64,000 bases of DNA from an uncultured Alphaproteobacteria bacterium (lineage in GTDB: Bacteria > Pseudomonadota > Alphaproteobacteria > HIMB59 > GCA-002718135). The notes under the pieces were generated by a model, which was given only the letters and a program-made list of their open reading frames with translations, was not told the DNA's origin and did no database searches. Shown here piece by piece: positions 1 through 64,000 of this stretch (position 1 is the first letter of the stretch; every line of letters begins with the position of its first letter). The stretch lies in assembly GCA_902595855.1 (NCBI GenBank), contig CACJRY010000001.1, positions 1-64,000 of the forward strand. Reading direction: 5' to 3'. Both the position numbers and the translations under genes were made by a program.

Positions 1-157
1 TGTTCTTGGCGGGGGGATGTCAAATATCTCATACATTTATGAAAATATAAATACTTTACTAAAAAAATATATTTTTAGTGATACTTTTCACACAAAGGTT
101 GTAAAAAATATTCATGGTGACTCTGGCGGAGTAAGAGGAGCTGCTTGGCTTTCTTAA
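1..157 (+). CDS. ROK family sugar kinase (fructokinase-like), C-terminal fragment
   Basis: This is the 3' end of a gene entering from the left edge; it is too short for the ORF track. The open frame starts at base 2 and ends at TAA 155-157, giving 51 residues. It reads VLGGGMSN near the start and ends HGDSGGVRGAAWLS. From memory, this closing motif is typical of bacterial ROK-family fructokinases (Mak type), which phosphorylate free hexoses with ATP in the cytoplasm. The last 4 bases overlap the 3' end of the convergent gabD-like gene, so there is no room for a terminator. The substrate cannot be judged from the fragment. Confidence 0.75.
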   Translation, partial: VLGGGMSNISYIYENINTLLKKYIFSDTFHTKVVKNIHGDSGGVRGAAWLS

Positions 158-1605
158 ATACCAGCCATTGAAATATATTTTATATTTAAATAATCATCCA
201 GACCATAACGAGAACCTTCTCTTCCAAGTCCTGATTCTTTTACTCCTCCAAAAGGTATTTCTGCTTTAGTTGTTAGACCTGTATTTACACCAACCATTCC
301 ATATTCAAGCGCCTCTGCCACTTTCCATATTCTACCTATATCCCTTGAGTAAAAATATGAAGCTAGACCATAAGGCGTGTCATTTGCAAGTTTAATTACT
401 TCTTCATCTGATTTAAACTTGTACAAAGGAGCCACAGGGCCAAAAGTTTCTTCATATGTAATTTTTGCTTTTGGAGTAACATCTGAGAGAACTGTTGGTT
501 GATAAAAGTTACCACCTAGAGAATGGACATCTCCTCCAACTGCAATTTTTGCACCTTGATTAACAGCATCCTTTACCTGATCATGAACTTTCAAAAGAGA
601 TGGTTGATCAATAAGGGGTCCAGAAACAATACCTTCATCCAAACCATTACCAACTTTGATTTTATTAACTTCCTGAATAAATTTATTTAAAAAATCATCG
701 TAAATTTTTTCGTGAACAAAAATTCTGTTAGCACAAATACAGGTTTGGCCTGAATTTCTAAATTTACTTTGCATAGCTCCTGTAACAGCTTCATCAATGT
801 CTGCATCATCAAATACAACAAATGGTGCATGACCACCTAATTCCATTGATACTTTTTTAACCGTAGAAGCGCTTTGTTGTAATAGAATTTTTCCAACTTC
901 TGTCGATCCTGTAAAAGATATTTTTCTTACGATAGGATTTTCTGTTAATTCTTTACCAATAGCTTTTGCTGAACCAGTTATAATATTAATAACACCATCA
1001 GGAAAGCCGGCTTCTTTTGACAAAACTCCAAGAGCAAGTGCAGAATAAGGCGTTTGACTAGCTGGTTTAATTACAACAGTACAACCAACAGCAAGTGCTG
1101 GTGCACATTTTCTTGTAATCATTGTGCTGGGGAAATTCCAGGGAGTAATTGCTCCTACAACACCAACAGGTTGTTTTATAACAACTATTCTTCTGTCAGG
1201 CATTGGATCAGCAATGATATCACCATAGACTCTTTTTCCCTCTTCAGCATAAAAATCAATATATGTAACTCCCATTAAAATTTCACCTTTTGCCTCAGCT
1301 AGAGGTTTGCCCTGCTCGACAGTCATAATTTTTGCTAAATCATCAACATTTTCTTCAATTAACCTTGCCCATTTTTGAAGTATTACAGATCTTTCCTTTG
1401 CAGTTTTATCTCTCCAAGCAGGAAAAGCTTTTTGAGCCTCATTAATTGCAATATTTGTTTCAGCAGTAGAGCATTTTGGAACTTTACCAATAATTTCACC
1501 ATTTGCAGGATTGTCCACATCAATTTTTTCATCAGAATTGCCTTCAATCCATTTTCCTCCGATAAAACAATTTTCTTTGAAAAGTGCATTATTTTTAAGT
1601 TCCAT
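154..1605 (-). CDS. gabD: NAD(P)-dependent succinate-semialdehyde-type aldehyde dehydrogenase
   Basis: A full-length (483 aa) aldehyde dehydrogenase of the GabD branch that oxidises a semialdehyde to the acid in the cytoplasm. The ALDH signature TPWNFPS is near residue 154, the general-base Glu lies in MELGGHAP (E256) and the nucleophile is C289 in SGQTCICANR. The ATG is preceded by a GAGGAAG ribosome binding site. It is divergent from the amidinotransferase operon, 67 bases away. Succinate semialdehyde is the usual substrate of this branch. In an ectoine context aspartate semialdehyde is an alternative, because ectoine catabolism ends with a semialdehyde dehydrogenase (DoeC). Family assignment is firm; the substrate is inferred. 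Confidence 0.85.
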   Translation of the reverse strand: MELKNNALFKENCFIGGKWIEGNSDEKIDVDNPANGEIIGKVPKCSTAETNIAINEAQKAFPAWRDKTAKERSVILQKWARLIEENVDDLAKIMTVEQGKPLAEAKGEILMGVTYIDFYAEEGKRVYGDIIADPMPDRRIVVIKQPVGVVGAITPWNFPSTMITRKCAPALAVGCTVVIKPASQTPYSALALGVLSKEAGFPDGVINIITGSAKAIGKELTENPIVRKISFTGSTEVGKILLQQSASTVKKVSMELGGHAPFVVFDDADIDEAVTGAMQSKFRNSGQTCICANRIFVHEKIYDDFLNKFIQEVNKIKVGNGLDEGIVSGPLIDQPSLLKVHDQVKDAVNQGAKIAVGGDVHSLGGNFYQPTVLSDVTPKAKITYEETFGPVAPLYKFKSDEEVIKLANDTPYGLASYFYSRDIGRIWKVAEALEYGMVGVNTGLTTKAEIPFGGVKESGLGREGSRYGLDDYLNIKYISMAGI

Positions 1606-1672
1606 ATTTACTTCCTCGCATTTATAAATTTACTAGATTACTCTTTTTAACTTTTAATTTATAGAGACAAAT

Positions 1673-2779
1673 ATGACAATAGTTAACTCTTGGAATGAAT
1701 GGGATCCACTTAAACATGTAATTGTAGGCACTGTTGAAAATTCAAATGTTCCTCCAATGGAGCCGGCATTAGAACCTAAAATAAGCAAAGATAGCGGTAT
1801 GGTTGGATCACACGGACCGAGAAGTCAAGAATCAATTGAGAAAGCAAATATTCAACTAGAAAATTTTATAAAAATTCTCGAAGCAAATAATGTTAAAGTT
1901 GATCGTCCAACTCCAATTGATTTTACAAAATCAATTGCAACTCCTGATTGGAATAATGATGGCCAGTTTGGATCGATGCCTCCAAGAGATGTTATATTAA
2001 CAGTTGGAAATGAAATGTTGGAAGCGCCAATGTCTTATCGTTGCAGATGGTTTGAATATCTTGCATACAGACCTCTTCTTGAAAAATATTATGATGAAGA
2101 CCCTAATATGCGTTGGGAATCAGCTCCTAAACCTCGTTTAACTTTAGAAAGTTATAAAAAAAATTATTTACCCAAAGGTATTACTGAAGAGGAAAGACAT
2201 AAAAAAATTGAAGATAGAGATATGATCTTAACAGAGCAAGAACCTCTTTTTGATGCTGCAGAGGTGCTACGTTTTGGAAAAGATCTATTTTATCACAACA
2301 ATTTTACATCAAATTTGAAGGGTTTAAATTGGTTAAAAAGACATTTTCCCAAACACCGTGTTCATCAAATTAATTTACCTGGAGACTTAATTCCAACTCA
2401 CATTGATGCATGTTTTACACCAATTAAACCTGGGTTAATGATTATTAATCCAAATAGAAAAATATCAAATGAACAAAGAAAAATTTTTGATGATAATAAA
2501 TGGGAAATTCATGAGGCCGCTCCATCAATCCATAATTCTCCACCACCGATGTGTTACTCATCAATTTGGCTATCTATGAATGTATTAATTTTAAACCCTA
2601 AAACAATTTGTGTTGAAGCTTCTGAGGAAAAAATGATTAAGCAAATGGAAAGTTTTGGAATGGATGTTATTCCTGTTCCTTTTCGAGATGCCTATGCTTT
2701 TGGTGGTAGTCTTCATTGTGCAACAACTGATGTATATAGAGAAGGTGAATTTGAAGATTATTTTCCTAATCAACCATGA
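1673..2779 (+). CDS. Amidinotransferase, glycine amidinotransferase-like
   Basis: A 368-aa cytoplasmic enzyme of the arginine:glycine amidinotransferase family, which moves the amidino group of arginine to an amine acceptor through an amidino-cysteine intermediate and releases ornithine. All catalytic motifs are visible: GNEMLEAPMS (112-121), Asp in FDAAEVLR (D194), His in PTHIDACF (H243) and the nucleophile in GGSLHCATTDV (C349). The acceptor (glycine, lysine, a diamine or other) cannot be read from sequence. It is the first gene of a tight operon and its stop overlaps the next ATG by 4 bases (ATGA). Released ornithine could feed the cyclodeaminase-like protein three genes downstream, but this link is inferred. 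Confidence 0.85.
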   Translation: MTIVNSWNEWDPLKHVIVGTVENSNVPPMEPALEPKISKDSGMVGSHGPRSQESIEKANIQLENFIKILEANNVKVDRPTPIDFTKSIATPDWNNDGQFGSMPPRDVILTVGNEMLEAPMSYRCRWFEYLAYRPLLEKYYDEDPNMRWESAPKPRLTLESYKKNYLPKGITEEERHKKIEDRDMILTEQEPLFDAAEVLRFGKDLFYHNNFTSNLKGLNWLKRHFPKHRVHQINLPGDLIPTHIDACFTPIKPGLMIINPNRKISNEQRKIFDDNKWEIHEAAPSIHNSPPPMCYSSIWLSMNVLILNPKTICVEASEEKMIKQMESFGMDVIPVPFRDAYAFGGSLHCATTDVYREGEFEDYFPNQP

Positions 2780-3528
2780 ATAATTTTACACAGCATGATT
2801 TAACTGCAGACATTGTTAAGGCGAATAATCCAAGAATAGGAGTAATAGCTTTATCAACAGATTTTACTATTGAACAAGATTATAGAAATATCTGTCACTC
2901 AATCCCTGTCGATATTTTTGTTAATCGTATACCTTTTGAAAATCCATTAAATCATGAAAATTATTTGAAAATGGCAAATCATATTAGTGAAGTTTCATCA
3001 CAAATTTTACCATCGCAGGACTTAGATATTATTGCATACGGATGTACATCTGGAACAATTGCTATTGGCTCAGATAGAATAAAAGAAGAGATCAATAAAA
3101 CTAAACCTAAAGCTAAAGTAACAACTCCAATAACAGCAGCATTGAAAGCTTTTAATCATTTGGGTTTAAAAAATATTGCAGTTCTTACTCCTTATCCAAA
3201 AGATGTAAATGTAACTGTTTATAATTATTTAATTGATAATAACATTAATATTGAGTCTTTTAGCTCATTTAATTTAGAATATGACTCTGAAATTGCTCAA
3301 GTCAGTTTATCTAGCTTGGAAAAAGAGATTAAAAAAATAGACCTAAGTAATGTTGATGGATTGTTTGTTTCCTGCACTGCTCTTAAAATTGTAGATGTAT
3401 TGGACCGAGTTGAAAGGTCTCAAAATACTATAGTAATATCAAGTAATCAGGCTATTATATGGGACTGCTTAAGGACAGTTGGTATTGACTCAAAAATAAA
3501 AGGCTATGGTAAATTATTTCTGAGCTGA
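2776..3528 (+). CDS. eutA: EutA-like Asp/Glu racemase superfamily protein
   Basis: A 250-aa member of the Asp/Glu racemase, maleate isomerase and arylmalonate decarboxylase superfamily. Two catalytic-type cysteines lie in symmetrical motifs, YGCTSGT (C90) and VSCTAL (C200), as in maleate isomerase. The order of this protein, a threonine-dehydratase-like enzyme and an ornithine-cyclodeaminase-like enzyme is the eutA-eutB-eutC block found in ectoine/5-hydroxyectoine utilisation clusters, where these proteins are thought to act on the hydroxylated form. It is translationally coupled to the amidinotransferase by a 4-base overlap. Superfamily is firm. The EutA name rests on gene order, and a maleate isomerase or amino acid racemase cannot be excluded. 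Confidence 0.72.
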   Translation: MNNFTQHDLTADIVKANNPRIGVIALSTDFTIEQDYRNICHSIPVDIFVNRIPFENPLNHENYLKMANHISEVSSQILPSQDLDIIAYGCTSGTIAIGSDRIKEEINKTKPKAKVTTPITAALKAFNHLGLKNIAVLTPYPKDVNVTVYNYLIDNNINIESFSSFNLEYDSEIAQVSLSSLEKEIKKIDLSNVDGLFVSCTALKIVDVLDRVERSQNTIVISSNQAIIWDCLRTVGIDSKIKGYGKLFLS

Positions 3529-3563
3529 AATATGGAATTTGCAAATGAGGTATAATAAAAAAA

Positions 3564-4514
3564 TTGATTAATTTAGAAAGAATTAAAAAAGCACATGAAG
3601 CTATTTCTCCCTATATAAATAGGACTCCATTAATATTATCAAATTATTTATCTAAAGATAGAATTGTTAAGCTAAAGTTAGAGTCATTGCAAATTACCAA
3701 CTCCTTTAAATTACGAGGTGCTACAAATAAATTATTGTCATTAGATAATGAGCAAAAACAAAAAGGTGTAATAGCTGTATCAACAGGCAATCATGGTAAG
3801 GGCGTTGCTTACGCTGCAAGTGTTCTTGGAATTCAATCAACAATTTATATGTCTTCAATGGTTCCTCAATACCGTAAAGAAGCAATAGAAGCATTAGGTG
3901 CTAAAGTTGAAATTATTGGAAATAATAGTGATGAGGCTGACTTGTATGCAAAAAAACTCGCTAAAGAAAAAAATATCACTTTAATCCATCCTTTTGATGA
4001 TGAAGAGGTAATTGTAGGTCAAGGAACTGTGGGTTTAGAAATGTTAGAAGACTTTCCTGAGGTAGATACTGTTATAATTCCTACTTCTGGCGGTGGATTA
4101 ATTGGAGGTATTGCTTTAGCCATTAAATTACAAAAACCATCTGTAAAAATAATTGCTGTTTCAATGGAAAGAGGACCTTCCATGTATGAAAGTTTAAAAA
4201 ATGGTAAACCAACAGATGTTGAAGAATTAGAAACTTTGGCTGATTGCTTGGGTGGAAGCATAGGTTTAGATAATCAATATACTTTTAAAATAGCTCAAGA
4301 TGTGATTGATGATTTTGTCCTAGTAAGTGAAAATAAAATTGCTGAAGGTATAAAATTTAATTTTATTGAACATAAAATTGTAACAGAAGGGGCTGCTGCT
4401 ACAGGTGTTATGGTAGTGAAAGATAATATGTCTGATAAAATTGGTAAAAATATTATTAGTTTAATATGTGGTGGAAATATTGATGCTGAACTTTTTAATA
4501 AAATAATTTCATGA
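3564..4514 (+). CDS. eutB: EutB-like threonine dehydratase family PLP enzyme (TTG start)
   Basis: A 316-aa fold-type II PLP enzyme. The cofactor Lys is in TNSFKLRGA (K49), STGNHGKG follows at 73-80, and the phosphate-binding loop TSGGGLIGG sits near 174-182. It lacks a C-terminal ACT domain, so it is a catabolic short form. The start is TTG: the frame has no ATG near the conserved N-terminus, and MINLERIKKA from the TTG fits the family well. The only Shine-Dalgarno-like element, GAGG at 3547-3550, is 13 bases upstream, rather far. The 3' end overlaps the next gene by 4 bases (ATGA). The role within an ectoine-type pathway follows from the eutABC order. Confidence 0.75.
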   Translation: MINLERIKKAHEAISPYINRTPLILSNYLSKDRIVKLKLESLQITNSFKLRGATNKLLSLDNEQKQKGVIAVSTGNHGKGVAYAASVLGIQSTIYMSSMVPQYRKEAIEALGAKVEIIGNNSDEADLYAKKLAKEKNITLIHPFDDEEVIVGQGTVGLEMLEDFPEVDTVIIPTSGGGLIGGIALAIKLQKPSVKIIAVSMERGPSMYESLKNGKPTDVEELETLADCLGGSIGLDNQYTFKIAQDVIDDFVLVSENKIAEGIKFNFIEHKIVTEGAAATGVMVVKDNMSDKIGKNIISLICGGNIDAELFNKIIS

Positions 4515-5494
4515 CACTTATACTCAATTCAAATGAAATAAAGCATTGTGTACAATTTAATAAAGATCTTATTCCTATAATCGAAGATGCATTTAAAAGT
4601 TTATCACTGGGAAAAACAGTTATGCCACCAATATTAAGAGTTGATATAGAAAAATATCATGGTGAGTCAGATGTAAAGGCAGCTTATGTTGAAGGTTTAG
4701 ATAGTTTTGCAGTAAAGGTTGCATCAGGATTTTTTAATAATTCAAAATTAGGTTTGCCATCTAGTAATGGTCTAATGATTCTTTTAGACTCTCAAACAGG
4801 AATTATCAAATCTGTACTTTTAGATAAAGGATATTTAACTGATGTGAGAACCGCTATTGCGGGTGCAATTGCTTCTAAATATTTATCTAATCCAGAATCT
4901 TCTACAGTTGCAATAATTGGAGCTGGTATACAAGCGCGTATGCAACTTGAGGCTCTTTCTTTAGTTAGGGACATAAAAAATGTAAAAGTTTGGTCACGGG
5001 ATATTAATAAGGCTAATGAATACATACAAACTTTAAAAAAAATTTATGATTTTAATTTTCAAGCATTTGATAATACTAATGACCTAGTTAAAGATGCCGA
5101 TATTTTAATCACAACTACTCCCAGTAAAAATCCTCTTATTAAATTTGCTTCCTTACCTAAAGGTATCCATATTACGGCAATGGGATCTGATGCAGAGGAA
5201 AAAAATGAGTTAGATCCAGAAATAATTAAAAATTGTGATATTTATGTTCCAGATAATCAGGCTCAAACAACGATTTTAGGAGAGCTAAATCACGCTATTA
5301 AAAAAAATCTTATAACAAAGGAAACATTATTTTATGATTTAGGAAAAATTATTTTAAATCCAGAACTTGGAAGAAAAAGTAATAACGACATTACTGTTGC
5401 TGACTTAACTGGAACTGGAGTTCAAGATACTGCGATTGCCCGTTACACTTACTCAATTGCTAAAAATAAAAATCTAGGAATGAATGTAGAATAG
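4511..5494 (+). CDS. eutC: EutC-like ornithine cyclodeaminase/mu-crystallin family protein
   Basis: A 327-aa protein of the ornithine cyclodeaminase/mu-crystallin/ketimine reductase family. Visible hallmarks are the substrate-side Lys in FAVKVASGF (K69), a Rossmann motif IIGAGIQARMQLEAL (135-149) and the catalytic Asp in DLTGTGVQDTA near the C-terminus. Family members either cyclise ornithine to proline or reduce cyclic imines with NAD(P)H. Gene order points to EutC of ectoine catabolism. True ornithine cyclodeaminase activity would instead recycle ornithine released by the amidinotransferase three genes upstream. Sequence alone does not decide between the two. Confidence 0.75.
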   Translation: MTLILNSNEIKHCVQFNKDLIPIIEDAFKSLSLGKTVMPPILRVDIEKYHGESDVKAAYVEGLDSFAVKVASGFFNNSKLGLPSSNGLMILLDSQTGIIKSVLLDKGYLTDVRTAIAGAIASKYLSNPESSTVAIIGAGIQARMQLEALSLVRDIKNVKVWSRDINKANEYIQTLKKIYDFNFQAFDNTNDLVKDADILITTTPSKNPLIKFASLPKGIHITAMGSDAEEKNELDPEIIKNCDIYVPDNQAQTTILGELNHAIKKNLITKETLFYDLGKIILNPELGRKSNNDITVADLTGTGVQDTAIARYTYSIAKNKNLGMNVE

Positions 5495-5525
5495 GTATAG
5501 ATCGTATTTTAGTAATAAAAAAATT

Positions 5526-6968
5526 ATGAATTCAAGTATTGTAGAAAAAACTGCGGCTTATTTTAGGGGGAAAGGTGTTATTCTTCCAACAATAGCAGAA
5601 TTGAAAAATCCTAATTTAATTAGTGAAGAAATTAAAAATAAAGTTTTAACTCTAGACAAAGATGCAATGGATCCAGCTAATTTGTTTAGAGTGCACTGGT
5701 TTAATCAAAGAGATCATAGTAATTTTTTAGATGTCCCAGAGCATATTGTTTTGCCTAGTGAATTTACAGGTGTTGATGCAAAAATTATTGTCAATCTAGG
5801 TCGATATTTTCCACTAATTACAGCTCATAAAGTATTAGCTGCATATGGATGCTTGCTTCCACGAATTTTAAATGGTTCATTTGATTATTCAAAACATAAA
5901 GCCGTATGGCCATCAACTGGTAATTATTGTCGAGGAGGTGTGGCAATTTCAAAAATACTTGGATTAAAAAGTATTGCTATTTTACCTGAAGGCATGAGTC
6001 AGGAAAGATTTAATTGGCTAGAAAAATGGGTGGAAGATAAAAATGATATAATTAAAACAAAAGGTACTGAAAGCAATGTTAAAGAAATTTATGATGCATG
6101 CAACGAGCTAGAAAAAAATAAAAATAATGACATTATTAATCAATTTAATGAATATTATAATTATGCAACTCATCGAGCTATTACAGGTTCATCCTTTGAA
6201 AAATCTTTTTTAAAGGTAAAAGGAAATACAAATTTACAAGCTAGGTTTTATGTTTCAGCTTCTGGTTCAAGTGGAACACTTGCAGCCGGGGATTATCTAA
6301 AAGAAAATCTCAATACAAAAATAGCAGTTGTTGAAGCAATTGAATGCCCAACTCTTCTTTATAATGGTTATGGAGAGCATAATATCCAAGGTATTGGAGA
6401 TAAGCATGTGCCTTTAATTCATAATGTCATGAATTCAGATTTTGTAGTTGGCGTATCAGATGAGGCTACAAATAATTTAAATCTATTGTTTAATACTAAT
6501 GAAGGAAAAAAATATTTAGAAAGTAGAAAAGGATTTGAAAAAGATTTTGTAAATAGATTACCTGAATTTGGGTTTTCTTCAATTGCTAATATTATTGCTT
6601 CTATAAAATTAGCTAAAAAAATGAAGTTATCAAAAAACGATGCTATTATAACAGTAGCAACTGATGGTGCTGATTTATATGAAACAGAGCTAGCTAAAAC
6701 TAAAAAACAATTTAACAAAATTTATGATGAGGTTACTTGTGCAGAAATTTTTGCTAAAAATTTTGAGGCAATAACTGTTGATCATACTTTAGAATTAAGC
6801 CAAATTGATAAAGAGAGAATATTTAATTTAGGTTATTATACATGGGTTGAACAACAAGGAACTAGTATAGAGGAATTTGAAAGTAGAAGAAGTCAATCAT
6901 TCTGGGATAAGCATTACAAAGATATGATTTCACTTGATCCGAAAATTAAAGAGTTTAATTCTCTATAG
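5526..6968 (+). CDS. Fold-type II PLP-dependent enzyme of unknown substrate
   Basis: A 480-aa protein that looks like a long relative of the cysteine synthase/threonine synthase fold. Candidate features are a PLP-Lys in LITAHKVLAAYG (about residue 103), an STGNYCRGG stretch like the SxGN loop of the fold, and SASGSSGTLAAGD as the phosphate-binding loop. It is about 150 residues longer than ordinary cysteine synthases, and its long acidic C-terminal part (about 390-480) resembles nothing I know. It lies 31 bases after eutC and 4 bases before the M20 gene, so it belongs to the same operon. A lyase or beta-replacement step on a diamino acid is plausible; I do not recognise a specific enzyme. Confidence 0.6.
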   Translation: MNSSIVEKTAAYFRGKGVILPTIAELKNPNLISEEIKNKVLTLDKDAMDPANLFRVHWFNQRDHSNFLDVPEHIVLPSEFTGVDAKIIVNLGRYFPLITAHKVLAAYGCLLPRILNGSFDYSKHKAVWPSTGNYCRGGVAISKILGLKSIAILPEGMSQERFNWLEKWVEDKNDIIKTKGTESNVKEIYDACNELEKNKNNDIINQFNEYYNYATHRAITGSSFEKSFLKVKGNTNLQARFYVSASGSSGTLAAGDYLKENLNTKIAVVEAIECPTLLYNGYGEHNIQGIGDKHVPLIHNVMNSDFVVGVSDEATNNLNLLFNTNEGKKYLESRKGFEKDFVNRLPEFGFSSIANIIASIKLAKKMKLSKNDAIITVATDGADLYETELAKTKKQFNKIYDEVTCAEIFAKNFEAITVDHTLELSQIDKERIFNLGYYTWVEQQGTSIEEFESRRSQSFWDKHYKDMISLDPKIKEFNSL

Positions 6969-6972
6969 TTAA

Positions 6973-8130
6973 ATGAAAACACAAGTACTTCACAATCAGT
7001 TGGTTGAGTGGAGACATGATTTGCACATGCATCCCCAAATAAGTTTTGAAGAAGAATATGCTTCTAATAAAGTAGCCACTTTGCTCAAAGATTTTGGGGT
7101 AGAAGTGCATCAAGGAATTGCTAAAACTGGAGTAGTGGGTGTTTTAAAAAAAGGAAGTAGTAATAAAAGTATAGGTATTAGAGCCGATATGGATGCTTTA
7201 CCAATAAATGAAATAAATACTTTTTCTTATAAATCTAAGATTGAAAATAGAATGCATGCTTGTGGTCATGATGGACATACAACGATGTTATTAGGTGCTG
7301 CTAAATATTTAGCAGAACAAGGAAATTTTGATGGCATTATTTATTTTATCTTTCAACCAGATGAAGAAAATACCCTTGGGGCCAAAACAATGATTGATGA
7401 GGGTTTATTCACTAATTTTTCAATAGATGAAGTTTATGGAATGCATAACATTCCTGGAATGGAATTAGGAACATTCGGAACAAGAAAAGGAGGCATTACT
7501 ACTAGTGAAAATTTATTTGAAATTTTAATTAAAGGTAAGGGAGGTCATGCAGCTTTACCTCATATGTCAAAAGATACAATTACAATTGGTAGTCAGATAA
7601 TATTAGCTTTACAAACAATTGTTTCACGTAAATTAGATCCGGTAGCAGCCGGAGTTGTTTCTGTGACTGAGTTTATTACTGATGGAAAAAAAAATGTTTT
7701 GCCTGGTAATGGTTTGATCAAAGGAGATGCGAGAGCATTTTCTCAAGATACAAACACAATGATTGAAAAAAATATGCGACAACTTGTTGAAGGTATCTGT
7801 AATTCTTTTGGAGTTTCTGCTGAAGTAAAATATGAAACAACTTGTCCAATTACTTTTAATCAGCCAGAACAATCAGATGCAGCCACAAAAGCTGCAATCA
7901 CCTTATTAGGTGAAGATAAATGTAATGGTGACATTGATCCAAGACCGTTTTCAGAGGATTTTTCAATTATGTCAGAAAATACTCCTGGATGTTTTGTATT
8001 AATGGGTAATGGAACCTCAGGTTCGTATGGAAGGCCATTACATTCAGCAGATTATGATTTTAATGACGAGTTATTAGTTAAAGGCTCTTCTTATTGGGTA
8101 GAGCTTGCTGAACAACAGTTGAAAATATAA
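6973..8130 (+). CDS. M20 family amidohydrolase (N-acyl amino acid deacylase type)
   Basis: A 385-aa cytoplasmic metal-dependent amidohydrolase of the M20D (hippurate hydrolase/IAA-amino acid hydrolase) group. Metal ligands are visible in HACGHDGHTTML (about 95-106), in the Glu pair of QPDEEN, in GMHNIPG and in the C-terminal PLHSADYDF. These enzymes remove acyl groups from N-acyl amino acids. In this operon the natural candidate is N-acetyl-2,4-diaminobutyrate, the product of ectoine ring opening. The classical deacetylase for that step (EutE/DoeB) is of another family and is absent here. I recall an M20-type alternative called DoeB2 in annotation collections but cannot verify it. Confidence 0.78.
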   Translation: MKTQVLHNQLVEWRHDLHMHPQISFEEEYASNKVATLLKDFGVEVHQGIAKTGVVGVLKKGSSNKSIGIRADMDALPINEINTFSYKSKIENRMHACGHDGHTTMLLGAAKYLAEQGNFDGIIYFIFQPDEENTLGAKTMIDEGLFTNFSIDEVYGMHNIPGMELGTFGTRKGGITTSENLFEILIKGKGGHAALPHMSKDTITIGSQIILALQTIVSRKLDPVAAGVVSVTEFITDGKKNVLPGNGLIKGDARAFSQDTNTMIEKNMRQLVEGICNSFGVSAEVKYETTCPITFNQPEQSDAATKAAITLLGEDKCNGDIDPRPFSEDFSIMSENTPGCFVLMGNGTSGSYGRPLHSADYDFNDELLVKGSSYWVELAEQQLKI

Positions 8131-8150
8131 ATTTTTTATGAATATTCGAG

Positions 8151-9299
8151 ATGTTTAAAAAAAATCTTGAAAAATTAAAGCAAGATCTCAACAAGAATAA
8201 TATTGATTTAGCAGTAATTACTGATGATGACTCTATTTATTACTTCACAGGTTACTTTGATTTTCTACATATGTCTTTTGGAAGACCAACTATTTTATTA
8301 GTTCCAAAAGACTCAGATACAGTTTTAATTACACCTCTGATTGATGCACATTTGGTAAAGAAAAAATGTCCTGTAGATAAAATAATCACGTGGAACGATG
8401 GTGTTGATAATGAATGGAGAGAAGAACTGCCAAAGTATTTTAAAAAAAATACAAATATAGCAATTGAAAAATTTAAGATTAGCACTTTAGTACTAAATTA
8501 CATATCATCTTTAGATGAACAAAGGGCATTTAAAAATATTACTCCAATTTTAGACTTAATAAGAATGGTTAAAACTCAAGATGAGTTAAAAATTGCCAAG
8601 TCTGCTGGCAAAGTCGCAGAAGCTATGATGTATGCTGGAAAAAATGCAATTGGACACAATGTTCCTGAATATGAAGTAGCTTTAGCAACTGCTCAAGCAG
8701 GAACAAGAAAAGCAGCTGAAATACTAGAAAATGAATTTAAAGAAAGTGATATATCTCCTCTAATTCACTTTTTGCAAATTATGGCTTCTGGAAAAGACTT
8801 ACCTAAGACTCACCACCGATCCTCAATAAAATTAATCAAGGATGGAGACCCTGTTTTTTTGTGTTTTTGTGGTATGACAAACTTTCATAAATTTAAACTT
8901 GGTTTTGATAGAACATTTTGGCTAAAAGAAATTCGCGATAAAACGCAAATTAAAACCTACGAAACAGCTGTTCAGTCTCAAAAAGCAGCTTTAAGTGTTT
9001 TAGGTCCAGGTGTGAAAGCTGAAGATGTGCATGCAGCTTATGCGGACACTATTCAAAGTGCAGGCTATCCATATCCGACATTTAGATGTGGAAGAGCTAC
9101 TGGTTTTAGCATGTTAGAAGAACCGCAATTAGTAGCAGGTAATAAAACTATATTACAACCAGGTATGGTTTTTGCTGTTGATGGATCTGCAAATGAAGAA
9201 ACATTTCGTGCTCAAGTTGGTGATAGTTTTATCATTACTGAAGATGGTTATGAGCAAATTACAAATTTTTCAAAAAAAATTGAGGATCTTATTATTTAA
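8151..9299 (+). CDS. M24 family (creatinase/prolidase fold) hydrolase with lost metal ligands
   Basis: A 382-aa pita-bread-fold protein with a creatinase-type N-terminal domain (about 1-150) and an M24 catalytic domain. Metal-binding positions of true aminopeptidases are poorly kept: the first Asp region reads FCGMTNFHKF, the usual GHGIG His motif reads GRATGFSML, and the final metal Glu is replaced in AQVGDSFII. This resembles metal-independent members such as creatinase and ectoine hydrolase. It is a distant paralogue of the DoeA-like protein at 20767 but lacks DoeA's characteristic segments. Its ATG follows the M20 gene by 20 bases, and its stop overlaps the next start (TAATG). The substrate is unknown; a C-N bond in a small imino acid or amidine is a guess. 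Confidence 0.7.
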   Translation: MFKKNLEKLKQDLNKNNIDLAVITDDDSIYYFTGYFDFLHMSFGRPTILLVPKDSDTVLITPLIDAHLVKKKCPVDKIITWNDGVDNEWREELPKYFKKNTNIAIEKFKISTLVLNYISSLDEQRAFKNITPILDLIRMVKTQDELKIAKSAGKVAEAMMYAGKNAIGHNVPEYEVALATAQAGTRKAAEILENEFKESDISPLIHFLQIMASGKDLPKTHHRSSIKLIKDGDPVFLCFCGMTNFHKFKLGFDRTFWLKEIRDKTQIKTYETAVQSQKAALSVLGPGVKAEDVHAAYADTIQSAGYPYPTFRCGRATGFSMLEEPQLVAGNKTILQPGMVFAVDGSANEETFRAQVGDSFIITEDGYEQITNFSKKIEDLII

Positions 9300-10324
9300 T
9301 GCCAATCATTGAAGTTTATAATACTCACTGTTGTGGGGAAATAGGGGATGTTATTGTTTCAGGTGATATCAAATTAGAGGGTGATACAATATTTGAACAA
9401 TCAAAATATTTATTTGATAATAAAAAACTGAGAAACTTTGTATTAAATGAGCCAAGAGGTGGGGTGTTTAAGCATTGTAATTTAATTGTTACTCCAAAAA
9501 ATACTAAAGCATCTGCAGGTTTCATCATTATGGAGCCAGAAGACAATCCACCAATGAGTGGTTCAAACAGTATTTGTGTTGCAACCGTATTATTAGAAAA
9601 AAAAATAATTCAATCTACTGAACCCTTAAGTGAATTTATTCTTGAAGCACCTGGAGGTTTAATTTCAATTAAAGCTGAAGTAAAAAATAATTGTGTAAAA
9701 TCAGTAGAAATAGAAAATCTTCCATCTTTTGTTGATTTATTAGATGTTAAACTTAAATCAAAAAATTTTGGAGAAATAACAGTCAGTACTGTATTTGGAG
9801 GCGATACATTTATAATTTGTAATGCAAAAGATTTTAACTTAACAATTGAACCTAAGAATGCAAAAAAATTTGTTGAAATATCTAAGGAAATAATAAAAAT
9901 TGCAAATAATGAGTTTGGTTTTTCTCACCCGACACTCCCATCTTTAAACTATATTTCATTCTGTCAATTCATTGAACCTGTCAAAATAAATAATCTAAAT
10001 CAAAAAGAAGGATGGAATACAGTTAGTATTAGACCTGGTAAATTGGATAGATCTCCATGTGGTACTGGAACATCAGCTAGGCTTGCACTTATGAGAGAAA
10101 AAAAAGAGATAGACATAGATGAAATATTTATCTCTAGATCAATTATAGGGTCTACTTTTCAAACAAAAATAAAAGAAGAATTTACTAACAAAGGTAAACA
10201 AATGATCAAACCTCTTATTAAAGGCTCAGCATTTATTACTGGTAAACAAGAACTTTATGTTTCCAAAGAGGATCCTTTTCCTGAAGGTTACAGACTTAAT
10301 GATACCTGGCCAGATATAAAATAG
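9299..10324 (+). CDS. Proline racemase superfamily enzyme, Ser/Cys type
   Basis: A 341-aa member of the proline racemase/hydroxyproline epimerase/trans-3-hydroxyproline dehydratase superfamily. The second catalytic Cys is intact in DRSPCGTGTSA (C254). The first, normally in MCGHG, is Ser in MSGSNSIC (S87), and the following His is also Ser. Ser/Cys pairs are a known minority type in this superfamily and usually imply hydroxyproline epimerase or dehydratase chemistry rather than plain proline racemisation. It is the last gene of the operon. A pyrroline/piperideine-carboxylate reductase-type gene (14503) nearby would fit trans-3-hydroxyproline dehydration followed by imine reduction. Family is firm; the reaction is inferred. 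Confidence 0.78.
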   Translation: MPIIEVYNTHCCGEIGDVIVSGDIKLEGDTIFEQSKYLFDNKKLRNFVLNEPRGGVFKHCNLIVTPKNTKASAGFIIMEPEDNPPMSGSNSICVATVLLEKKIIQSTEPLSEFILEAPGGLISIKAEVKNNCVKSVEIENLPSFVDLLDVKLKSKNFGEITVSTVFGGDTFIICNAKDFNLTIEPKNAKKFVEISKEIIKIANNEFGFSHPTLPSLNYISFCQFIEPVKINNLNQKEGWNTVSIRPGKLDRSPCGTGTSARLALMREKKEIDIDEIFISRSIIGSTFQTKIKEEFTNKGKQMIKPLIKGSAFITGKQELYVSKEDPFPEGYRLNDTWPDIK

Positions 10325-10335
10325 TAAAGAAATGT

Positions 10336-12324
10336 TTATTTGATACCATATTTATTTTTAAGTTTATTACTTCCAGCTTTAATAATTCTGTCAGCAATAA
10401 TAGATATAAAAGCCACACACAATCCAGCTACTAAGCCTCTTCCTATATCTGCTTTTGTAAGGCCTATGTAAACTTCTTGACCAAGATCTCTAGTACCTAC
10501 CAAGGCTGTAATAACCAACATAGATAAGGCAAGCATTATGGTTTGATTTATTCCTAGTAAAATTTCTGGTAAAGCTAAAGGTAATTTAATTTTAAATAAT
10601 AATTGCCTTTGTGAGCATCCACTAATTAACGCTGCTTCTATAATTTGACTATTAATATTTCTTACACCATGTGCAGTATATCTAACTGCAGGAGCTAATG
10701 CATAAAGAATAACTGCAATCATTGCTGTAAAATCACCAACACGAAAAAGCATTACAACTGGTATTAAGTAGACAAAACTTGGTAAAGTCTGAAGCGTATC
10801 AATAAAGGCTGTTAAAATTTTATTTGCTCTATCATTTAAGCCTGCCCATACACCTAGAGGAATACCTATAATAGAAGCAATAATTACACTAGAACCACAT
10901 AAATAAAGTGTAATCATTGCTTTTTCCCAAAGACCAGTAGTTACAATAAAAATTGACATAACAAGACACAACAATGCTAATTTAAATTTTCCAAAATACC
11001 ATCCAATAATTGTTAACACAAAAATAAACCAAGGCCATGGAATGCCTAAAAAGAATTTTTTTATTGGCAGCATAAAAAAAGTTAATAAAGTGATCTTAAA
11101 ACTCTCTAGATTATCAAAATAGTTAATATTTATGTACTTAACTAATTCTTCCCAAAATAATGAAGTATTAATCATTAATTCTTTTGGAAAGAATTTAAAA
11201 AAGGTAAAAAAATATCCAAGAATATAAATACTAATTATGTATGAAAGTAAAAAAATTATTTTTTTGTATTTATTATAAAAAGTCAGCTGTGTTTTTTTTG
11301 ATAAAGTGGGCAAATTAGCAAAAGATTGGCTTAACCGATCCAAAGCAATTGCTATTACAACTATTGCTATCCCTGACTCTATACCTCCTCCTATATCTAA
11401 TCTTCTTAAAGATGCTAAAACATCATATCCTAATCCTCCAGCACCTATCATGGAAGCTATGATAACCATATTAAGAGACAACATTATCACTTGATTTACA
11501 CCTATTAGTAAAGTTGGTTTTGATACAGGAATTAGAACCTTCCACATTAATTGTCTTTCTGTACAACCGGACATTAGTCCGCTCTCTTTTAATTGTGGAT
11601 CAATATTGTTTAGTGCTAAAAGTGTTGTTCTTACCATAGGTGGCATTGCGTAAATTATTGTTGCAATTAATGCTGAAACTGGTCCAAAGCCAAACATTAC
11701 TAATATAGGCACTAAGTAAGCAAAGACAGGGACTGTTTGCATGAGATCTAATATTGGGGTTATAATTTTTTCTAAAATTTTTGACTTATAGGACAATATT
11801 CCAAATAGTATTCCTAGAATAACACCAATTGGAACAGCTATAATTATTGAGGATAAAGTGATCATTGAACTTTGCCATTGATCAAATACCGCCAAATATA
11901 CTATTGAAAGTACAACCAATATAATTAGAAACTTATCTTTGGTATAAAGGGCAAGGGTAAAAAAAATACCAACAACTGAAATCCAACTTAATGGTTCTAT
12001 TATTTGTATTGCATCCTGACCTTGACCTCTTAAAATTCCTTTAGAAAATATAGCTAAAACTATTTTATAAGGCTGCTCTATTATCCAAGCAAAGAAACGA
12101 GTAAGATCATTAAAAGTAAATAGCAAAAAATTAGCTTCATTGATTAACCATTTAACAAATGTTGTAGTATAAATTGCAAACGGAAATGAATAATGCTTTG
12201 GATATTTTACTAACCATTTACTGTCAAAGTAGTTTGCTATTTCTTTGCCATACCAATACAAAAGCAATGTTAAGAAAGTTAGAGAAATAAAAATAATTTT
12301 ATTAGATATTTTTGTTTTTCGCAT
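10336..12324 (-). CDS. Betaine-type ABC transporter permease, tandem-fused (ProW x2)
   Basis: A 662-aa inner membrane protein made of two ProW/OpuAB-like permease domains in one chain. Each half has its own coupling (EAA) loop: SGCTERQLMWKVLIP in the first and SGCSQRQLLFKIKLP in the second. Both are followed by an ILxGxNQxIMLxL membrane segment. A hydrophobic linker separates the halves, so one polypeptide supplies both permease subunits. It is the last gene of a minus-strand transporter set (ATPase, binding protein, permease) and converges on the racemase-family gene with an 11-base gap. The class imports quaternary ammonium or cyclic osmolytes. It is paralogous to the TMAO permease at 53553. 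Confidence 0.88.
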   Translation of the reverse strand: MRKTKISNKIIFISLTFLTLLLYWYGKEIANYFDSKWLVKYPKHYSFPFAIYTTTFVKWLINEANFLLFTFNDLTRFFAWIIEQPYKIVLAIFSKGILRGQGQDAIQIIEPLSWISVVGIFFTLALYTKDKFLIILVVLSIVYLAVFDQWQSSMITLSSIIIAVPIGVILGILFGILSYKSKILEKIITPILDLMQTVPVFAYLVPILVMFGFGPVSALIATIIYAMPPMVRTTLLALNNIDPQLKESGLMSGCTERQLMWKVLIPVSKPTLLIGVNQVIMLSLNMVIIASMIGAGGLGYDVLASLRRLDIGGGIESGIAIVVIAIALDRLSQSFANLPTLSKKTQLTFYNKYKKIIFLLSYIISIYILGYFFTFFKFFPKELMINTSLFWEELVKYININYFDNLESFKITLLTFFMLPIKKFFLGIPWPWFIFVLTIIGWYFGKFKLALLCLVMSIFIVTTGLWEKAMITLYLCGSSVIIASIIGIPLGVWAGLNDRANKILTAFIDTLQTLPSFVYLIPVVMLFRVGDFTAMIAVILYALAPAVRYTAHGVRNINSQIIEAALISGCSQRQLLFKIKLPLALPEILLGINQTIMLALSMLVITALVGTRDLGQEVYIGLTKADIGRGLVAGLCVAFISIIADRIIKAGSNKLKNKYGIK

Positions 12325-12338
12325 ATTTTAAAATTAAA

Positions 12339-12358
12339 AGGGGGATGTTAATCCCCCT
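12339..12358 (-). terminator. Stable hairpin between binding-protein and permease genes
   Basis: An 8-bp GC-rich stem (AGGGGGAT pairing with ATCCCCCT, loop GTTA), followed on the minus strand by TTTTAATTT. It sits in the 56-base gap after the binding-protein gene and before the permease gene. It probably stabilises the upstream message or partly terminates it, so the binding protein is made in excess. Confidence 0.65.
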
Positions 12359-12380
12359 AAAAAAAATTATTTTTAATGGA

Positions 12381-13328
12381 TTATTTTATCCAATTGCCCC
12401 ATCTATCTTTATTATTTGCCATCCATTCAGCTACAACAGCTTCAACTGTATTACCATCAAGATCGACAGCCGCAACAAGATTTCCCATTTCATTACTATC
12501 GAGTGTAAATGCTTCAACAGCATCATAAGCACCTGGCCATTTATCTTTAAGCATGCTGGAAGCAACTTTCCAAATAGGACCTCTTGGTTTACCACAATCA
12601 TAAGCAGCATTTTTATTTATACCCCATGATGGATCTGTATAACATTCAGTTGTATAAGGAGGGAATTCTACAAATTCCCCATCATATTTAGATGGTGCCC
12701 AATGCGGAGCGTAAACCCAAAGCATTATTGGAGCTTTTCTTTGATAAGCAGATTCTAATTCACCAAAAAGAGCTCCATCAGTTCCTGCATGAATTACCTC
12801 CCAATCTAAACCAAGCGCTTCAACACGTTCATCATCATATCCACCCCATGTAACAGGTCCACCTAGGTATCTTCCTTTTGGAGATGTTTCAGGAGTAGAG
12901 AAAGCTTCTGCACAATCATTAAGTGCTTCCCAATTAGGTAGTCCTGGACATTTTTCTTTCATATAGGAAGGGTACCACCATTCCTCAATTGCATCCATCC
13001 CAGTAGTTCCAACGTTAACAACTCTTCCATCAGCCGTGTATTCATCAATAGCATCACGACCAGTTGTTTCCCACATTTCCATTGCTACATGAAGATCTCC
13101 TGTTTGAAGACCTGCAAATTGAGCAATATAATCGGCGGGAACAAGCTCTACGTTGTACCCAGCTTCTTTAAGAACTTCAGCCATAATATTAGTTGTAATT
13201 AATTGACCTGTCCAGTCATGCAAAGTAAGCTTAATAGGATCTTTTGATTCTACCGCATAAATATTTTGTGCAAATAGAATAAAAATAAAACTTAATAAAA
13301 TATTAAATTTATTTTTAAGAATTTTCAT
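12381..13328 (-). CDS. Periplasmic substrate-binding protein, OpuAC/ProX family
   Basis: A 315-aa secreted binding protein with an N-terminal signal peptide (hydrophobic core LLSFIFILFAQ, likely cut after NIYA). The mature part has the OpuAC fold of glycine betaine/choline/TMAO binding proteins. It shares the CPGLPNWEAL motif, and the block from there to the domain end, with TmoX at 56749, so the two are paralogues. GGGAGG lies 4 bases before the ATG, and 124 bases separate it from the upstream ATPase, suggesting its own promoter. The ligand is unknown. Betaine, proline betaine, choline or ectoine fit the family, and ectoine or hydroxyproline-type solutes fit the neighbours. Confidence 0.85.
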   Translation of the reverse strand: MKILKNKFNILLSFIFILFAQNIYAVESKDPIKLTLHDWTGQLITTNIMAEVLKEAGYNVELVPADYIAQFAGLQTGDLHVAMEMWETTGRDAIDEYTADGRVVNVGTTGMDAIEEWWYPSYMKEKCPGLPNWEALNDCAEAFSTPETSPKGRYLGGPVTWGGYDDERVEALGLDWEVIHAGTDGALFGELESAYQRKAPIMLWVYAPHWAPSKYDGEFVEFPPYTTECYTDPSWGINKNAAYDCGKPRGPIWKVASSMLKDKWPGAYDAVEAFTLDSNEMGNLVAAVDLDGNTVEAVVAEWMANNKDRWGNWIK

Positions 13329-13452
13329 TTTACCTCCCAGTAATAATTTGATAAAAATACTAATTAAAACTATTGAATAAAACTACTAAAAACGAATAAT
13401 AAAATCTAATTTTTTCGAGAAATATAAAGATTATTTATTTATTTTTTAAATT

Positions 13453-14463
13453 TTAATTGTTGATAAATCTAGATACTGTTTCTCTATTGAGAGAACCAAC
13501 AATATTATTTGATCTATCAATAACTGAAACTGAGCCTTCAGAAAGAACTTTTTCAAGAATTGAAAATATTTTCTCATCTTCATAAACTGTTAAAGAATTA
13601 CTTGGTTGTTTTTGATTATTCATTATGCTTTTTACAGATAACAACCTCTCTCTTGGAAGGTCTTCAGTAAATTCTTTTACATAATCATCTGCAGGCTTCA
13701 TAATTAAATCTTCAGGACTTCCAATTTGTACTATTCTTCCTTCATTCATAATAATAATTCTATCTGCTAATTTAATTGCTTCATCAAAATCATGAGTAAT
13801 AAAAATAATAGTTTTTTTAAGTGAGTTTTGAATTTTTAAAAACTCATTTTGCATTTCTTTTCTTATTAATGGATCTAATGCAGAAAATGGTTCATCTAGA
13901 AACCATAATTCAGGTTTGACAGCTAAAGAGCGGCCAATACCTACTCTTTGTTGTTGGCCTCCTGATAGTTCTTTTGGAAAATAATTTTCTCTTCCTTGAA
14001 GTCCTACTAGATCAATAATTTCCATAGCAGACTTCTCTCTTTCTGTCCTATTTATACCCTGTACTTCTAGAGGGAAGGCAATATTTTCTATTACTGTTCT
14101 ATGAGGGAAAAGGGCAAAGTGTTGGAATACCATACCCATTTTATGTCTTCTAATTTCAATTAATTCGTTTTTTGTTAATTTTCCCATGTCAATATTTTCA
14201 AAAAAAATTTCTCCAACAGTCGGATCAACTAATCTTGACATGCATCTTACTAGAGTTGATTTTCCTGAACCGCTTAGACCCATTATTACAAGAATCTCAT
14301 TTTCATAAACTTCTAAAGTAGCATTTCTAATTGCCTGAATATAACCATTTTCTTCAATTATTCTTTTATCAGGGTTATAATTATGACTTTGTAAAAATTC
14401 TTTCGGCTTATCTCCATACAGTTTCCAAACATTTTTACATACAAGTTTAGGTGACTTATGCAT
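13453..14463 (-). CDS. Betaine-type ABC transporter ATP-binding protein (ProV/OpuAA family)
   Basis: A 336-aa cytoplasmic ATPase. Walker A is GLSGSGKST, the signature is LSGGQQQRVGIGR and Walker B is WFLDEPFSALD, followed by the switch His in FITHDFDEA. The N-terminal approximately 50 residues before the core and the C-terminal CBS-like tail (about 280-336, VSVIDRSNNIVGSLN) are typical of ProV-type ATPases, in which CBS domains can sense ionic strength. It opens the minus-strand transporter set and lies 39 bases after the dehydrogenase gene at 14503, with which it may share a transcript. It is paralogous to the ATPase at 55624. Confidence 0.88.
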   Translation of the reverse strand: MHKSPKLVCKNVWKLYGDKPKEFLQSHNYNPDKRIIEENGYIQAIRNATLEVYENEILVIMGLSGSGKSTLVRCMSRLVDPTVGEIFFENIDMGKLTKNELIEIRRHKMGMVFQHFALFPHRTVIENIAFPLEVQGINRTEREKSAMEIIDLVGLQGRENYFPKELSGGQQQRVGIGRSLAVKPELWFLDEPFSALDPLIRKEMQNEFLKIQNSLKKTIIFITHDFDEAIKLADRIIIMNEGRIVQIGSPEDLIMKPADDYVKEFTEDLPRERLLSVKSIMNNQKQPSNSLTVYEDEKIFSILEKVLSEGSVSVIDRSNNIVGSLNRETVSRFINN

Positions 14464-14502
14464 CTTTATACTTTATCGTTAAATCCTTTAGTTTCCTCAT
14501 AA

Positions 14503-15507
14503 TTATTTTGTTGATAATGAAATAATTTTATTTACCAACTCTGTATTAATACTTCTTGAACCTGTGTCTAAACGATTTTTATGTCTTCTTTCACCTGGTA
14601 GTCTTACACCTTCAAGTGATTTCATTTGTTCAAAAAATTTTTCTGCATGATCATTCCAATTATTTCCTGCAATTAATTCTGGAGAGAGTGCCATTATAAA
14701 TTCACCACCTCGTGCAGGACCACCATCATTATTATCAGCCTCTTTTGCTTCAAAACTAAATAAGTCACCAACTAATCCTGCGGCTAATAACTCAATCATC
14801 ATTGCAATAGCAGATCCTTTATAATCACCAAAAGTTAACAAAACGCCACCATTAGCAATTTCAGATGGATTATCTGTTTTTTCACCATCTTTATTTAATC
14901 CGGTACCGAACGGAACTTTATGACCATCTCTTGCAGCAACTTGCACTTCTCCCATCGCCATTGTAGAAGTTGCCATATCATAAACTACAGGAGTGTTATT
15001 TTTTCTTGGCCAAGCAAATGAAATTGGATTAGTTCCAAATAATGGTTTTTTTGCACCAGCAGGTGCAACACTTGGTTTATAAGCAGTACATGCAATACCA
15101 ATTAATTCATTTTCTGCTAAAGCCTCTGTCTCATGCCATAACGCAGCAAAGTGATGCGTATTAGTAATCGTTAAAACACCCACACCATGTTTTTTTGTAA
15201 CCTCTACCAAAGCTGGAATTCCTACACCAATAGCAGTTGGGGCAAATCCATAATCACCTTCCACTCGTATTGCGTTTTGAGTTAAATAATTATTTTTTGG
15301 TCTTGCATCACCTTTAACTTTTTTACTTTTTAAAGCAGCGATATATCCAGGAATTCTAAAAAGCCCGTGGGATACACTTCCGTCTCTTTCCGCATTTGTG
15401 ACTGTATGTGCAACAGCTTCTGCATTAAGATCATCGCATCCATTAAATTTAAGAGTTTTTAGGGCTAAATTATATATTTCTTCCAGGGATAAATTGGTAG
15501 TTGTCAT
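14503..15507 (-). CDS. Ldh2/malate dehydrogenase family reductase (likely piperideine/pyrroline-2-carboxylate reductase)
   Basis: A 334-aa NAD(P)H-dependent oxidoreductase of the Ldh2/MDH2 family, a fold distinct from classical Rossmann lactate dehydrogenases. Visible motifs are AERDGSVSHGLFRIPGY near the start with the catalytic-type His, ITNTHHFAALW (about 118-128), FGTNPISFAWP and DMATSTMAMGEV. Members reduce 2-oxo acids or, in the DpkA branch, the cyclic imines piperideine-2-carboxylate and pyrroline-2-carboxylate. The adjacent betaine-type transporter and the proline-racemase-family gene favour the imine reductase role, giving proline or pipecolate. It is divergent from the sarcosine oxidase operon across a 152-base promoter region. 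Confidence 0.78.
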   Translation of the reverse strand: MTTTNLSLEEIYNLALKTLKFNGCDDLNAEAVAHTVTNAERDGSVSHGLFRIPGYIAALKSKKVKGDARPKNNYLTQNAIRVEGDYGFAPTAIGVGIPALVEVTKKHGVGVLTITNTHHFAALWHETEALAENELIGIACTAYKPSVAPAGAKKPLFGTNPISFAWPRKNNTPVVYDMATSTMAMGEVQVAARDGHKVPFGTGLNKDGEKTDNPSEIANGGVLLTFGDYKGSAIAMMIELLAAGLVGDLFSFEAKEADNNDGGPARGGEFIMALSPELIAGNNWNDHAEKFFEQMKSLEGVRLPGERRHKNRLDTGSRSINTELVNKIISLSTK

Positions 15508-15601
15508 AATACTCCTCTTATTAAATCAAATATGAAGTGTCTATTTATAGCGCATTTACAATAAGGATTAAATGGCTAAAGATATATGTATATTTTAAAT
15601 T

Positions 15602-15618
15602 GTTTCAAAATCTGAAAC
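15602..15618. promoter_or_regulatory. Candidate operator upstream of sarcosine oxidase operon
   Basis: A perfect inverted repeat, GTTTCA-AAATC-TGAAAC (6-bp arms, 5-base spacer). It lies 41 bases before the soxB start and 94 bases before the divergent 14503-15507 gene. The same 17-bp design recurs at 57771-57787 and 63703-63719. It is a likely repressor or activator site, possibly for the IclR protein at 62938. Confidence 0.6.
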
Positions 15619-15659
15619 TTTTTATTTAGGTCAAAATTTTTGAAGATATAGGATTTTTT

Positions 15660-16925
15660 ATGACACGTTTTAATGCCTGGAATGTATTTAAAAATGGTTT
15701 TACTGGTCAAAAAAGTTGGGACAGACAATGGCGCGATCCTGTACCAAAAAAAGAATATGATATCATCATAGTTGGAGGAGGTCTTCATGGCTTAGCCACT
15801 GCTTATTATTTAGCAAAAAATCATAATAAAAAAAATATAGCAGTTCTAGAAAAAGGATGGATAGGTGGTGGAAACGCTGGACGAAACACAACAATCGTTC
15901 GTTCGAATTATATGATGCCAGGTAATCATGAATTTTACGAGCATTCATTAAAGCTATGGGAAGATTTAAGTCACGATTTAAATTACAATGTGATGTTTAG
16001 TCAAAGGGCACATGTTTCACTTTTTCATAGTCCAGGCGCAAGAGACGGAGCAGCAAGAAGGTATAACATTATGCGTCTACATGGTACTGATGCTGAAATA
16101 TGGGACTTAGATACTCTTAAAAAAAATATTCCTCATTTAAATTATGATGATGCAAGATTTCCAATCATGGGTGCTGCAGTTCAAAGAAGGGCAGGAAACG
16201 CTAGACATGATTCAGCAGTATGGGGTTTTGCACGAGCTGCAGATAGTTTAGGCGTTGATATATTACAAAATTGTGAAGTAACAGGTGTTAAGAGATCTCA
16301 AAATAATATTGAGAGTTTAGAAACATCAAGAGGAACCCTTAAAGCTAAAAAAATAGGATTTGCAGTCGCAGGCCATACATCTGTTTTATGGCAGATGGCA
16401 GGTCTTGGAAATTTACCAATTGAGTCACATAAACTCCAAGCTTTTGTCACAGAGTCTATTAAGCCTCTATTAGATCATGTTGTAGTATACGGTGTTGGTG
16501 GAGCTCATTTTTATATTTCTCAATCAGACAAGGGTAGTATGGTTTTTGGCGGAGATTTAGATTGGTATAAGTCGTATGCCCAAAGGGGAAATCTACCAAT
16601 TGTTCAAGATTGTGCTGAGGCTGCTATGGCTATCATGCCTTGTTTAGGAAGAATACGTCTTTTACGACACTGGGCTGGCGTCATGGATATGTCTATGGAC
16701 GGCTCTTTTTTCATATGCAAAACACCTTTATCGAATTTATATCTTAATGCTGGATGGAATTATGGAGGCTTTAAAGCAAGCCCTGCCTCTGGCTGGTATT
16801 TTGCTGATTTAATAGCTAATGAGCAACCTCATAAACACATACAGAATCATAATTTAGAGAGATTTGAAAAAGGAATTAATATTGACGAGCGTGGAGCTGG
16901 TCCAGATCCAAAGTTGCACGGTTGA
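15660..16925 (+). CDS. soxB: Sarcosine oxidase beta subunit
   Basis: A 421-aa beta subunit of heterotetrameric sarcosine oxidase, which oxidatively demethylates sarcosine to glycine, with the methyl group going to 5,10-methylene-THF and peroxide released. The FAD-binding motif IIVGGGLHGLATAYYL is at 36-51, and GNAGRNTTIVRSNY is the conserved flavin-side segment. H183 in ARHDSAVWG matches the His that covalently holds FMN in this family. The gene starts a B-D-A-G operon with 1-base spacing to the delta subunit. A 17-bp inverted repeat lies just upstream. It must not be confused with the sulfur-oxidation soxB at 23714. Confidence 0.93.
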   Translation: MTRFNAWNVFKNGFTGQKSWDRQWRDPVPKKEYDIIIVGGGLHGLATAYYLAKNHNKKNIAVLEKGWIGGGNAGRNTTIVRSNYMMPGNHEFYEHSLKLWEDLSHDLNYNVMFSQRAHVSLFHSPGARDGAARRYNIMRLHGTDAEIWDLDTLKKNIPHLNYDDARFPIMGAAVQRRAGNARHDSAVWGFARAADSLGVDILQNCEVTGVKRSQNNIESLETSRGTLKAKKIGFAVAGHTSVLWQMAGLGNLPIESHKLQAFVTESIKPLLDHVVVYGVGGAHFYISQSDKGSMVFGGDLDWYKSYAQRGNLPIVQDCAEAAMAIMPCLGRIRLLRHWAGVMDMSMDGSFFICKTPLSNLYLNAGWNYGGFKASPASGWYFADLIANEQPHKHIQNHNLERFEKGINIDERGAGPDPKLHG

Positions 16926-16926
16926 T

Positions 16927-17211
16927 ATGATTAGAATTAAATGTCCATATTGTGGTGAAAGAGATCATAGTGAGTTCACTTACGGTGGTGATGCTTCTAT
17001 AAAATATCCAGCACTAGATGCACCTGCATCAGAGTGGACGAAGGCTATTTTCTTTCGTGAAAATATAAGAGGTATGCAAAAAGAAACTTGGCATCATACA
17101 AATGGTTGCAGACTATGGTTAGAGGTAGAGAGGTCTACGATTACCCATGAAATAAAAAGCGTAAAGGCATGCCATCCACAAATTGAAAAAATTACGAAAA
17201 ATAAATCATGA
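16927..17211 (+). CDS. soxD: Sarcosine oxidase delta subunit
   Basis: A 94-aa zinc-binding delta subunit. The ORF track begins at 16864 inside soxB; the true start is the ATG at 16927, one base after the soxB stop, giving MIRIKCPYCGERDHSEF. CPYC, the downstream His in WHHTNGC and that Cys are the likely zinc ligands. The subunit caps the alpha/beta complex in the cytoplasm. The stop overlaps the soxA ATG by 4 bases, so the genes are translationally coupled. Confidence 0.92.
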   Translation: MIRIKCPYCGERDHSEFTYGGDASIKYPALDAPASEWTKAIFFRENIRGMQKETWHHTNGCRLWLEVERSTITHEIKSVKACHPQIEKITKNKS

Positions 17212-20165
17212 CTTCACTAAGAAAAGAAAACTACGGTAAAATTAACAGAGAAAAAGTGCTGGGCTTTAGTTGGGATAATAAAGAATATTTTGGATATGAA
17301 GGTGACTCTCTAGCCTCTGCACTATTGGCAAATGATGTTAGAATAGTTGGTAGAAGTTTTAAATATCATCGTCCACGAGGAGTAATGTCTTGTGGCGTTG
17401 AAGAGTCAGGGGCTTTAGTAACTGTTGGATCTGGAAGTAGAAGAGATCCGAATGTTCGTGCAACAACACAAGAACTTTATTCTGGATTAAATGCCTCAGG
17501 TCAAAATGCATTTCCGAATGTTAATTTTGATTTTGGAGGTGTAAATAATTATTTAAGCCGTTTTTTTGCAGCTGGTTTTTATTATAAAACATTTATGGGT
17601 CTACCTCCATTTGAATGGGGTAAGGGAACTGGAATTTGGATGGTTTTTGAAAAAATTATTCGAAAAGCAGCCGGCATGGGTAAAGCTTCTAAGGAACCTG
17701 ATCCAGATAGCTATGAACATGCTAATGATTTTTGTGATGTGCTTGTTATTGGGTCTGGTCCTGCAGGTATTGCTGCAGCTCAAGAAATAGCTAATAATAA
17801 ATTAGATGTTATTTTAATTGAACAGGACTCTTTACTTGGAGGAAATAGTTTATCTCAAAAAGATTTTGATCCTTACCTTTTAAATACTCAACTAAAAAGC
17901 AGTGGTATTAGAGTTATGCCCAGAACAACAGCCTTTGGTATTTATGATAATACTGTTGTTGGAGCGTTGGAAAGAGTAACTGATCATTTGCCTACTCCTC
18001 ATAGTAGTTTGCCCCGCCAACGTTTTTGGACAATTAGAGCAAAACATATCATTGTAGCAAGTGGTGCTCTTGAAAGACATATTGCATTTAATAACAATGA
18101 TTTACCTGGAGCAATGACTGTAAACGCATCTAAACATTATTTAAATAGATATGGTGTTTTAACTGGAAATAATATTGTCATCTCAACAAATAATGACTCT
18201 GTATATCAAACAGCTAAAGAATTGCATGAGGCAGGCTCAAAAGTTACAATTTTAGACTCAAGAGACAATGTCAATCATGATTTATCAAAAGACATTGATC
18301 TTCATTTAAATACTCTGCCATTTAGTATTAATGGTAGAAAAAAAATTGACGGTATTGATGTTTGTAAAACAACAGATCTATCAAATAAAAATACAATTAT
18401 TTGTGATCAAGTTTTAATGTCAGGAGGCTGGTCACCAATTGTTAATCTTGTGTCTCACCGAGGTATTAAACCTACATGGAATCAAGAAAACTTATGTTTC
18501 ATTCCGGGACAAATTAAAGAGAATATTTCTGTTGTAGGATCGGCAAAAGGTATTTGGGATGAAAAGAATTGCATAGAGTCAGGCTTTGTTGGTGCTAATG
18601 AAGCAATGAATACTTTTGGTATGCACAAAAAAGAAATTTCTTTTCCATCAGTAGGGGGGTGGTCAAATCCGATAGAACCTTTATTTGAAGTTAAATCAAA
18701 TAAATTTCCATCAAAAAGTTTTGTCGACTTTCAACATGATGTAACTGCTGAGGATGTAAGGTTAGCACACAGAGAAGGTTTTATCTCTGTTGAGCATTTA
18801 AAAAGATACACCACTCTAGGAATGGCAAACGACCAAGGCAAAATGGGCAATATAATTGGTTTATCTCTTATGGCGGAACAACTAGATAAAACTATTCCAC
18901 AAGTTGGAACAACAGTTTTTCGACCACCCTATACACCAGTTCCAATAGGTGCTTTAACAGGAAGAAATGTTGGAAAGCATTTTAGGCCTTTAAGAGTAAC
19001 ACCAATGCATCAATGGAATATTGATCATGGAGCAAAAATGATTGAGGTTGGTCTTTATCAAAGACCTTGGTACTACCCTAAAAAAAATGAAACATTGAGT
19101 GATTCATATATTAGGGAGACAACAATTGTTAGAAAAACAGTTGGTATTTGTGATGTGACATCACTGGGTAAAATTGCTATTCAAGGTCCTGATGCAACAG
19201 AACTCGTAAATCGTATTTACACAAACCCCTTTGCAAAACTTCCAATTGGTAAAGCACGGTATGGAATTATGTTACGCGATGATGGTATTGTGATGGATGA
19301 TGGTACGTCATGGAGACTCGGTGAAAATGAATACTTTATGACTACATCAACCGCAGCTGCTGCAAAAGTGATGTCGTGGTTAGAAGAGTTACTCCAGACA
19401 AGATGGACAGATTTAAAAGTTAATGTGACAAGCGTCTCTGAACAATGGGCAGGTGCCGCAATCGCTGGTCCAAAATCTCGAGATGTTTTGAATGAATGTG
19501 TTTTTGATGCAAGTGAAATTACAAATGATAATTTACCTTTCATGGGAGTACTACAAACTAAACTCAAAGATGGCACACCATGTAGAGTTGTTAGAATAAG
19601 TTTTTCAGGAGAGTTAGCGTACGAGATGTATATTGAGTCTGATTATGCTCATGGAATGATGGACTTATTATGGGAAAGTGCTCAAAAATATGATGGTTGT
19701 TTATATGGTCTTGAAGCTTTAGGAGCTTTAAGGGTTGAAAAAGGACATGTAACTGCTGCTGAGCTTGATGGAAGAGTAACAATTGATGATGCTGGTTTGG
19801 GAAAGATGGCATCAACAAAAAAATCCTACATTGGAAGTGCTATGAGAAAAAGAGGAGTTCTAAGTGCGGATGATAGAGACATGCTAGTTGGTTTTTTCCC
19901 TATAAATGAAAAAGAAACTTTTAATGCTGGCACAATTGTTTGTGAAAAAAATAATATTAAAGGGCAGGGCGTGGGTCGTATAACGTCAGTTACTCATTCG
20001 CCAGAGTTAGGCCATTGGATTGGAATAGGGTTTGTTAAAGGAGGTCTTGAAAAGTGGAAAGATATAACACTGATAGGTGCAGATCCAGTAAGAAACAAAC
20101 AAATGGAAATAAAAGTTGTATCACCTCATATGATTGATCCAGAAGGTAAGAGAATGTATGCTTAA
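17208..20165 (+). CDS. soxA: Sarcosine oxidase alpha subunit
   Basis: A 985-aa alpha subunit of normal length. Residues about 1-110 form the N-terminal ferredoxin-like/redox domain (RSFKYHRPRGVMSCG). An FAD/NAD-binding domain begins with VLVIGSGPAGIAAAQE (about 176-191). The C-terminal approximately 390 residues are a GcvT-like tetrahydrofolate domain (GDDGIVMDDGT-type motif, then FSGELAYEMYIES and GLEALGALRVEKGH). The subunit oxidises the sarcosine methyl group and loads the C1 unit onto THF. It is encoded between the delta and gamma subunits with short overlaps on both sides. Confidence 0.94.
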   Translation: MTSLRKENYGKINREKVLGFSWDNKEYFGYEGDSLASALLANDVRIVGRSFKYHRPRGVMSCGVEESGALVTVGSGSRRDPNVRATTQELYSGLNASGQNAFPNVNFDFGGVNNYLSRFFAAGFYYKTFMGLPPFEWGKGTGIWMVFEKIIRKAAGMGKASKEPDPDSYEHANDFCDVLVIGSGPAGIAAAQEIANNKLDVILIEQDSLLGGNSLSQKDFDPYLLNTQLKSSGIRVMPRTTAFGIYDNTVVGALERVTDHLPTPHSSLPRQRFWTIRAKHIIVASGALERHIAFNNNDLPGAMTVNASKHYLNRYGVLTGNNIVISTNNDSVYQTAKELHEAGSKVTILDSRDNVNHDLSKDIDLHLNTLPFSINGRKKIDGIDVCKTTDLSNKNTIICDQVLMSGGWSPIVNLVSHRGIKPTWNQENLCFIPGQIKENISVVGSAKGIWDEKNCIESGFVGANEAMNTFGMHKKEISFPSVGGWSNPIEPLFEVKSNKFPSKSFVDFQHDVTAEDVRLAHREGFISVEHLKRYTTLGMANDQGKMGNIIGLSLMAEQLDKTIPQVGTTVFRPPYTPVPIGALTGRNVGKHFRPLRVTPMHQWNIDHGAKMIEVGLYQRPWYYPKKNETLSDSYIRETTIVRKTVGICDVTSLGKIAIQGPDATELVNRIYTNPFAKLPIGKARYGIMLRDDGIVMDDGTSWRLGENEYFMTTSTAAAAKVMSWLEELLQTRWTDLKVNVTSVSEQWAGAAIAGPKSRDVLNECVFDASEITNDNLPFMGVLQTKLKDGTPCRVVRISFSGELAYEMYIESDYAHGMMDLLWESAQKYDGCLYGLEALGALRVEKGHVTAAELDGRVTIDDAGLGKMASTKKSYIGSAMRKRGVLSADDRDMLVGFFPINEKETFNAGTIVCEKNNIKGQGVGRITSVTHSPELGHWIGIGFVKGGLEKWKDITLIGADPVRNKQMEIKVVSPHMIDPEGKRMYA

Positions 20166-20724
20166 TAGAAATTCAGCAATTATAGAAAAGTATAATACTG
20201 GAAAATATCCGTTTGAAGATAATATTGAAATTATATTTTTTGAAAACTGCAATCTTATAATTCAACAAATTGCTGCATGGCCTGATGAAATATCAAATGT
20301 AGATAAGTTTTTTTCTGATCAATTAGGAGTTCAAAAAAATATTGATTTTAATAGAGGAAAAATTCTAAACAACAATTCACTATGGAGAATGGAACCTTCT
20401 AAATGGTGGTTATTAGGCAGTACAATAAATTTGCCAGAGAATCTCGGAACATCACTTGAGCTATCTCACGCTTTTACCTCAATTACAATTAAAGGTGCAA
20501 AAAGTGACATCTTACTTAATAGACATTTACCTCTTGATCTACGATTAGATAATTTTCCAATATATTCATCAGCAAGTTCAGCAATTCACCATGTAAGTGT
20601 CAAACTTTTTAGACTTAGTGAGAAAGAATTTAAACTTTTTATTCCTAGAGGTTTCGCTTTATCTATTTGGGAAATTTTGCTCGAGACAGCTTCTCAATTT
20701 GGTTATGAAATAATAGACAGTTAA
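20158..20724 (+). CDS. soxG: Sarcosine oxidase gamma subunit
   Basis: A 188-aa gamma subunit, the least conserved chain of the complex. The track start at 20134 lies within soxA. The ATG at 20158, which overlaps the soxA stop by 8 bases, gives MLNRNSAIIEKY and is preferred. The protein is related to the GcvT/YgfZ fold without catalytic residues, as in other gamma subunits. It shows LELSHAFTSITIKG and the C-terminal IPRGFALSIWEILLETA stretch typical of SoxG. It is the last gene of the operon; 42 bases separate it from doeA, which may be cotranscribed. Confidence 0.88.
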   Translation: MLNRNSAIIEKYNTGKYPFEDNIEIIFFENCNLIIQQIAAWPDEISNVDKFFSDQLGVQKNIDFNRGKILNNNSLWRMEPSKWWLLGSTINLPENLGTSLELSHAFTSITIKGAKSDILLNRHLPLDLRLDNFPIYSSASSAIHHVSVKLFRLSEKEFKLFIPRGFALSIWEILLETASQFGYEIIDS

Positions 20725-20766
20725 AGTTATTAGACATTATTCTTTTTCCATACTAAACATTTATTT

Positions 20767-21942
20767 ATGATTTTTACTAAGGAAGAATATTTATCCAGAT
20801 TATCAAAAGTAAAAAATATAATGGTTCAAAAGAATATGGATGTAATCATCCTGACCGATCCATCAAATATGAATTATTTAACTGGTTATGATGGTTGGTC
20901 TTTTTATGTTCCACAAGGAATAATTGTGGCTTTAGACTTGAGTGAACCAATATGGTTTGGAAGGAGACAAGATTCTAAAGGAGCAAAGGTAACAACTTAC
21001 CTTCAAGATAAAAATATTATTTATTATCCTGAGGATTTTATTCAAGCACCACCAAGACATCCTTATGATTTTGTATCATCTTTTATTCATGAAAATAATT
21101 GGGCGAACAAAAATATAGGGGTTGAAATGGATGCCTATTATTACACTGCAGAGAATCATTACAGATTAACATCAACCTGTCCTAATGTTAATTTTAGTGA
21201 TGCAACACTTTTAGTGAACTGGATAAGATTAATTAAGTCCGAAAATGAAATAAATTATATGAAAGAAGGAGCTAAACTTGTTGAAACTGGAATGATGACA
21301 GCATACGAAAATATTAAGCCTGGAGTTAAACAGAGTTATGTTGCTGGAAAAATCCAAAATAGTCTTATCGGTGGAAATGAAGAAATTAATATAGGTGGAG
21401 AATATGCAGGTTTAACAACTATTTTAGCAAGTGGAGTTTCTGCATCAGCCTCACATTTAACACCCAAAGATAATTTATTTAATAATAATGAGGGTACCAT
21501 TATTGAGTTAGCGGGTGTTAAGCATCGATATCACTGTCCCTTATCTAGAACTGTTTATTGTGGAAATCCTGACTCAAAAATTTCAGATACCATGAAAATA
21601 ACCAATGAGGGAGTGGAGCAAGCAATTTCTACTATTAAACCTGGTAAAACAGCTCACGATGTTGCTGTTGCTTTTTGGTCAGTCTTAGAAAAAAATGGTA
21701 TCGAAAAAGACTCGCGCCTTGGTTATGCTATAGGAGTTGGGTATCCTCCTGATTGGGGAGAGCACACTATGTCTATCAGAAAAAACGATATGACGATATT
21801 GCAACCCAATGTTACGTTTCATATGATTGCAGGAATGTGGATGGATACTTGGGGTTTGGAAGTTAGTGAGTCAATTAATGTGACAGAGAATGGATGTGAG
21901 CTTTTATGTAATCTTTCAAGGGATTTACATATAGTAAACTAA
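20767..21942 (+). CDS. doeA: Ectoine hydrolase
   Basis: A 391-aa M24-fold enzyme strongly resembling ectoine hydrolase (DoeA/EutD), which opens the ectoine ring to N-acetyl-2,4-diaminobutyrate. Diagnostic stretches recalled from Halomonas DoeA are present in order: TDPSNMNYLTGYDGWSFYV near the start, WFGRRQDSKGA, ASHLTPKD, AGVKHRYHCPLSRTVY, GYPPDWGEHTMS and WGLEVSESI near the C-terminus. Like DoeA it lacks the canonical dimetal ligands of M24 aminopeptidases. It follows sarcosine oxidase rather than the eutABC operon 11 kb upstream, so the pathway is split over two loci. Length is normal for the family. Confidence 0.88.
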   Translation: MIFTKEEYLSRLSKVKNIMVQKNMDVIILTDPSNMNYLTGYDGWSFYVPQGIIVALDLSEPIWFGRRQDSKGAKVTTYLQDKNIIYYPEDFIQAPPRHPYDFVSSFIHENNWANKNIGVEMDAYYYTAENHYRLTSTCPNVNFSDATLLVNWIRLIKSENEINYMKEGAKLVETGMMTAYENIKPGVKQSYVAGKIQNSLIGGNEEINIGGEYAGLTTILASGVSASASHLTPKDNLFNNNEGTIIELAGVKHRYHCPLSRTVYCGNPDSKISDTMKITNEGVEQAISTIKPGKTAHDVAVAFWSVLEKNGIEKDSRLGYAIGVGYPPDWGEHTMSIRKNDMTILQPNVTFHMIAGMWMDTWGLEVSESINVTENGCELLCNLSRDLHIVN

Positions 21943-21970
21943 TATATTGTGAATTAGTATATTTAACTCA

Positions 21971-21999
21971 TTGACAAATCAAAGCTGAATTGTTTTAAA
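21971..21999 (+). promoter_or_regulatory. Possible sigma70-type promoter of the flavocytochrome c genes
   Basis: A perfect TTGACA (21971-21976), a 17-base spacer and TTTAAA (21994-21999). The expected transcript start falls on or just before the ATG at 22008, and there is no Shine-Dalgarno sequence, so the message may be leaderless. This is inferred from sequence only. Confidence 0.4.
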
Positions 22000-22007
22000 T
22001 TATAAAT

Positions 22008-22334
22008 ATGAAAAAATTATTATTTGTTATTTTTTTACTAACATTTTTTTGCAAATTTGCATTTTCAGATGAACAACAAATTATTGCAATGGGTGATATT
22101 GAATATGGAGAATATCTAGGTGCTGAATGTGTGTCATGTCATCAACAGAAAGGAGCAAGTGAAGGTATTCCTGCAATTCATGGTATGGATGCAGAGGTTT
22201 TCGTTGCATTAATGCTTGCTTACAGAGCAAAAGAGATGGAGAATCCTGTTATGAGAATGATCGCTGGGAGACTTAATGATGAACAAATTGGCTCTTTAGC
22301 TCTTTATTTTAGTCAATTAGAACCGCCAAAATAA
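22008..22334 (+). CDS. Periplasmic monohaem cytochrome c, sulfide dehydrogenase subunit type
   Basis: A 108-aa secreted cytochrome. The signal peptide (LLFVIFLLTFFCKFAFS) is followed by one haem-binding CVSCH motif (about 43-47) and a possible axial Met in NPVMRMIAGRL. It lies 66 bases before the flavocytochrome c flavoprotein gene and is best read as its electron-accepting haem subunit (FccA/SoxE type). It passes electrons from sulfide oxidation to the respiratory chain. Many FccA proteins have two haems; this one has a single CxxCH, so it is a short form. The ATG is fixed by the signal peptide, although no ribosome binding site is visible. Confidence 0.78.
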   Translation: MKKLLFVIFLLTFFCKFAFSDEQQIIAMGDIEYGEYLGAECVSCHQQKGASEGIPAIHGMDAEVFVALMLAYRAKEMENPVMRMIAGRLNDEQIGSLALYFSQLEPPK

Positions 22335-22400
22335 TCATTTTTCTTTTACTTACTCTTAAAAGCTGATAACATCTTTATAGTCATTTACAGGGAGGACAAA

Positions 22401-23666
22401 ATGTCAAAAATTTCAAGACGTGCTTTTACAGGTCTTGCTGCTGCCTCAGTTGGAACGCTTGCATTTCCATCAATTTCACTTGGTGCTGTACCAAAAGTTG
22501 TAGTTATTGGAGGCGGAGCAGGTGGTGCAACCGCAGCAAGATATATTGCGAAAGACTCTGGTGGCGCAGTTCATGTTACACTAGTTGAGGCTTCAAAGCG
22601 ATACTACACATGTTTTTTTTCTAATATTTATTTAGGTGGATTTAGAAATTACGCTTCCATAGGACATAATTACTATGGGCTAGCTGTAAACCAAGGTGTT
22701 AACGTAGTTCATGAGTGGGCTGTTTCTGTTGATGCAGTTGCTAGAAAGGTCAAATTAGGTTCTGGGGAACATCTTTCGTATGATAAACTTGTTATTTCAC
22801 CAGGTATTGATCTTAAATATGATAAGATTAATGGATACTCTGCTGCAGTCCAAGATAAAATGCCTCATGCATGGAAGTCAGGTACACAGGTTCAGTTATT
22901 GAGAAATCAGGTTATGAACATGAAACAAGGTGGAACTTTTGTAATGGTTCCTCCACCTAATCCATATAGATGTCCACCTGGACCATATGAAAGAGTGTCT
23001 ATGATTGCTCATCAATTTAAACAATCTAATCCTACAGGAAAAATCGTTATCTTAGACCCTAAACCTAAATTTTCTAAACAAGGTTTATTTGAGGCAGGAT
23101 GGCAAAAACATTATCCAGGCATGATAGAGTGGATTAGTTCAGAGGATCATGGCGGGCTTAAAAATGTAAATGCTTCTACAATGGAGTTTGAAACAGATTT
23201 AGATACATTTAAAGCTGACGCTGCATGTGTTGTCCCAGCTCAAAGAGCTGGTGCTATTGCAATGGCAGCAGGCGTTAACAATGGTGATTGGTGTCCTATT
23301 GTTCCTGCATCTATGCAATCTCAAGCAGATGAAAATATTTATGTTTTAGGTGATGCATCTGTAGCTAAATCAATGCCTAAGTCAGGTTTTTCAGCAAACA
23401 GCCAAGCCAAAGTAGCAGCTAATCATATCAGAGGTGCTTTGACAGGAAGTAAAGTATTTGATGCTCGTTATTCAAATACCTGCTGGTCACTAATTGCTCC
23501 TGATGATGATGTTAAAGTTGGAGCAAGTTATGTTGCTGGTGCAGAAGCTATTGATGTTGAAAGTAAATTTATTTCACAAGCTGATGACACTAGTGAAACA
23601 AGAGCAGCTAACTATCAAGAATCTATAGATTGGTACAATGGTATGACTGCTGATATGTTTTCTTAA
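22401..23666 (+). CDS. fccB: Flavocytochrome c sulfide dehydrogenase, flavoprotein subunit
   Basis: A 421-aa FAD protein that oxidises sulfide (or Sox-bound sulfane sulfur) in the periplasm; in Sox clusters it is named SoxF. A Tat signal (SRRAFTGLAAASVG) is followed by the FAD motif VVIGGGAGGATAARY (33-47). The YRCPPGPYERVS motif holds one of the redox-active cysteines, and a C-terminal FCSD flavin-binding domain contains NTCWSLIAP. A strong GGGAGGA site lies 7 bases before the ATG. A hairpin terminator follows and is shared with the convergent soxB. Its presence suggests that sulfide, besides thiosulfate, is used. Confidence 0.9.
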   Translation: MSKISRRAFTGLAAASVGTLAFPSISLGAVPKVVVIGGGAGGATAARYIAKDSGGAVHVTLVEASKRYYTCFFSNIYLGGFRNYASIGHNYYGLAVNQGVNVVHEWAVSVDAVARKVKLGSGEHLSYDKLVISPGIDLKYDKINGYSAAVQDKMPHAWKSGTQVQLLRNQVMNMKQGGTFVMVPPPNPYRCPPGPYERVSMIAHQFKQSNPTGKIVILDPKPKFSKQGLFEAGWQKHYPGMIEWISSEDHGGLKNVNASTMEFETDLDTFKADAACVVPAQRAGAIAMAAGVNNGDWCPIVPASMQSQADENIYVLGDASVAKSMPKSGFSANSQAKVAANHIRGALTGSKVFDARYSNTCWSLIAPDDDVKVGASYVAGAEAIDVESKFISQADDTSETRAANYQESIDWYNGMTADMFS

Positions 23667-23690
23667 AACTTTTAATTAATAGAGACAAAT

Positions 23691-23713
23691 AAAGGCGGCT
23701 ACTAGCCGCCTTT
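23691..23713. terminator. Bidirectional intrinsic terminator between fccB and soxB
   Basis: A perfect 10-bp stem (AAAGGCGGCT / AGCCGCCTTT) with a 3-base loop and T-rich flanks on the plus side. It abuts the stop codon of the convergent soxB and ends both transcripts. Confidence 0.9.
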
Positions 23714-25399
23714 TTAAATTCCCTTCACTGTTACTGGATTATTATATTTTGGTTTAATAATTTTTTCATTTGATACATAATTTTCTAACAATTTATAAAT
23801 AGGAGGTCCTTCAACTTCAGGATTTATTGATCCCCAACCTCCAACAGTATATTTTTTTTGCGACTCAATTTTTTCACCATTAGATAATTTTAAATCATTT
23901 ATTCGATTTCCCATTGTGTTCTTAGGCTGGCAAGTATAAGTCATTCCTCCAACTCTAACCATATCCCCTCCTTGTTGGAAAAAAGGGTCTGGATTAAATA
24001 TGTTATCACATACGTCTTCTAAAAGATTTTTTATAGTCTCACCACTCATCTCAGTTCTATATACTTCTGGATAATTCATTGAAGTTTGCGAATAAATATC
24101 ATCAATAGTTATCTTTTGACCTGGCAATAAAGTTGTTCCCCATCTAAAGCCTGGGCTTAATGAAATTTCGGTATCTCTTTCCTGAATAATTGCATCACAT
24201 ATAACACTATCCCAAGGTCCACCAAAATTACCTCTTCTGTAAAGTAAAGTTTCAGCTGCTCCTACGACACGGTTACATTCTTCTTCATATGGTTCTCTAA
24301 TTTTATCAATCAATTGCGTCATTTCTGGATCAGGCTGAATTACATCTGAAAAAATCGGTATTAAATTTGATGAGAAATCAACAACTCTGCCATTGTCGAC
24401 TTTTAAGTCAATCCTTCCTAAATATTTACCATGAGATCCAGATGAAAGAAGTAAAGTATTTTTAATCTTAATTGCTCTTGGAATAGCATCATGAGTATGT
24501 CCAGTTAACACAACATCAACATTATCTAGAATAGACGCTAATTTCTGATCTACATCGAACCCATTATGCGATAATAAAACCACTACTTCAGCACCATTCT
24601 TTTTTGCTTTATTTATATTTTTTTGAATGATTTCTGGTCTTATTCCAAAAGACCAACCCTCAACTAAGTATCTTGGATTAGCAATAGGAGTATATGGGAA
24701 GTGTTGTCCTATAACCGCAATTTTAACACCCCCTTTTTCAAAATAAGATGTACTTTCAAAGACAGGTTCATCCCATTCTGTATCAAAAACATTTCCACCA
24801 AGAAATGGAAAATCTATTTTATCAATTAGTTCACTGAGACGATCCTGGCCAAGTGTAAACTCCCAATGACCTACCATAGCGTCTGGCTTTAAGAGGTTCA
24901 TTGCTTCTAACATATCTTCCCCTTGAGTTTTTAAAGAAGTGTATGAACCTTGCCATGTGTCACCACCATCTAATAAAAGTACTTTGTCTTCTCCTCTTTC
25001 AGCCCTGATGTTTTTAATCAAGCTAGCTGTTCTATCTAATCCTCCCAGTTTGCCATACTCTCTAGCTAATGGAATGTAGTCCAGCATAGTATGTGCGTAT
25101 GCAAGTGGTGTGTTGGGCTCAATGCCAAAATAATCTAAAAAAACTTTTCCAACAAGATGAGGAGGAATGCCTTCGTATTTTCCAATGCCAAAATTTTCTG
25201 ATGGTGGTCTAAAAAAAACAGGTTTAAGTTGACCATGTATATCAGTTATATGCAGTAGAGTAATTTGACCTTTTGAGTCAAATTTTAAAAGATCATTTTC
25301 AGAAATTGCTTGTTTAGCGGCAACTGTGCTCCAACTTTTCCCCCCAATCAACATTGCTGTAATTGTAGCTAATTGAAGAAATTCTCGCCTCGATTGCAT
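23714..25399 (-). CDS. soxB: Sulfur oxidation thiosulfohydrolase SoxB
   Basis: A 561-aa periplasmic SoxB that hydrolyses the sulfone group from SoxY-bound thiosulfate as sulfate. A Tat signal (SRREFLQLATITA) leads into a 5'-nucleotidase-like dimetal phosphoesterase domain with LLHITDIHGQLKP, LLDGGDTWQGSYT, GHWEFTLG, LLSHNGFDVD and LTGHTHDAIP. The HWEFT form is the SoxB version of the NHEFD motif of nucleotidases and supports SoxB over a nucleotidase. The C-terminal domain is complete. It lies 30 bases downstream of soxD as the last gene of the minus-strand sox operon. Confidence 0.94.
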   Translation of the reverse strand: MQSRREFLQLATITAMLIGGKSWSTVAAKQAISENDLLKFDSKGQITLLHITDIHGQLKPVFFRPPSENFGIGKYEGIPPHLVGKVFLDYFGIEPNTPLAYAHTMLDYIPLAREYGKLGGLDRTASLIKNIRAERGEDKVLLLDGGDTWQGSYTSLKTQGEDMLEAMNLLKPDAMVGHWEFTLGQDRLSELIDKIDFPFLGGNVFDTEWDEPVFESTSYFEKGGVKIAVIGQHFPYTPIANPRYLVEGWSFGIRPEIIQKNINKAKKNGAEVVVLLSHNGFDVDQKLASILDNVDVVLTGHTHDAIPRAIKIKNTLLLSSGSHGKYLGRIDLKVDNGRVVDFSSNLIPIFSDVIQPDPEMTQLIDKIREPYEEECNRVVGAAETLLYRRGNFGGPWDSVICDAIIQERDTEISLSPGFRWGTTLLPGQKITIDDIYSQTSMNYPEVYRTEMSGETIKNLLEDVCDNIFNPDPFFQQGGDMVRVGGMTYTCQPKNTMGNRINDLKLSNGEKIESQKKYTVGGWGSINPEVEGPPIYKLLENYVSNEKIIKPKYNNPVTVKGI

Positions 25400-25429
25400 T
25401 ATGTTACTCTAAATAATTACCTTTAATAA

Positions 25430-26068
25430 CTATTCGTCTTCTGGAGTTACATCAATATCTCTAGCTTTTCCAATAATATTTGTAGATACTTGACAATTAG
25501 TCATACAAGGATTCCCATGTGTATTCACGATGTCTGGTCTTGGATCAGGTAATAAAAAACCATCTTTATTTGGCATCTCTATTTCACCAATATTTTTATC
25601 TGATAAAACAAAATCTTCTTCGATTATGTCACCCATATATAGAAGATAGGCTACAATTTCATACGTTTCATCATAAGATAGGGATTGAGCTTCACCATAA
25701 GGCATTGCTCTATAAATGTAATCAAAGATTGTAGAAGCAAAGGGCCAGTAACTTGTAGTAGTTTTCTCTGGATCATGTGAAGCTAAACTCCCCTCACCTC
25801 CAACGAGAGGAGGCCACCTATCTGCCCCTTCACCAAAATCACCATGGCATGCTGCACATACTTCAGCATATATTTCCTCTCCAGAAAAAGCAGTCCCACT
25901 TCCAATTGGTGCGCCAAACCCATCAGGCCTTACATCAATATCCCATCCTGCCACTTCTTCAGAAGAAGCAATCTGCCCTAAATTGAATTTTCTATCACTA
26001 GCTGTAGCTGTATTTGCTATAAATATTATTAATGAAAAGCCTAGTATGCATCTAGCCAAGCCTAACAT
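25430..26068 (-). CDS. soxD: Sulfite dehydrogenase cytochrome subunit SoxD (short form)
   Basis: A 212-aa c-type cytochrome that takes electrons from SoxC. The track start (26083) is deep inside soxC. The ATG at 26068, preceded by GGAAAGG at a good distance, gives MLGLARCILGF and a proper signal peptide, overlapping soxC by 17 bases. The SoxD hallmark AGWDIDVRPDGFGAP precedes the single haem motif CAACH. Classical two-domain SoxD is nearly twice as long; this form lacks the second cytochrome domain, although a C-terminal HGNPCMTNCQ Cys pair remains. Confidence 0.88.
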   Translation of the reverse strand: MLGLARCILGFSLIIFIANTATASDRKFNLGQIASSEEVAGWDIDVRPDGFGAPIGSGTAFSGEEIYAEVCAACHGDFGEGADRWPPLVGGEGSLASHDPEKTTTSYWPFASTIFDYIYRAMPYGEAQSLSYDETYEIVAYLLYMGDIIEEDFVLSDKNIGEIEMPNKDGFLLPDPRPDIVNTHGNPCMTNCQVSTNIIGKARDIDVTPEDE

Positions 26069-27341
26069 TATCGACCTTTCCATTTTTTGAGACTAGCCAA
26101 GTTGCAATTGAATTATTGTGATAAATTGAATTCACCCCTCTAATTTTTTGAAGCTCACTAATAGTTGGTTGTACGTAATTTGTCTCATCAATTGCTCTTG
26201 ATTGTAGTAGCAATTCCTCACCATTCCATTCAAATGGTAAAGTAAATCTAGTTAATGATTTGCTTAGGACTGGTGAGTGTAGTTGAGCAGTTTTCCAATT
26301 CTTACCACCATCAATGGAAACGTCTACACGTTTAATTTTACCTCTGCCTGACCAAGCAAGACCTCGTAATTGATGCAATCCTTTTGCAAGTATTGGTTTT
26401 TCAGGACTTGGAGAAGTTATGACCGATTTAGCATCCATAACCCATGTAAACATTCTAGCTTTTCCACTTGTTAACAAATCTGTATATTTAGAGGTTTCTT
26501 CTCTAGTCATATAAGGTTTGTCACCAAACTCTAGTCGTCTAATCCATTTTACCCACATATTACCTTCCCAACCGGGAACTACGAGGCGCGCCGGATAACC
26601 TTGTTCAGGTCTTAATGCTTCTCCATTCATTGCCCATGCAATGATACAATCATCTAAGATTTTTTCTATAGGAATAGAACGTGTCATTCCTGATGAATCA
26701 CTGCCTTCCGCTAAAACCCACTTGGCTTTTTCTTTTAACCCTGTCTCTAAAATAAGATCCGATAATTTAACACCTGTGTATTGAACATTATGAACCATTC
26801 CAAATGTGTATTGGCAGCCATTTAATTGCGATCCTCTCCATTCCATTCCACCATTTGCAGCACACTCAAGAAAATAAAATTTGTTTGTTTGAGGAAAGCG
26901 TTTTAAGTCATCAAGAGTAAATATCATTTCTCGATCTACCAAACCATTGATCATTAGTCTAAAGTCTTGAGGATTAATAACTGAAACACCACCATGATGT
27001 CTTTCAAAGCATAGGCCATTTGGTGTTACAATTCCTTCTAGATCTTGTAATGGAGTAAAATTAACTGAAGACTCAGCACTTGCTGTAAGCCACTCAACAT
27101 TTCTTCTTATGACATGTCCCTCAAATTCCGAAGGCATGCCGTAAGGATTTACATCAACACCGTCACCAAGATACTGAGTCCACTCCGGAAGGTTCGGTGG
27201 CAAGTTTTCAGGATTTGCCTCTTCTGATAAAAGTTTTTTTGGAGCCAATGAAAAAGCTCCAATACTTGACGCACCAATTATTAGGTCTCTACGATTAATT
27301 TTTTTAAATGTAGATAATTCTTTTTTTTTATTTTTTTTCAC
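26052..27341 (-). CDS. soxC: Sulfite dehydrogenase molybdenum subunit SoxC
   Basis: A 429-aa periplasmic molybdopterin protein of the sulfite oxidase family; with SoxD it oxidises the sulfane sulfur on SoxY so that thiosulfate can go fully to sulfate. It has a Tat signal (INRRDLIIGASSIGAFS), an oxidoreductase molybdopterin domain with the Mo-ligating Cys in FYFLECAANGGMEW, and the C-terminal dimerisation domain (RGLAWSGRGKIKRVDVSIDG). It is two bases downstream of soxZ and overlaps soxD. Its presence implies the complete SoxCD route rather than sulfur globule formation. Confidence 0.93.
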   Translation of the reverse strand: MKKNKKKELSTFKKINRRDLIIGASSIGAFSLAPKKLLSEEANPENLPPNLPEWTQYLGDGVDVNPYGMPSEFEGHVIRRNVEWLTASAESSVNFTPLQDLEGIVTPNGLCFERHHGGVSVINPQDFRLMINGLVDREMIFTLDDLKRFPQTNKFYFLECAANGGMEWRGSQLNGCQYTFGMVHNVQYTGVKLSDLILETGLKEKAKWVLAEGSDSSGMTRSIPIEKILDDCIIAWAMNGEALRPEQGYPARLVVPGWEGNMWVKWIRRLEFGDKPYMTREETSKYTDLLTSGKARMFTWVMDAKSVITSPSPEKPILAKGLHQLRGLAWSGRGKIKRVDVSIDGGKNWKTAQLHSPVLSKSLTRFTLPFEWNGEELLLQSRAIDETNYVQPTISELQKIRGVNSIYHNNSIATWLVSKNGKVDNVRLG

Positions 27342-27343
27342 AA

Positions 27344-27670
27344 TTAAGAAACAATCATTTCTTTGGAAATTGAATATTTTTCACCATTATCGTCTAGCCA
27401 TTCAAAATCAAATTTACCACTTTCTTTTACCTTATATTGAAAAACAATATATGGGTTAGTTGATATAGAAGGCTCAAGATCCATTTGGAAAATCTCTTTT
27501 CCATTAAATTTAGCACTAAAAGAATTAATTATTTGTCTTGGGATTGTTTGTCCTTCAGGATCTTTCATTCTACCACTATGCATAGGGTGTCTAATTAATG
27601 TTTTAATTTCTACAATCTCATCAATTGATACTTCCTTTGGTACTTTAACTCTTGGTTTAATCGAAGACAT
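27344..27670 (-). CDS. soxZ: Sulfur carrier complex protein SoxZ
   Basis: A 108-aa immunoglobulin-like partner of SoxY. It has no signal peptide and is expected to be exported together with SoxY. Motifs typical of SoxZ are IKTLIRHPMHSGR, the conserved INSFSAKFNGKEIFQMDLEPSISTNPY region (quoted in part) and the closing DDNGEKYSISKEM. It lies 12 bases after soxY and 2 bases before soxC. Confidence 0.92.
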   Translation of the reverse strand: MSSIKPRVKVPKEVSIDEIVEIKTLIRHPMHSGRMKDPEGQTIPRQIINSFSAKFNGKEIFQMDLEPSISTNPYIVFQYKVKESGKFDFEWLDDNGEKYSISKEMIVS

Positions 27671-27682
27671 AATTACTCCTTA

Positions 27683-28147
27683 TTATCCGCCACACCCACC
27701 AATTGTGACTTTAACTTTTGCATAGGTCATGAAAAATTGCTCATTATTATTTGCAGCTAATAAATAGACATTTTGTGTTTTTGATAAGCGCATTCTTGTT
27801 GTTGCAGAACACGATCCCATTTCTGGTGTGAAAGAGAATTTTGCAACATTTGGAGAAGGGTTCCCGTCTGCTAAAATATACACAGTTTTAATATGATCAG
27901 TTTCAGTCATAGGGCTGTCCATTTCAAAACTAACTTTTACCTGATTACCATTTTCTGCAATTTCAGGTAAGTCTAACCAAATATCACTTTCAATTGCTCC
28001 CAATCCATTAGTAATTTCATTTATTCTGTCTAAGGCTTGATTAGATTGAGCAAATGATATTGAGGGAAAAACTGCAGTTCCTGTAAAAACAGCAATAAGC
28101 TGTAGGGCATTTCTCCTTGAAATTTTTTTTAATTTTCTTAACTTCAT
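27683..28147 (-). CDS. soxY: Sulfur carrier protein SoxY
   Basis: A 154-aa periplasmic carrier on which thiosulfate sulfur is covalently processed. It has a Tat-type signal (ISRRNALQLIAVFTGTAVF) and the diagnostic C-terminal swinging arm VTIGGCGG with the sulfur-binding Cys. It is the first gene of the soxYZCDB operon. The enzyme that loads thiosulfate onto this Cys, SoxXA, is not encoded in the window. Confidence 0.94.
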   Translation of the reverse strand: MKLRKLKKISRRNALQLIAVFTGTAVFPSISFAQSNQALDRINEITNGLGAIESDIWLDLPEIAENGNQVKVSFEMDSPMTETDHIKTVYILADGNPSPNVAKFSFTPEMGSCSATTRMRLSKTQNVYLLAANNNEQFFMTYAKVKVTIGGCGG

Positions 28148-28225
28148 TAATATCCTTGTAAAGTATTAATAATGTTAAAATTAACTTAATATTTAATATT
28201 AAATTTAATCAAATCAATCAAATAT

Positions 28226-28417
28226 TTAGTCACGACCAAGAATTTCATCTACTTGCCACCAAAACATTTCACCAATTTCTTTTTCCCAAATTTGACAGTA
28301 AATGCAATAATCTGCAGTTATCATCACTAGTTTATTATCAGCAAAAGATGATTTAAATGATAATAAAAAAATAGCTATTAAAAGTAATTTTAAGTTCAGC
28401 AACTTCTTAAAAACCAT
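28226..28417 (-). CDS. Tiny secreted CxxC protein, possible SoxS remnant
   Basis: A 63-aa ORF with a clear signal peptide (LLLIAIFLLSFKSSFA) and a thioredoxin-like segment, VMITADYCIYCQIWEKEIGEMF. That stretch resembles the start of SoxS, the periplasmic thiol reductase that keeps SoxY active, but SoxS is about twice as long. Here the frame ends after 11 unrelated residues. I checked the other two frames just downstream and found no continuation, so this is either a truncated soxS or a minimal CxxC peptide. It is 78 bases upstream of soxY on the same strand. No strong ribosome binding site is seen. Confidence 0.5.
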   Translation of the reverse strand: MVFKKLLNLKLLLIAIFLLSFKSSFADNKLVMITADYCIYCQIWEKEIGEMFWWQVDEILGRD

Positions 28418-28453
28418 AAGAAAAATCTAATTTATTCAGTCTTTCAAAAAAAA

Positions 28454-28876
28454 TTATAGCTCTTTTAGTAACTCTTTAAATATTTTTTTTGACTTACCTC
28501 CCATTTTTGCTTTTTTAATCTTATCCAAATTGCTTAGGTCATCTCCAACCACCACTAAACCTATCATACCCATCGATTTATGAGGAGTGCATACATATAA
28601 GTATATGCCGGGAATTTCAAATTTATATTCTACGTCTTTATTTATTTTTGATTTGAATTTTTCAACTCCATCTGGCATCTCTACAAATTGAACATTATGT
28701 CCTTTGTCTACTGATTTCCAAATAATTGTGTCACCAATATCTACCTTTGCAATTTTTATAGAATAAACCATTTTTTCTTTACCAAGTTTATTCAACATTT
28801 CGATTTCTATAGTCTCTGCATAGCTATAAAAAGATATTGAGATTAATGAAATAATTAAAAAAATATATTTAAACAT
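28454..28876 (-). CDS. Pseudoazurin/plastocyanin-like type 1 copper protein
   Basis: A 140-aa secreted cupredoxin. The track start gives an extra 11 residues; the ATG at 28876, with AAGGA 6-7 bases upstream, starts directly at the signal peptide (MFKYIFLIISLISISFYSYA). Copper ligands are visible as His in DKGHNVQFV and the cluster Cys-His-Met in YVCTPHKSMGMIG. Pseudoazurins carry electrons in the periplasm. Beside the sox operon it is a natural acceptor for SoxCD or an electron link to a terminal oxidase. The C-terminus is Lys-rich. Confidence 0.85.
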   Translation of the reverse strand: MFKYIFLIISLISISFYSYAETIEIEMLNKLGKEKMVYSIKIAKVDIGDTIIWKSVDKGHNVQFVEMPDGVEKFKSKINKDVEYKFEIPGIYLYVCTPHKSMGMIGLVVVGDDLSNLDKIKKAKMGGKSKKIFKELLKEL

Positions 28877-29023
28877 TTTGAGTCCTTTAATTTTCATATT
28901 TTGTAACAACTAAAGATTGAATTAATAATAACATATACGATATTTTGTTATTTAATATAATTGAATAGAATATACCAATTAAAAGATTAAAGAGCAAGAA
29001 TGAGTGCTATATTGATTTGTTGG

Positions 29024-29047
29024 AAAAAAGGGTTTTGCTATTTACCC
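29024..29047 (-). terminator. Probable terminator after the DUF3726 gene
   Basis: On the minus strand AGGGT is followed by an A-rich 10-base loop and ACCCT running into TTTTTT. The stem is weak (5 bp), but placement about 30 bases after the DUF3726 stop supports it. The rest of the 199-base gap (28877-29075) is AT-rich with no feature I recognise. Confidence 0.5.
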
Positions 29048-29075
29048 TCAGCTAACTAGCATAGAGAATAGTTTC

Positions 29076-29753
29076 CTAATCATTAGCATCACCTCCACCA
29101 GCTCCTTTTTCCCTAGATTCTTCTGATTCAGGAACATATGTTCTAAATGCTAAATCTGAAATATTATCCCAGCTAGACTGCTTGGGACTTAGCCCTTTTG
29201 ATAAATTTAAATTTAATATTTTATAATTTGAAGTCTTTTCTCCATTCGGTATTTGATATTCATTTGTAGACAGGTTTAAAATAAAATTTGCACATTGATT
29301 ATTTTTTAAATTATCATGAATGAAAATTTCATTTTTATCTAAAACTGCATAAGTTTTATTTTGATTAGTAATTTTTGAAAAAATATTCTTCTTAATACTT
29401 CTGTACAAAAGGGGTATCAAAAAAAGAGGATCAGAGCAATTTAGTAGTTCTATTTTTATTTCATTCTTTTTTAATGTATGAAAATTTAATAGATCAATCA
29501 AACCTGGCCCGATCATGAGGCTAGATCTTTTGTTTAAATCAATTTTGCTAATTAATTTATTATTTTCTAGAGCCCCATTAAAATTACCATCAATTTTCTT
29601 TTGAATATTAGAAAATAATTGGATACCTTTTAATTCGAATGCCTCTAGCCAACTAATTATAAATGCTGCATCCTCATCAGCCCCATAGGGAAAACCAAGG
29701 CCGGAGAATGCTCTTTTAGCATTTGTGTATACTTCATAATACGAGTAACTCAC
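29076..29753 (-). CDS. DUF3726 family protein
   Basis: A 225-aa protein that I recognise only as DUF3726, from the N-terminal pattern of an amphipathic helix, GLGFPYGADEDAAFIISWLEA (quoted in part). No signal peptide, membrane segment or catalytic motif is visible. The C-terminus is a low-complexity GAGGGDAND tail. It follows the 557-aa protein by 3 bases and is surely cotranscribed with it. The pair is of unknown function. Neighbours on either side (pseudoazurin/sox, M19 dipeptidase) do not reveal its role. Confidence 0.65.
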   Translation of the reverse strand: MSYSYYEVYTNAKRAFSGLGFPYGADEDAAFIISWLEAFELKGIQLFSNIQKKIDGNFNGALENNKLISKIDLNKRSSLMIGPGLIDLLNFHTLKKNEIKIELLNCSDPLFLIPLLYRSIKKNIFSKITNQNKTYAVLDKNEIFIHDNLKNNQCANFILNLSTNEYQIPNGEKTSNYKILNLNLSKGLSPKQSSWDNISDLAFRTYVPESEESREKGAGGGDAND

Positions 29754-29756
29754 AAA

Positions 29757-31430
29757 TTAATTATAAGAACTCATCGTTGCAAAACCCCAGCTATCAACAT
29801 TCTTCGCATTTAAATTTGATAGAAAAGGAGCACCTGAAAAGAAACTCACACGAAGCCATCTATCTGATTTTGGGTCATATCTATTTGCTCCAAAAAAAGA
29901 TAATTTAAATCTTAGCATATTAATAGGTATTGTTTTTTTTGATAAAATATTATCTTGCACTTCTGCAAAGGGATATTGTTCAAGAGATTGGATTCTTCTA
30001 ATAATACCTCTGAATTTAGGATTTAGAGCTAAATATTCAGCAACTGATAAATCAAGATTTTCTTCTTGTATTAACGTGTGTAGTTTTTGAACCATTTTTG
30101 CAATACCAAGATGTTGTTCCAGTTCACTACCCTCTTCATTATATCTCTCACCTAATCTTGGCTCGAGTTTTGCCGCTGAAATATACCAGAATAGGTAATC
30201 ATTATTTTTGTTAGAAAAATCAACTTTCAAAGCCCACTGGTAATCTTTTTCAATAATTGCATTTAATTGTTTCAAAGTTTGAGACTCATTAATTCCCATC
30301 TCTTCAACATCCGACATATCTTCTGCCAACTCTTCAGAAATTTCAGGATAAAGTTCTAATAACTGAACTTTAGCAATTTCTTGCGTATCATAATTACATT
30401 TATTGTAGGTGAATTTTATTAGATCAATCCACTGCAAATCAGTAACTCTCTTCTTTTGAAACTTTTTAATATGACTTATATATTTTTTTAAATCTTCAAC
30501 TGTTTTTGAATTTTTTGTAATTTGGTATTCATCAAACGTTGTAACCTCTTTTAGGTAAAGAAGAGCTTTTTCAAGTAATTCAAAATAAGTATTAAGTTTT
30601 TCTATTTCTACATTTTTGTTAACGATATTATCTAAAGACTGAGTATACTGTTTCATCCACTTATTAATTAATTTAGGATGTTTAATAATGAAAGGGGCCA
30701 TCCCTAAACCTGTTGAATTACCAATCCCTAAGTGTTGTTTGATGTTGTTTTCAAGAGCAATTGCTTTGCTAGGGTTTTGTTTTTTAGCTACATGCTCTAC
30801 CAACTCAACACTAAATTCTCTTATGATATAAACTGCAAGCATTTCAGCTCTAAAAGGTTGGTTAAATTCGGTAACTGCTTTAGTATTTGCAAAGTCTGAT
30901 AGCCCAAATTTTCCACTACCATAAACAGCTGTTGTTCTTAAAAGATATCCAACTTTATTTATTTCATTAATATCAGGTTGCTTACCATTAGATAAACAAT
31001 TGACAACATATTCAAATAAACGAACACTTTTATTAGCTCTACTTAAAATTAATTCTTTAGGAGAATTGCGCCCTGACTCTTGAAGCGGTACATTTTTTCT
31101 TAATCTATTAAGCTCATCATCATTTAATTTTCCGTTAATTAAAGAATAGGCAGTATCCCATTTTTCTGCAATTACTCTGTCACTTCTGTCAGCACTATCA
31201 AGATGCTGCGAAAAACAAACTAAAGAGTAAATATTATTATTTATGTTAATTTCATAAACTGCTGTTCCATAACCTTTATCATCTAGATCAAACTTTGATT
31301 TAGAAATTTTCCAATTATCAAACAATAATCTTCGAAGCATACTTCTAGAAAAGCTTAACCTTGAAGGGTATCTAGAGCCCATTTTATCAAGGGTCATAAT
31401 TTCTGAAGAATTCATGCTTTGTTGCAACAT
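29757..31430 (-). CDS. Large conserved-looking protein of unknown function, DUF3726 partner
   Basis: About 557 aa, soluble, no signal peptide, no domain I can name. It is rich in charged helices; the middle part (about 280-400) looks helical and repeat-like. Notable stretches are SRYPSRLSFSRSMLRRL near the start, YGSGKFGLSDF, STGLGMAPFIIKHPK and a C-terminal WLRVSFFSGAPFLSNL. The track start is a GTG at 31466; ATG at 31430 or 31415 leaves a normal promoter gap to the divergent M19 gene and is preferred, with 31430 listed. Aromatic- and Arg-rich blocks suggest an enzyme or nucleotide-binding protein, but nothing decides it. Confidence 0.6.
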   Translation of the reverse strand: MLQQSMNSSEIMTLDKMGSRYPSRLSFSRSMLRRLLFDNWKISKSKFDLDDKGYGTAVYEININNNIYSLVCFSQHLDSADRSDRVIAEKWDTAYSLINGKLNDDELNRLRKNVPLQESGRNSPKELILSRANKSVRLFEYVVNCLSNGKQPDINEINKVGYLLRTTAVYGSGKFGLSDFANTKAVTEFNQPFRAEMLAVYIIREFSVELVEHVAKKQNPSKAIALENNIKQHLGIGNSTGLGMAPFIIKHPKLINKWMKQYTQSLDNIVNKNVEIEKLNTYFELLEKALLYLKEVTTFDEYQITKNSKTVEDLKKYISHIKKFQKKRVTDLQWIDLIKFTYNKCNYDTQEIAKVQLLELYPEISEELAEDMSDVEEMGINESQTLKQLNAIIEKDYQWALKVDFSNKNNDYLFWYISAAKLEPRLGERYNEEGSELEQHLGIAKMVQKLHTLIQEENLDLSVAEYLALNPKFRGIIRRIQSLEQYPFAEVQDNILSKKTIPINMLRFKLSFFGANRYDPKSDRWLRVSFFSGAPFLSNLNAKNVDSWGFATMSSYN

Positions 31431-31486
31431 ATATAAATATATATAGTGAATTATCACTTTTTTCACTATTAGAAGTTAAATAAAAT

Positions 31487-32464
31487 ATGGAAATGGACAA
31501 TATACTTATCGATGGTCTTGAATATGTGAATTGGAATAGAGATTTATTTGAAAAGGCTCATGCTGGAGGAATAACAGCTATTCACGCAACCTTGGTATAT
31601 TGGGAAGATACTCATGAGTCATTTGAGAAAATGAATTATTGGGATGATTTAATTCAATCAAATAGCGATATCTTGATGCATGTAAAAAAATCCTCCGACA
31701 TACTTCTGGCAAAAGAGTCAAATAAAGTTGGCATCATATATGGCTTTCAAAATTCAGCACCAATTGCAAATGATATTTTTTTAATAGAAAAATTTTTTTT
31801 ACGAGGTTTGCGTTTCATGCAACTGACATACAACAATCAAACACCCCTAGCAGGTGGATGTTATGAAAAAAATGACTCTGGTGTATCCCGTTTTGGTGAA
31901 ATGGTGATTGAGGAAATGAATCGATTAGGCATGATAGTTGATTTAAGTCATGCAGGAAGACAAACATGTTTGGATGCTATTAATCTCTCGAAAACACCGG
32001 TTGCTATATCTCATGCAAATCCAAATTTTTTTCATAAATCAATTAGGAATATCGATGATGAAGTGTTGAAAAAGTTAGCAAATAAAAATGGTTTTATTGG
32101 CTTAAGCGTCTACCCTTATCATTTAAAAAATCATGGAGATTGTAAGTTAGAAGATTTTTGTGAAATGATTAAACAGCTTATTAATATGATTGGAGAAGAT
32201 AACATAGGGATAGGGTCTGATTTGTGTGTTAATTGGCCAGATGATGTTGTTATGTGGATGCGAAATGGCAAATGGACTAAAAAAATTGATTATGGAGAGT
32301 CTCAGGATAAAAATGCAAATTGGCCTAAATCTGCATCATGGTATTCTAAACCAGAAGACTTATCTAGTTTTTTAACTGGAATGATTTCAAATGGAATCAA
32401 TGAAAAAACTGCAAATAAAATAGCTGGTAAAAACTGGTTTAATTTTATGACCAATCATTTTTAA
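31487..32464 (+). CDS. M19 renal-dipeptidase-like protein with degenerate zinc site
   Basis: A 325-aa TIM-barrel protein of the M19 membrane dipeptidase family. The barrel motifs VDLSHAG, AISHANP and IGIGSDL are present, so two His and an Asp remain. The canonical first zinc site is lost: the N-terminal DGHND motif reads DGLEY, and the bridging Glu of GLEGG reads GFQNS. It therefore belongs to an atypical subgroup and may not be a dipeptidase. It is divergent from the DUF3726-partner gene (57 bases to the listed start) and overlaps the EamA gene by 4 bases at the convergent 3' end. Confidence 0.78.
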   Translation: MEMDNILIDGLEYVNWNRDLFEKAHAGGITAIHATLVYWEDTHESFEKMNYWDDLIQSNSDILMHVKKSSDILLAKESNKVGIIYGFQNSAPIANDIFLIEKFFLRGLRFMQLTYNNQTPLAGGCYEKNDSGVSRFGEMVIEEMNRLGMIVDLSHAGRQTCLDAINLSKTPVAISHANPNFFHKSIRNIDDEVLKKLANKNGFIGLSVYPYHLKNHGDCKLEDFCEMIKQLINMIGEDNIGIGSDLCVNWPDDVVMWMRNGKWTKKIDYGESQDKNANWPKSASWYSKPEDLSSFLTGMISNGINEKTANKIAGKNWFNFMTNHF

Positions 32465-33324
32465 GTTTTTCTTGTTACAAACGTTGAAGATGCAAGACTG
32501 ATTAAGACAATTGCAGTACCAAATAACTGCATGGAAGTTAAAGACTCATTAAGAAGTATTACAGCTCCAAATATTCCTGTTATTGGTTCAAGATATAAAA
32601 ATAAAGCTGTATTCGTTTGACCAATTCTTGGTATCGCAAGTAATTGAAGAAATAAAGCAATTGCATACGAACAAGAAGGAATTAATAGAATTAAAAATGC
32701 ATTAAGATTGATCTTGGTGTCTATCTTGTAGAATAAACTTAAAACAATAAAAAAGAATATTGTGTTAAAAAAATTAATAAAAATATTGATTGGAATAGGG
32801 GAAATATTTTTTTTAGACATTGTTTGATTAGTCACTATCATGATTGCAGCGCCCAATGATGCAATCAAAGCAAAAATAATTCCTTCAAATTTTAAGTCAT
32901 CAGTTGAGGGACTTAATGCAAGAAATAATCCAATAAATGTTGTAAAAAATAAAAATTTGATAACATTTTTTATTTTTTCTTTGGTTATAAAAATAGATAT
33001 CGACAAAACCAAAATTGGATAGGTGCAAAATATTATTATTGTTAAACTAACATTAATATATGTAACTGAAATTAATAATCCTGTGGTTAGCATTATGGAG
33101 GCAAGAGTAATCAGTAAAAAATCACGTATATTATTTTTATAAATACTTAATAAGTTTTGTTGATTTGGAATTAGGGGAGAGACTATTATTAATGCAACAA
33201 TATAACGTAAAAAAATAGCAAGGCCTATACCGGCTCCTAAATTATAAGCAGTTTTTGTAATAGGACCAATTATTCCAAAAAAAACACCAGCAAGTAAAGC
33301 AAATATTATGCCCAAAATATTCAT
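32461..33324 (-). CDS. EamA/DMT superfamily membrane transporter
   Basis: A 287-aa inner-membrane protein with about ten predicted hydrophobic segments arranged as two EamA repeats (first about 5-130, second about 145-280). Family markers are AGVFFGIIGPITKTAY near the start and FLYLEPITGIFGAVILLNE in the second repeat. DMT proteins usually export amino acids or metabolites. Convergent with the M19 gene and 75 bases from the potA-like gene. The substrate cannot be predicted. Confidence 0.85.
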   Translation of the reverse strand: MNILGIIFALLAGVFFGIIGPITKTAYNLGAGIGLAIFLRYIVALIIVSPLIPNQQNLLSIYKNNIRDFLLITLASIMLTTGLLISVTYINVSLTIIIFCTYPILVLSISIFITKEKIKNVIKFLFFTTFIGLFLALSPSTDDLKFEGIIFALIASLGAAIMIVTNQTMSKKNISPIPINIFINFFNTIFFFIVLSLFYKIDTKINLNAFLILLIPSCSYAIALFLQLLAIPRIGQTNTALFLYLEPITGIFGAVILLNESLTSMQLFGTAIVLISLASSTFVTRKT

Positions 33325-33399
33325 ATAATTTAAATTTTTTTTTGACTAATGCTCTTATGACAGGTATTCACAGACCAACAACAAAAAAATAATCAAAAT

Positions 33400-34497
33400 A
33401 TGAATTCTGAGTCAGAAAAAAGCTTTGTTAAATTTGAAAAGATTGACAAAAGTTACGATGGTGAAGTGCTAGTAGTTAAAAATCTAAATTTAGATATCGC
33501 CAAGGGTGAGTTTGTAACAATGCTTGGCCCTTCTGGTTCTGGCAAAACTACCACACTTATGATGTTAGCAGGATTTGAGACTCCAACGAATGGAGAAATC
33601 TTTCTAGATGGAATGCCCATTAGTAAAATCCCACCATATGAGAGAGAAATTGGAATGGTCTTTCAAAATTATGCTCTATTCCCTCATATGACTGTGCAAG
33701 AAAATTTAGCATTTCCACTTGAAGTTAGAAAATTATCAAAAGGAGAGACTAAAGAAAAAGTTCAAAAAGCTCTTGATATGGTTGAGCTTGGTGACTTTGG
33801 TACTCGTTTTCCTGCGCAGTTATCTGGAGGTCAACAACAAAGAGTTGCTCTTGCAAGAGCCCTTGTTTTTGAACCAAGACTTGTTTTAATGGATGAGCCC
33901 CTTGGAGCATTAGACAAAAATTTAAGAGAACAGATGCAATATGAAATAAAACATATTCATGACAGAATAGGAATTACTGTCGTTTATGTAACACACGATC
34001 AAAGTGAAGCTCTAACGATGTCTAATAGAATAGCAGTTTTTAACGATGGAGTTGTTCAGCAATTATCAACTCCAGATATATTATATGAAAAACCAGAAAA
34101 TTCTTTTGTTGCGCAATTTATAGGTGAGAATAATAGAATGTCAGGAACAATTAAGAGTATGGAAAATAATTACTGTTCTGTAGAACTTGAAAATGGAGCA
34201 GGTACTGTAAAAGCTCTTAAAGTTAATGTAGGTGGTGTGGGAGAGAAAACTCAACTCTCCGTTAGACCTGAAAGAGTATCATTGGGCTCAGATGGAAATG
34301 GGGAAAATGTATTTACAGGAAAAGTTGAAGAGCTAATATATTTAGGTGATCATATCAGGGTTAGATTAGATGTATGTGGAAATAACGAGTTTATTGTTAA
34401 AGTACCAAATGAAGGATCTTTTAACTATAATGAAGGAGATTCTATAAAACTTAACTGGAATCCTGATGATATAAGGGCGTTAGATCCAGTAAATTAA
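33400..34497 (+). CDS. potA: Spermidine/putrescine-type ABC transporter ATP-binding protein
   Basis: A 365-aa ATPase of the PotA class. Walker A is GPSGSGKTT, Q-loop FQNYALFPHM, signature LSGGQQQRVALAR, Walker B LVLMDEPLGALD, with His in YVTHDQSEA and a C-terminal TOBE domain (about 280-360). It heads a plus-strand A-D-B-C transporter set. The class takes up polyamines or related cations such as 4-aminobutyrate or quaternary amines; substrate specificity lies in the binding protein. The symbol denotes family, not a proven substrate. Confidence 0.85.
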   Translation: MNSESEKSFVKFEKIDKSYDGEVLVVKNLNLDIAKGEFVTMLGPSGSGKTTTLMMLAGFETPTNGEIFLDGMPISKIPPYEREIGMVFQNYALFPHMTVQENLAFPLEVRKLSKGETKEKVQKALDMVELGDFGTRFPAQLSGGQQQRVALARALVFEPRLVLMDEPLGALDKNLREQMQYEIKHIHDRIGITVVYVTHDQSEALTMSNRIAVFNDGVVQQLSTPDILYEKPENSFVAQFIGENNRMSGTIKSMENNYCSVELENGAGTVKALKVNVGGVGEKTQLSVRPERVSLGSDGNGENVFTGKVEELIYLGDHIRVRLDVCGNNEFIVKVPNEGSFNYNEGDSIKLNWNPDDIRALDPVN

Positions 34498-34553
34498 TAC
34501 TTTATTCAAGTTTTCTGCGTTATTTTAGCACTTTTTTTTATAATTTCATCATG

Positions 34554-34583
34554 TTATTAGGGATTTATCGATAGACATATAAT
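34554..34583 (+). promoter_or_regulatory. Possible promoter of the binding-protein gene
   Basis: A perfect TATAAT (34578-34583) with a weak TTATTA about 18 bases upstream, in the 117-base gap before the binding-protein gene. It would let the binding protein be transcribed independently of potA. Low-certainty pattern in AT-rich DNA. Confidence 0.35.
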
Positions 34584-34614
34584 CTTAAGATTAACCAACG
34601 AATAGGAGGAACAT

Positions 34615-35718
34615 ATGTCAAAATTAATTAAAGCATTCTTGTTTGCTTCACTTTTAGTGTCATCTTTTGCTGTTAAAGCAGTAACGGTTGCTTCATGGGG
34701 TGGTGCTTACACAGAAAGTCAACAAAAAGCTTATGCTGATACTTATTCAGATCCAAGTTCAATTCAATTTGAGAACTATAACGGTGGTCTTGGTGAAGTA
34801 AGAGCGCAAGTTGAAAGTGGTAATGTAACTTGGGACTTAGTAGACGTTCTCCCAAGTGATGCAATCACAGGTTGTGATGAAGGTTTGTTTGAAGATATTA
34901 CTTCTGAAATTGCAGAATTATCAACTCCAGGTCCTGATGGCGAGTCAATGTTAGAGGATATGGAAAACAACGGTTTAGAGTACCACTCTGGTTGGGATTG
35001 TTGTGTTCCACAAATTTTCTGGACATACGTAGTTTTCTATGACCCAGATGCTTTCCCTGGTGATAAACCAAGCAGCATGGCAGATTTTTTTGACGTGGAA
35101 AAATTTCCTGGCAAAAGAGGTATCCATACTTGGGCAACAGGTATAATTGAAAAAGCTATGGTTGCTGATGGTGTTAAACCAACTGCAGTTCCAACAGTTC
35201 TTGCTAACCAAACTGGTGCGCTTGATAGAGCTTTTGCTAAATTAGATACTATTAAAGATCATGTTGTTTTCTGGTCTTCAGGATCTAAACCACTAGAATT
35301 AGTAAAAAGTGGTGAAGTTGTAATGGCTATTGCATACAATGGTCGTGTTGGTGCAGCTAACCTAGCAGAGGGTGAAAACTTTGAATATATTTGGGAAGGT
35401 CAAGTGTTAGACCAAGAATACTTATGTTTAACTACTGGTGCTCCTAACAGAGATGCAGCTATTGATTTCATGATGCATGCATCAACTCCTGAAGCACAAG
35501 CTGAACAAGCTAAATATATTACTTATGGACCTATGAGAGCTTCTGGTATTCCAATCATTCAAAACAATGAGCCTTGGGGACCAGGTGGCGTAGATATTAT
35601 GCCTCATATGCCTAATACACCTGAGCGTTTAAAAGTTTCAATCGTAAGTGATCCACAATGGTGGTCTGACTACGGTGCTGAAATTAATGAGCGTTATGCA
35701 GCGTGGATGGGTAACTAA
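34615..35718 (+). CDS. potD: Periplasmic polyamine-type substrate-binding protein
   Basis: A 367-aa binding protein of the PotD/PotF family. The signal peptide (IKAFLFASLLVSSFAVKA) precedes a mature chain starting VTVASWGGAYTESQ, the usual first strand of this family. Acidic and aromatic ligand-site candidates are in WDLVDVLPSD and YNGRVGAANL. Unlike true PotD it has a pair of Cys in the WDCCVPQ stretch. GGAGGAACAT before the ATG is a strong ribosome binding site. A hairpin follows the gene. The ligand is likely a polyamine, GABA-like or amine compound; neighbouring amine-oxidising flavoprotein and aldehyde dehydrogenase fit that. Confidence 0.85.
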   Translation: MSKLIKAFLFASLLVSSFAVKAVTVASWGGAYTESQQKAYADTYSDPSSIQFENYNGGLGEVRAQVESGNVTWDLVDVLPSDAITGCDEGLFEDITSEIAELSTPGPDGESMLEDMENNGLEYHSGWDCCVPQIFWTYVVFYDPDAFPGDKPSSMADFFDVEKFPGKRGIHTWATGIIEKAMVADGVKPTAVPTVLANQTGALDRAFAKLDTIKDHVVFWSSGSKPLELVKSGEVVMAIAYNGRVGAANLAEGENFEYIWEGQVLDQEYLCLTTGAPNRDAAIDFMMHASTPEAQAEQAKYITYGPMRASGIPIIQNNEPWGPGGVDIMPHMPNTPERLKVSIVSDPQWWSDYGAEINERYAAWMGN

Positions 35719-35750
35719 GCTTGATTAAGTTACAATATTAATTTAACTAA

Positions 35751-35777
35751 AAGGCGAGATTTATTCTCGCCTTTTTT
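35751..35777 (+). terminator. Hairpin between binding-protein and permease genes
   Basis: A 9-bp stem (AAGGCGAGA / TCTCGCCTT) with loop TTTAT and a following T-run. It ends only 15 bases before the permease start. It likely gives partial termination or 3'-end protection, keeping the binding protein more abundant than the permeases. Confidence 0.85.
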
Positions 35778-35792
35778 AATTGGGAGGTTATT

Positions 35793-37058
35793 ATTTCTAC
35801 TACACAGCTACTTACAACTGATGGTATTCCACTTAAGCAAAGTTTAAAAAAAGCTGAAAGAAAGAATAAAATAAGAGCTTTCTTTTTAGTATTTCCTTTA
35901 CTGCTTTTTATTTTTGTTACCTTCGTAATGCCAATTGGAGATATGCTATTAAGAAGTGTAGATGACAGTCAAATCAATACGGTCTTTCCAAGAACTTTTG
36001 AAGAATACAACAAATGGAACAGAGATGTAGATGAGCTTCCACCTGAAGAGGTATACCGAACTCTTTTTGAAGAACTTGCAACTGGAGAGAAAATTCAAAT
36101 AGGAAGAGCCTTGACTAGAATGAATTATTCTAAATCAGGTTGGAAAAGTTTGATAAAAAAAACTTCTAGAGAAATAAAAAAGATGACAAAAAAAGGCATT
36201 GTGCCTGAGTCTTATAAAGAGACCCTTATTGAGATAAACAAAGATTGGGGTGATCCAACTTTTTGGTACTCAATGGCTCAAATGGTGAATAAACAGACTC
36301 CAATTTATTATTGGAATGCAATTGATAGGACATATGATCAAAATCAAAAAGTCATCATGCAAGATGAGAAAAGAAGAATTTATGTTCAAACATGGTTTAA
36401 GACTTTAAAAGTAAGTGTCTATGTAACTTTCTTTTGTTTAATATTAGGATTTCCAGTAGCTCACTTATTAGCTAACTTACCTTTACGTTACAGCAATCTA
36501 TTAATGATTTTTGTTCTCCTTCCATTTTGGACATCTTTGCTTGTTCGGACAACAGCATGGATTGTTATGCTTCAACAAAAAGGAGTTATCAATGGTGTGT
36601 TGGTATGGCTCGGTATATTGAGTGATGATGGTAGACTTCAAATGGTTTATAATGAAACAGGAACTTTAATTGCAATGACTCAAATACTATTACCTTTTAT
36701 GATTTTACCACTTTATAGTGTGATGAAGGTAATACCGAAAAGTCATATGAGAGCTGCGCAAAATTTAGGTGCAAAACCAGCACTTGCTTTTTGGAAAGTA
36801 TATTTGCCTCAAACTATACCAGGTATGAGCGCGGGCGGCTTATTAGTTTTTGTATTAGCAATTGGATATTTTATAACACCTGAATTAGTGGGTGGAAAAG
36901 ATGGTAAATTAATTGGAAGCTGGATAGCTTTTCATCTTAAAACCACATTGAACTGGGGTTTATGTGCAGCTTTAGGAGCTATACTACTTGCAGTCATGTT
37001 AGTTTTTTACTGGCTTTATAATAAAATTGTTGGAATAGATAATATTAAGTTAGGATAG
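35793..37058 (+). CDS. potB: Polyamine-type ABC transporter permease 1, probable ATT start
   Basis: A permease of about 421 aa of the PotB class. The track starts at an internal ATG (35928), but the reading frame is open upstream and codes for a conserved-looking N-terminus (STTQLLTTDGIPLKQSLKKA) and the first membrane segment (FFLVFPLLLFIFVTFVMP). There is no ATG, GTG or TTG in that part. GGGAGG at 35782-35787 stands 5 bases before an ATT at 35793, which is the best start. A long periplasmic insertion (about 50-150) precedes the transport domain, whose coupling loop is AAQNLGAKPALAFWKVYLP. Two bases separate it from potC. Confidence 0.82.
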   Translation: MSTTQLLTTDGIPLKQSLKKAERKNKIRAFFLVFPLLLFIFVTFVMPIGDMLLRSVDDSQINTVFPRTFEEYNKWNRDVDELPPEEVYRTLFEELATGEKIQIGRALTRMNYSKSGWKSLIKKTSREIKKMTKKGIVPESYKETLIEINKDWGDPTFWYSMAQMVNKQTPIYYWNAIDRTYDQNQKVIMQDEKRRIYVQTWFKTLKVSVYVTFFCLILGFPVAHLLANLPLRYSNLLMIFVLLPFWTSLLVRTTAWIVMLQQKGVINGVLVWLGILSDDGRLQMVYNETGTLIAMTQILLPFMILPLYSVMKVIPKSHMRAAQNLGAKPALAFWKVYLPQTIPGMSAGGLLVFVLAIGYFITPELVGGKDGKLIGSWIAFHLKTTLNWGLCAALGAILLAVMLVFYWLYNKIVGIDNIKLG

Positions 37059-37060
37059 TT

Positions 37061-37957
37061 ATGGCATTACCTAGTTACGCATCACCTGTTCAGAAAACCT
37101 ATTACTACCTCTACTTGTTCTTTTGTGGTGTTGTATTCTTTTTTTTAGTTGCTCCATTAATAGCTATAGTGCCTATATCATTTAGTGTTTCACCTTTTAT
37201 GGTTTTTACTGATGGGATGCTGGCATGGCCTCCAGATCCTGAAGCTTGGTCTTTAAGATGGTATAAAAATATGATTGGTGATTGTAGTGCAGATGTAGTT
37301 TCTTCTACAGTCCCTTGTTCAAACAAATGGATGATAGGCACTCTTAACAGTTTCTTCATTGGTATTGTAGCTACAGTTATTGCTACTTCTCTTGGAACAT
37401 TAGCTGCATTGGGATTAAGTCGACCTCATATGCCTTTCAAAGGAATTATAATGGCAATTCTAATCTCACCAATGATTGTTCCTTTGATTATAACAGCTGC
37501 AGGCATGTTCTTTTTTTATGCTAGAATAAATTTAGTTTATACTTTCACAGGAGTAATTTTAGCCCATGTAGCTCTAGCTACACCATTTGTAGTAATCACA
37601 GTTACTGCAACTTTGGTTGGGTTTGATATGAATATGGTTAAAGCTGCTCAAAGTTTGGGTGCAAGACCTGTTAAAACTTTTTTTAGAGTAATTATGCCAT
37701 TAATTTTACCGGGTATAATTTCTGGAGCGTTATTTGCTTTTATTACTTCTTTTGATGAAGTTGTAATTGTTATGTTTATGGCAAGCTTAGATCAACTTAC
37801 AATTCCTAAGCAAATGTGGGCTGGAATAAGACAGGAAATTAGCCCTGTAATTTTATGTATGGCAACGTGTTTGGTAGCACTTTCAATTTTCTTGTTAACT
37901 ACAGTTGAATTATTAAGAAGACGATCAGAGCGATTACGCGGCATTAAACCAAGATAG
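37061..37957 (+). CDS. potC: Polyamine-type ABC transporter permease 2
   Basis: A 298-aa inner-membrane permease of the PotC class with about six transmembrane segments; the coupling loop is AAQSLGARPVKTFFRVIMP near residue 200. A short periplasmic insertion with two Cys (GDCSADVVSSTVPC) lies between the first two segments and may form a disulfide. Last transporter gene of the set; 6 bases later the flavoprotein gene begins, so import and first oxidation step are probably one operon. Confidence 0.87.
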   Translation: MALPSYASPVQKTYYYLYLFFCGVVFFFLVAPLIAIVPISFSVSPFMVFTDGMLAWPPDPEAWSLRWYKNMIGDCSADVVSSTVPCSNKWMIGTLNSFFIGIVATVIATSLGTLAALGLSRPHMPFKGIIMAILISPMIVPLIITAAGMFFFYARINLVYTFTGVILAHVALATPFVVITVTATLVGFDMNMVKAAQSLGARPVKTFFRVIMPLILPGIISGALFAFITSFDEVVIVMFMASLDQLTIPKQMWAGIRQEISPVILCMATCLVALSIFLLTTVELLRRRSERLRGIKPR

Positions 37958-37963
37958 AATATA

Positions 37964-39199
37964 ATGACTAAGCCGCATATTGCTGTGGTTGGCGCTGGTA
38001 TAGTTGGCATATGCACAGCATATTTTTTGAGTAAATCAGGATTTAAAGTTACACTTATTGATAAAAATGATCCTGGTACAATGACGAGTTATGGTCATGC
38101 ATGTACATTTGCAGATTACGCCTGTGTTCCAGTTAATTCTCCAGATTTATTTAAAGAAATACCTACAATGCTTTTAAAAAGTGATGGACCACTTGCAGTA
38201 GATTTTTTACATGTTTTTAAAAATTTTAGTTGGGCTTATAAATTTTTACAAAATTGCACGGCTAATAAAGTTGAATATATCTCAAATTCTTTGGGCAACT
38301 TATTAAATAATGCTAGCACAAGTTATGATGAGATTTTTAATGATGTAGATGTTTCAAAATATATTAAAAATGAAGAGGCTTTATACTTATATCAAAATGA
38401 AAATGAATTTTTAAAAGCAAAAATTTCAAATACTGTAAGAGAAAATAATGGAGTTAAAATAAAAATTTTATCTAAAAAAGAAATTTTAGATATGGAACCA
38501 AATCTTGCTTCAGTTTTTTATAATGGTCAGCTTTTTATGGGATCTCGACATACGACTAATCCTCAGGAAATAAGTAACAAAATATTTGAGTCTTTTATTA
38601 ATAATGGAGGAAATTTTTACAAAAAGAGTGTTAAAAATATTTTACCTAATGAGGTGGGTGTCGGACTTAGTTATGATGAAACTACTCATAATTTTGATAA
38701 AGTGGTTGTTTGTACTGGAGCATGGTCAAAGACTTTGACAAAAAACTATGGAGATGATTTTCCCTTAGATACTGAGAGAGGATATCATGTTTTATTTAAT
38801 AATAATGATTTAATAAAAAGACCTATAGGTTGGTCACAAAGTGGTTTTTATCTCGTTCAACTTGAAGAAGGCCTAAGAGCAGCTGGTACAGTTGAAATTG
38901 CAGGTTTACATAAACCAGAAAATAAAAAAAGAACAAAAATGATTGAAATTCAGGCACGAAAATTATTACCACAACTAAACGAAGTTAAAAGTACTTGGTT
39001 AGGATTTAGACCAACGCTACCTGATTCATTACCAGTTATAGGCCAATCAGAAAAAAGTAAAAATATAATATATGGATTTGGACATCAACACATTGGTTGG
39101 ACTCTAGGAGCAGTAACTGGAAAAATAATTAATTCATTATGTAATGATCGAGTGCCAAATATTAATATTGAGCCATTTAAACCTAATCGATTTAATTAG
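37964..39199 (+). CDS. FAD-dependent D-amino-acid-dehydrogenase-like oxidoreductase
   Basis: A 411-aa DAO-family flavoprotein close to DadA. The FAD motif AVVGAGIVGICTAYFL is at about 7-22; GTMTSYGHAC follows; DTERGYHV and the C-terminal FRPTLPDSLPVIG motif are typical of DadA. It would oxidise a C-N bond of an amino acid or secondary amine, passing electrons to the membrane chain or to oxygen. Being 6 bases behind the transporter genes, it likely acts on the imported substrate. It overlaps the convergent aldehyde dehydrogenase by 4 bases. Substrate unknown. Confidence 0.82.
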   Translation: MTKPHIAVVGAGIVGICTAYFLSKSGFKVTLIDKNDPGTMTSYGHACTFADYACVPVNSPDLFKEIPTMLLKSDGPLAVDFLHVFKNFSWAYKFLQNCTANKVEYISNSLGNLLNNASTSYDEIFNDVDVSKYIKNEEALYLYQNENEFLKAKISNTVRENNGVKIKILSKKEILDMEPNLASVFYNGQLFMGSRHTTNPQEISNKIFESFINNGGNFYKKSVKNILPNEVGVGLSYDETTHNFDKVVVCTGAWSKTLTKNYGDDFPLDTERGYHVLFNNNDLIKRPIGWSQSGFYLVQLEEGLRAAGTVEIAGLHKPENKKRTKMIEIQARKLLPQLNEVKSTWLGFRPTLPDSLPVIGQSEKSKNIIYGFGHQHIGWTLGAVTGKIINSLCNDRVPNINIEPFKPNRFN

Positions 39200-40629
39200 T
39201 CTAAACTAATTCCCACGTTTTTAACTTGAAGATATGATTTGAGGGCATCTACACCTTTTTCTCTACTATAGCCTGATTGTTTGTAACCTCCAAATGGAGT
39301 TGCATGATTGCCTGCAAACCATTTATTAACATAAACCTGTCCTGACTCTAATTTACTTGCAGTCCACGATGCTTTTTTTAGATCTTTAGTGAAAACTCCC
39401 GCACCTAATCCAAAATCAGTATCATTAGCAATATGAATTGCCTCATCTTGATCTTCATATTCAAGAACTGATAAAACTGGACCAAATATTTCTTCTCTAG
39501 CTACTGATGTGTTTTGTTTGACATTATTTAAAACTGTTGCTTCCATAAAATATCCTTCACGATCAGCTCTTTTTCCACCATGAACAGCTTCTGCCCCTTG
39601 CTGAACACCAGAACGAGCATAACCCTCAACTTTTTCAAGTTGCTTTTCTGAAATAATTGGTGTTAGTCCTGTATCTTTTTCGTACCCAGGCCCAACTTTA
39701 AGAGACTTACTCAAATCCACAAGTTTTTCGATTAATTCATTTTTAACTGATTTATGAACTACCAATCGTGACATGGCTGTACATATTTGGCCAGCAACTC
39801 CAAAAATACCATGACGTGCACTGTCTATAACTTGATCAAGATCAGCATCTTCATAAACTATACCTGCTGATTTTCCACCAAGCTCAATTACTGCTGGAAT
39901 TGTTTTATCTGCACATGAGTGTAATATTTTTTTTCCTGTAGAAACCGAACCAGTAAATACAACATGATTTACATCTGGATGTGATACTAAATAAGAACCA
40001 GCTTCATTTCCATATCCACAAATTATATTTACAAGTCCGTTTGGAACACCTGCATTTTCAATTGCTTTTGCAAAAAAAGTTGCCGAAAGAGGTGTTAGTT
40101 CAGCAGTTTTTACAATTGTTGAATTCCCTGTTGCAAAGGAACATGCAAGAGATCTACCAACCATTGATATTGGAAAGTTCCATGGAACAATATGTGCAGA
40201 CACTCCAAATGGTTCTAAAACAGTATAATCAAAAATAGTAGGTGAGACAGGAATTGTTTTACCTTCAAGTTTATCAGTCAGACCAGCATAATAATCAAAC
40301 ATATCAGCTACATCATTAAATTCTTTTATTGCTGCACCCAGCATTTTACCATTTTCATAGCAAAGCATCTTTCCACCTTCATCAGCTATTTTTCTTGTTT
40401 CATCTGCAATGCGGTGCATCAGTTTTGCTCTTTCAAGTAAAGGCATGTCAACTAGTACTCTTGAATTAAATGCTGCTTTTGCTGCAGATACTGCAAGATC
40501 TACTTCATTCTTTTTTGCGCAAGAAATTTCTCCTATAATTTTACCTGTTGCAGGATCATCAACTTGGATAATGTCTCTAGATTCACTCTCGATCCATTTA
40601 CCGTCAATATAATTTTTATAAAGTTTCAT
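39196..40629 (-). CDS. NAD-dependent aldehyde dehydrogenase (betaine/aminobutyraldehyde-like)
   Basis: A 477-aa ALDH, full length. Landmarks: VPWNFPISMVG (about 153-163), catalytic Glu in VIELGGKSAG, catalytic Cys in AGQICTAMSR (the GQxC motif), and a C-terminal TPFGGYKQSG. Sequence flavour is of the betaine/gamma-aminobutyraldehyde group, which suits the polyamine-type transporter and amine oxidase next door (amine to aldehyde to acid). It is convergent with the flavoprotein gene and divergent from the TRAP transporter genes with a 55-base gap. Confidence 0.85.
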   Translation of the reverse strand: MKLYKNYIDGKWIESESRDIIQVDDPATGKIIGEISCAKKNEVDLAVSAAKAAFNSRVLVDMPLLERAKLMHRIADETRKIADEGGKMLCYENGKMLGAAIKEFNDVADMFDYYAGLTDKLEGKTIPVSPTIFDYTVLEPFGVSAHIVPWNFPISMVGRSLACSFATGNSTIVKTAELTPLSATFFAKAIENAGVPNGLVNIICGYGNEAGSYLVSHPDVNHVVFTGSVSTGKKILHSCADKTIPAVIELGGKSAGIVYEDADLDQVIDSARHGIFGVAGQICTAMSRLVVHKSVKNELIEKLVDLSKSLKVGPGYEKDTGLTPIISEKQLEKVEGYARSGVQQGAEAVHGGKRADREGYFMEATVLNNVKQNTSVAREEIFGPVLSVLEYEDQDEAIHIANDTDFGLGAGVFTKDLKKASWTASKLESGQVYVNKWFAGNHATPFGGYKQSGYSREKGVDALKSYLQVKNVGISLD

Positions 40630-40684
40630 AATTCTTTGTTTGAAAATGTTTATTTAATCTGTAATTATTCCTTATCACAAAAAC

Positions 40685-41197
40685 ATGCCAAATATAATTA
40701 AATATTACGTTAAATTTATAGATTATATTAGTCTTAAAACAGGCAGGGCAACTATGTACCTCGTGTTTGTAATGATGTTTATTTTAATTTTATCATTTGT
40801 TACACGTAATATAATTAATATCCCTCTAATATGGATAATTGAAATGGCGCAGTTTGTTATGACTGGTTATTATCTATTAGGTGGTGGGTACTCTCTTCTA
40901 TCAGATGATCATGTTAGAATGGATTTAATTTATAGTAGATTTAATGATAGGACCAAAGCTTTACTCGATACTTTGACTAGTGTTTTTTTAATTACCTATC
41001 TTGTCATATTATTGATTGGTGCATACTCAAGCTTGCAATATACTATTCAAACTAACCAAAGGCTCTTTACAGCTTGGGCTCCTTATGTGTGGCCTATAAA
41101 AACTGTTATGTTATTCGGCATTTTACTAATGTTGCTGCAATCTATTTCAATTTTTTTTAAAGATCTGGCAAAAACTTTTAATCTGGAGATTAAATGA
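40685..41197 (+). CDS. dctQ: TRAP transporter small membrane subunit DctQ
   Basis: A 170-aa inner-membrane protein with four hydrophobic segments and the family motif RDRxxLD-like DRTKALLDTLTSV in the second half. It is the small subunit of a sodium-driven TRAP transporter, coupled by a 4-base ATGA overlap to dctM. The set reads Q-M-P on the plus strand. Confidence 0.88.
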   Translation: MPNIIKYYVKFIDYISLKTGRATMYLVFVMMFILILSFVTRNIINIPLIWIIEMAQFVMTGYYLLGGGYSLLSDDHVRMDLIYSRFNDRTKALLDTLTSVFLITYLVILLIGAYSSLQYTIQTNQRLFTAWAPYVWPIKTVMLFGILLMLLQSISIFFKDLAKTFNLEIK

Positions 41198-42531
41198 TAG
41201 CAGATTATGTAAGTTATGAAATGATAGCTATTACGATGTTTGCAACAATGTTGTTAATGTTGCTAACTGGTCAAAGAGTTTTTGGCGCTATTGGTTTTGT
41301 GGCAGCAATGGCAGCATTATTACTTTGGGGTGATGGCGCTGTACAAATGCCTTACACAGCATCGTGGAAATTATTCAAGTGGTACCCAATGCTTACTTTA
41401 CCTTTATTTATTTATATGGGTTATATGATATCGGAGTCAGGTATTGCAGATGACTTATATAAAATGTTTCATGTTTATTTTGGTGGCATAAAGGGAGGAT
41501 TAGCTATTGGAACAATGGCAATGATGGTTGCAATCTCAGCCATGAATGGTTTGAGTGTAGCAGGTATGGCAATTGGAGCAACTATCGCTTTACCGGCAAT
41601 GTTAAAACTTGGTTATGATAAAAGAATGATTACTGGGGTAGTACAGGCTGGAAGCTCTCTTGGAATTTTAGTGCCTCCAAGTGTTGTGCTTGTACTTTAT
41701 GGAATGATAGCAAGACAACCAGTTAGTAAATTATGGTTAGCAGGTATTCTTCCAGGAATAATGATGGCGACATTATTTATTTTATACATTTACATTAGAT
41801 GTAAACTTCAACCTGAATTGGGCCCCGCACTTCCAAAAGAAGAAAGGCAAATTACAAGAGCGGAAAAATTTAAATTACTTCAAGCAGGATTAATACCTTT
41901 TGCAATCTTCTTTTCTATGACTGGCTTGTTTCTTATGGGCATAGCAAGTTTAGTTGAGTGTTCAGCTGTAGGAGCTTTTGGTGCATCTTTAGCTGCGTTA
42001 TTAAAAGGAAAGCTTACTTGGAGTGTTATTGAGACTACTCTCAAAAAAACCCTTGGCGTATCATGTATGTTTATGTGGATCATATTAGCTGCTCTTAGCT
42101 TTGGGGCAGTATTTGATGGGATAGGTGCAGTAAGAGCAATTGAAACTTTATTTATTGAAAGGTGGAATCTGAGTCCTTGGGGCGTTCTTATAATGATGCA
42201 GCTCTCATATATTTTAATGGGAATGTTTTTAGATGACACAGCTATGCTTGTAATTGTAGCACCTCTATATGTGCCGTTGATTATAGCATTAGGTTTCGAT
42301 CCTATTTGGTATGGAGTCTTATATACAATTACATGTCAAATTGCATATATGACACCTCCTTTTGGTTACAATTTATTTTTAATGAGGGCAATGGCCCCGA
42401 AGGAAATTAATTTGATGGATATTTATAGATCTATTATTCCTTTCGTACTCGTAATGTGTCTTGGTTTAGCAATAGTAATGATTTTCCCTGAAATTGCTAC
42501 TTGGCTTCCAGAATATGTATCAAGAAAATAA
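41194..42531 (+). CDS. dctM: TRAP transporter large membrane subunit DctM
   Basis: A 445-aa membrane protein with a dozen or so hydrophobic segments; DctM landmarks include LPLFIYMGYMISESGIADDL (about 69-88), GSSLGILVPPSVVLVLYG and the C-terminal AYMTPPFGYNLFLMRA. It forms the ion-coupled channel with DctQ, driven by solute delivered by the periplasmic protein at 42610. Its DctM subgroup generally carries carboxylates. Confidence 0.9.
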   Translation: MIADYVSYEMIAITMFATMLLMLLTGQRVFGAIGFVAAMAALLLWGDGAVQMPYTASWKLFKWYPMLTLPLFIYMGYMISESGIADDLYKMFHVYFGGIKGGLAIGTMAMMVAISAMNGLSVAGMAIGATIALPAMLKLGYDKRMITGVVQAGSSLGILVPPSVVLVLYGMIARQPVSKLWLAGILPGIMMATLFILYIYIRCKLQPELGPALPKEERQITRAEKFKLLQAGLIPFAIFFSMTGLFLMGIASLVECSAVGAFGASLAALLKGKLTWSVIETTLKKTLGVSCMFMWIILAALSFGAVFDGIGAVRAIETLFIERWNLSPWGVLIMMQLSYILMGMFLDDTAMLVIVAPLYVPLIIALGFDPIWYGVLYTITCQIAYMTPPFGYNLFLMRAMAPKEINLMDIYRSIIPFVLVMCLGLAIVMIFPEIATWLPEYVSRK

Positions 42532-42609
42532 TTAAATTACTTGATTTAAGGCAATTTACACATCAAAATAAAAAATTATTTATTATTTTAAACTTTAGGA
42601 GGTAGTTAA

Positions 42610-43680
42610 ATGAAAAATAAAAAAAATATCACTAAAAGACGTGAATTTTTAAAAAAAGCAGGTTTAGTATCTGCAGGTGCTATCGGTGCTTCCACATTAG
42701 CAGCGCCATATGCATACGCAGCAACCAATCCCATTAAGTGGAGACTTCAGACTTATTCTGGTGCTCCTTTAGGAGCGCACGTTGTGCTTCCACAAATTGA
42801 AGCATTTAACAAAGCAGCTCATGGCGAGATGGAAATTGAACTATATTATGCTGATCAATTAGTTCCAACTGATGAATTATTCAGAGCAATGCAAGCTGGC
42901 ACTATTGATGCCGTACAGAGTGATGATGCAACAATGGGTTCCCCAGTTGATATATCTGTATTTGGTGGATATTTTCCATTTGCAACTCGTTACAGCTTAG
43001 ATGTCCCTGCAATGTTTAAGTATTATGGATTAGATAATATTTGGGCAGAAGCTTACGGTGAAGTAGATAATGTTACTTGGCTTAGTACTAGTGCTTGGGA
43101 TCCTTGTCATTTATTTACAGTTAATAAACCAGTTAGATCTCTAGCAGATATGAAGGGTCTTCGAGTTTTTGGAGTTCCTACAGCTGGACGATTCATGGCT
43201 AAGTATGGTTTAATTCCTGTAATTGTTCCTTGGGATGATGTTGAAGTTGCAATGCAAACTGGTGAACTTGATGGAGTATGTTGGTGTGGTTTCACAGAAG
43301 CATATGAAGTTGGATGGGCTGATATATGCAACTATGCTCTAACAAATTCTGTTACAGGGGCTTGGTTTGGTTCATATTTTGCTAATTCAAAGAGTTGGGA
43401 AAAGCTATCTCCAAAACTTCAAGAATTATTTAAAATGTCAATCGATCAATCACATTACTACAGACAAGTATGGTATTGGGGTGGAGAAGCAGATCTTCGT
43501 GTTAACGGTAAAAAGATGGAGCTTACAAGTATACCTTCCGATGAGTGGAGTCAGGTTGTTAAAGATGCTTCAGGATTTTGGGATGAAGTTGCGAGTCAAA
43601 GTCCAAGAAGTGGAAAAGTTGTTGAGGCATTTAAATTATATGCAGCTACAATGGATAAAGCTGGCTATCCTTATAGATAA
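42610..43680 (+). CDS. dctP: TRAP transporter periplasmic solute-binding protein DctP
   Basis: A 356-aa binding protein with a Tat-type signal (TKRREFLKKAGLVSAGAIG) cleaved around YAYAA. The mature part starts NPIKWRLQTYSGAPLG, followed by the DctP fold with RVFGVPTAGRFMAKYG carrying the Arg that normally grips the ligand carboxylate. AGGAGGT lies 6 bases before the ATG, much stronger than for dctQ and dctM. The ligand is an organic acid of unknown type; the downstream sugar-acid genes suggest a sugar acid or oxo acid. A terminator hairpin follows. Confidence 0.87.
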   Translation: MKNKKNITKRREFLKKAGLVSAGAIGASTLAAPYAYAATNPIKWRLQTYSGAPLGAHVVLPQIEAFNKAAHGEMEIELYYADQLVPTDELFRAMQAGTIDAVQSDDATMGSPVDISVFGGYFPFATRYSLDVPAMFKYYGLDNIWAEAYGEVDNVTWLSTSAWDPCHLFTVNKPVRSLADMKGLRVFGVPTAGRFMAKYGLIPVIVPWDDVEVAMQTGELDGVCWCGFTEAYEVGWADICNYALTNSVTGAWFGSYFANSKSWEKLSPKLQELFKMSIDQSHYYRQVWYWGGEADLRVNGKKMELTSIPSDEWSQVVKDASGFWDEVASQSPRSGKVVEAFKLYAATMDKAGYPYR

Positions 43681-43699
43681 TTGATCTGAATTTTTATTT

Positions 43700-43724
43700 A
43701 AGCATCTCGTTAATCGAGATGCTT
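43700..43724. terminator. Terminator hairpin between dctP and a convergent SDR gene
   Basis: A 10-bp stem (AAGCATCTCG / CGAGATGCTT) with loop TTAAT, running directly into the stop codon of the convergent gene. T-runs are short on both sides, so efficiency is uncertain, but the placement supports a shared terminator. Confidence 0.7.
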
Positions 43725-44470
43725 TAAGGTCTCGCTTTTAGACCACCATCTACAACAATTTCAGTTCCCGTTATAAATGAACTTTGTTCACTTAATAAGA
43801 ATAATACAGTATCAGAAATGTTTTCAGGTTTCCCAACTCTTTGAAGAGGGATCACCCTTGTTAAATTTTTCTTAGCAGTAGGATTATTTTTCCATCTTTC
43901 CTGCATTGGTGTTTCTATTGGGCCAGGTAAGATACTGTTGGATCGAATATTTTTATTTGCATATTGAATTGCAATAGACTTTGATAATCTAATCATTGCA
44001 GCTTTAGAAGCTCCATAAGCTTCTTGAGGTTTATCATCTCCACTCAATGCATCAATAGATGATATATTAACTATGGAACCAAATTTATTTTTTTTCATAC
44101 TTGGTAATATTTTTTTTAAAACAAGAAACATGGATTTAAGATTAATTTCAAAAACTTTATCCCATATACTTGTCTGAATTTTTTCAATTCCTAAATCTTT
44201 GTTAAACCACAAGACTCCCGCAGCATTTATTAAGTAATCTATTCTTTTTTGTTTTTTTATAAATTTATCTATAACTTGGTTGATTGCATTTTTGTTACTT
44301 AAATCTACTTTTTCAAAATATATAAATTTATTCGCAGTAAATTTTGGCTTTTTAATATCAAGTATAAGAACCTTTATTTTTAATTTTGCAAGTTTTTTTG
44401 ATACATCTAGACCAATTCCTCCAGAACCTCCAGTTACTACAGCTACTTTACCTTTAAACGTTAATTTCAT
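43724..44470 (-). CDS. Short-chain dehydrogenase/reductase
   Basis: A 248-aa classical SDR. The coenzyme motif is VTGGSGGIG (about 12-20), LINAAGVLW matches the NNAG motif, Ser lies in NISSIDALS and the catalytic pair is YGASK; the C-terminal TGTEIVVDGGL is typical. It interconverts an alcohol and a ketone with NAD(P). It is divergent from the ALDH gene at 44529 and convergent with dctP. Substrate unknown, probably a sugar or sugar acid given the neighbours. Confidence 0.85.
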   Translation of the reverse strand: MKLTFKGKVAVVTGGSGGIGLDVSKKLAKLKIKVLILDIKKPKFTANKFIYFEKVDLSNKNAINQVIDKFIKKQKRIDYLINAAGVLWFNKDLGIEKIQTSIWDKVFEINLKSMFLVLKKILPSMKKNKFGSIVNISSIDALSGDDKPQEAYGASKAAMIRLSKSIAIQYANKNIRSNSILPGPIETPMQERWKNNPTAKKNLTRVIPLQRVGKPENISDTVLFLLSEQSSFITGTEIVVDGGLKARP

Positions 44471-44528
44471 TGCTTTAAAATATAAAAAATTAATTGATTT
44501 AATATCTTAAAATCACTAAATCGTAAAC

Positions 44529-45908
44529 ATGCTTAAAACTATATCTCCAATAGACAATTCAATTTTCGTAGAAAGACCATATGCAACCTCCACTGTAATT
44601 GAAAATACCCTTCATTTATCAGATCAAACAAAATTAAAATGGAAAAATACAAGTTTGCAAGAAAGAAAAAAACTAGTCCTTAAATTTGTAGAAGTTTTTT
44701 TATCTAACAATAAAGAAATTGAAGAAGAGTTATGCAGGCAGATGGGCAGACCTTTGTCACAATGTGCAGGTGAAATGCGTGGCTTTGAAGAAAGAGCACT
44801 ATATATGATTGATAATGCAGATAAGGCATTACAAAAAGTTGTTTCAAAGAATGACAGTGAGTTTGATAATTTTATTAAAAAAGATCCACTAGGAACAATA
44901 TTTGTAATAGCACCATGGAATTATCCTTATAATACTTCTGTAAATTCAATAGTGCCAAGTTTGCTTGCTGGAAACTGTGTAATATTAAAACATTCTTCTC
45001 AAACACCTCTTTGCGCAGAACAGCTCCTAAAAGCATCAGAAAAAGCTGGTTTGCCTAAAAATGTTTTTCAAATATTACACTTAGACCATTCTTCTACTTC
45101 AAAAGTTATTGCTGATAGCCGTATTGATCACGTTTTATTTACAGGCTCTGTTTCAGGAGGAATAGAAGTTAAAAAAGCAATTGGAACAAGATTTATTGGA
45201 GCAGGTTTAGAATTAGGTGGAAAAGATCCTGCATATGTTAGGAGTGATTGTAATTTTGATCATGCAGTTGAAAATTTAGTCGATGGCTCTTATTATAATT
45301 CTGGTCAATCTTGCTGTGGCATTGAGAGAATATATGTGGATGAAAAAATTTTCGATAATTTTGTTGATGCGTTTAAAGCACAAACTGAAAAATATATCTT
45401 AAACAATCCGATGGATAATTCTACTAACCTTGGACCTGTTGTCAAATTGAGTGCTGCTAATAATATACGTAATCAAGTATCAAAAGCTCTAAACAATGGA
45501 GCTAAAAATATAATTGATGTATCTAAATTTAAAATTGATAATTCTGAAAATTGCTATGTATCTCCATCAGCACTTATAAATGTTGACCATAGTATGGAAT
45601 TTATGATGGAAGAAACTTTTGGTCCAACAGTGGGGATAATGAAAGTCAAAAATGAGGATGAAGCTGAGAGATTAATGAATGATAGTCCTTATGGTTTAAC
45701 TGCCAGCATTTGGACTTCAGATAAAGATTTTGCTTCTCATTTTGGAAACAGAATTCATACAGGTACCTTTTTTATGAATAGATGTGATTACCTAGATCCA
45801 GGACTAGCCTGGACAGGAGTCAAAGATACTGGCATGGGTGTTACATTATCTGTTTTAGGATTTGATCATCTAACTAGGGCAAAAAGTTATCATTTAAGGA
45901 GAGTATAA
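44529..45908 (+). CDS. Aldehyde dehydrogenase
   Basis: A 459-aa ALDH, slightly short at the N-terminus. APWNYPYNTSVNS (about 127-139) is the substrate-channel motif, ELGGKDPAYV carries the Glu, and SGQSCCGIERIYV carries the catalytic Cys (followed by a second Cys). It starts a plus-strand run with an iron-type alcohol dehydrogenase 6 bases downstream, an alcohol-aldehyde-acid pair known from marine alphaproteobacteria. Substrate range cannot be predicted. Confidence 0.83.
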   Translation: MLKTISPIDNSIFVERPYATSTVIENTLHLSDQTKLKWKNTSLQERKKLVLKFVEVFLSNNKEIEEELCRQMGRPLSQCAGEMRGFEERALYMIDNADKALQKVVSKNDSEFDNFIKKDPLGTIFVIAPWNYPYNTSVNSIVPSLLAGNCVILKHSSQTPLCAEQLLKASEKAGLPKNVFQILHLDHSSTSKVIADSRIDHVLFTGSVSGGIEVKKAIGTRFIGAGLELGGKDPAYVRSDCNFDHAVENLVDGSYYNSGQSCCGIERIYVDEKIFDNFVDAFKAQTEKYILNNPMDNSTNLGPVVKLSAANNIRNQVSKALNNGAKNIIDVSKFKIDNSENCYVSPSALINVDHSMEFMMEETFGPTVGIMKVKNEDEAERLMNDSPYGLTASIWTSDKDFASHFGNRIHTGTFFMNRCDYLDPGLAWTGVKDTGMGVTLSVLGFDHLTRAKSYHLRRV

Positions 45909-45913
45909 TAGAG

Positions 45914-47062
45914 ATGATGTCAATGAACTGGAATTATCCAACGAGTATTTGGTTTGGGGAAAAAAGAATTAATGAAATTCAAAAAGCTTGTGATAGCCTA
46001 AATATAAAAAATCCGTTAATCGTAACAGATCCTGGCATCTTAAAAACAAATATAATTCAAAAAATAAATGAATCATTAACTCAGAAAGCTGATATCTTTA
46101 GTGATGTTCAATCAAACCCTACCGGAAGTAATGTTGAAAAGGGCGTCTTAAATTTTAATGCCAATTCTCATGATGGTGTAATTGCTGTCGGTGGAGGCTC
46201 AGGTATGGACGTTGGCAAAGGAATAGCTTTTATGGCTGGACAAACTAGACCATTATGGGATTTTGAAGATATCGGTGATTATTGGACGAGAGCAAATAGC
46301 GATGTAATTAAACCAATAATAGCTGTTCCAACTACAGCAGGTACTGGTTCTGAAACAGGAAGAGCTGGAGTTTATACAAATGAAATAACGAAGGAAAAAA
46401 AAATAATTTTTCATCCTAAAATGCTTCCTTCATTAGTTATACTAGATCCTGAATTGACTGAACCTTTACCTAAAAATCTTACTGCCTTTACAGGAATGGA
46501 TGCTTTAGCTCATTGCATTGAAGCTTATAGCTCCAATTTCTTCCATCCTCTATCTCAAGGAATCGCTCTTGAGGGTATGAGTATTGTAAAAAATTTTTTA
46601 ATTAGAGCTTATGAAGATGGAACAGATATGGAGGCAAGGGGGAATATGTTAGCAGCATCTTCAATGGGATCAATTGCTTTTCAAAAAGGTCTAGGAGCCA
46701 TTCATTCATTAAGTCATCCAGTTGGTGCAATTTATAATACTCATCATGGATTAACTAATGCAGTTTTCATGCCTTATGTTTTGAAAAGAAATAAAAATGT
46801 TATTGAAGAAAAAATGATTTCTTTATCTAGATATTTAAATTTAGCAGATTATTCCTTTGATGGAATTATGAGTTGGATTCTAGAATTAAGAGAAAAATTA
46901 TCAATACCTCATACGCTAAAAGATCTGATTAATGATGATTCAAATTTTAAGAAAATGAGCGTAATGGCAAAAGAAGATCCATCTACAGGAGGCAACCCTG
47001 TGGAATTAGAAGTATCAGATTTTGAAGAGTTATATCAAAATTCTTTTTACGGAAAATTATAA
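45914..47062 (+). CDS. Iron-containing alcohol dehydrogenase
   Basis: A 382-aa group III (iron-dependent) alcohol dehydrogenase. NAD-binding GGGSGMDVGK (about 93-102), TTAGTGSETGR and the metal ligands Asp and His in GMDALAHCIEAY, then His residues in GAIHSLSHPVGAIYNTHHG, are all present. Related enzymes in SAR11-type bacteria oxidise methanol and other small alcohols; that activity is possible but not shown here. It lies 6 bases after the aldehyde dehydrogenase gene, so the pair likely converts an alcohol to a carboxylate. Confidence 0.86.
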   Translation: MMSMNWNYPTSIWFGEKRINEIQKACDSLNIKNPLIVTDPGILKTNIIQKINESLTQKADIFSDVQSNPTGSNVEKGVLNFNANSHDGVIAVGGGSGMDVGKGIAFMAGQTRPLWDFEDIGDYWTRANSDVIKPIIAVPTTAGTGSETGRAGVYTNEITKEKKIIFHPKMLPSLVILDPELTEPLPKNLTAFTGMDALAHCIEAYSSNFFHPLSQGIALEGMSIVKNFLIRAYEDGTDMEARGNMLAASSMGSIAFQKGLGAIHSLSHPVGAIYNTHHGLTNAVFMPYVLKRNKNVIEEKMISLSRYLNLADYSFDGIMSWILELREKLSIPHTLKDLINDDSNFKKMSVMAKEDPSTGGNPVELEVSDFEELYQNSFYGKL

Positions 47063-47072
47063 AAATTTAATT

Positions 47073-48122
47073 ATGATCAATAAAAGAAAAATAGGTAAAT
47101 TAGATCTTGAAGTGACTGAAATTGGACTGGGGACTGCTCCACTGGGTGGATGGCCTATTGAGGTCAACGAAGAAGAAGCACTAGAAACTCTTGAAACAGC
47201 ATGGAACCAAGGTATTAGATATTTCGATACTGCACCGCTTTATGGTTCGGGGATGGCAGAACTACGCGTTGGTAAATATTTACAAAGTAAAAATAGAGAT
47301 GATTTTATAGTTTCAACGAAAGTGGGAAGATTAATAATAGATACAGAGGAATCTAAGGCTGCACAAAAATTTCTTGGTTCACCTAAAAATAAAGACTCAC
47401 AATTTGATTTTTCTTATAATGGTATAATGAAGTCATTTGAGGATAGTTTAGAGCGCTTAAAATTAGATAGAGTTGATATTCTTCATTTACATGATCCCGA
47501 TAATCATCCTGATCATTTTGAAGAAGCAAAAAGAGGAGCAATTAAAGCAATGATAAAGCTTAAGGAAGAGGGGATGGTTAGTGCTTTAGGGTGTGGTTTA
47601 AATCAAAATGAAATGTTGGTTGATTTTGCTAAAATGGGTTGTTTTGATTGTTTCTTATTAGCAGGAAGATATACTTTGCTTGATCAAACTAGTTTAGATG
47701 AGTTAATACCAATATGCGAAAATAATAATATTTCATTAATTTTAGGAGGTGTTTTTAATAGTGGAATTTTAATTAACCCTTCTCCAGAGTCATATTTTGA
47801 TTATACAAAACTTGACTCAAATTGGTTCAAAAACCTTGAAGAAAGTTTAGTGCGAAAGCCTAAATCATATGAAAGTGCAGATTATTGGTTGAATAAAGCA
47901 AATAAAATTAAATCTGTATGTAATAATTTTGATACAAGTTTAAAAAAAGCTGCAATCCAATTTCCATATTTTAACAATATAGTTTCATCTTGTGTGCTTG
48001 GAATGAGCAATCCGCAACAAGTTAATGAAAATATAATTGACTATAATAATAAATTATCAGATGAGTTTTGGAAATTTTTATATGATAATGAACTTATTGA
48101 TAAAAGATCTAAAATAAAATAA
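47073..48122 (+). CDS. Aldo/keto reductase, D-threo-aldose 1-dehydrogenase (L-fucose dehydrogenase) type
   Basis: A 349-aa AKR. The track start (47022) lies in the upstream gene; the ATG at 47073 gives MINKRKIGKLDLEVTEIGLG, the proper N-terminus. The catalytic tetrad is visible: Asp and Tyr in DTAPLYGSG, Lys in STKVGR, His in LHLHDPD. The overall pattern, including GRYTLLDQ, is of the fucose/galactose 1-dehydrogenase branch, which oxidises aldoses to lactones. The gene ends 1 base before the convergent UxaA-family gene. Confidence 0.8.
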   Translation: MINKRKIGKLDLEVTEIGLGTAPLGGWPIEVNEEEALETLETAWNQGIRYFDTAPLYGSGMAELRVGKYLQSKNRDDFIVSTKVGRLIIDTEESKAAQKFLGSPKNKDSQFDFSYNGIMKSFEDSLERLKLDRVDILHLHDPDNHPDHFEEAKRGAIKAMIKLKEEGMVSALGCGLNQNEMLVDFAKMGCFDCFLLAGRYTLLDQTSLDELIPICENNNISLILGGVFNSGILINPSPESYFDYTKLDSNWFKNLEESLVRKPKSYESADYWLNKANKIKSVCNNFDTSLKKAAIQFPYFNNIVSSCVLGMSNPQQVNENIIDYNNKLSDEFWKFLYDNELIDKRSKIK

Positions 48123-48123
48123 T

Positions 48124-49620
48124 TCACATTGTAGCGCCAATAACCCATGGGTTAAATTCGTCATCTCCATATTCATTAATTTCACTCTTTGTTTGTTTTC
48201 CAGATGCCACTTCAATTAATTCCTCAAAGATTTGAGTTCCTATTTCTTCAATGGAGTTAACACCATCCATAATAGTGCCTGCATTAATATCCATATCTTC
48301 TTTTAAATTATTATACATATTTGTGTTAGTCGCAATTTTTAAACTTGGTGTAGGTTTAAAACCAAAGCAAGATCCTCTTCCAGTTGTAAAGCAGATTAAA
48401 TTTGAACCAGCTGCAACTTGTCCTGTTACGGAAACAGGATCATAACCTGGAGAATCCATGAAATGAAAACCACTTTTGGATAATTTTTCTGCATAATCAA
48501 GAACGCCAACCATTAGAGAATTTCCACCTTTTGCTACTGCACCAAGTGATTTTTCTAATATTGTTGTTAGACCACCCTTTTTATTTCCTGGTGAAGGATT
48601 GTTATCTAGACTTCCATCATTAACTTGCGTGTAATGCTTCCACCATTTAATTTGATCATTAAGCTTTTTAATATGTGTCTCTTCAAAAGCTCTTTCAATT
48701 AAAAGATGCTCCGCTCCATAAATTTCTGGAGTTTCTGATAGTATCGTACTTCCACCGTATTCAACTAACAAATCTGCAGCCACACCAAGTGCAGGATTCG
48801 CAGTGATTCCTGAGTATGAGTCAGAACCTCCGCATTGTAATGCTAATGTTAATTTTGATAAGGGTGACTCTGATCTTTCTAATTTATTTATATTAGGTAA
48901 TTCTTCTACAACTCTATTAAAAACTTTATTTATTATCTGATTAGTTCCACCTTCATCTTGTATGTTTAGATATTGTACATTATCTTTATTATTTTCTTTA
49001 TATAATGAAATTTGAGCACATTCACAGCCAAGACCAATTACAAATACTTTACCAAAATTTTGATGTGACTTAAATCCCTCAATTGTTCTATTAAAAACCT
49101 CCATACCTTTTCCTGATGTATTCATACCACAACCCGAGGAGTGCTTTAGACAAACTGCGCCATCAATATTTGTAAAATTTTTATCACTTAAATATTTATT
49201 TATTTTATCAGCTATTTTTTTAACAACTGTTGCTGAACAATTTACTGTACTAATTAAACCAATATAATTTCTAGTACCAACAGTTCCATTATCTCTTTTA
49301 TAGCCATAAAAAAATTTATCTTTTTTGTTATTTTGATTTAAATGTTTTTTGGTAAATTTATAATTACGATCAAATTCATGAAACATTAAGTTATGAGAAT
49401 GAACGTGTGACCCTTTCATTATTTCTTCAAAAGCTATTCCAATGATTTGACCATACTTATAAATCAAATCACCTTTTTTAATATCTACAAGGCTAATTTT
49501 ATGACCAAATGGAATATCTGTTTGAGCCTTTAAACTTGAATTGATTTCTGAACCAGATGGAATATTCATCGGTGCTACAGCTATATTATCTTTAGCATTT
49601 AATTTGATTATATTAAACAT
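48124..49620 (-). CDS. UxaA/GarD family sugar-acid dehydratase
   Basis: A 498-aa dehydratase of the altronate/galactarate family. An N-terminal SAF domain (about 10-85, KISLVDIKKGDLIYKYG) is fused to the catalytic part with RDNGTVGTRNYIG, HSSGCGMN, GLGCECAQ, CGGSDSYSGITANPA and a C-terminal GRGSCFGFKPTPSLKIATN. These enzymes remove water from aldonic or aldaric acids to give 2-keto-3-deoxy acids, using iron. Altronate is the classic substrate of the two-domain form; the neighbouring fucose-dehydrogenase-like gene makes another aldonate possible. Divergent from an SDR gene. Confidence 0.83.
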   Translation of the reverse strand: MFNIIKLNAKDNIAVAPMNIPSGSEINSSLKAQTDIPFGHKISLVDIKKGDLIYKYGQIIGIAFEEIMKGSHVHSHNLMFHEFDRNYKFTKKHLNQNNKKDKFFYGYKRDNGTVGTRNYIGLISTVNCSATVVKKIADKINKYLSDKNFTNIDGAVCLKHSSGCGMNTSGKGMEVFNRTIEGFKSHQNFGKVFVIGLGCECAQISLYKENNKDNVQYLNIQDEGGTNQIINKVFNRVVEELPNINKLERSESPLSKLTLALQCGGSDSYSGITANPALGVAADLLVEYGGSTILSETPEIYGAEHLLIERAFEETHIKKLNDQIKWWKHYTQVNDGSLDNNPSPGNKKGGLTTILEKSLGAVAKGGNSLMVGVLDYAEKLSKSGFHFMDSPGYDPVSVTGQVAAGSNLICFTTGRGSCFGFKPTPSLKIATNTNMYNNLKEDMDINAGTIMDGVNSIEEIGTQIFEELIEVASGKQTKSEINEYGDDEFNPWVIGATM

Positions 49621-49667
49621 TATGTTAATTAGTAAACTAATCTTTATTGAAAAACAATTTAGAATTT

Positions 49668-50438
49668 ATGAATGAAGTTGCAATTTACCCATCTTTAAAA
49701 AACAAAGTAGTATTAATTACTGGTGGCGCTCAAGGAATAGGTAAGAGTATTGTTGAGCAATTTATTAAACAAGAATCTCTAGTTGCTTTTTTAGATATAG
49801 ATGTAAAAGCTGGAGAGGATTTAGTTACAAAAATTAAATTAGAATATAATAAAACACCTTTATTTGTTAAATGTGATCTAAAAGATATAGATGATCTAAA
49901 AAATTCAATTTCTATTGTTAAAGAAAAATTAGGAAGCATCTCAATTTTAGTTAATAATGCTGCTAATGATGAAAGGCATGATATTGACACTGTAACCCCA
50001 GAATTTTGGGATGATAGGATGAATGTAAATTTGAGGCACTATTTTTTTGCTGTTCAAACAGTCTACAAAGATATGAAGGAGTTAGGGTGGGGTAATATAG
50101 TTAATATAGGAAGTTTTTCATGGATGATTGCCCAAGGTGGAATGCCTGGTTATACAACGGCAAAATCAGCTGTAATGGGACTTACAAGAACACTTGCAAG
50201 AGATCTTGGTGTGTACAATATTCGTGTAAATTGTATTGTTCCAGGATGGATCATTACTGAAAGACAGAAAAAATTATGGTTAACTAAAGAAATTGAAAAA
50301 AATCAACTTGAGCGTCAGTGTATTAAAAGGATGCTTGTTCCAGAAGATATTTCAAAGGCTGTTTTATTTTTTGCTTCTGATCAAAGTTCAGGATGTACCG
50401 CTCAAAATTATGTTATTGATGGAGGAATAGTAAATTAA
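49668..50438 (+). CDS. Short-chain dehydrogenase/reductase
   Basis: A 256-aa SDR. The track starts at a TTG (49647); the ATG at 49668, starting MNEVAIYPSLKNK, puts the TGGAQGIG motif at the normal distance. NNAANDERHD is a variant NNAG motif; NIGSFSWMI gives the Ser and YTTAK the Tyr-Lys pair. Its last base overlaps the ATG of the next gene (TAATG), so it is coupled to the Gfo/Idh/MocA protein. A sugar alcohol, inositol or aldonate dehydrogenase is likely. Confidence 0.83.
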   Translation: MNEVAIYPSLKNKVVLITGGAQGIGKSIVEQFIKQESLVAFLDIDVKAGEDLVTKIKLEYNKTPLFVKCDLKDIDDLKNSISIVKEKLGSISILVNNAANDERHDIDTVTPEFWDDRMNVNLRHYFFAVQTVYKDMKELGWGNIVNIGSFSWMIAQGGMPGYTTAKSAVMGLTRTLARDLGVYNIRVNCIVPGWIITERQKKLWLTKEIEKNQLERQCIKRMLVPEDISKAVLFFASDQSSGCTAQNYVIDGGIVN

Positions 50439-51637
50439 TGAAAAAAAAAAATAAAATTGCTTTTGGAAAACTTAATTTACTACGAAACGATCAATTAAAT
50501 AATCATAATAAAATCAAGATTGGATTTGTTGGCGGTGGTCCAAACTCATTTATTGGTTATACTCATAGATTAGCTGCAAGATTTGATAATAGGTTTGATT
50601 TTGTTGCAGGAGTTTTTTCTAAAGATACAAAAAAATCTATAGAATTTGGCATGTCTCTCGGTTTAGAACCAGCTCGTTGTTATAATAGTTATAAAATAAT
50701 GGCAATAAAGGAGTCAGAGAGATCTGATGGTATTCAAGCAGTAGGAATTATGACACCATCTGGAGATCATTATAAAATAGCTAGAGAATTTATAAAAAAC
50801 AAAGTTCATATTATTTGTGATAAACCATTAACTTCAAAAGTTGAAGATGCGGTGGCTTTAGAAAATCTTGTTAAAAAAACAAATATTGTTTTTGCGCTTA
50901 CTCATAATTATTCTGGTTATCCTATGTTAAGGGAAGCAAAGAAACTAGTTGAAAAAAATAAAATTGGAAAAATAAAAGTAATTAATGTTGAGTATCCTCA
51001 AGGATATACAGTTGCTGTTAAGAAAAAAGATGAAAAAAATACATTAAAATGGAGACTAGATAAAAATATGTGTGGACCATCAATGATTTTAGCTGAAATT
51101 GGAACCCACGCTTATCACCTTATGAGATATGTTACAGGACTTGAAGTTAAAGAAGTTTCAGCAGAGGTTAACTCTTTGTCTGATGAAATCAGTGTAGATG
51201 ATAATGCTTTTATAATTTTAAGAATGAATAATAAAGCAAGAGGATCTATATGGGTATCTTCTGCAGCTACAGGAGGGGAAAACGGCCTAAAGATTAGAGT
51301 TTATGGTACAAAAGGTGCGGTTGAATGGTTACAAGATGATCCTAATATTTTAAAATTTACAGAATTAAATTCTGCAACAAAAATCATTACTCGTGCGAGT
51401 AATTGTGTTTCAGATTTATCAATAAAATCATCAAGAGTTGCAGCTGGTCACCCTGAAGGCTTTTTTGAAGCATTTGCTAATATTTATACAGAGTTTGCTG
51501 ATGCAATTCAAAACATTAAAAAAAGAAAAAAATTAAATTTAGTTCATCCAACTGTTAATGATGGAGTAATGGGAATTAAATTTATTTTTGCAGCAAAAGA
51601 ATCTTCTAATTTAAATTCTAAATGGATAAAAATTTAA
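50438..51637 (+). CDS. Gfo/Idh/MocA family oxidoreductase
   Basis: A 399-aa NAD(P)-dependent oxidoreductase. The N-terminal Rossmann motif is GFVGGGPNSFIGYTHR (about 28-43), preceded by an unusual 27-residue basic leader (KKKNKIAFGKLNLL). The EKP motif reads CDKPLTSKVEDA and the catalytic His side is EIGTHAYHLM. Family members oxidise inositols, glucose-type sugars or aminosugars. It shares a transcript with the upstream SDR and precedes an IolG-like gene by 44 bases. Confidence 0.83.
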   Translation: MKKKNKIAFGKLNLLRNDQLNNHNKIKIGFVGGGPNSFIGYTHRLAARFDNRFDFVAGVFSKDTKKSIEFGMSLGLEPARCYNSYKIMAIKESERSDGIQAVGIMTPSGDHYKIAREFIKNKVHIICDKPLTSKVEDAVALENLVKKTNIVFALTHNYSGYPMLREAKKLVEKNKIGKIKVINVEYPQGYTVAVKKKDEKNTLKWRLDKNMCGPSMILAEIGTHAYHLMRYVTGLEVKEVSAEVNSLSDEISVDDNAFIILRMNNKARGSIWVSSAATGGENGLKIRVYGTKGAVEWLQDDPNILKFTELNSATKIITRASNCVSDLSIKSSRVAAGHPEGFFEAFANIYTEFADAIQNIKKRKKLNLVHPTVNDGVMGIKFIFAAKESSNLNSKWIKI

Positions 51638-51681
51638 TTTTAAATCTTGATTTTAAATTATTGATCTGATCTAATTTTGTA

Positions 51682-52686
51682 ATGATTAATTTTACTTTAT
51701 TAGGTGCTGGAAGAATAGGTAAAATGCATGCAAAAATTATTTCTGGTCATCCTGAAGCAAACTTAGTTAATGTTTATGATGTAAATACAGAATTTGCATC
51801 ACAGGTTGCAAATGATAATGATGCTAATATTGCAAAATCTCCAATAGATGCAATTAACGATGAAAATGTAGATGCTGTTTTAATTGCTTCAGCAACTCCA
51901 ACGCATATTGAATATTTAGTAATGTCTACAGATGCAAATAAACCTGTTTTGTGTGAAAAACCGATAGATTTAGATATAGATAAAGTAAATGAGTGTAGAA
52001 ATAAAATTGCAGGTTCATCAAATTTAATACAAATAGGCTTCAATAGAAGATTTGATAAGAGTCATGCAAGCCTTCAGCAAGCATATGTTAATGGTGAAAT
52101 TGGTGATTTAGAAAAAATTATTATCACTAGTCGAGATCCATCTCCTCCTGATTTAGATTATTTAAATGCTGCAGGTGGTTTTTTTCGAGATACTACAATT
52201 CATGATTTTGATCTTTCAAGATTTATTTTAGGAGATGATCCAATAATTGAAATATCTGCATTTGGAGATAATTTGTTTGATGAAAATGTCAAAATTGCAA
52301 ATGATTTCGATACTGCAATGTTTATACTTAAGTCTAAAGCGGGCGTATTAATAAATATTAATAATTCACGCAGAGCTGTTTATGGATATGATCAACGTGT
52401 TGAAATATTTGGGAGTAAAGGAATGATGATTTCTGGTAATCAAACCCCAACTTCAATTAGAAAATACACAGATAGTCATACTTCTAGCAAAGAACCAATT
52501 TATAATTTTTTTATAGAAAGATATGAGCAAGCTTATAAAGATCAATTAAATGAATTTATTCTTTCTATAAAATCTAATAGTAAATCTAAAGTTACTTTTG
52601 AAGATGGAAGAAATGCACTTATTTTAGCAAATGCTGCTTATGAATCCCATAATAATAAAAAAGTTGTATCTATTGATTTTAAATAA
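51682..52686 (+). CDS. iolG: Inositol 2-dehydrogenase-like oxidoreductase
   Basis: A 334-aa Gfo/Idh/MocA protein best matching inositol 2-dehydrogenase. GAGRIGKMHAKII (8-20) binds NAD, LCEKPIDLDI is the EKP motif, and FRDTTIHDFDLSRF carries the Asp/His pair of IolG, with FNRRFDKSH before it. It would oxidise myo-inositol or a related cyclitol to the inosose. No other iol genes (iolE, iolD, iolB, iolC) are in the window, so the pathway is either elsewhere or the substrate is different. Confidence 0.75.
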   Translation: MINFTLLGAGRIGKMHAKIISGHPEANLVNVYDVNTEFASQVANDNDANIAKSPIDAINDENVDAVLIASATPTHIEYLVMSTDANKPVLCEKPIDLDIDKVNECRNKIAGSSNLIQIGFNRRFDKSHASLQQAYVNGEIGDLEKIIITSRDPSPPDLDYLNAAGGFFRDTTIHDFDLSRFILGDDPIIEISAFGDNLFDENVKIANDFDTAMFILKSKAGVLININNSRRAVYGYDQRVEIFGSKGMMISGNQTPTSIRKYTDSHTSSKEPIYNFFIERYEQAYKDQLNEFILSIKSNSKSKVTFEDGRNALILANAAYESHNNKKVVSIDFK

Positions 52687-52700
52687 AATAAAGACTCTAC

Positions 52701-53552
52701 ATGAATAATTATATAACAGATCAATCCAAGCAATTTGAAGGAAAGGTTATAATTGTAACTGGGAGTACTCAGGGTAGTGGGGCTGAAACTGCTAAACTTT
52801 TTGCTGCAAGAGGAGCTAAGGCAATAACTATTTGTGGAAGACAAGACAATAAAGGTATTAAAATAAAAAAAGAAATTGAAGAATTAGGAACGAGCTGTCT
52901 ATATGTAAAAGCAGATTTATCAAAGGTTGAAGATTGTAAAAAAGTTGTTGAACTCACTGATAAAGAGTTCGGCACAGTGCATTCATTAGTTAATATTGCA
53001 GGATATACTGAAAGAGGAACTATATTGAGTGCAACTCTCGAAAATTATGAAAAAGCTTTTAATGTAAATGCTAGAGCACCTTTCATACTTATGCAAGAAG
53101 TAGCCAGGATCATGATAAGAGACAAAAATAAAGGAACTATAGCAAATCTTTTATCAATGGCTATGTATAGCGGAATGCCATTTTTGACAGCTTATAGTGG
53201 ATCAAAAGCAGCTTTAGCAATTATGACAAAAAATATAGCTAATTCTCTAGCTGGTCATCAAATAAGAGTTAATGCTCTAAATATCGGTTGGACTGATACG
53301 CCTGCAGAGCATGATATTCAAAAAAGAGTTCATAAAAAAGAAGATGATTGGCTTACAATGGAGGAGAGTAAAGTTCCTTTTAAAAGGCTTACAAAAACTA
53401 TTGATGTTGCAAAGGGTCTTGCTTTTATGTGTTCTGATGAATCAGGATTAATGACTGGTAGTGTTATAGACTTTGATCAAACTGTTAATGGCTGGCATTC
53501 TTATTCAGCTTATGAGACAAAAATCCTAGATGATAGTTTATTAGGTGAATAA
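52701..53552 (+). CDS. Short-chain dehydrogenase/reductase
   Basis: A 283-aa SDR. TGSTQGSGAETAKLF (about 20-34) is the cofactor motif with Ser in place of the usual second Ile-Gly pattern, VNIAGYTE replaces NNAG, and the catalytic pair is YSGSK. It is 14 bases after iolG on the same strand and ends one base before the convergent TMAO permease gene. Substrate unknown; it probably works with the preceding dehydrogenases on a cyclitol or sugar. Confidence 0.83.
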   Translation: MNNYITDQSKQFEGKVIIVTGSTQGSGAETAKLFAARGAKAITICGRQDNKGIKIKKEIEELGTSCLYVKADLSKVEDCKKVVELTDKEFGTVHSLVNIAGYTERGTILSATLENYEKAFNVNARAPFILMQEVARIMIRDKNKGTIANLLSMAMYSGMPFLTAYSGSKAALAIMTKNIANSLAGHQIRVNALNIGWTDTPAEHDIQKRVHKKEDDWLTMEESKVPFKRLTKTIDVAKGLAFMCSDESGLMTGSVIDFDQTVNGWHSYSAYETKILDDSLLGE

Positions 53553-55610
53553 TTAGTCAATACCTAACATTTTTTTTCTTTCATCTGCCCAAGTTCTAAT
53601 CAGATTATCGGCAGCCAAACATATGAAAGAAACAAATATGCCTAATGTTAAGCCAATACCTGCTCCATTTGGTCTTGATAAACAACCCATTATTATTTGA
53701 CCCAAATCTTCTGTTCCAATTAGAGCACCTAAAACGATCATCATTAGTGCAAAAATTAGAGTTTGATTTATACCAAGCATAATATGTGGAAATGCAAGTG
53801 GTAATTCAATGGATTTCCATCTTTGAAAATTAGACACCCCTGACATAGAGGCAGCATCATGTAAGGAAGACGGGACACTTCTTAGTCCTTCCACAGTATA
53901 TCTAGTTGCTGGTACTGATGCATAAGCAATAGCAGCAATCATTACTGAAGTATCTGTAATACCAAAAAGAAGAATAACAGGTATTAGATAAATAAAGGAA
54001 GGGAAAGTCTGAAAAAAATCACAAACACCAAGAATGAATTTAGCCGAAATTTCATTTCTTGCACATATTGAACCAGTAACAATTCCTAGTATAGCTGATA
54101 CACCTACTGCAAAAGTAGCCATATAGGCAGTTATTAACGCTCTATTCCAATATTCAGATAAAGCTATAAACAATATTAATGCACCAACTATTATGCAGGA
54201 TCTTATTCCTCCAATAATGTATCCTGCGCCCATTACTAACACAAAAGTAGATATTACTGGCATTCCGAGATAAGCATCTCTCATTACAAAAAGAACATTT
54301 GTTATTAAAAATTTATTAAAAATATTTAAGTAATAGAAGAATGTTTCCCAAATCCAATCTACACCTGCATCTAAGATTGGGGCAATTGTTAAACCTTCAC
54401 CAAAAGGTATTAAATATAAATAATTGAATCCATTTTCAAAATAAAATGCACTGATGTAAGCTAAAACTCCTAAAACTGTTGTTAGTAAAATAAAATAAAT
54501 CGAAGCTATATTTTTTTTATAAAAATTTAAGTTAGCAAAATAATCTTTTTGTTTGTTTGCCCACGCTAATGATAATTTATCTAAAACAACTGCAATTATA
54601 ACAACGCAAATACCTATTTCAGCAGCTTTTCCAATTTTAAGTCCATTTAAAGCAACTTTTAAATTAAATCCTAAACCTTTTGCACCAATAAAAGCTGCTA
54701 TAGTTGTCATTGCAAGACATTGCATTATCACTTGGTTTACTCCAATTAAAATATCTCTTCTTGCAGTTGGAATTAAAACTCTAAATAATAATTGAAATCT
54801 ATTACATCCACTCATCAAACCTGATTCTACTACTTCTGGAGATATTTTTTTCAATCCCAGAATTGTTAGGCGTATCATTGGCGGAGTAGCAAATATTATT
54901 GTTGCAACAGCACCTGCGTGATCACCTATTCCAAATAATACTAAAATTGGCACAAGATAAGAAAAGTGAGGCATTGTTTGTGCAATATTTAAGATTGGTT
55001 GCAGTATTTTTTCAACTTTTTTACTTAAATAACCTAATATTCCAAAAGATAATCCTAAAACAAAACAAATTGGAGCTGTAACTAAAACTAGTGATAAAGT
55101 TTCCATTGTTGGTTCCCACTGACCAAAAATAGAGACGTAGAAAAAACCTATACTTGCAATAAAGGCTAAACCTAATCCTTGTAATCTATATCCAAGAATA
55201 AATAATCCAACAACAACAGCAGTCCATGGAACAGCTGGTAGATAAAGCCATTTAAATTCTTTAAAAGCACCTCCAGTAATCGATCCTATTGTTTGCAGTC
55301 CACCTAAAAATATTTCCCTTATAAATATAATTAAAAATAATAAAAAATCTGCGATTGCTCTTGTTATTAATCTAAAAACAGGTTTATCTTCATACATTTG
55401 CCAATCAGGGTCGTAAACTGGAACAGTGAGCCATTTAAACATTAGATTATCTAGTAAACTATTAATTAATAATGGAATATCTTTTAAGAGTGGTGGCAAT
55501 CTCCATAATAAACTATTTTCATTTTCAGGTACAAAAAAGTATAAAAGTAAGAAAACAAAAAATAAAAAAGTAAATTGTTGTGGTCTTGAATTTTTGAAAT
55601 TTGTTAACAT
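53553..55610 (-). CDS. tmoW: TMAO ABC transporter permease, tandem-fused
   Basis: A 685-aa inner-membrane protein with two ProW-like permease domains fused head to tail. Coupling loops are SGCNRFQLLFRVLIP in the first half and SGVSNFQRWKSIELP in the second, each followed by a GINQ/GVNQ membrane segment. It is a paralogue of the permease at 10336. The ATPase, binding protein and divergent tmm identify the substrate as trimethylamine N-oxide by context. It is the last gene of the minus-strand transporter operon, 13 bases after the ATPase gene. The symbol follows the TmoX/V/W nomenclature as I recall it. Confidence 0.82.
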   Translation of the reverse strand: MLTNFKNSRPQQFTFLFFVFLLLYFFVPENENSLLWRLPPLLKDIPLLINSLLDNLMFKWLTVPVYDPDWQMYEDKPVFRLITRAIADFLLFLIIFIREIFLGGLQTIGSITGGAFKEFKWLYLPAVPWTAVVVGLFILGYRLQGLGLAFIASIGFFYVSIFGQWEPTMETLSLVLVTAPICFVLGLSFGILGYLSKKVEKILQPILNIAQTMPHFSYLVPILVLFGIGDHAGAVATIIFATPPMIRLTILGLKKISPEVVESGLMSGCNRFQLLFRVLIPTARRDILIGVNQVIMQCLAMTTIAAFIGAKGLGFNLKVALNGLKIGKAAEIGICVVIIAVVLDKLSLAWANKQKDYFANLNFYKKNIASIYFILLTTVLGVLAYISAFYFENGFNYLYLIPFGEGLTIAPILDAGVDWIWETFFYYLNIFNKFLITNVLFVMRDAYLGMPVISTFVLVMGAGYIIGGIRSCIIVGALILFIALSEYWNRALITAYMATFAVGVSAILGIVTGSICARNEISAKFILGVCDFFQTFPSFIYLIPVILLFGITDTSVMIAAIAYASVPATRYTVEGLRSVPSSLHDAASMSGVSNFQRWKSIELPLAFPHIMLGINQTLIFALMMIVLGALIGTEDLGQIIMGCLSRPNGAGIGLTLGIFVSFICLAADNLIRTWADERKKMLGID

Positions 55611-55623
55611 TATTTTTTCTTAT

Positions 55624-56664
55624 TTATTTTCCAAAAATCACTTTTATTACTTTAGATGGGTTTAAAGAACCGACAATTTCATTATTTTTATTAACTACTG
55701 TCAGTATTTCTTTACTATTAAGAATTGACTCAGCTAATGTTTCTATAATTGCATCTTTAGATACTTTTATATCACTTGAAATATTTGAGTCATAAGCGTC
55801 CATAATTGACTCAATCTTAAGAACTTTCTCTCGAGGTACATCCTCGGTAAATTTCTTCACATATTCAGTTGCTGGGTTTAATACAATATTATCAGGTGTA
55901 TCTAATTGCTCTATTATTCCATCTTTCATAATTGCAATACGATCTGCTAAACGAAGCGCTTCATCAAAATCATGTGTCACAAACATAATTGTTTTATTTA
56001 AAACACCTTGTAATCTTAAGAATTCATCTTGCATTTCTTTACGTATAAGTGGATCAAGTGCAGAAAAAGGTTCATCTAGAAACCAAATATCAGGTTCTAC
56101 TGCTAAAGATCTTGCAATTCCTACTCTTTGTTGCTGACCTCCTGAGAGTTCTCTTGGAAAATAATTTTCCCTCCCTTTTAATCCGACTAACTCAACCATC
56201 TCTAGAGCTTTTGCCATACTGTCTCTTGTGCCAGTTCCCTTAATTTGAAGAGGAAAGGCAATGTTTTCAATTACAGTTTTATGAGGAAGAAGTGCAAAAC
56301 TTTGAAAAACCATACCCATTTTATTTCTTCGTAATTCAATTAATTGTTTATTACTCATTGCCAGTAAGTCTTCACCATCAATAAATATTTTGCCTGCAGT
56401 GGCATCTGTAAGTTTTGAAATACATCGAAGCAAAGTTGATTTACCTGATCCAGATAATCCCATTACGACCATCATTTCTCCCTTTTTGACTCCAAATGAG
56501 GCGTTATTTACTCCCACAATACAACCTGCTTCTTGAAAAGTTTTTGCATCAACTTGGCCGTTTGAGTTCTCTAAAAGTTTTGAAGCATTATTTCCAAAAA
56601 TTTTATAAACAGACTCACACTTAATTACTGGAGTATTGTTAGAATTGTTTAATGATTCAGACAT
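55624..56664 (-). CDS. tmoV: TMAO ABC transporter ATP-binding protein
   Basis: A 346-aa ProV-type ATPase. Walker A GLSGSGKST, signature LSGGQQQRVGIAR, Walker B WFLDEPFSALD and switch His in VTHDFDEAL are intact. An N-terminal extension of about 60 residues (SVYKIFGNNASKLL) and a C-terminal CBS-like tail (ILTVVNKNNEIVGSLN) match the ATPase at 13453. It lies between the binding-protein gene, from which a strong hairpin separates it, and the permease gene. TMAO specificity is inferred from neighbours. Confidence 0.84.
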   Translation of the reverse strand: MSESLNNSNNTPVIKCESVYKIFGNNASKLLENSNGQVDAKTFQEAGCIVGVNNASFGVKKGEMMVVMGLSGSGKSTLLRCISKLTDATAGKIFIDGEDLLAMSNKQLIELRRNKMGMVFQSFALLPHKTVIENIAFPLQIKGTGTRDSMAKALEMVELVGLKGRENYFPRELSGGQQQRVGIARSLAVEPDIWFLDEPFSALDPLIRKEMQDEFLRLQGVLNKTIMFVTHDFDEALRLADRIAIMKDGIIEQLDTPDNIVLNPATEYVKKFTEDVPREKVLKIESIMDAYDSNISSDIKVSKDAIIETLAESILNSKEILTVVNKNNEIVGSLNPSKVIKVIFGK

Positions 56665-56703
56665 TTTTGAACAATATTCTATTTTAAAGCTAAATAAAAT
56701 AAA

Positions 56704-56731
56704 AAAATCCCCCCTTTTTTGGGGGGATTTT
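56704..56731 (-). terminator. Strong hairpin after tmoX
   Basis: An 11-bp perfect stem with six consecutive G-C pairs (AAAATCCCCCC / GGGGGGATTTT) and a 6-base loop, followed on the minus strand by a T-rich tail. It lies in the 84-base gap between tmoX and the ATPase gene and would terminate or protect most tmoX transcripts, letting only some continue into tmoV and tmoW. Confidence 0.88.
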
Positions 56732-56748
56732 GTATCAATTAAAATTAA

Positions 56749-57699
56749 TTAATTTTTCCAAAGATCAATAAGATCTCTGTGTTGCGCAATAAATTCTGTT
56801 GCAGCTGCAGCATGATCCATGCCTTGACTATCAACTAAATCTGCCATCAATCCAATTTGTGGAGCTGTAAATGACATTTTTGTATAAAATTTATACGCAT
56901 CAGGATGAGTTATTGGGAATTTAATGTGAGCAGCTTTTTTCAGCCATCCTTTAGGAGAACCACAACCTGTAGTTTCAAGAGTTCCTCCATTTTCCAATCT
57001 GCATCCCTCAAAGTATGGTGGGAAATCAATGAATGTAAACCCAGCAGCATCAGTAAAGTTTGGAGACCAGTTGAATATAACTGTTCCACGACCTTCTGCT
57101 TTTGCTGCTTTTAACTCTGCCCACAATGCATCTGCACTACCAGCAAATTTAACAGTCCATAAATCATCAATTCCTAAACCTTTTAGTCTGTTTGGCATAA
57201 CTTCAGTATGCCACTCATAAGGACCTTCTAACCAACGACCTTTTCCATCAGAGTCAGCTGTCGCAAAATTAGCTGCACATTCAGGTGACTTTAGTGCTTC
57301 CCAATTAGGCAGTCCAGGACATAATCCTTCTTCAATTACCCAGTTTGGTACACCCATTTCCTCAAAAGTTATTAAGTTATGACTACCTGCATCAATTAAT
57401 CCTCCTTTATCCATTGCGGCATAAAAAGGAAGAGCCATTGTTGATTCCCAAGTTTCATGTGCTACATGTAAATCACCAATTCTAACTGCTTCGTATCGTG
57501 AAGCTGACTCAGCTGGCACTAGTTCAACTGTGTGGCCCATTTCTTCAAAAACTTGAGCCATGACATTTGCCATAACTATTTGACTTGACCAGTTCAATAC
57601 TGGTATTCTAATTGGATCAGCAGCTTTAGCAATACTTCCAAAAACTGTGAAAGATAGCACTACAGCAGTTAAAACTAACCCTTTTAATACTTTAACCAT
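56749..57699 (-). CDS. tmoX: Trimethylamine N-oxide-binding periplasmic protein
   Basis: A 316-aa OpuAC-family binding protein. The track start adds 30 residues; the ATG at 57699 with GGGAGG 5 bases upstream gives a clean signal peptide (VLKGLVLTAVVLSFTVFGSIAKA). The mature part, DPIRIPVLNWSSQ onward, has the Trp/Tyr-rich ligand region of this class (HETWEST, FNWSPNFTD) and CPGLPNWEAL. It is divergent from tmm across 150 bases that hold a 16-bp palindrome and the shared 17-bp inverted repeat. The TMAO assignment is from the tmm/tdm context and the match to TmoX-type proteins. Confidence 0.83.
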   Translation of the reverse strand: MVKVLKGLVLTAVVLSFTVFGSIAKAADPIRIPVLNWSSQIVMANVMAQVFEEMGHTVELVPAESASRYEAVRIGDLHVAHETWESTMALPFYAAMDKGGLIDAGSHNLITFEEMGVPNWVIEEGLCPGLPNWEALKSPECAANFATADSDGKGRWLEGPYEWHTEVMPNRLKGLGIDDLWTVKFAGSADALWAELKAAKAEGRGTVIFNWSPNFTDAAGFTFIDFPPYFEGCRLENGGTLETTGCGSPKGWLKKAAHIKFPITHPDAYKFYTKMSFTAPQIGLMADLVDSQGMDHAAAATEFIAQHRDLIDLWKN

Positions 57700-57716
57700 A
57701 TTACCTCCCGTTAGGT

Positions 57717-57732
57717 TTAGATTTAAATCTAA
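57717..57732. promoter_or_regulatory. Palindrome just upstream of tmoX
   Basis: TTAGATTTAAATCTAA is a perfect 16-bp palindrome lying 17 bases before the tmoX ATG, next to its ribosome binding site. It could be an operator or a 5'-leader hairpin that affects tmoX translation. In DNA this AT-rich a chance palindrome of this length is unlikely but possible. Confidence 0.4.
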
Positions 57733-57770
57733 GCCATTGTTATTCTCATCTAGAAACATTGCAGTTATGT

Positions 57771-57787
57771 GTTTCTTATTTTGAAAC
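57771..57787. promoter_or_regulatory. Candidate operator in the tmoX/tmm divergent promoter
   Basis: GTTTCT-TATTT-TGAAAC, a 17-bp inverted repeat with one mismatch in the left arm and an extra flanking T/A pair. It lies 62 bases before tmm and 71 bases before tmoX, in position to control both. It has the same layout as the sites at 15602 and 63703. Confidence 0.55.
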
Positions 57788-57849
57788 AACTTTTTGCTTT
57801 AAAAATAGAGTTTTTTATTGAATACTAATATTTCATTTTCGGAGGATGT

Positions 57850-59184
57850 ATGACTAAAGTTGCAATTATAGGCTCTGGGCCATGTGGATTATCAATGCTA
57901 CGCGCATTTCAACAAGCTGAAGAAAAGGGTCAAAGCATTCCCGAAATAGTTTGCTATGAGAAACAAGAAGATTGGGGAGGTTTGTGGAATTATAGTTGGA
58001 GAACTGGATCTGATCAATATGGAGATCCTGTTCCAAATAGCATGTACCGTTACTTGTGGTCAAATGGTCCAAAAGAATGTTTAGAGTTTGCAGATTATTC
58101 GTTTGATGAACATTTCAAACAACCGATACCATCTTTTCCACCAAGAGAAGTTTTATACAATTACATATTAGGTAGAGCAAAAAATGGTAACTTAAGAAAA
58201 TATATTAAATTTAGTACGACAGTAACAAACGTCAATTTCAATGGTAGTCAATTTGAGCTCACGTCAATAAATAAAAAAGAAAATAAAATAACTAAAGAAA
58301 TATTTGATTATGTTGTTGTTTCAACTGGTCACTTTTCCGTGCCATATATTCCTGAATATGAAGGGATGAAATCTTTTCCTGGTAGAATTTTACATGGTCA
58401 TGATTTTAGAGACGCTGAGGAATTTAGAAATAAAGATGTTGTTGTATTAGGAAGTAGTTATTCTGCCGAAGATATAGCTCTCCAATGTTACAAGTACGGA
58501 GCTAAATCTGTAACTATTGGTTATAGAAATAATCCTATGGGCTTTAAATGGCCAAACGGTATGAAAGAAGTTCATTACTTAGATAGGCTAGAGGGTAGCA
58601 AAGCAATTTTTAAGGATGGACATGAGCAAAATGCTGATGCTATAATTTTATGCAGTGGCTATTTGCATCATTTTCCATTTCTTGATGACAGTTTGAAGTT
58701 AAAAACAGGCAATCGCTTATATCCTCCAAAACTTTTTAAAGGAATTGTATGGCAAGATAATCATCAGTTAATATATCTTGGAATGCAAGATCAATTCCAC
58801 ACATTTAATATGTTTGATTGTCAGGCTTGGTATGCAAGAGATGTAATTATGGGTAAAATTAAATTGCCAAGTGATGCTGAAATTGAAGCAGATATAAAAA
58901 AATGGGTTGCAGAGGAAGAAAATTTGGAAGATCCAATTCAAATGATAGACTTTCAAACTGAATATACCAAAGAATTACATGCTGCTTCTGATTATCCTGC
59001 AATTGATTTCGAGTTAATGAGAAAACATTTTAAAGATTGGGAGCATCACAAAGAAGAAGATATTTTAACATATAGAAATAAATCCTTTTCTTCTCCTGTA
59101 ACTGGAACAGTGGCCCCAATTCATCATACCCCATGGGCAGAAGCAATGGATGACTCTATGGATACTTTTATGAAATTAAAATAA
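57850..59184 (+). CDS. tmm: Trimethylamine monooxygenase
   Basis: A 444-aa flavin-containing monooxygenase that oxidises trimethylamine to TMAO with NADPH and oxygen in the cytoplasm. FAD motif IIGSGPCGLSML (6-17), the FMO fingerprint FPGRILHGHDFRD (about 177-189), NADPH motif VVLGSSYSAED and the C-terminal FNMFDCQAWYARDVIMGK that marks bacterial Tmm are present. Length is normal. GGAGGA precedes the ATG. It is divergent from tmoX and ends 1 base before the convergent cupin gene. The neighbouring Tmo transporter and Tdm make the assignment firm. Confidence 0.93.
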   Translation: MTKVAIIGSGPCGLSMLRAFQQAEEKGQSIPEIVCYEKQEDWGGLWNYSWRTGSDQYGDPVPNSMYRYLWSNGPKECLEFADYSFDEHFKQPIPSFPPREVLYNYILGRAKNGNLRKYIKFSTTVTNVNFNGSQFELTSINKKENKITKEIFDYVVVSTGHFSVPYIPEYEGMKSFPGRILHGHDFRDAEEFRNKDVVVLGSSYSAEDIALQCYKYGAKSVTIGYRNNPMGFKWPNGMKEVHYLDRLEGSKAIFKDGHEQNADAIILCSGYLHHFPFLDDSLKLKTGNRLYPPKLFKGIVWQDNHQLIYLGMQDQFHTFNMFDCQAWYARDVIMGKIKLPSDAEIEADIKKWVAEEENLEDPIQMIDFQTEYTKELHAASDYPAIDFELMRKHFKDWEHHKEEDILTYRNKSFSSPVTGTVAPIHHTPWAEAMDDSMDTFMKLK

Positions 59185-59185
59185 A

Positions 59186-59554
59186 TTAATTTTCGTCTGT
59201 ATAGAAAAATTTACCTCTATGAGTCACAACACTTGTGCATCCTGAAACCGTAGTGCTGAAGTGTTTAGAGTTTGGCCCCAGATGCACAAAATCTCCTTTT
59301 TTATAAGTATAACCATCTGAGTCTTTTAAGTCCCCTTCCAAAATAAAGAATTCTTCCGGGCCACTGTGGGAATGTGCTTTAGACACAGTGTTCGGGCCCA
59401 TTTTATAAAGATAGGATCCTTCACCAGTTTCAAAATTATAACTAAGATTGTACCACCAAATATCCCCTTCCTGATCTTTGCACTCGTCTTCTAAAAGTTC
59501 CCAATCTAGGGTATTAATATTAGCAACTTTTCTTAAATCAGATAGGCTTGGCAT
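59186..59554 (-). CDS. Small single-domain cupin
   Basis: A 122-aa one-barrel cupin. The metal-site motif 1 is visible as KAHSHSGPEEFFILEGD (His, His, Glu) and motif 2 as HLGPNSKHFS (His). The N-terminus is an unusual acidic stretch (WELLEDECKDQEGDIWWY). It lies 7 bases downstream of tdm on the same strand, so it is almost surely cotranscribed. It could be a metal-dependent accessory enzyme or a formaldehyde- or amine-sensing protein; function is unknown, and I do not recall a cupin as a standard part of tmm-tdm loci. Confidence 0.72.
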   Translation of the reverse strand: MPSLSDLRKVANINTLDWELLEDECKDQEGDIWWYNLSYNFETGEGSYLYKMGPNTVSKAHSHSGPEEFFILEGDLKDSDGYTYKKGDFVHLGPNSKHFSTTVSGCTSVVTHRGKFFYTDEN

Positions 59555-59561
59555 TATTAAT

Positions 59562-61919
59562 TTATGCTCTTACTCTACTTTTTGTTGGATCATAAAAAGG
59601 AAAACTGACTACTTTCGCTGAAATTCGTTTTTGATGACCATCTAGTTTTCCAATTTCTAATTCTGTTCCTATTTCCGATGAGCGTATGTCAACTCGACAT
59701 AATGCAATATTTTTATTTAACGTGGGAGACATGGTGCCACTAGTAATTATACCAACTTGCGCTCTTCCTGAGTGTACACAATCTCCATGATTAGCTTTTT
59801 CGTTACCTTCAATTTCTAAGCCAACTAATTTTCTATGAGGGTGAGCTTTTCTCTCAATTAATGCTTCTTTACCAATGAAATTTTGCTCTTTAGATTTTAG
59901 AGGAACTGTAAAACTAATTCCTGCTTCAAAAGGATCAGTTTCATCACTAAATTCATTACCACCTAAAATTAATCCAGCTTCAATTCTGAGCATATCAAGG
60001 GCTTCAAATCCCATTGGACAAATTTTAAACTCTTGGCCAGCATCCCAAACAGCATCCCATACTTTAGGAGCATCATCTGGATGACAATATATTTCATAGC
60101 CAAGTTCACCAGTATACCCAGTTCGTGATAACATGATTGGAATTCCAGTATGATCACCAATTCTACTGATCGAAAAATGAAACCATTCTAAATTTTCTAC
60201 ATTCGGGTGTGCTGGTGGTGTCCATATGATTTTTGAGAGAACTTTTCTACTATTTGGTCCTTGAACAGAAATATTATGAAGATGGTCTGTTGAAGATTTA
60301 ATATTCGCATGAAGTTTTAATTCTTCACTTAACTGTGTAAGCCATTCTCCTGAATAATCACTTCCACAAATCCATCTAAAATTATGGTCACCTAATTTAT
60401 AAAGTGTTCCATCATCAATCATTGTTCCATTTTCGTAACACATAGCGGTGTACACTACTTGTCCAACAGCTAATTTTTTTACATTTCGTGTTAATGCTAC
60501 ATTTAGAAGTTCCTCTGCATCAGGACCAAGTATTTCAAATTTTCTTAATGAAGAAAGATCCATCATCACAACATTGTTTCTGCATTCTGTGTATTCTTTT
60601 ATTGTTCCGTGATTATTGTACTTATTAGGTATCCAAAATCCTGTAGAATCCATCATATCGTTTGTTAATTTTGATGTTCTTGGATGAAAACCAGTTTCTT
60701 TTGTTAACATAAAATCACTTCCTGCATTTTTTCTATATCCAATTGATTTAGAAAATTGATTTTTTTCTGAATAAACTCTAACGTATATATCTGTAGGGTT
60801 CCAGTCATTTGCTGTATCAATATCATCAGGGCATGAAGACGATACGCATACAAGATCTTTTTGTGCTTGAAATAAAACATAGTCACCTGGTCTTGACCAA
60901 GGCATATCGGAAAAAATTACGTTATTTGCATCAATTCCTGTATTAAAAAAAAGATTTAAAGCTGCCCATCCATTTCTTTTTTCTACGCCGAATTTATCAA
61001 GTGCATAGTTAAAATTATCAGAGCAGTTTATATGTCCAAAATATCCTTGATCTTCATATAATTTTCTTGTGCAGGCAGTTCCAAATGTATCGTGACGACC
61101 AATAGTGTCTTGAACAACCTCAACTAATGGTTCTAAATTTTTATCAAAATATTTTGAATGCAATCCTGGCATTGCATAAGCGCCACCTAAAATAGCTCTA
61201 GTAGCTGTAGTATCAATTGCAAGCTCTTGTCCACTTTGAAGAGCATTACTATCAAATGCCATAAAATCAGAGCATTGTCTTCCGTATAAATCGATTACTT
61301 GAATATAGTCCCCTTTTTTAATTTCATAAGCGTTCGCAGAGCTATCCTTAATTAGTATTTCCTCTTTCGGAGTTGCCAAGGGATCTGGTAAAATTCTCTC
61401 TAATTTATTATTTTTTGGATTAGCTCTTTTGACTATAACTTCTATGTCAGTTGGTGGGTTTTGATCGCCCACAATCATATTCTCTCCTGGACATGCGAGA
61501 ATAGTAAAACAATTTTCATGGATCAAAATTTTTTCACTATCATTTCTTTTAGAAGCTTCATTAAAAATTAATGATGATGAAAATTGATCTAAATTGATTT
61601 TTTTATTTTGAAGTTTTTTAATTAAAAATAATTTATCAGAACTTAATTTTAAAACTTTTTTAAGATAAGAGTTTTCTATATCAGACCCTTTATCTATAAT
61701 TTTTTGATTATTGTTGCCATTATCATCAAAAACAGTAATTTCACAAACTTGATTACCTTCTAAATTTTTTAAAAATAAAACATCACCTTGATCTAGATCA
61801 ATGCCAATTAATCCTTGACCTTTAACAACATATCTTTCAGTATCTTCTGGCAACCCATATGATCCAACAACTATTGGATTTGATCTTCTCACCGGGTATT
61901 TATTAATATCAATATTCAC
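59562..61919 (-). CDS. tdm: TMAO demethylase (DUF1989 + GcvT-like fusion)
   Basis: A 785-aa two-domain enzyme that splits TMAO into dimethylamine and formaldehyde. The N-terminal part (about 1-400) is a DUF1989 zinc domain; C283, C299 and C363 have exactly the 16- and 64-residue spacings I recall for the zinc cysteines of Methylocella Tdm, and D218 (RQCSDFM) matches its key Asp. The C-terminal part (about 405-785) is GcvT-like with LSRTGYTGELGYEIY and GFEALDMLRIEAG; it is thought to bind tetrahydrofolate and capture the formaldehyde. An upstream gap of 80 bases separates it from the kinase gene. The cupin follows by 7 bases. Confidence 0.92.
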   Translation of the reverse strand: MNIDINKYPVRRSNPIVVGSYGLPEDTERYVVKGQGLIGIDLDQGDVLFLKNLEGNQVCEITVFDDNGNNNQKIIDKGSDIENSYLKKVLKLSSDKLFLIKKLQNKKINLDQFSSSLIFNEASKRNDSEKILIHENCFTILACPGENMIVGDQNPPTDIEVIVKRANPKNNKLERILPDPLATPKEEILIKDSSANAYEIKKGDYIQVIDLYGRQCSDFMAFDSNALQSGQELAIDTTATRAILGGAYAMPGLHSKYFDKNLEPLVEVVQDTIGRHDTFGTACTRKLYEDQGYFGHINCSDNFNYALDKFGVEKRNGWAALNLFFNTGIDANNVIFSDMPWSRPGDYVLFQAQKDLVCVSSSCPDDIDTANDWNPTDIYVRVYSEKNQFSKSIGYRKNAGSDFMLTKETGFHPRTSKLTNDMMDSTGFWIPNKYNNHGTIKEYTECRNNVVMMDLSSLRKFEILGPDAEELLNVALTRNVKKLAVGQVVYTAMCYENGTMIDDGTLYKLGDHNFRWICGSDYSGEWLTQLSEELKLHANIKSSTDHLHNISVQGPNSRKVLSKIIWTPPAHPNVENLEWFHFSISRIGDHTGIPIMLSRTGYTGELGYEIYCHPDDAPKVWDAVWDAGQEFKICPMGFEALDMLRIEAGLILGGNEFSDETDPFEAGISFTVPLKSKEQNFIGKEALIERKAHPHRKLVGLEIEGNEKANHGDCVHSGRAQVGIITSGTMSPTLNKNIALCRVDIRSSEIGTELEIGKLDGHQKRISAKVVSFPFYDPTKSRVRA

Positions 61920-61999
61920 TTTAGTTTATTTTTGTTTATCAATTTTTATTATAAAAAACTAATTTATATTAATCTTTCTAAAACAAACTTCAATTTATT

Positions 62000-62863
62000 T
62001 TAAATTTCTTTCATTGCGTTTTCAAATTTTATTAAATTCTCATTAGTGTAAGTTTTGTAATCAAAATCTATGTTTGAAGTTATTTCAGATACCATGCTCC
62101 ACATAGTCTCTCTTAGTAAAGAAGCACATTTTACAGCCCGATATTTTTCACTTAATTCTGCAGATATTTTTTTTTCAAAGTAATGTTCTAGTAAATGTGT
62201 TTCTTCATTTTCATCAAACTCATTATTTGATGCTAGTCCACCAAGATCAAATAGTGGGGTATTAAAACCAGCATATTCCCAATCTATCAACCATATTTGT
62301 TTGTCGTTTTTTATGAAATTGGCAGGAAGGAGGTCATTATGACCAAATACAATTTCAAAAGGTGAAGATTTTTTCTCAAGTTTTTTTGATTTTCTTAAAA
62401 GGTCAGGTAAAATTTTAATATATCCACTTGAATTTTCATCTAAAAATTTTTTATAATTTCTGATCACATGGAAAACCCAAAAAATTACTGATTGGCCAAT
62501 TAATTTTTCAGGTATTGAGTTATGTACTTTTTTTAAAAGTTTAATAATTTCATCTAGATTTTTTTTAATATCATCAGAATTTAAAGTTAGTCCTTCAATG
62601 TATTTAAAAATTTGTATTGATTTATTATGAAACAGTAATTCTGGAGAAACCCCAATTGTTGATGCAGCAGTACTAGCCTGAACTTCATTAGCTCTAAAAA
62701 CTAAATGCTCTGGAATATCATCTCCAATTCTTACGAAATATTTATTTAAATTATCTTTTACTAGAAAATTTTGATTTGTTATTCCACCTTTAATGGGAGT
62801 AATATCAATTTTATTTTGCCAAAAATTTAGCGATGATATTAATTCTAAGCTATTTTTATCCAT
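62000..62863 (-). CDS. Choline/ethanolamine kinase-like phosphotransferase
   Basis: A 287-aa aminoglycoside phosphotransferase/choline kinase-fold protein. The catalytic loop is FGHNDLLPANFI (HxDxxxxN) and the metal-binding motif is LIDWEYAGFNTPLFDLGG; the N-terminal PIKGGITNQNFLV is the Gly-rich ATP loop of the LicA-type branch. It would phosphorylate choline or a related amino alcohol in the cytoplasm. It is divergent from the IclR gene and upstream of tdm on the same strand. In a TMA context it may handle choline or a methylated amine alcohol. Confidence 0.82.
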   Translation of the reverse strand: MDKNSLELISSLNFWQNKIDITPIKGGITNQNFLVKDNLNKYFVRIGDDIPEHLVFRANEVQASTAASTIGVSPELLFHNKSIQIFKYIEGLTLNSDDIKKNLDEIIKLLKKVHNSIPEKLIGQSVIFWVFHVIRNYKKFLDENSSGYIKILPDLLRKSKKLEKKSSPFEIVFGHNDLLPANFIKNDKQIWLIDWEYAGFNTPLFDLGGLASNNEFDENEETHLLEHYFEKKISAELSEKYRAVKCASLLRETMWSMVSEITSNIDFDYKTYTNENLIKFENAMKEI

Positions 62864-62937
62864 ACATATTTAAATATATTTTATTTTATAATAAATTATT
62901 TTCAATTAATCATATATATTTTACTTATAAATTTATT

Positions 62938-63699
62938 ATGACACGTAACTATTTAAGTGGATCGATCAAAAAAGCTCTTGCAATAATTGAATGTGTGGGA
63001 AAATCACCAAAACCACTTAAAGCTAGTCAGGTATCGTTAATTACAAAATTAGATAGAGCTACAGCATTTAGAATTCTGACTTATTTAACAAGTCTTGGAT
63101 ATGTTTTTAAAGACACCTCTAATAATTTGTATTCTTTAGGGCATAAAATTTTTGAATTTGGAGATAAATCAGATTTTCTTAAAACTTTAACCACATTGTG
63201 CTTTGATTACATAAAAAAGTTATCTTATGATACAAATCATATTACTTATTTGGCTGTATTAGAAGGCCCTCATATTGTGTATTGTGATAAAGTTGACCCT
63301 TTAGGCGAAAATGCCCCAAGAGCCTTCCGCATGAGATTAGATGCACATAGTTGTGCATTAGGTAAGGCTATTCTTGCCTTTAAATCAAGAGATGAACTAA
63401 AAGAAATATACAAAAGCTACACACTTCATAAACATACTGCAAATACAATTACATCCCTAGATAAATTATATGGGAATCTCGATAAAGTTAGAAAGAATGG
63501 TTTTAGTGTAAATGAAGCAGAGACATTTGATTATGTTTATGGAATCGGTGCGCCTATTATGGATATTCAAAATAGAGCTATTGCAGGTATTGCAATTTCA
63601 GGAACAAAAGGGAGCATTAATGTGAAATCAATTCCTCAATTAGCAGAAAAGGTAAGAGAAACTGCAAAATTAATATCAAATAAGCTTAAAGAAAATTAG
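62938..63699 (+). CDS. IclR family transcriptional regulator
   Basis: A 253-aa IclR-type regulator. The track start adds a hydrophobic 35-residue stretch from the AT-rich gap; the ATG at 62938 gives MTRNYLSGSIKKALAI, the typical start. The winged helix-turn-helix covers about 9-70 (LKASQVSLITKLDRATAFRIL) and the effector-binding domain about 80-253 (RLDAHSCALGKAILAF, GIGAPIMDIQNRAIAGIAIS). It is the only recognisable transcription factor in the window. A 17-bp inverted repeat lies 3 bases after its stop, before the next gene, and recurs at two other methylamine-related promoters, so it is the best candidate for the protein that binds these sites. Confidence 0.88.
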   Translation: MTRNYLSGSIKKALAIIECVGKSPKPLKASQVSLITKLDRATAFRILTYLTSLGYVFKDTSNNLYSLGHKIFEFGDKSDFLKTLTTLCFDYIKKLSYDTNHITYLAVLEGPHIVYCDKVDPLGENAPRAFRMRLDAHSCALGKAILAFKSRDELKEIYKSYTLHKHTANTITSLDKLYGNLDKVRKNGFSVNEAETFDYVYGIGAPIMDIQNRAIAGIAISGTKGSINVKSIPQLAEKVRETAKLISNKLKEN

Positions 63700-63702
63700 T
63701 AT

Positions 63703-63719
63703 GTTTCAAGCTTTGAAAC
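63703..63719. promoter_or_regulatory. Candidate operator upstream of the final FAD oxidoreductase gene
   Basis: GTTTCA-AGCTT-TGAAAC, a perfect 17-bp inverted repeat that extends to TGTTTCAA-GCT-TTGAAACA with 8-bp arms. It lies 65 bases before the ATG at 63785 and just after the IclR gene. It is the strongest of the three copies. Confidence 0.62.
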
Positions 63720-63784
63720 ACTTACTTTAAGCAAATATTAGTTTAAAATAAACATTTTTTAAAATTTTTTATAAAGGATTATTT

Positions 63785-64000
63785 ATGGCTTTTCCGGAAA
63801 AAGTTGATTACGTAATTGTTGGCGCTGGTATTCATGGTCTAAGCACTGCTTGGCATTTAGCTGCAAAACTTAAAGCTAAAGGTAAGGGTGATGGTTCTAA
63901 AATAGTTGTTATTGATAAAGATAGTATTGCTGCTGGAGCAAGTGGGATTGCTTGTGGTGTTGTAAGAAATAATTACTACCAACCTGCTATGAGAGAATTA
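63785..64000 (+). CDS. FAD-dependent amine oxidoreductase (DAO family), N-terminal fragment
   Basis: A gene running off the right edge; 72 residues are seen. The ATG has AAAGGA about 6 bases upstream. The FAD motif VIVGAGIHGLSTAWHL is at 10-25, followed by GASGIACGVVRNNYY, the flavin-binding segment typical of sarcosine oxidase beta/dimethylglycine-type and N-methylglutamate dehydrogenase subunit A-type proteins. In a methylamine cluster NMG dehydrogenase subunit A is a reasonable guess, but the fragment does not decide. It carries one of the three shared inverted repeats in its promoter. Confidence 0.72.
   Translation, partial: MAFPEKVDYVIVGAGIHGLSTAWHLAAKLKAKGKGDGSKIVVIDKDSIAAGASGIACGVVRNNYYQPAMREL

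Follow-up and report, generated by a model that had tools for sequence, protein, structure and literature searches.

Organization of the locus

The window, that is, the whole stretch of 64,000 nucleotides analyzed here (contig CACJRY010000001.1, positions 1 to 64,000 of the forward strand), comes from an uncultured member of family GCA-002718135, order HIMB59, and carries a pot-like transport operon with the following features:

33400–34497, + strand: PotA-like ATPase gene with an ATG start, above the cut-off of TIGR01187 (potA)
34615–35718, + strand: PotD/PotF-like periplasmic binding protein gene (SBP_bac_8) with an ATG start and GGAGG 5 nt before it
35750–35774, + strand: intercistronic hairpin AAAGGCGAGA-TTTAT-TCTCGCCTTT with conserved pairing
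35772–35777, + strand: terminator-like T-run partly overlapping the 3' arm of the hairpin, its T positions invariant in the alignment
35782–35787, + strand: Shine-Dalgarno (SD) sequence GGGAGG, its GGAGG core present in all 71 unique relatives
35793–35795, + strand: very probable permease start codon ATT, conserved across orthologous loci
35793–37058, + strand: PotB/PotH-like permease gene (BPD_transp_1), 421 aa counted from ATT
35877–35948, + strand: hydrophobic segment, transmembrane (TM) helix 1, most of which precedes the in-frame ATG at 35928
37061–37957, + strand: PotC/PotI-like second permease gene with an ATG start

The operon runs from the potA-like ATPase through the binding protein, the PotB/PotH-like permease and the PotC-like permease to an FAD oxidoreductase, and an aldehyde dehydrogenase gene lies beside it on the opposite strand. 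In profile searches the permease scored 50.7 bits against PF00528 (BPD_transp_1; cut-off 26.4), and its best PDB match was PotB (8y5f_B), while the NCBIfam equivalog cut-offs were missed for both PotB (166 vs 348 bits) and PotH (151 vs 489 bits). By these scores the permease is a relative of PotB/PotH and no equivalog; the operon is most naturally read as one for putrescine/spermidine uptake, a putative assignment. Pot transporters have been reported in the AEGEAN-169/HIMB59 clade (Getz et al.), the HIMB59 order being the AEGEAN-169 clade once named SAR11 subclade V (PMC10308909). The genome of the window (G000) shares its genus code with AG-891-K05 (G260), the reference of one genomospecies within family GCA002718135, order HIMB59 (PMC10734472).

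The terminator-like hairpin that the earlier note had placed before the permease gene was confirmed; it lies downstream of the stop of the binding-protein gene (35718) and upstream of the permease SD. It has 9 consensus pairs, at 4 of which two-sided changes keep the pairing (e.g., C-G to U-A). With its G+C-rich stem, its conserved pairing and the T-run behind it, the element bears the marks of an intrinsic terminator or intercistronic hairpin, and termination is predicted at this site.

Conservation of the ATT codon and its Shine-Dalgarno sequence

The permease frame is open from 35793 to a TAG ending at 37058, its first in-frame ATG lies at 35928 (M46 counted from ATT), and, as the earlier note had stated, the window contains no ATG, GTG or TTG in this frame from the preceding stop up to 35928. 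We compared 71 unique orthologous loci (gene plus 60 nt) of the same family with 80–98% amino acid identity, which are independent records of uncultured marine Alphaproteobacteria (SAGs, Tara MarineAlpha5 MAGs and an SI047 MAG). The permease began with ATT in 69 of the 71 loci and with ATC in the other two (L091 and L100), and ATG, GTG, TTG or ATA occupied this position in 0/71; the comparison of orthologous start codons on which the earlier note had staked its reading therefore yielded no family orthologue with ATG. In the alignment, the start column held 68 ATT, 2 ATC and no ATA, with one row gapped, whereas ATA was present in at least four sequences in each of the 22 other isoleucine columns (≥95% Ile), which sets the start column apart from ordinary isoleucine codon use. 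Synonymous sites were saturated between the gene pairs compared (median pS 0.67) while the start codon stayed unchanged, indicating that ATT/ATC has persisted over a long period in which one-step changes to ATG were possible; no such ATT-to-ATG change occurred among 40 representatives with less than 95% nucleotide identity.

The GGGAGG that had been noted 5 nt before ATT stands at 35782–35787, and its GGAGG bases are invariant across the relatives, with a distance from GGAGG to ATT/ATC of 5 nt in 69/71 loci and 4 nt in 2/71. The anti-SD CCTCC is present and intact. Of 360 conserved ATG starts in G000, only 8 have GGAGG before them and 266 lack even an SD-like trimer, which places the permease SD among the strongest of the genome. 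The binding-protein gene has GGAGG and ATG in 67/67 loci, with the SD reading GGAGA in L091; binding protein and permease thus share the same GGAGG at nearly equal spacing, but start with ATG and ATT, respectively, and are a natural matched pair differing in the start codon.

Probable translation from ATT and alternative starts

Counted from ATT, the permease sequence begins ISTTQLLTTDGIPLKQSLKKAERKNKIRAFFLVFPLLLFIFVTFVMPIGDM, and the N-terminal peptides predicted from this start in the family include (M)STTQLLTTDGIPLK, (M)STAELLTTDGIPLK and (M)STSALLTTDGIPLK. Codons 2–45 are as constrained as the remainder of the gene (pN/pS 0.14 vs 0.15) and are therefore translated. The first membrane helix is encoded for the most part upstream of 35928, as had been proposed, and this hydrophobic segment aligns weakly with TM1 of the PotB of known structure. 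In L095 and L115 (G033), one additional T in the N-terminal membrane helix shifts the permease frame, either as a real frameshift or as a single-cell assembly error.

Among the alternatives, the best-surviving one places the start at codon −4, 12 nt upstream, where a TTG or ATG overlaps the SD ([A/T]TG GAG Gnn nnn ATT), takes ATT as an internal isoleucine codon, and has genomes like that of the window lose the upstream start secondarily. An in-frame TTG does stand at codon −4 in 49/71 unique relatives and an in-frame ATG in 2/71, the latter being the two ATC loci; this TTG is formed by the T-run together with GGAGG. In the window, however, codon −4 is TGG, and 19/71 unique loci, the window included, have no canonical in-frame start upstream. 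Six of the 71 relatives even have a stop codon exactly there that touches the SD (e.g., TAG GAG GAT TGT ATT), which supports ATT, and the two relatives with a spacer shorter by 1 nt would be frameshifted if translation began there. Codon −1 encodes 10 different residues and is thus unconstrained, while the invariant SD bases and the avoidance of ATA in the ATT column likewise speak against codon −4; for Streptomyces sigR, experiments ruled out a comparable false start that lay within the SD (PMC5472188). As a general start, codon −4 was rejected, being neither conserved nor separate from the SD, and we regard this explanation as improbable, with an upstream start in the 49 TTG and 2 ATG relatives still formally conceivable.

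A start at ATG 35928, with the upstream frame untranslated or a relic, is what an ORF caller would choose, this being the first ATG in frame; it is very hard to reconcile with the purifying selection on codons 2–45, would delete the cytoplasmic N-terminus and most of TM helix 1, and was rejected on the coding constraint and on the absence of that ATG from several relatives. The earlier note had called this codon the annotated ATG; first in frame it is, but it is a mechanical ORF start with no annotation behind it. Although the assembly of the window is fragmented (38 contigs, 84% complete), a sequencing or assembly error turning ATG into ATT has a negligible chance and is refuted by the recurrence of the codon in dozens of single cells and MAGs that were sequenced independently and differ by up to ~20% at the protein level. 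The conserved codon and SD, the constrained N-terminus with TM helix 1 and the relatives with a stop directly before the SD together make ATT at 35793 very probably the real permease start, and we infer from them that initiation takes place at the AUU itself.

Origin of the ATT start

In a permease tree built without the N-terminal residues, the ATT/ATC rows formed one clade (SH-aLRT 100) requiring one change, and by this tree the trait arose once. Outgroup permeases have canonical starts, mostly ATG; it is ATG in the nearest sister rows, L097 and L098 of the Pelagibacteraceae, and also in the group after them, which comprises L129 and L110–L112. L110–L112 and L129 lack an SD between the hairpin and ATG, whereas in the ATT clade GGAGG stands between hairpin and ATT. 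L110, L111 and L112 (G038, G036 and G008) bear the same genus code as the window's genome, and a permease only 52% identical replaces the ATT version in them, probably a horizontally exchanged version or the result of an operon exchange.

Proposed role in subunit dosage

Importers of the ABC kind usually need their binding protein in large excess over the permease, and the same-SD pair bears on dosage for this reason. In the mechanism that we propose, the strong SD (GGAGG, with an intact anti-SD) would place the ribosome at the permease AUU at 35793, where the normal fMet-tRNA would initiate on the mismatched codon, less efficiently because IF3 discriminates against AUU. The hairpin would end or protect most binding-protein transcripts, and AUU and hairpin together would keep the permease in the membrane far scarcer than the abundant binding protein, whose identical SD is followed by ATG. 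The lineage encodes an IF3 that is canonical and full-length by sequence, and with the anti-SD intact, discrimination by this factor against AUU, together with a low initiation rate and IF3 sensitivity at the permease, would be expected. An altered IF3 was considered and not seen. Among the parts of G000 and G260 searched with aragorn, only CAT tRNAs appeared as initiator/Met candidates, with no special AUU-reading initiator tRNA. In the anticodon stem of the G260 initiator tRNA (L269, reverse strand, ~19599–19675, C2), where three G-C pairs are usual, the outermost pair is A-U, a variant that also occurs in other alphaproteobacteria.

Alternatively, AUU may be authentic and serve no dosage purpose, the start codon being nearly irrelevant beside a strong SD and AUU simply tolerated; AUU with GGAGG might then equal the ATG without SD of the divergent same-genus homologue (L110–L112). 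Against this stand the rarity of GGAGG elsewhere in the genome and the missing ATT-to-ATG change among the 40 representatives despite saturated synonymous sites, an absence that points to selection against ATG, and we consider mere tolerance possible but rather doubtful. A limitation of the permease relative to the binding protein by AUU fits all the evidence and is, in our judgment, the somewhat favored explanation. In this small-genome ocean family, evolution appears to have kept the permease start as ATT, probably to hold the membrane subunit at a fraction of the binding-protein level, and the same-SD pair, present in all relatives examined, is a natural experiment well suited to testing whether ABC importers can set dosage through the start codon.

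Other ATT starts in the genome

To place the permease in its genomic context, ~1.37 Mb of G000 was surveyed against 1.0 Mb of G260, giving 676 shared genes, of which three (the permease, rsfS and surf1) had no usable ATG, GTG or TTG; a widespread use of AUU was therefore rejected, and these 676 genes yielded no other start at ATC, ATA or CTG behind an SD. The two additional genes are:

L157:13964–14314 (G000 C3), − strand: rsfS (ribosome silencing factor), ATT start
L217:1204–1875 (G000 C3:121204–121875), + strand: surf1, ATT start

Two other candidates were dismissed, namely prfB, which appeared only through its known frameshift, and infC, which appears to start with TTG in this lineage. The rsfS start overlaps or abuts the end of nadD and reads ATT in 29/29 unique family loci (L276–L305), with GAGG a few nt before it. 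In surf1, ATT directly follows the cox3 stop (GCATAA ATT) in 33/33 family loci (L306–L335 and L346–L348), and termination-reinitiation at AUU is possible; the codon-invariance argument is weaker for this gene because one other isoleucine column is also single-codon. In the sister family, surf1 mostly starts with ATG and rsfS is mixed. One surf1 frame of that family (L358, G096) has no ATG, GTG or TTG and begins ATA ATA CTT after a stop, possibly a further non-canonical start.

All three ATT genes lie downstream in operons, and it is plausible that the cell requires less of their products than of the one encoded by the preceding gene, a pattern and no proof. It is also conceivable, if unlikely, that AUU is a standing regulatory start through which translation of the three genes responds jointly to IF3 or the ribosome state; if true, growth rate would be linked to polyamine uptake, ribosome hibernation and oxidase assembly through the identity of the start codon alone. 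Gene callers limited to ATG, GTG and TTG are blind to AUU starts, and the permease, rsfS and surf1 are liable to truncation or mis-annotation in every genome of this abundant ocean lineage.

Comparison with known non-canonical starts

Documented cases of a conserved AUU start in bacteria are very few, and the permease is, to our knowledge, the first in a transporter; within the literature searched, AUU starts were not described for SAR11 or HIMB59, which is no proof of absence. In E. coli, infC, encoding IF3, is described as having an IF3-sensitive AUU start (Butler et al. 1987, as cited in PMC1780047), which is kept by selection, as the permease start appears to be, but infC regulates itself, whereas the present gene encodes an ABC permease. 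Expression of E. coli pcnB is likewise described as limited by AUU (Binns and Masters 2002, as cited in PMC1780047 and PMC13009471), in a different gene and lineage and with no binding-protein/permease pair. The Staphylococcus starts of cvfC1 (AUU) and ccpN (AUA), demonstrated by Ribo-Ret and reporters, reach, in poor medium, ~10% of the expression obtained with AUG (PMC13009471); they are conserved and have an extended SD, as in the permease, but belong to a regulator/small protein and to no transporter. A parallel in conservation is Streptomyces sigR, with GTC in 32/34 and GTT in 2/34 cases (cf. 69 ATT and 2 ATC here), where the annotated start lay inside the SD and GTC sets the ratio to the operon partner (PMC5472188). 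There too a conserved non-canonical codon stands behind a strong SD, but the codon is GTC, the pair is sigma/anti-sigma and the start is experimentally proven. The combination of a strong SD and a weak start codon in the permease matches the proven cases cvfC1, ccpN and sigR, and three marks of an authentic AUU gene are found in it, namely no canonical start at a conserved N-terminus, a conserved codon and a strong, properly spaced SD. Collectively, the permease belongs with the known AUU and near-cognate starts, and its novelty lies in the kind of gene, in the lineage, in how deeply the start is conserved and in the same-SD pair within one operon.
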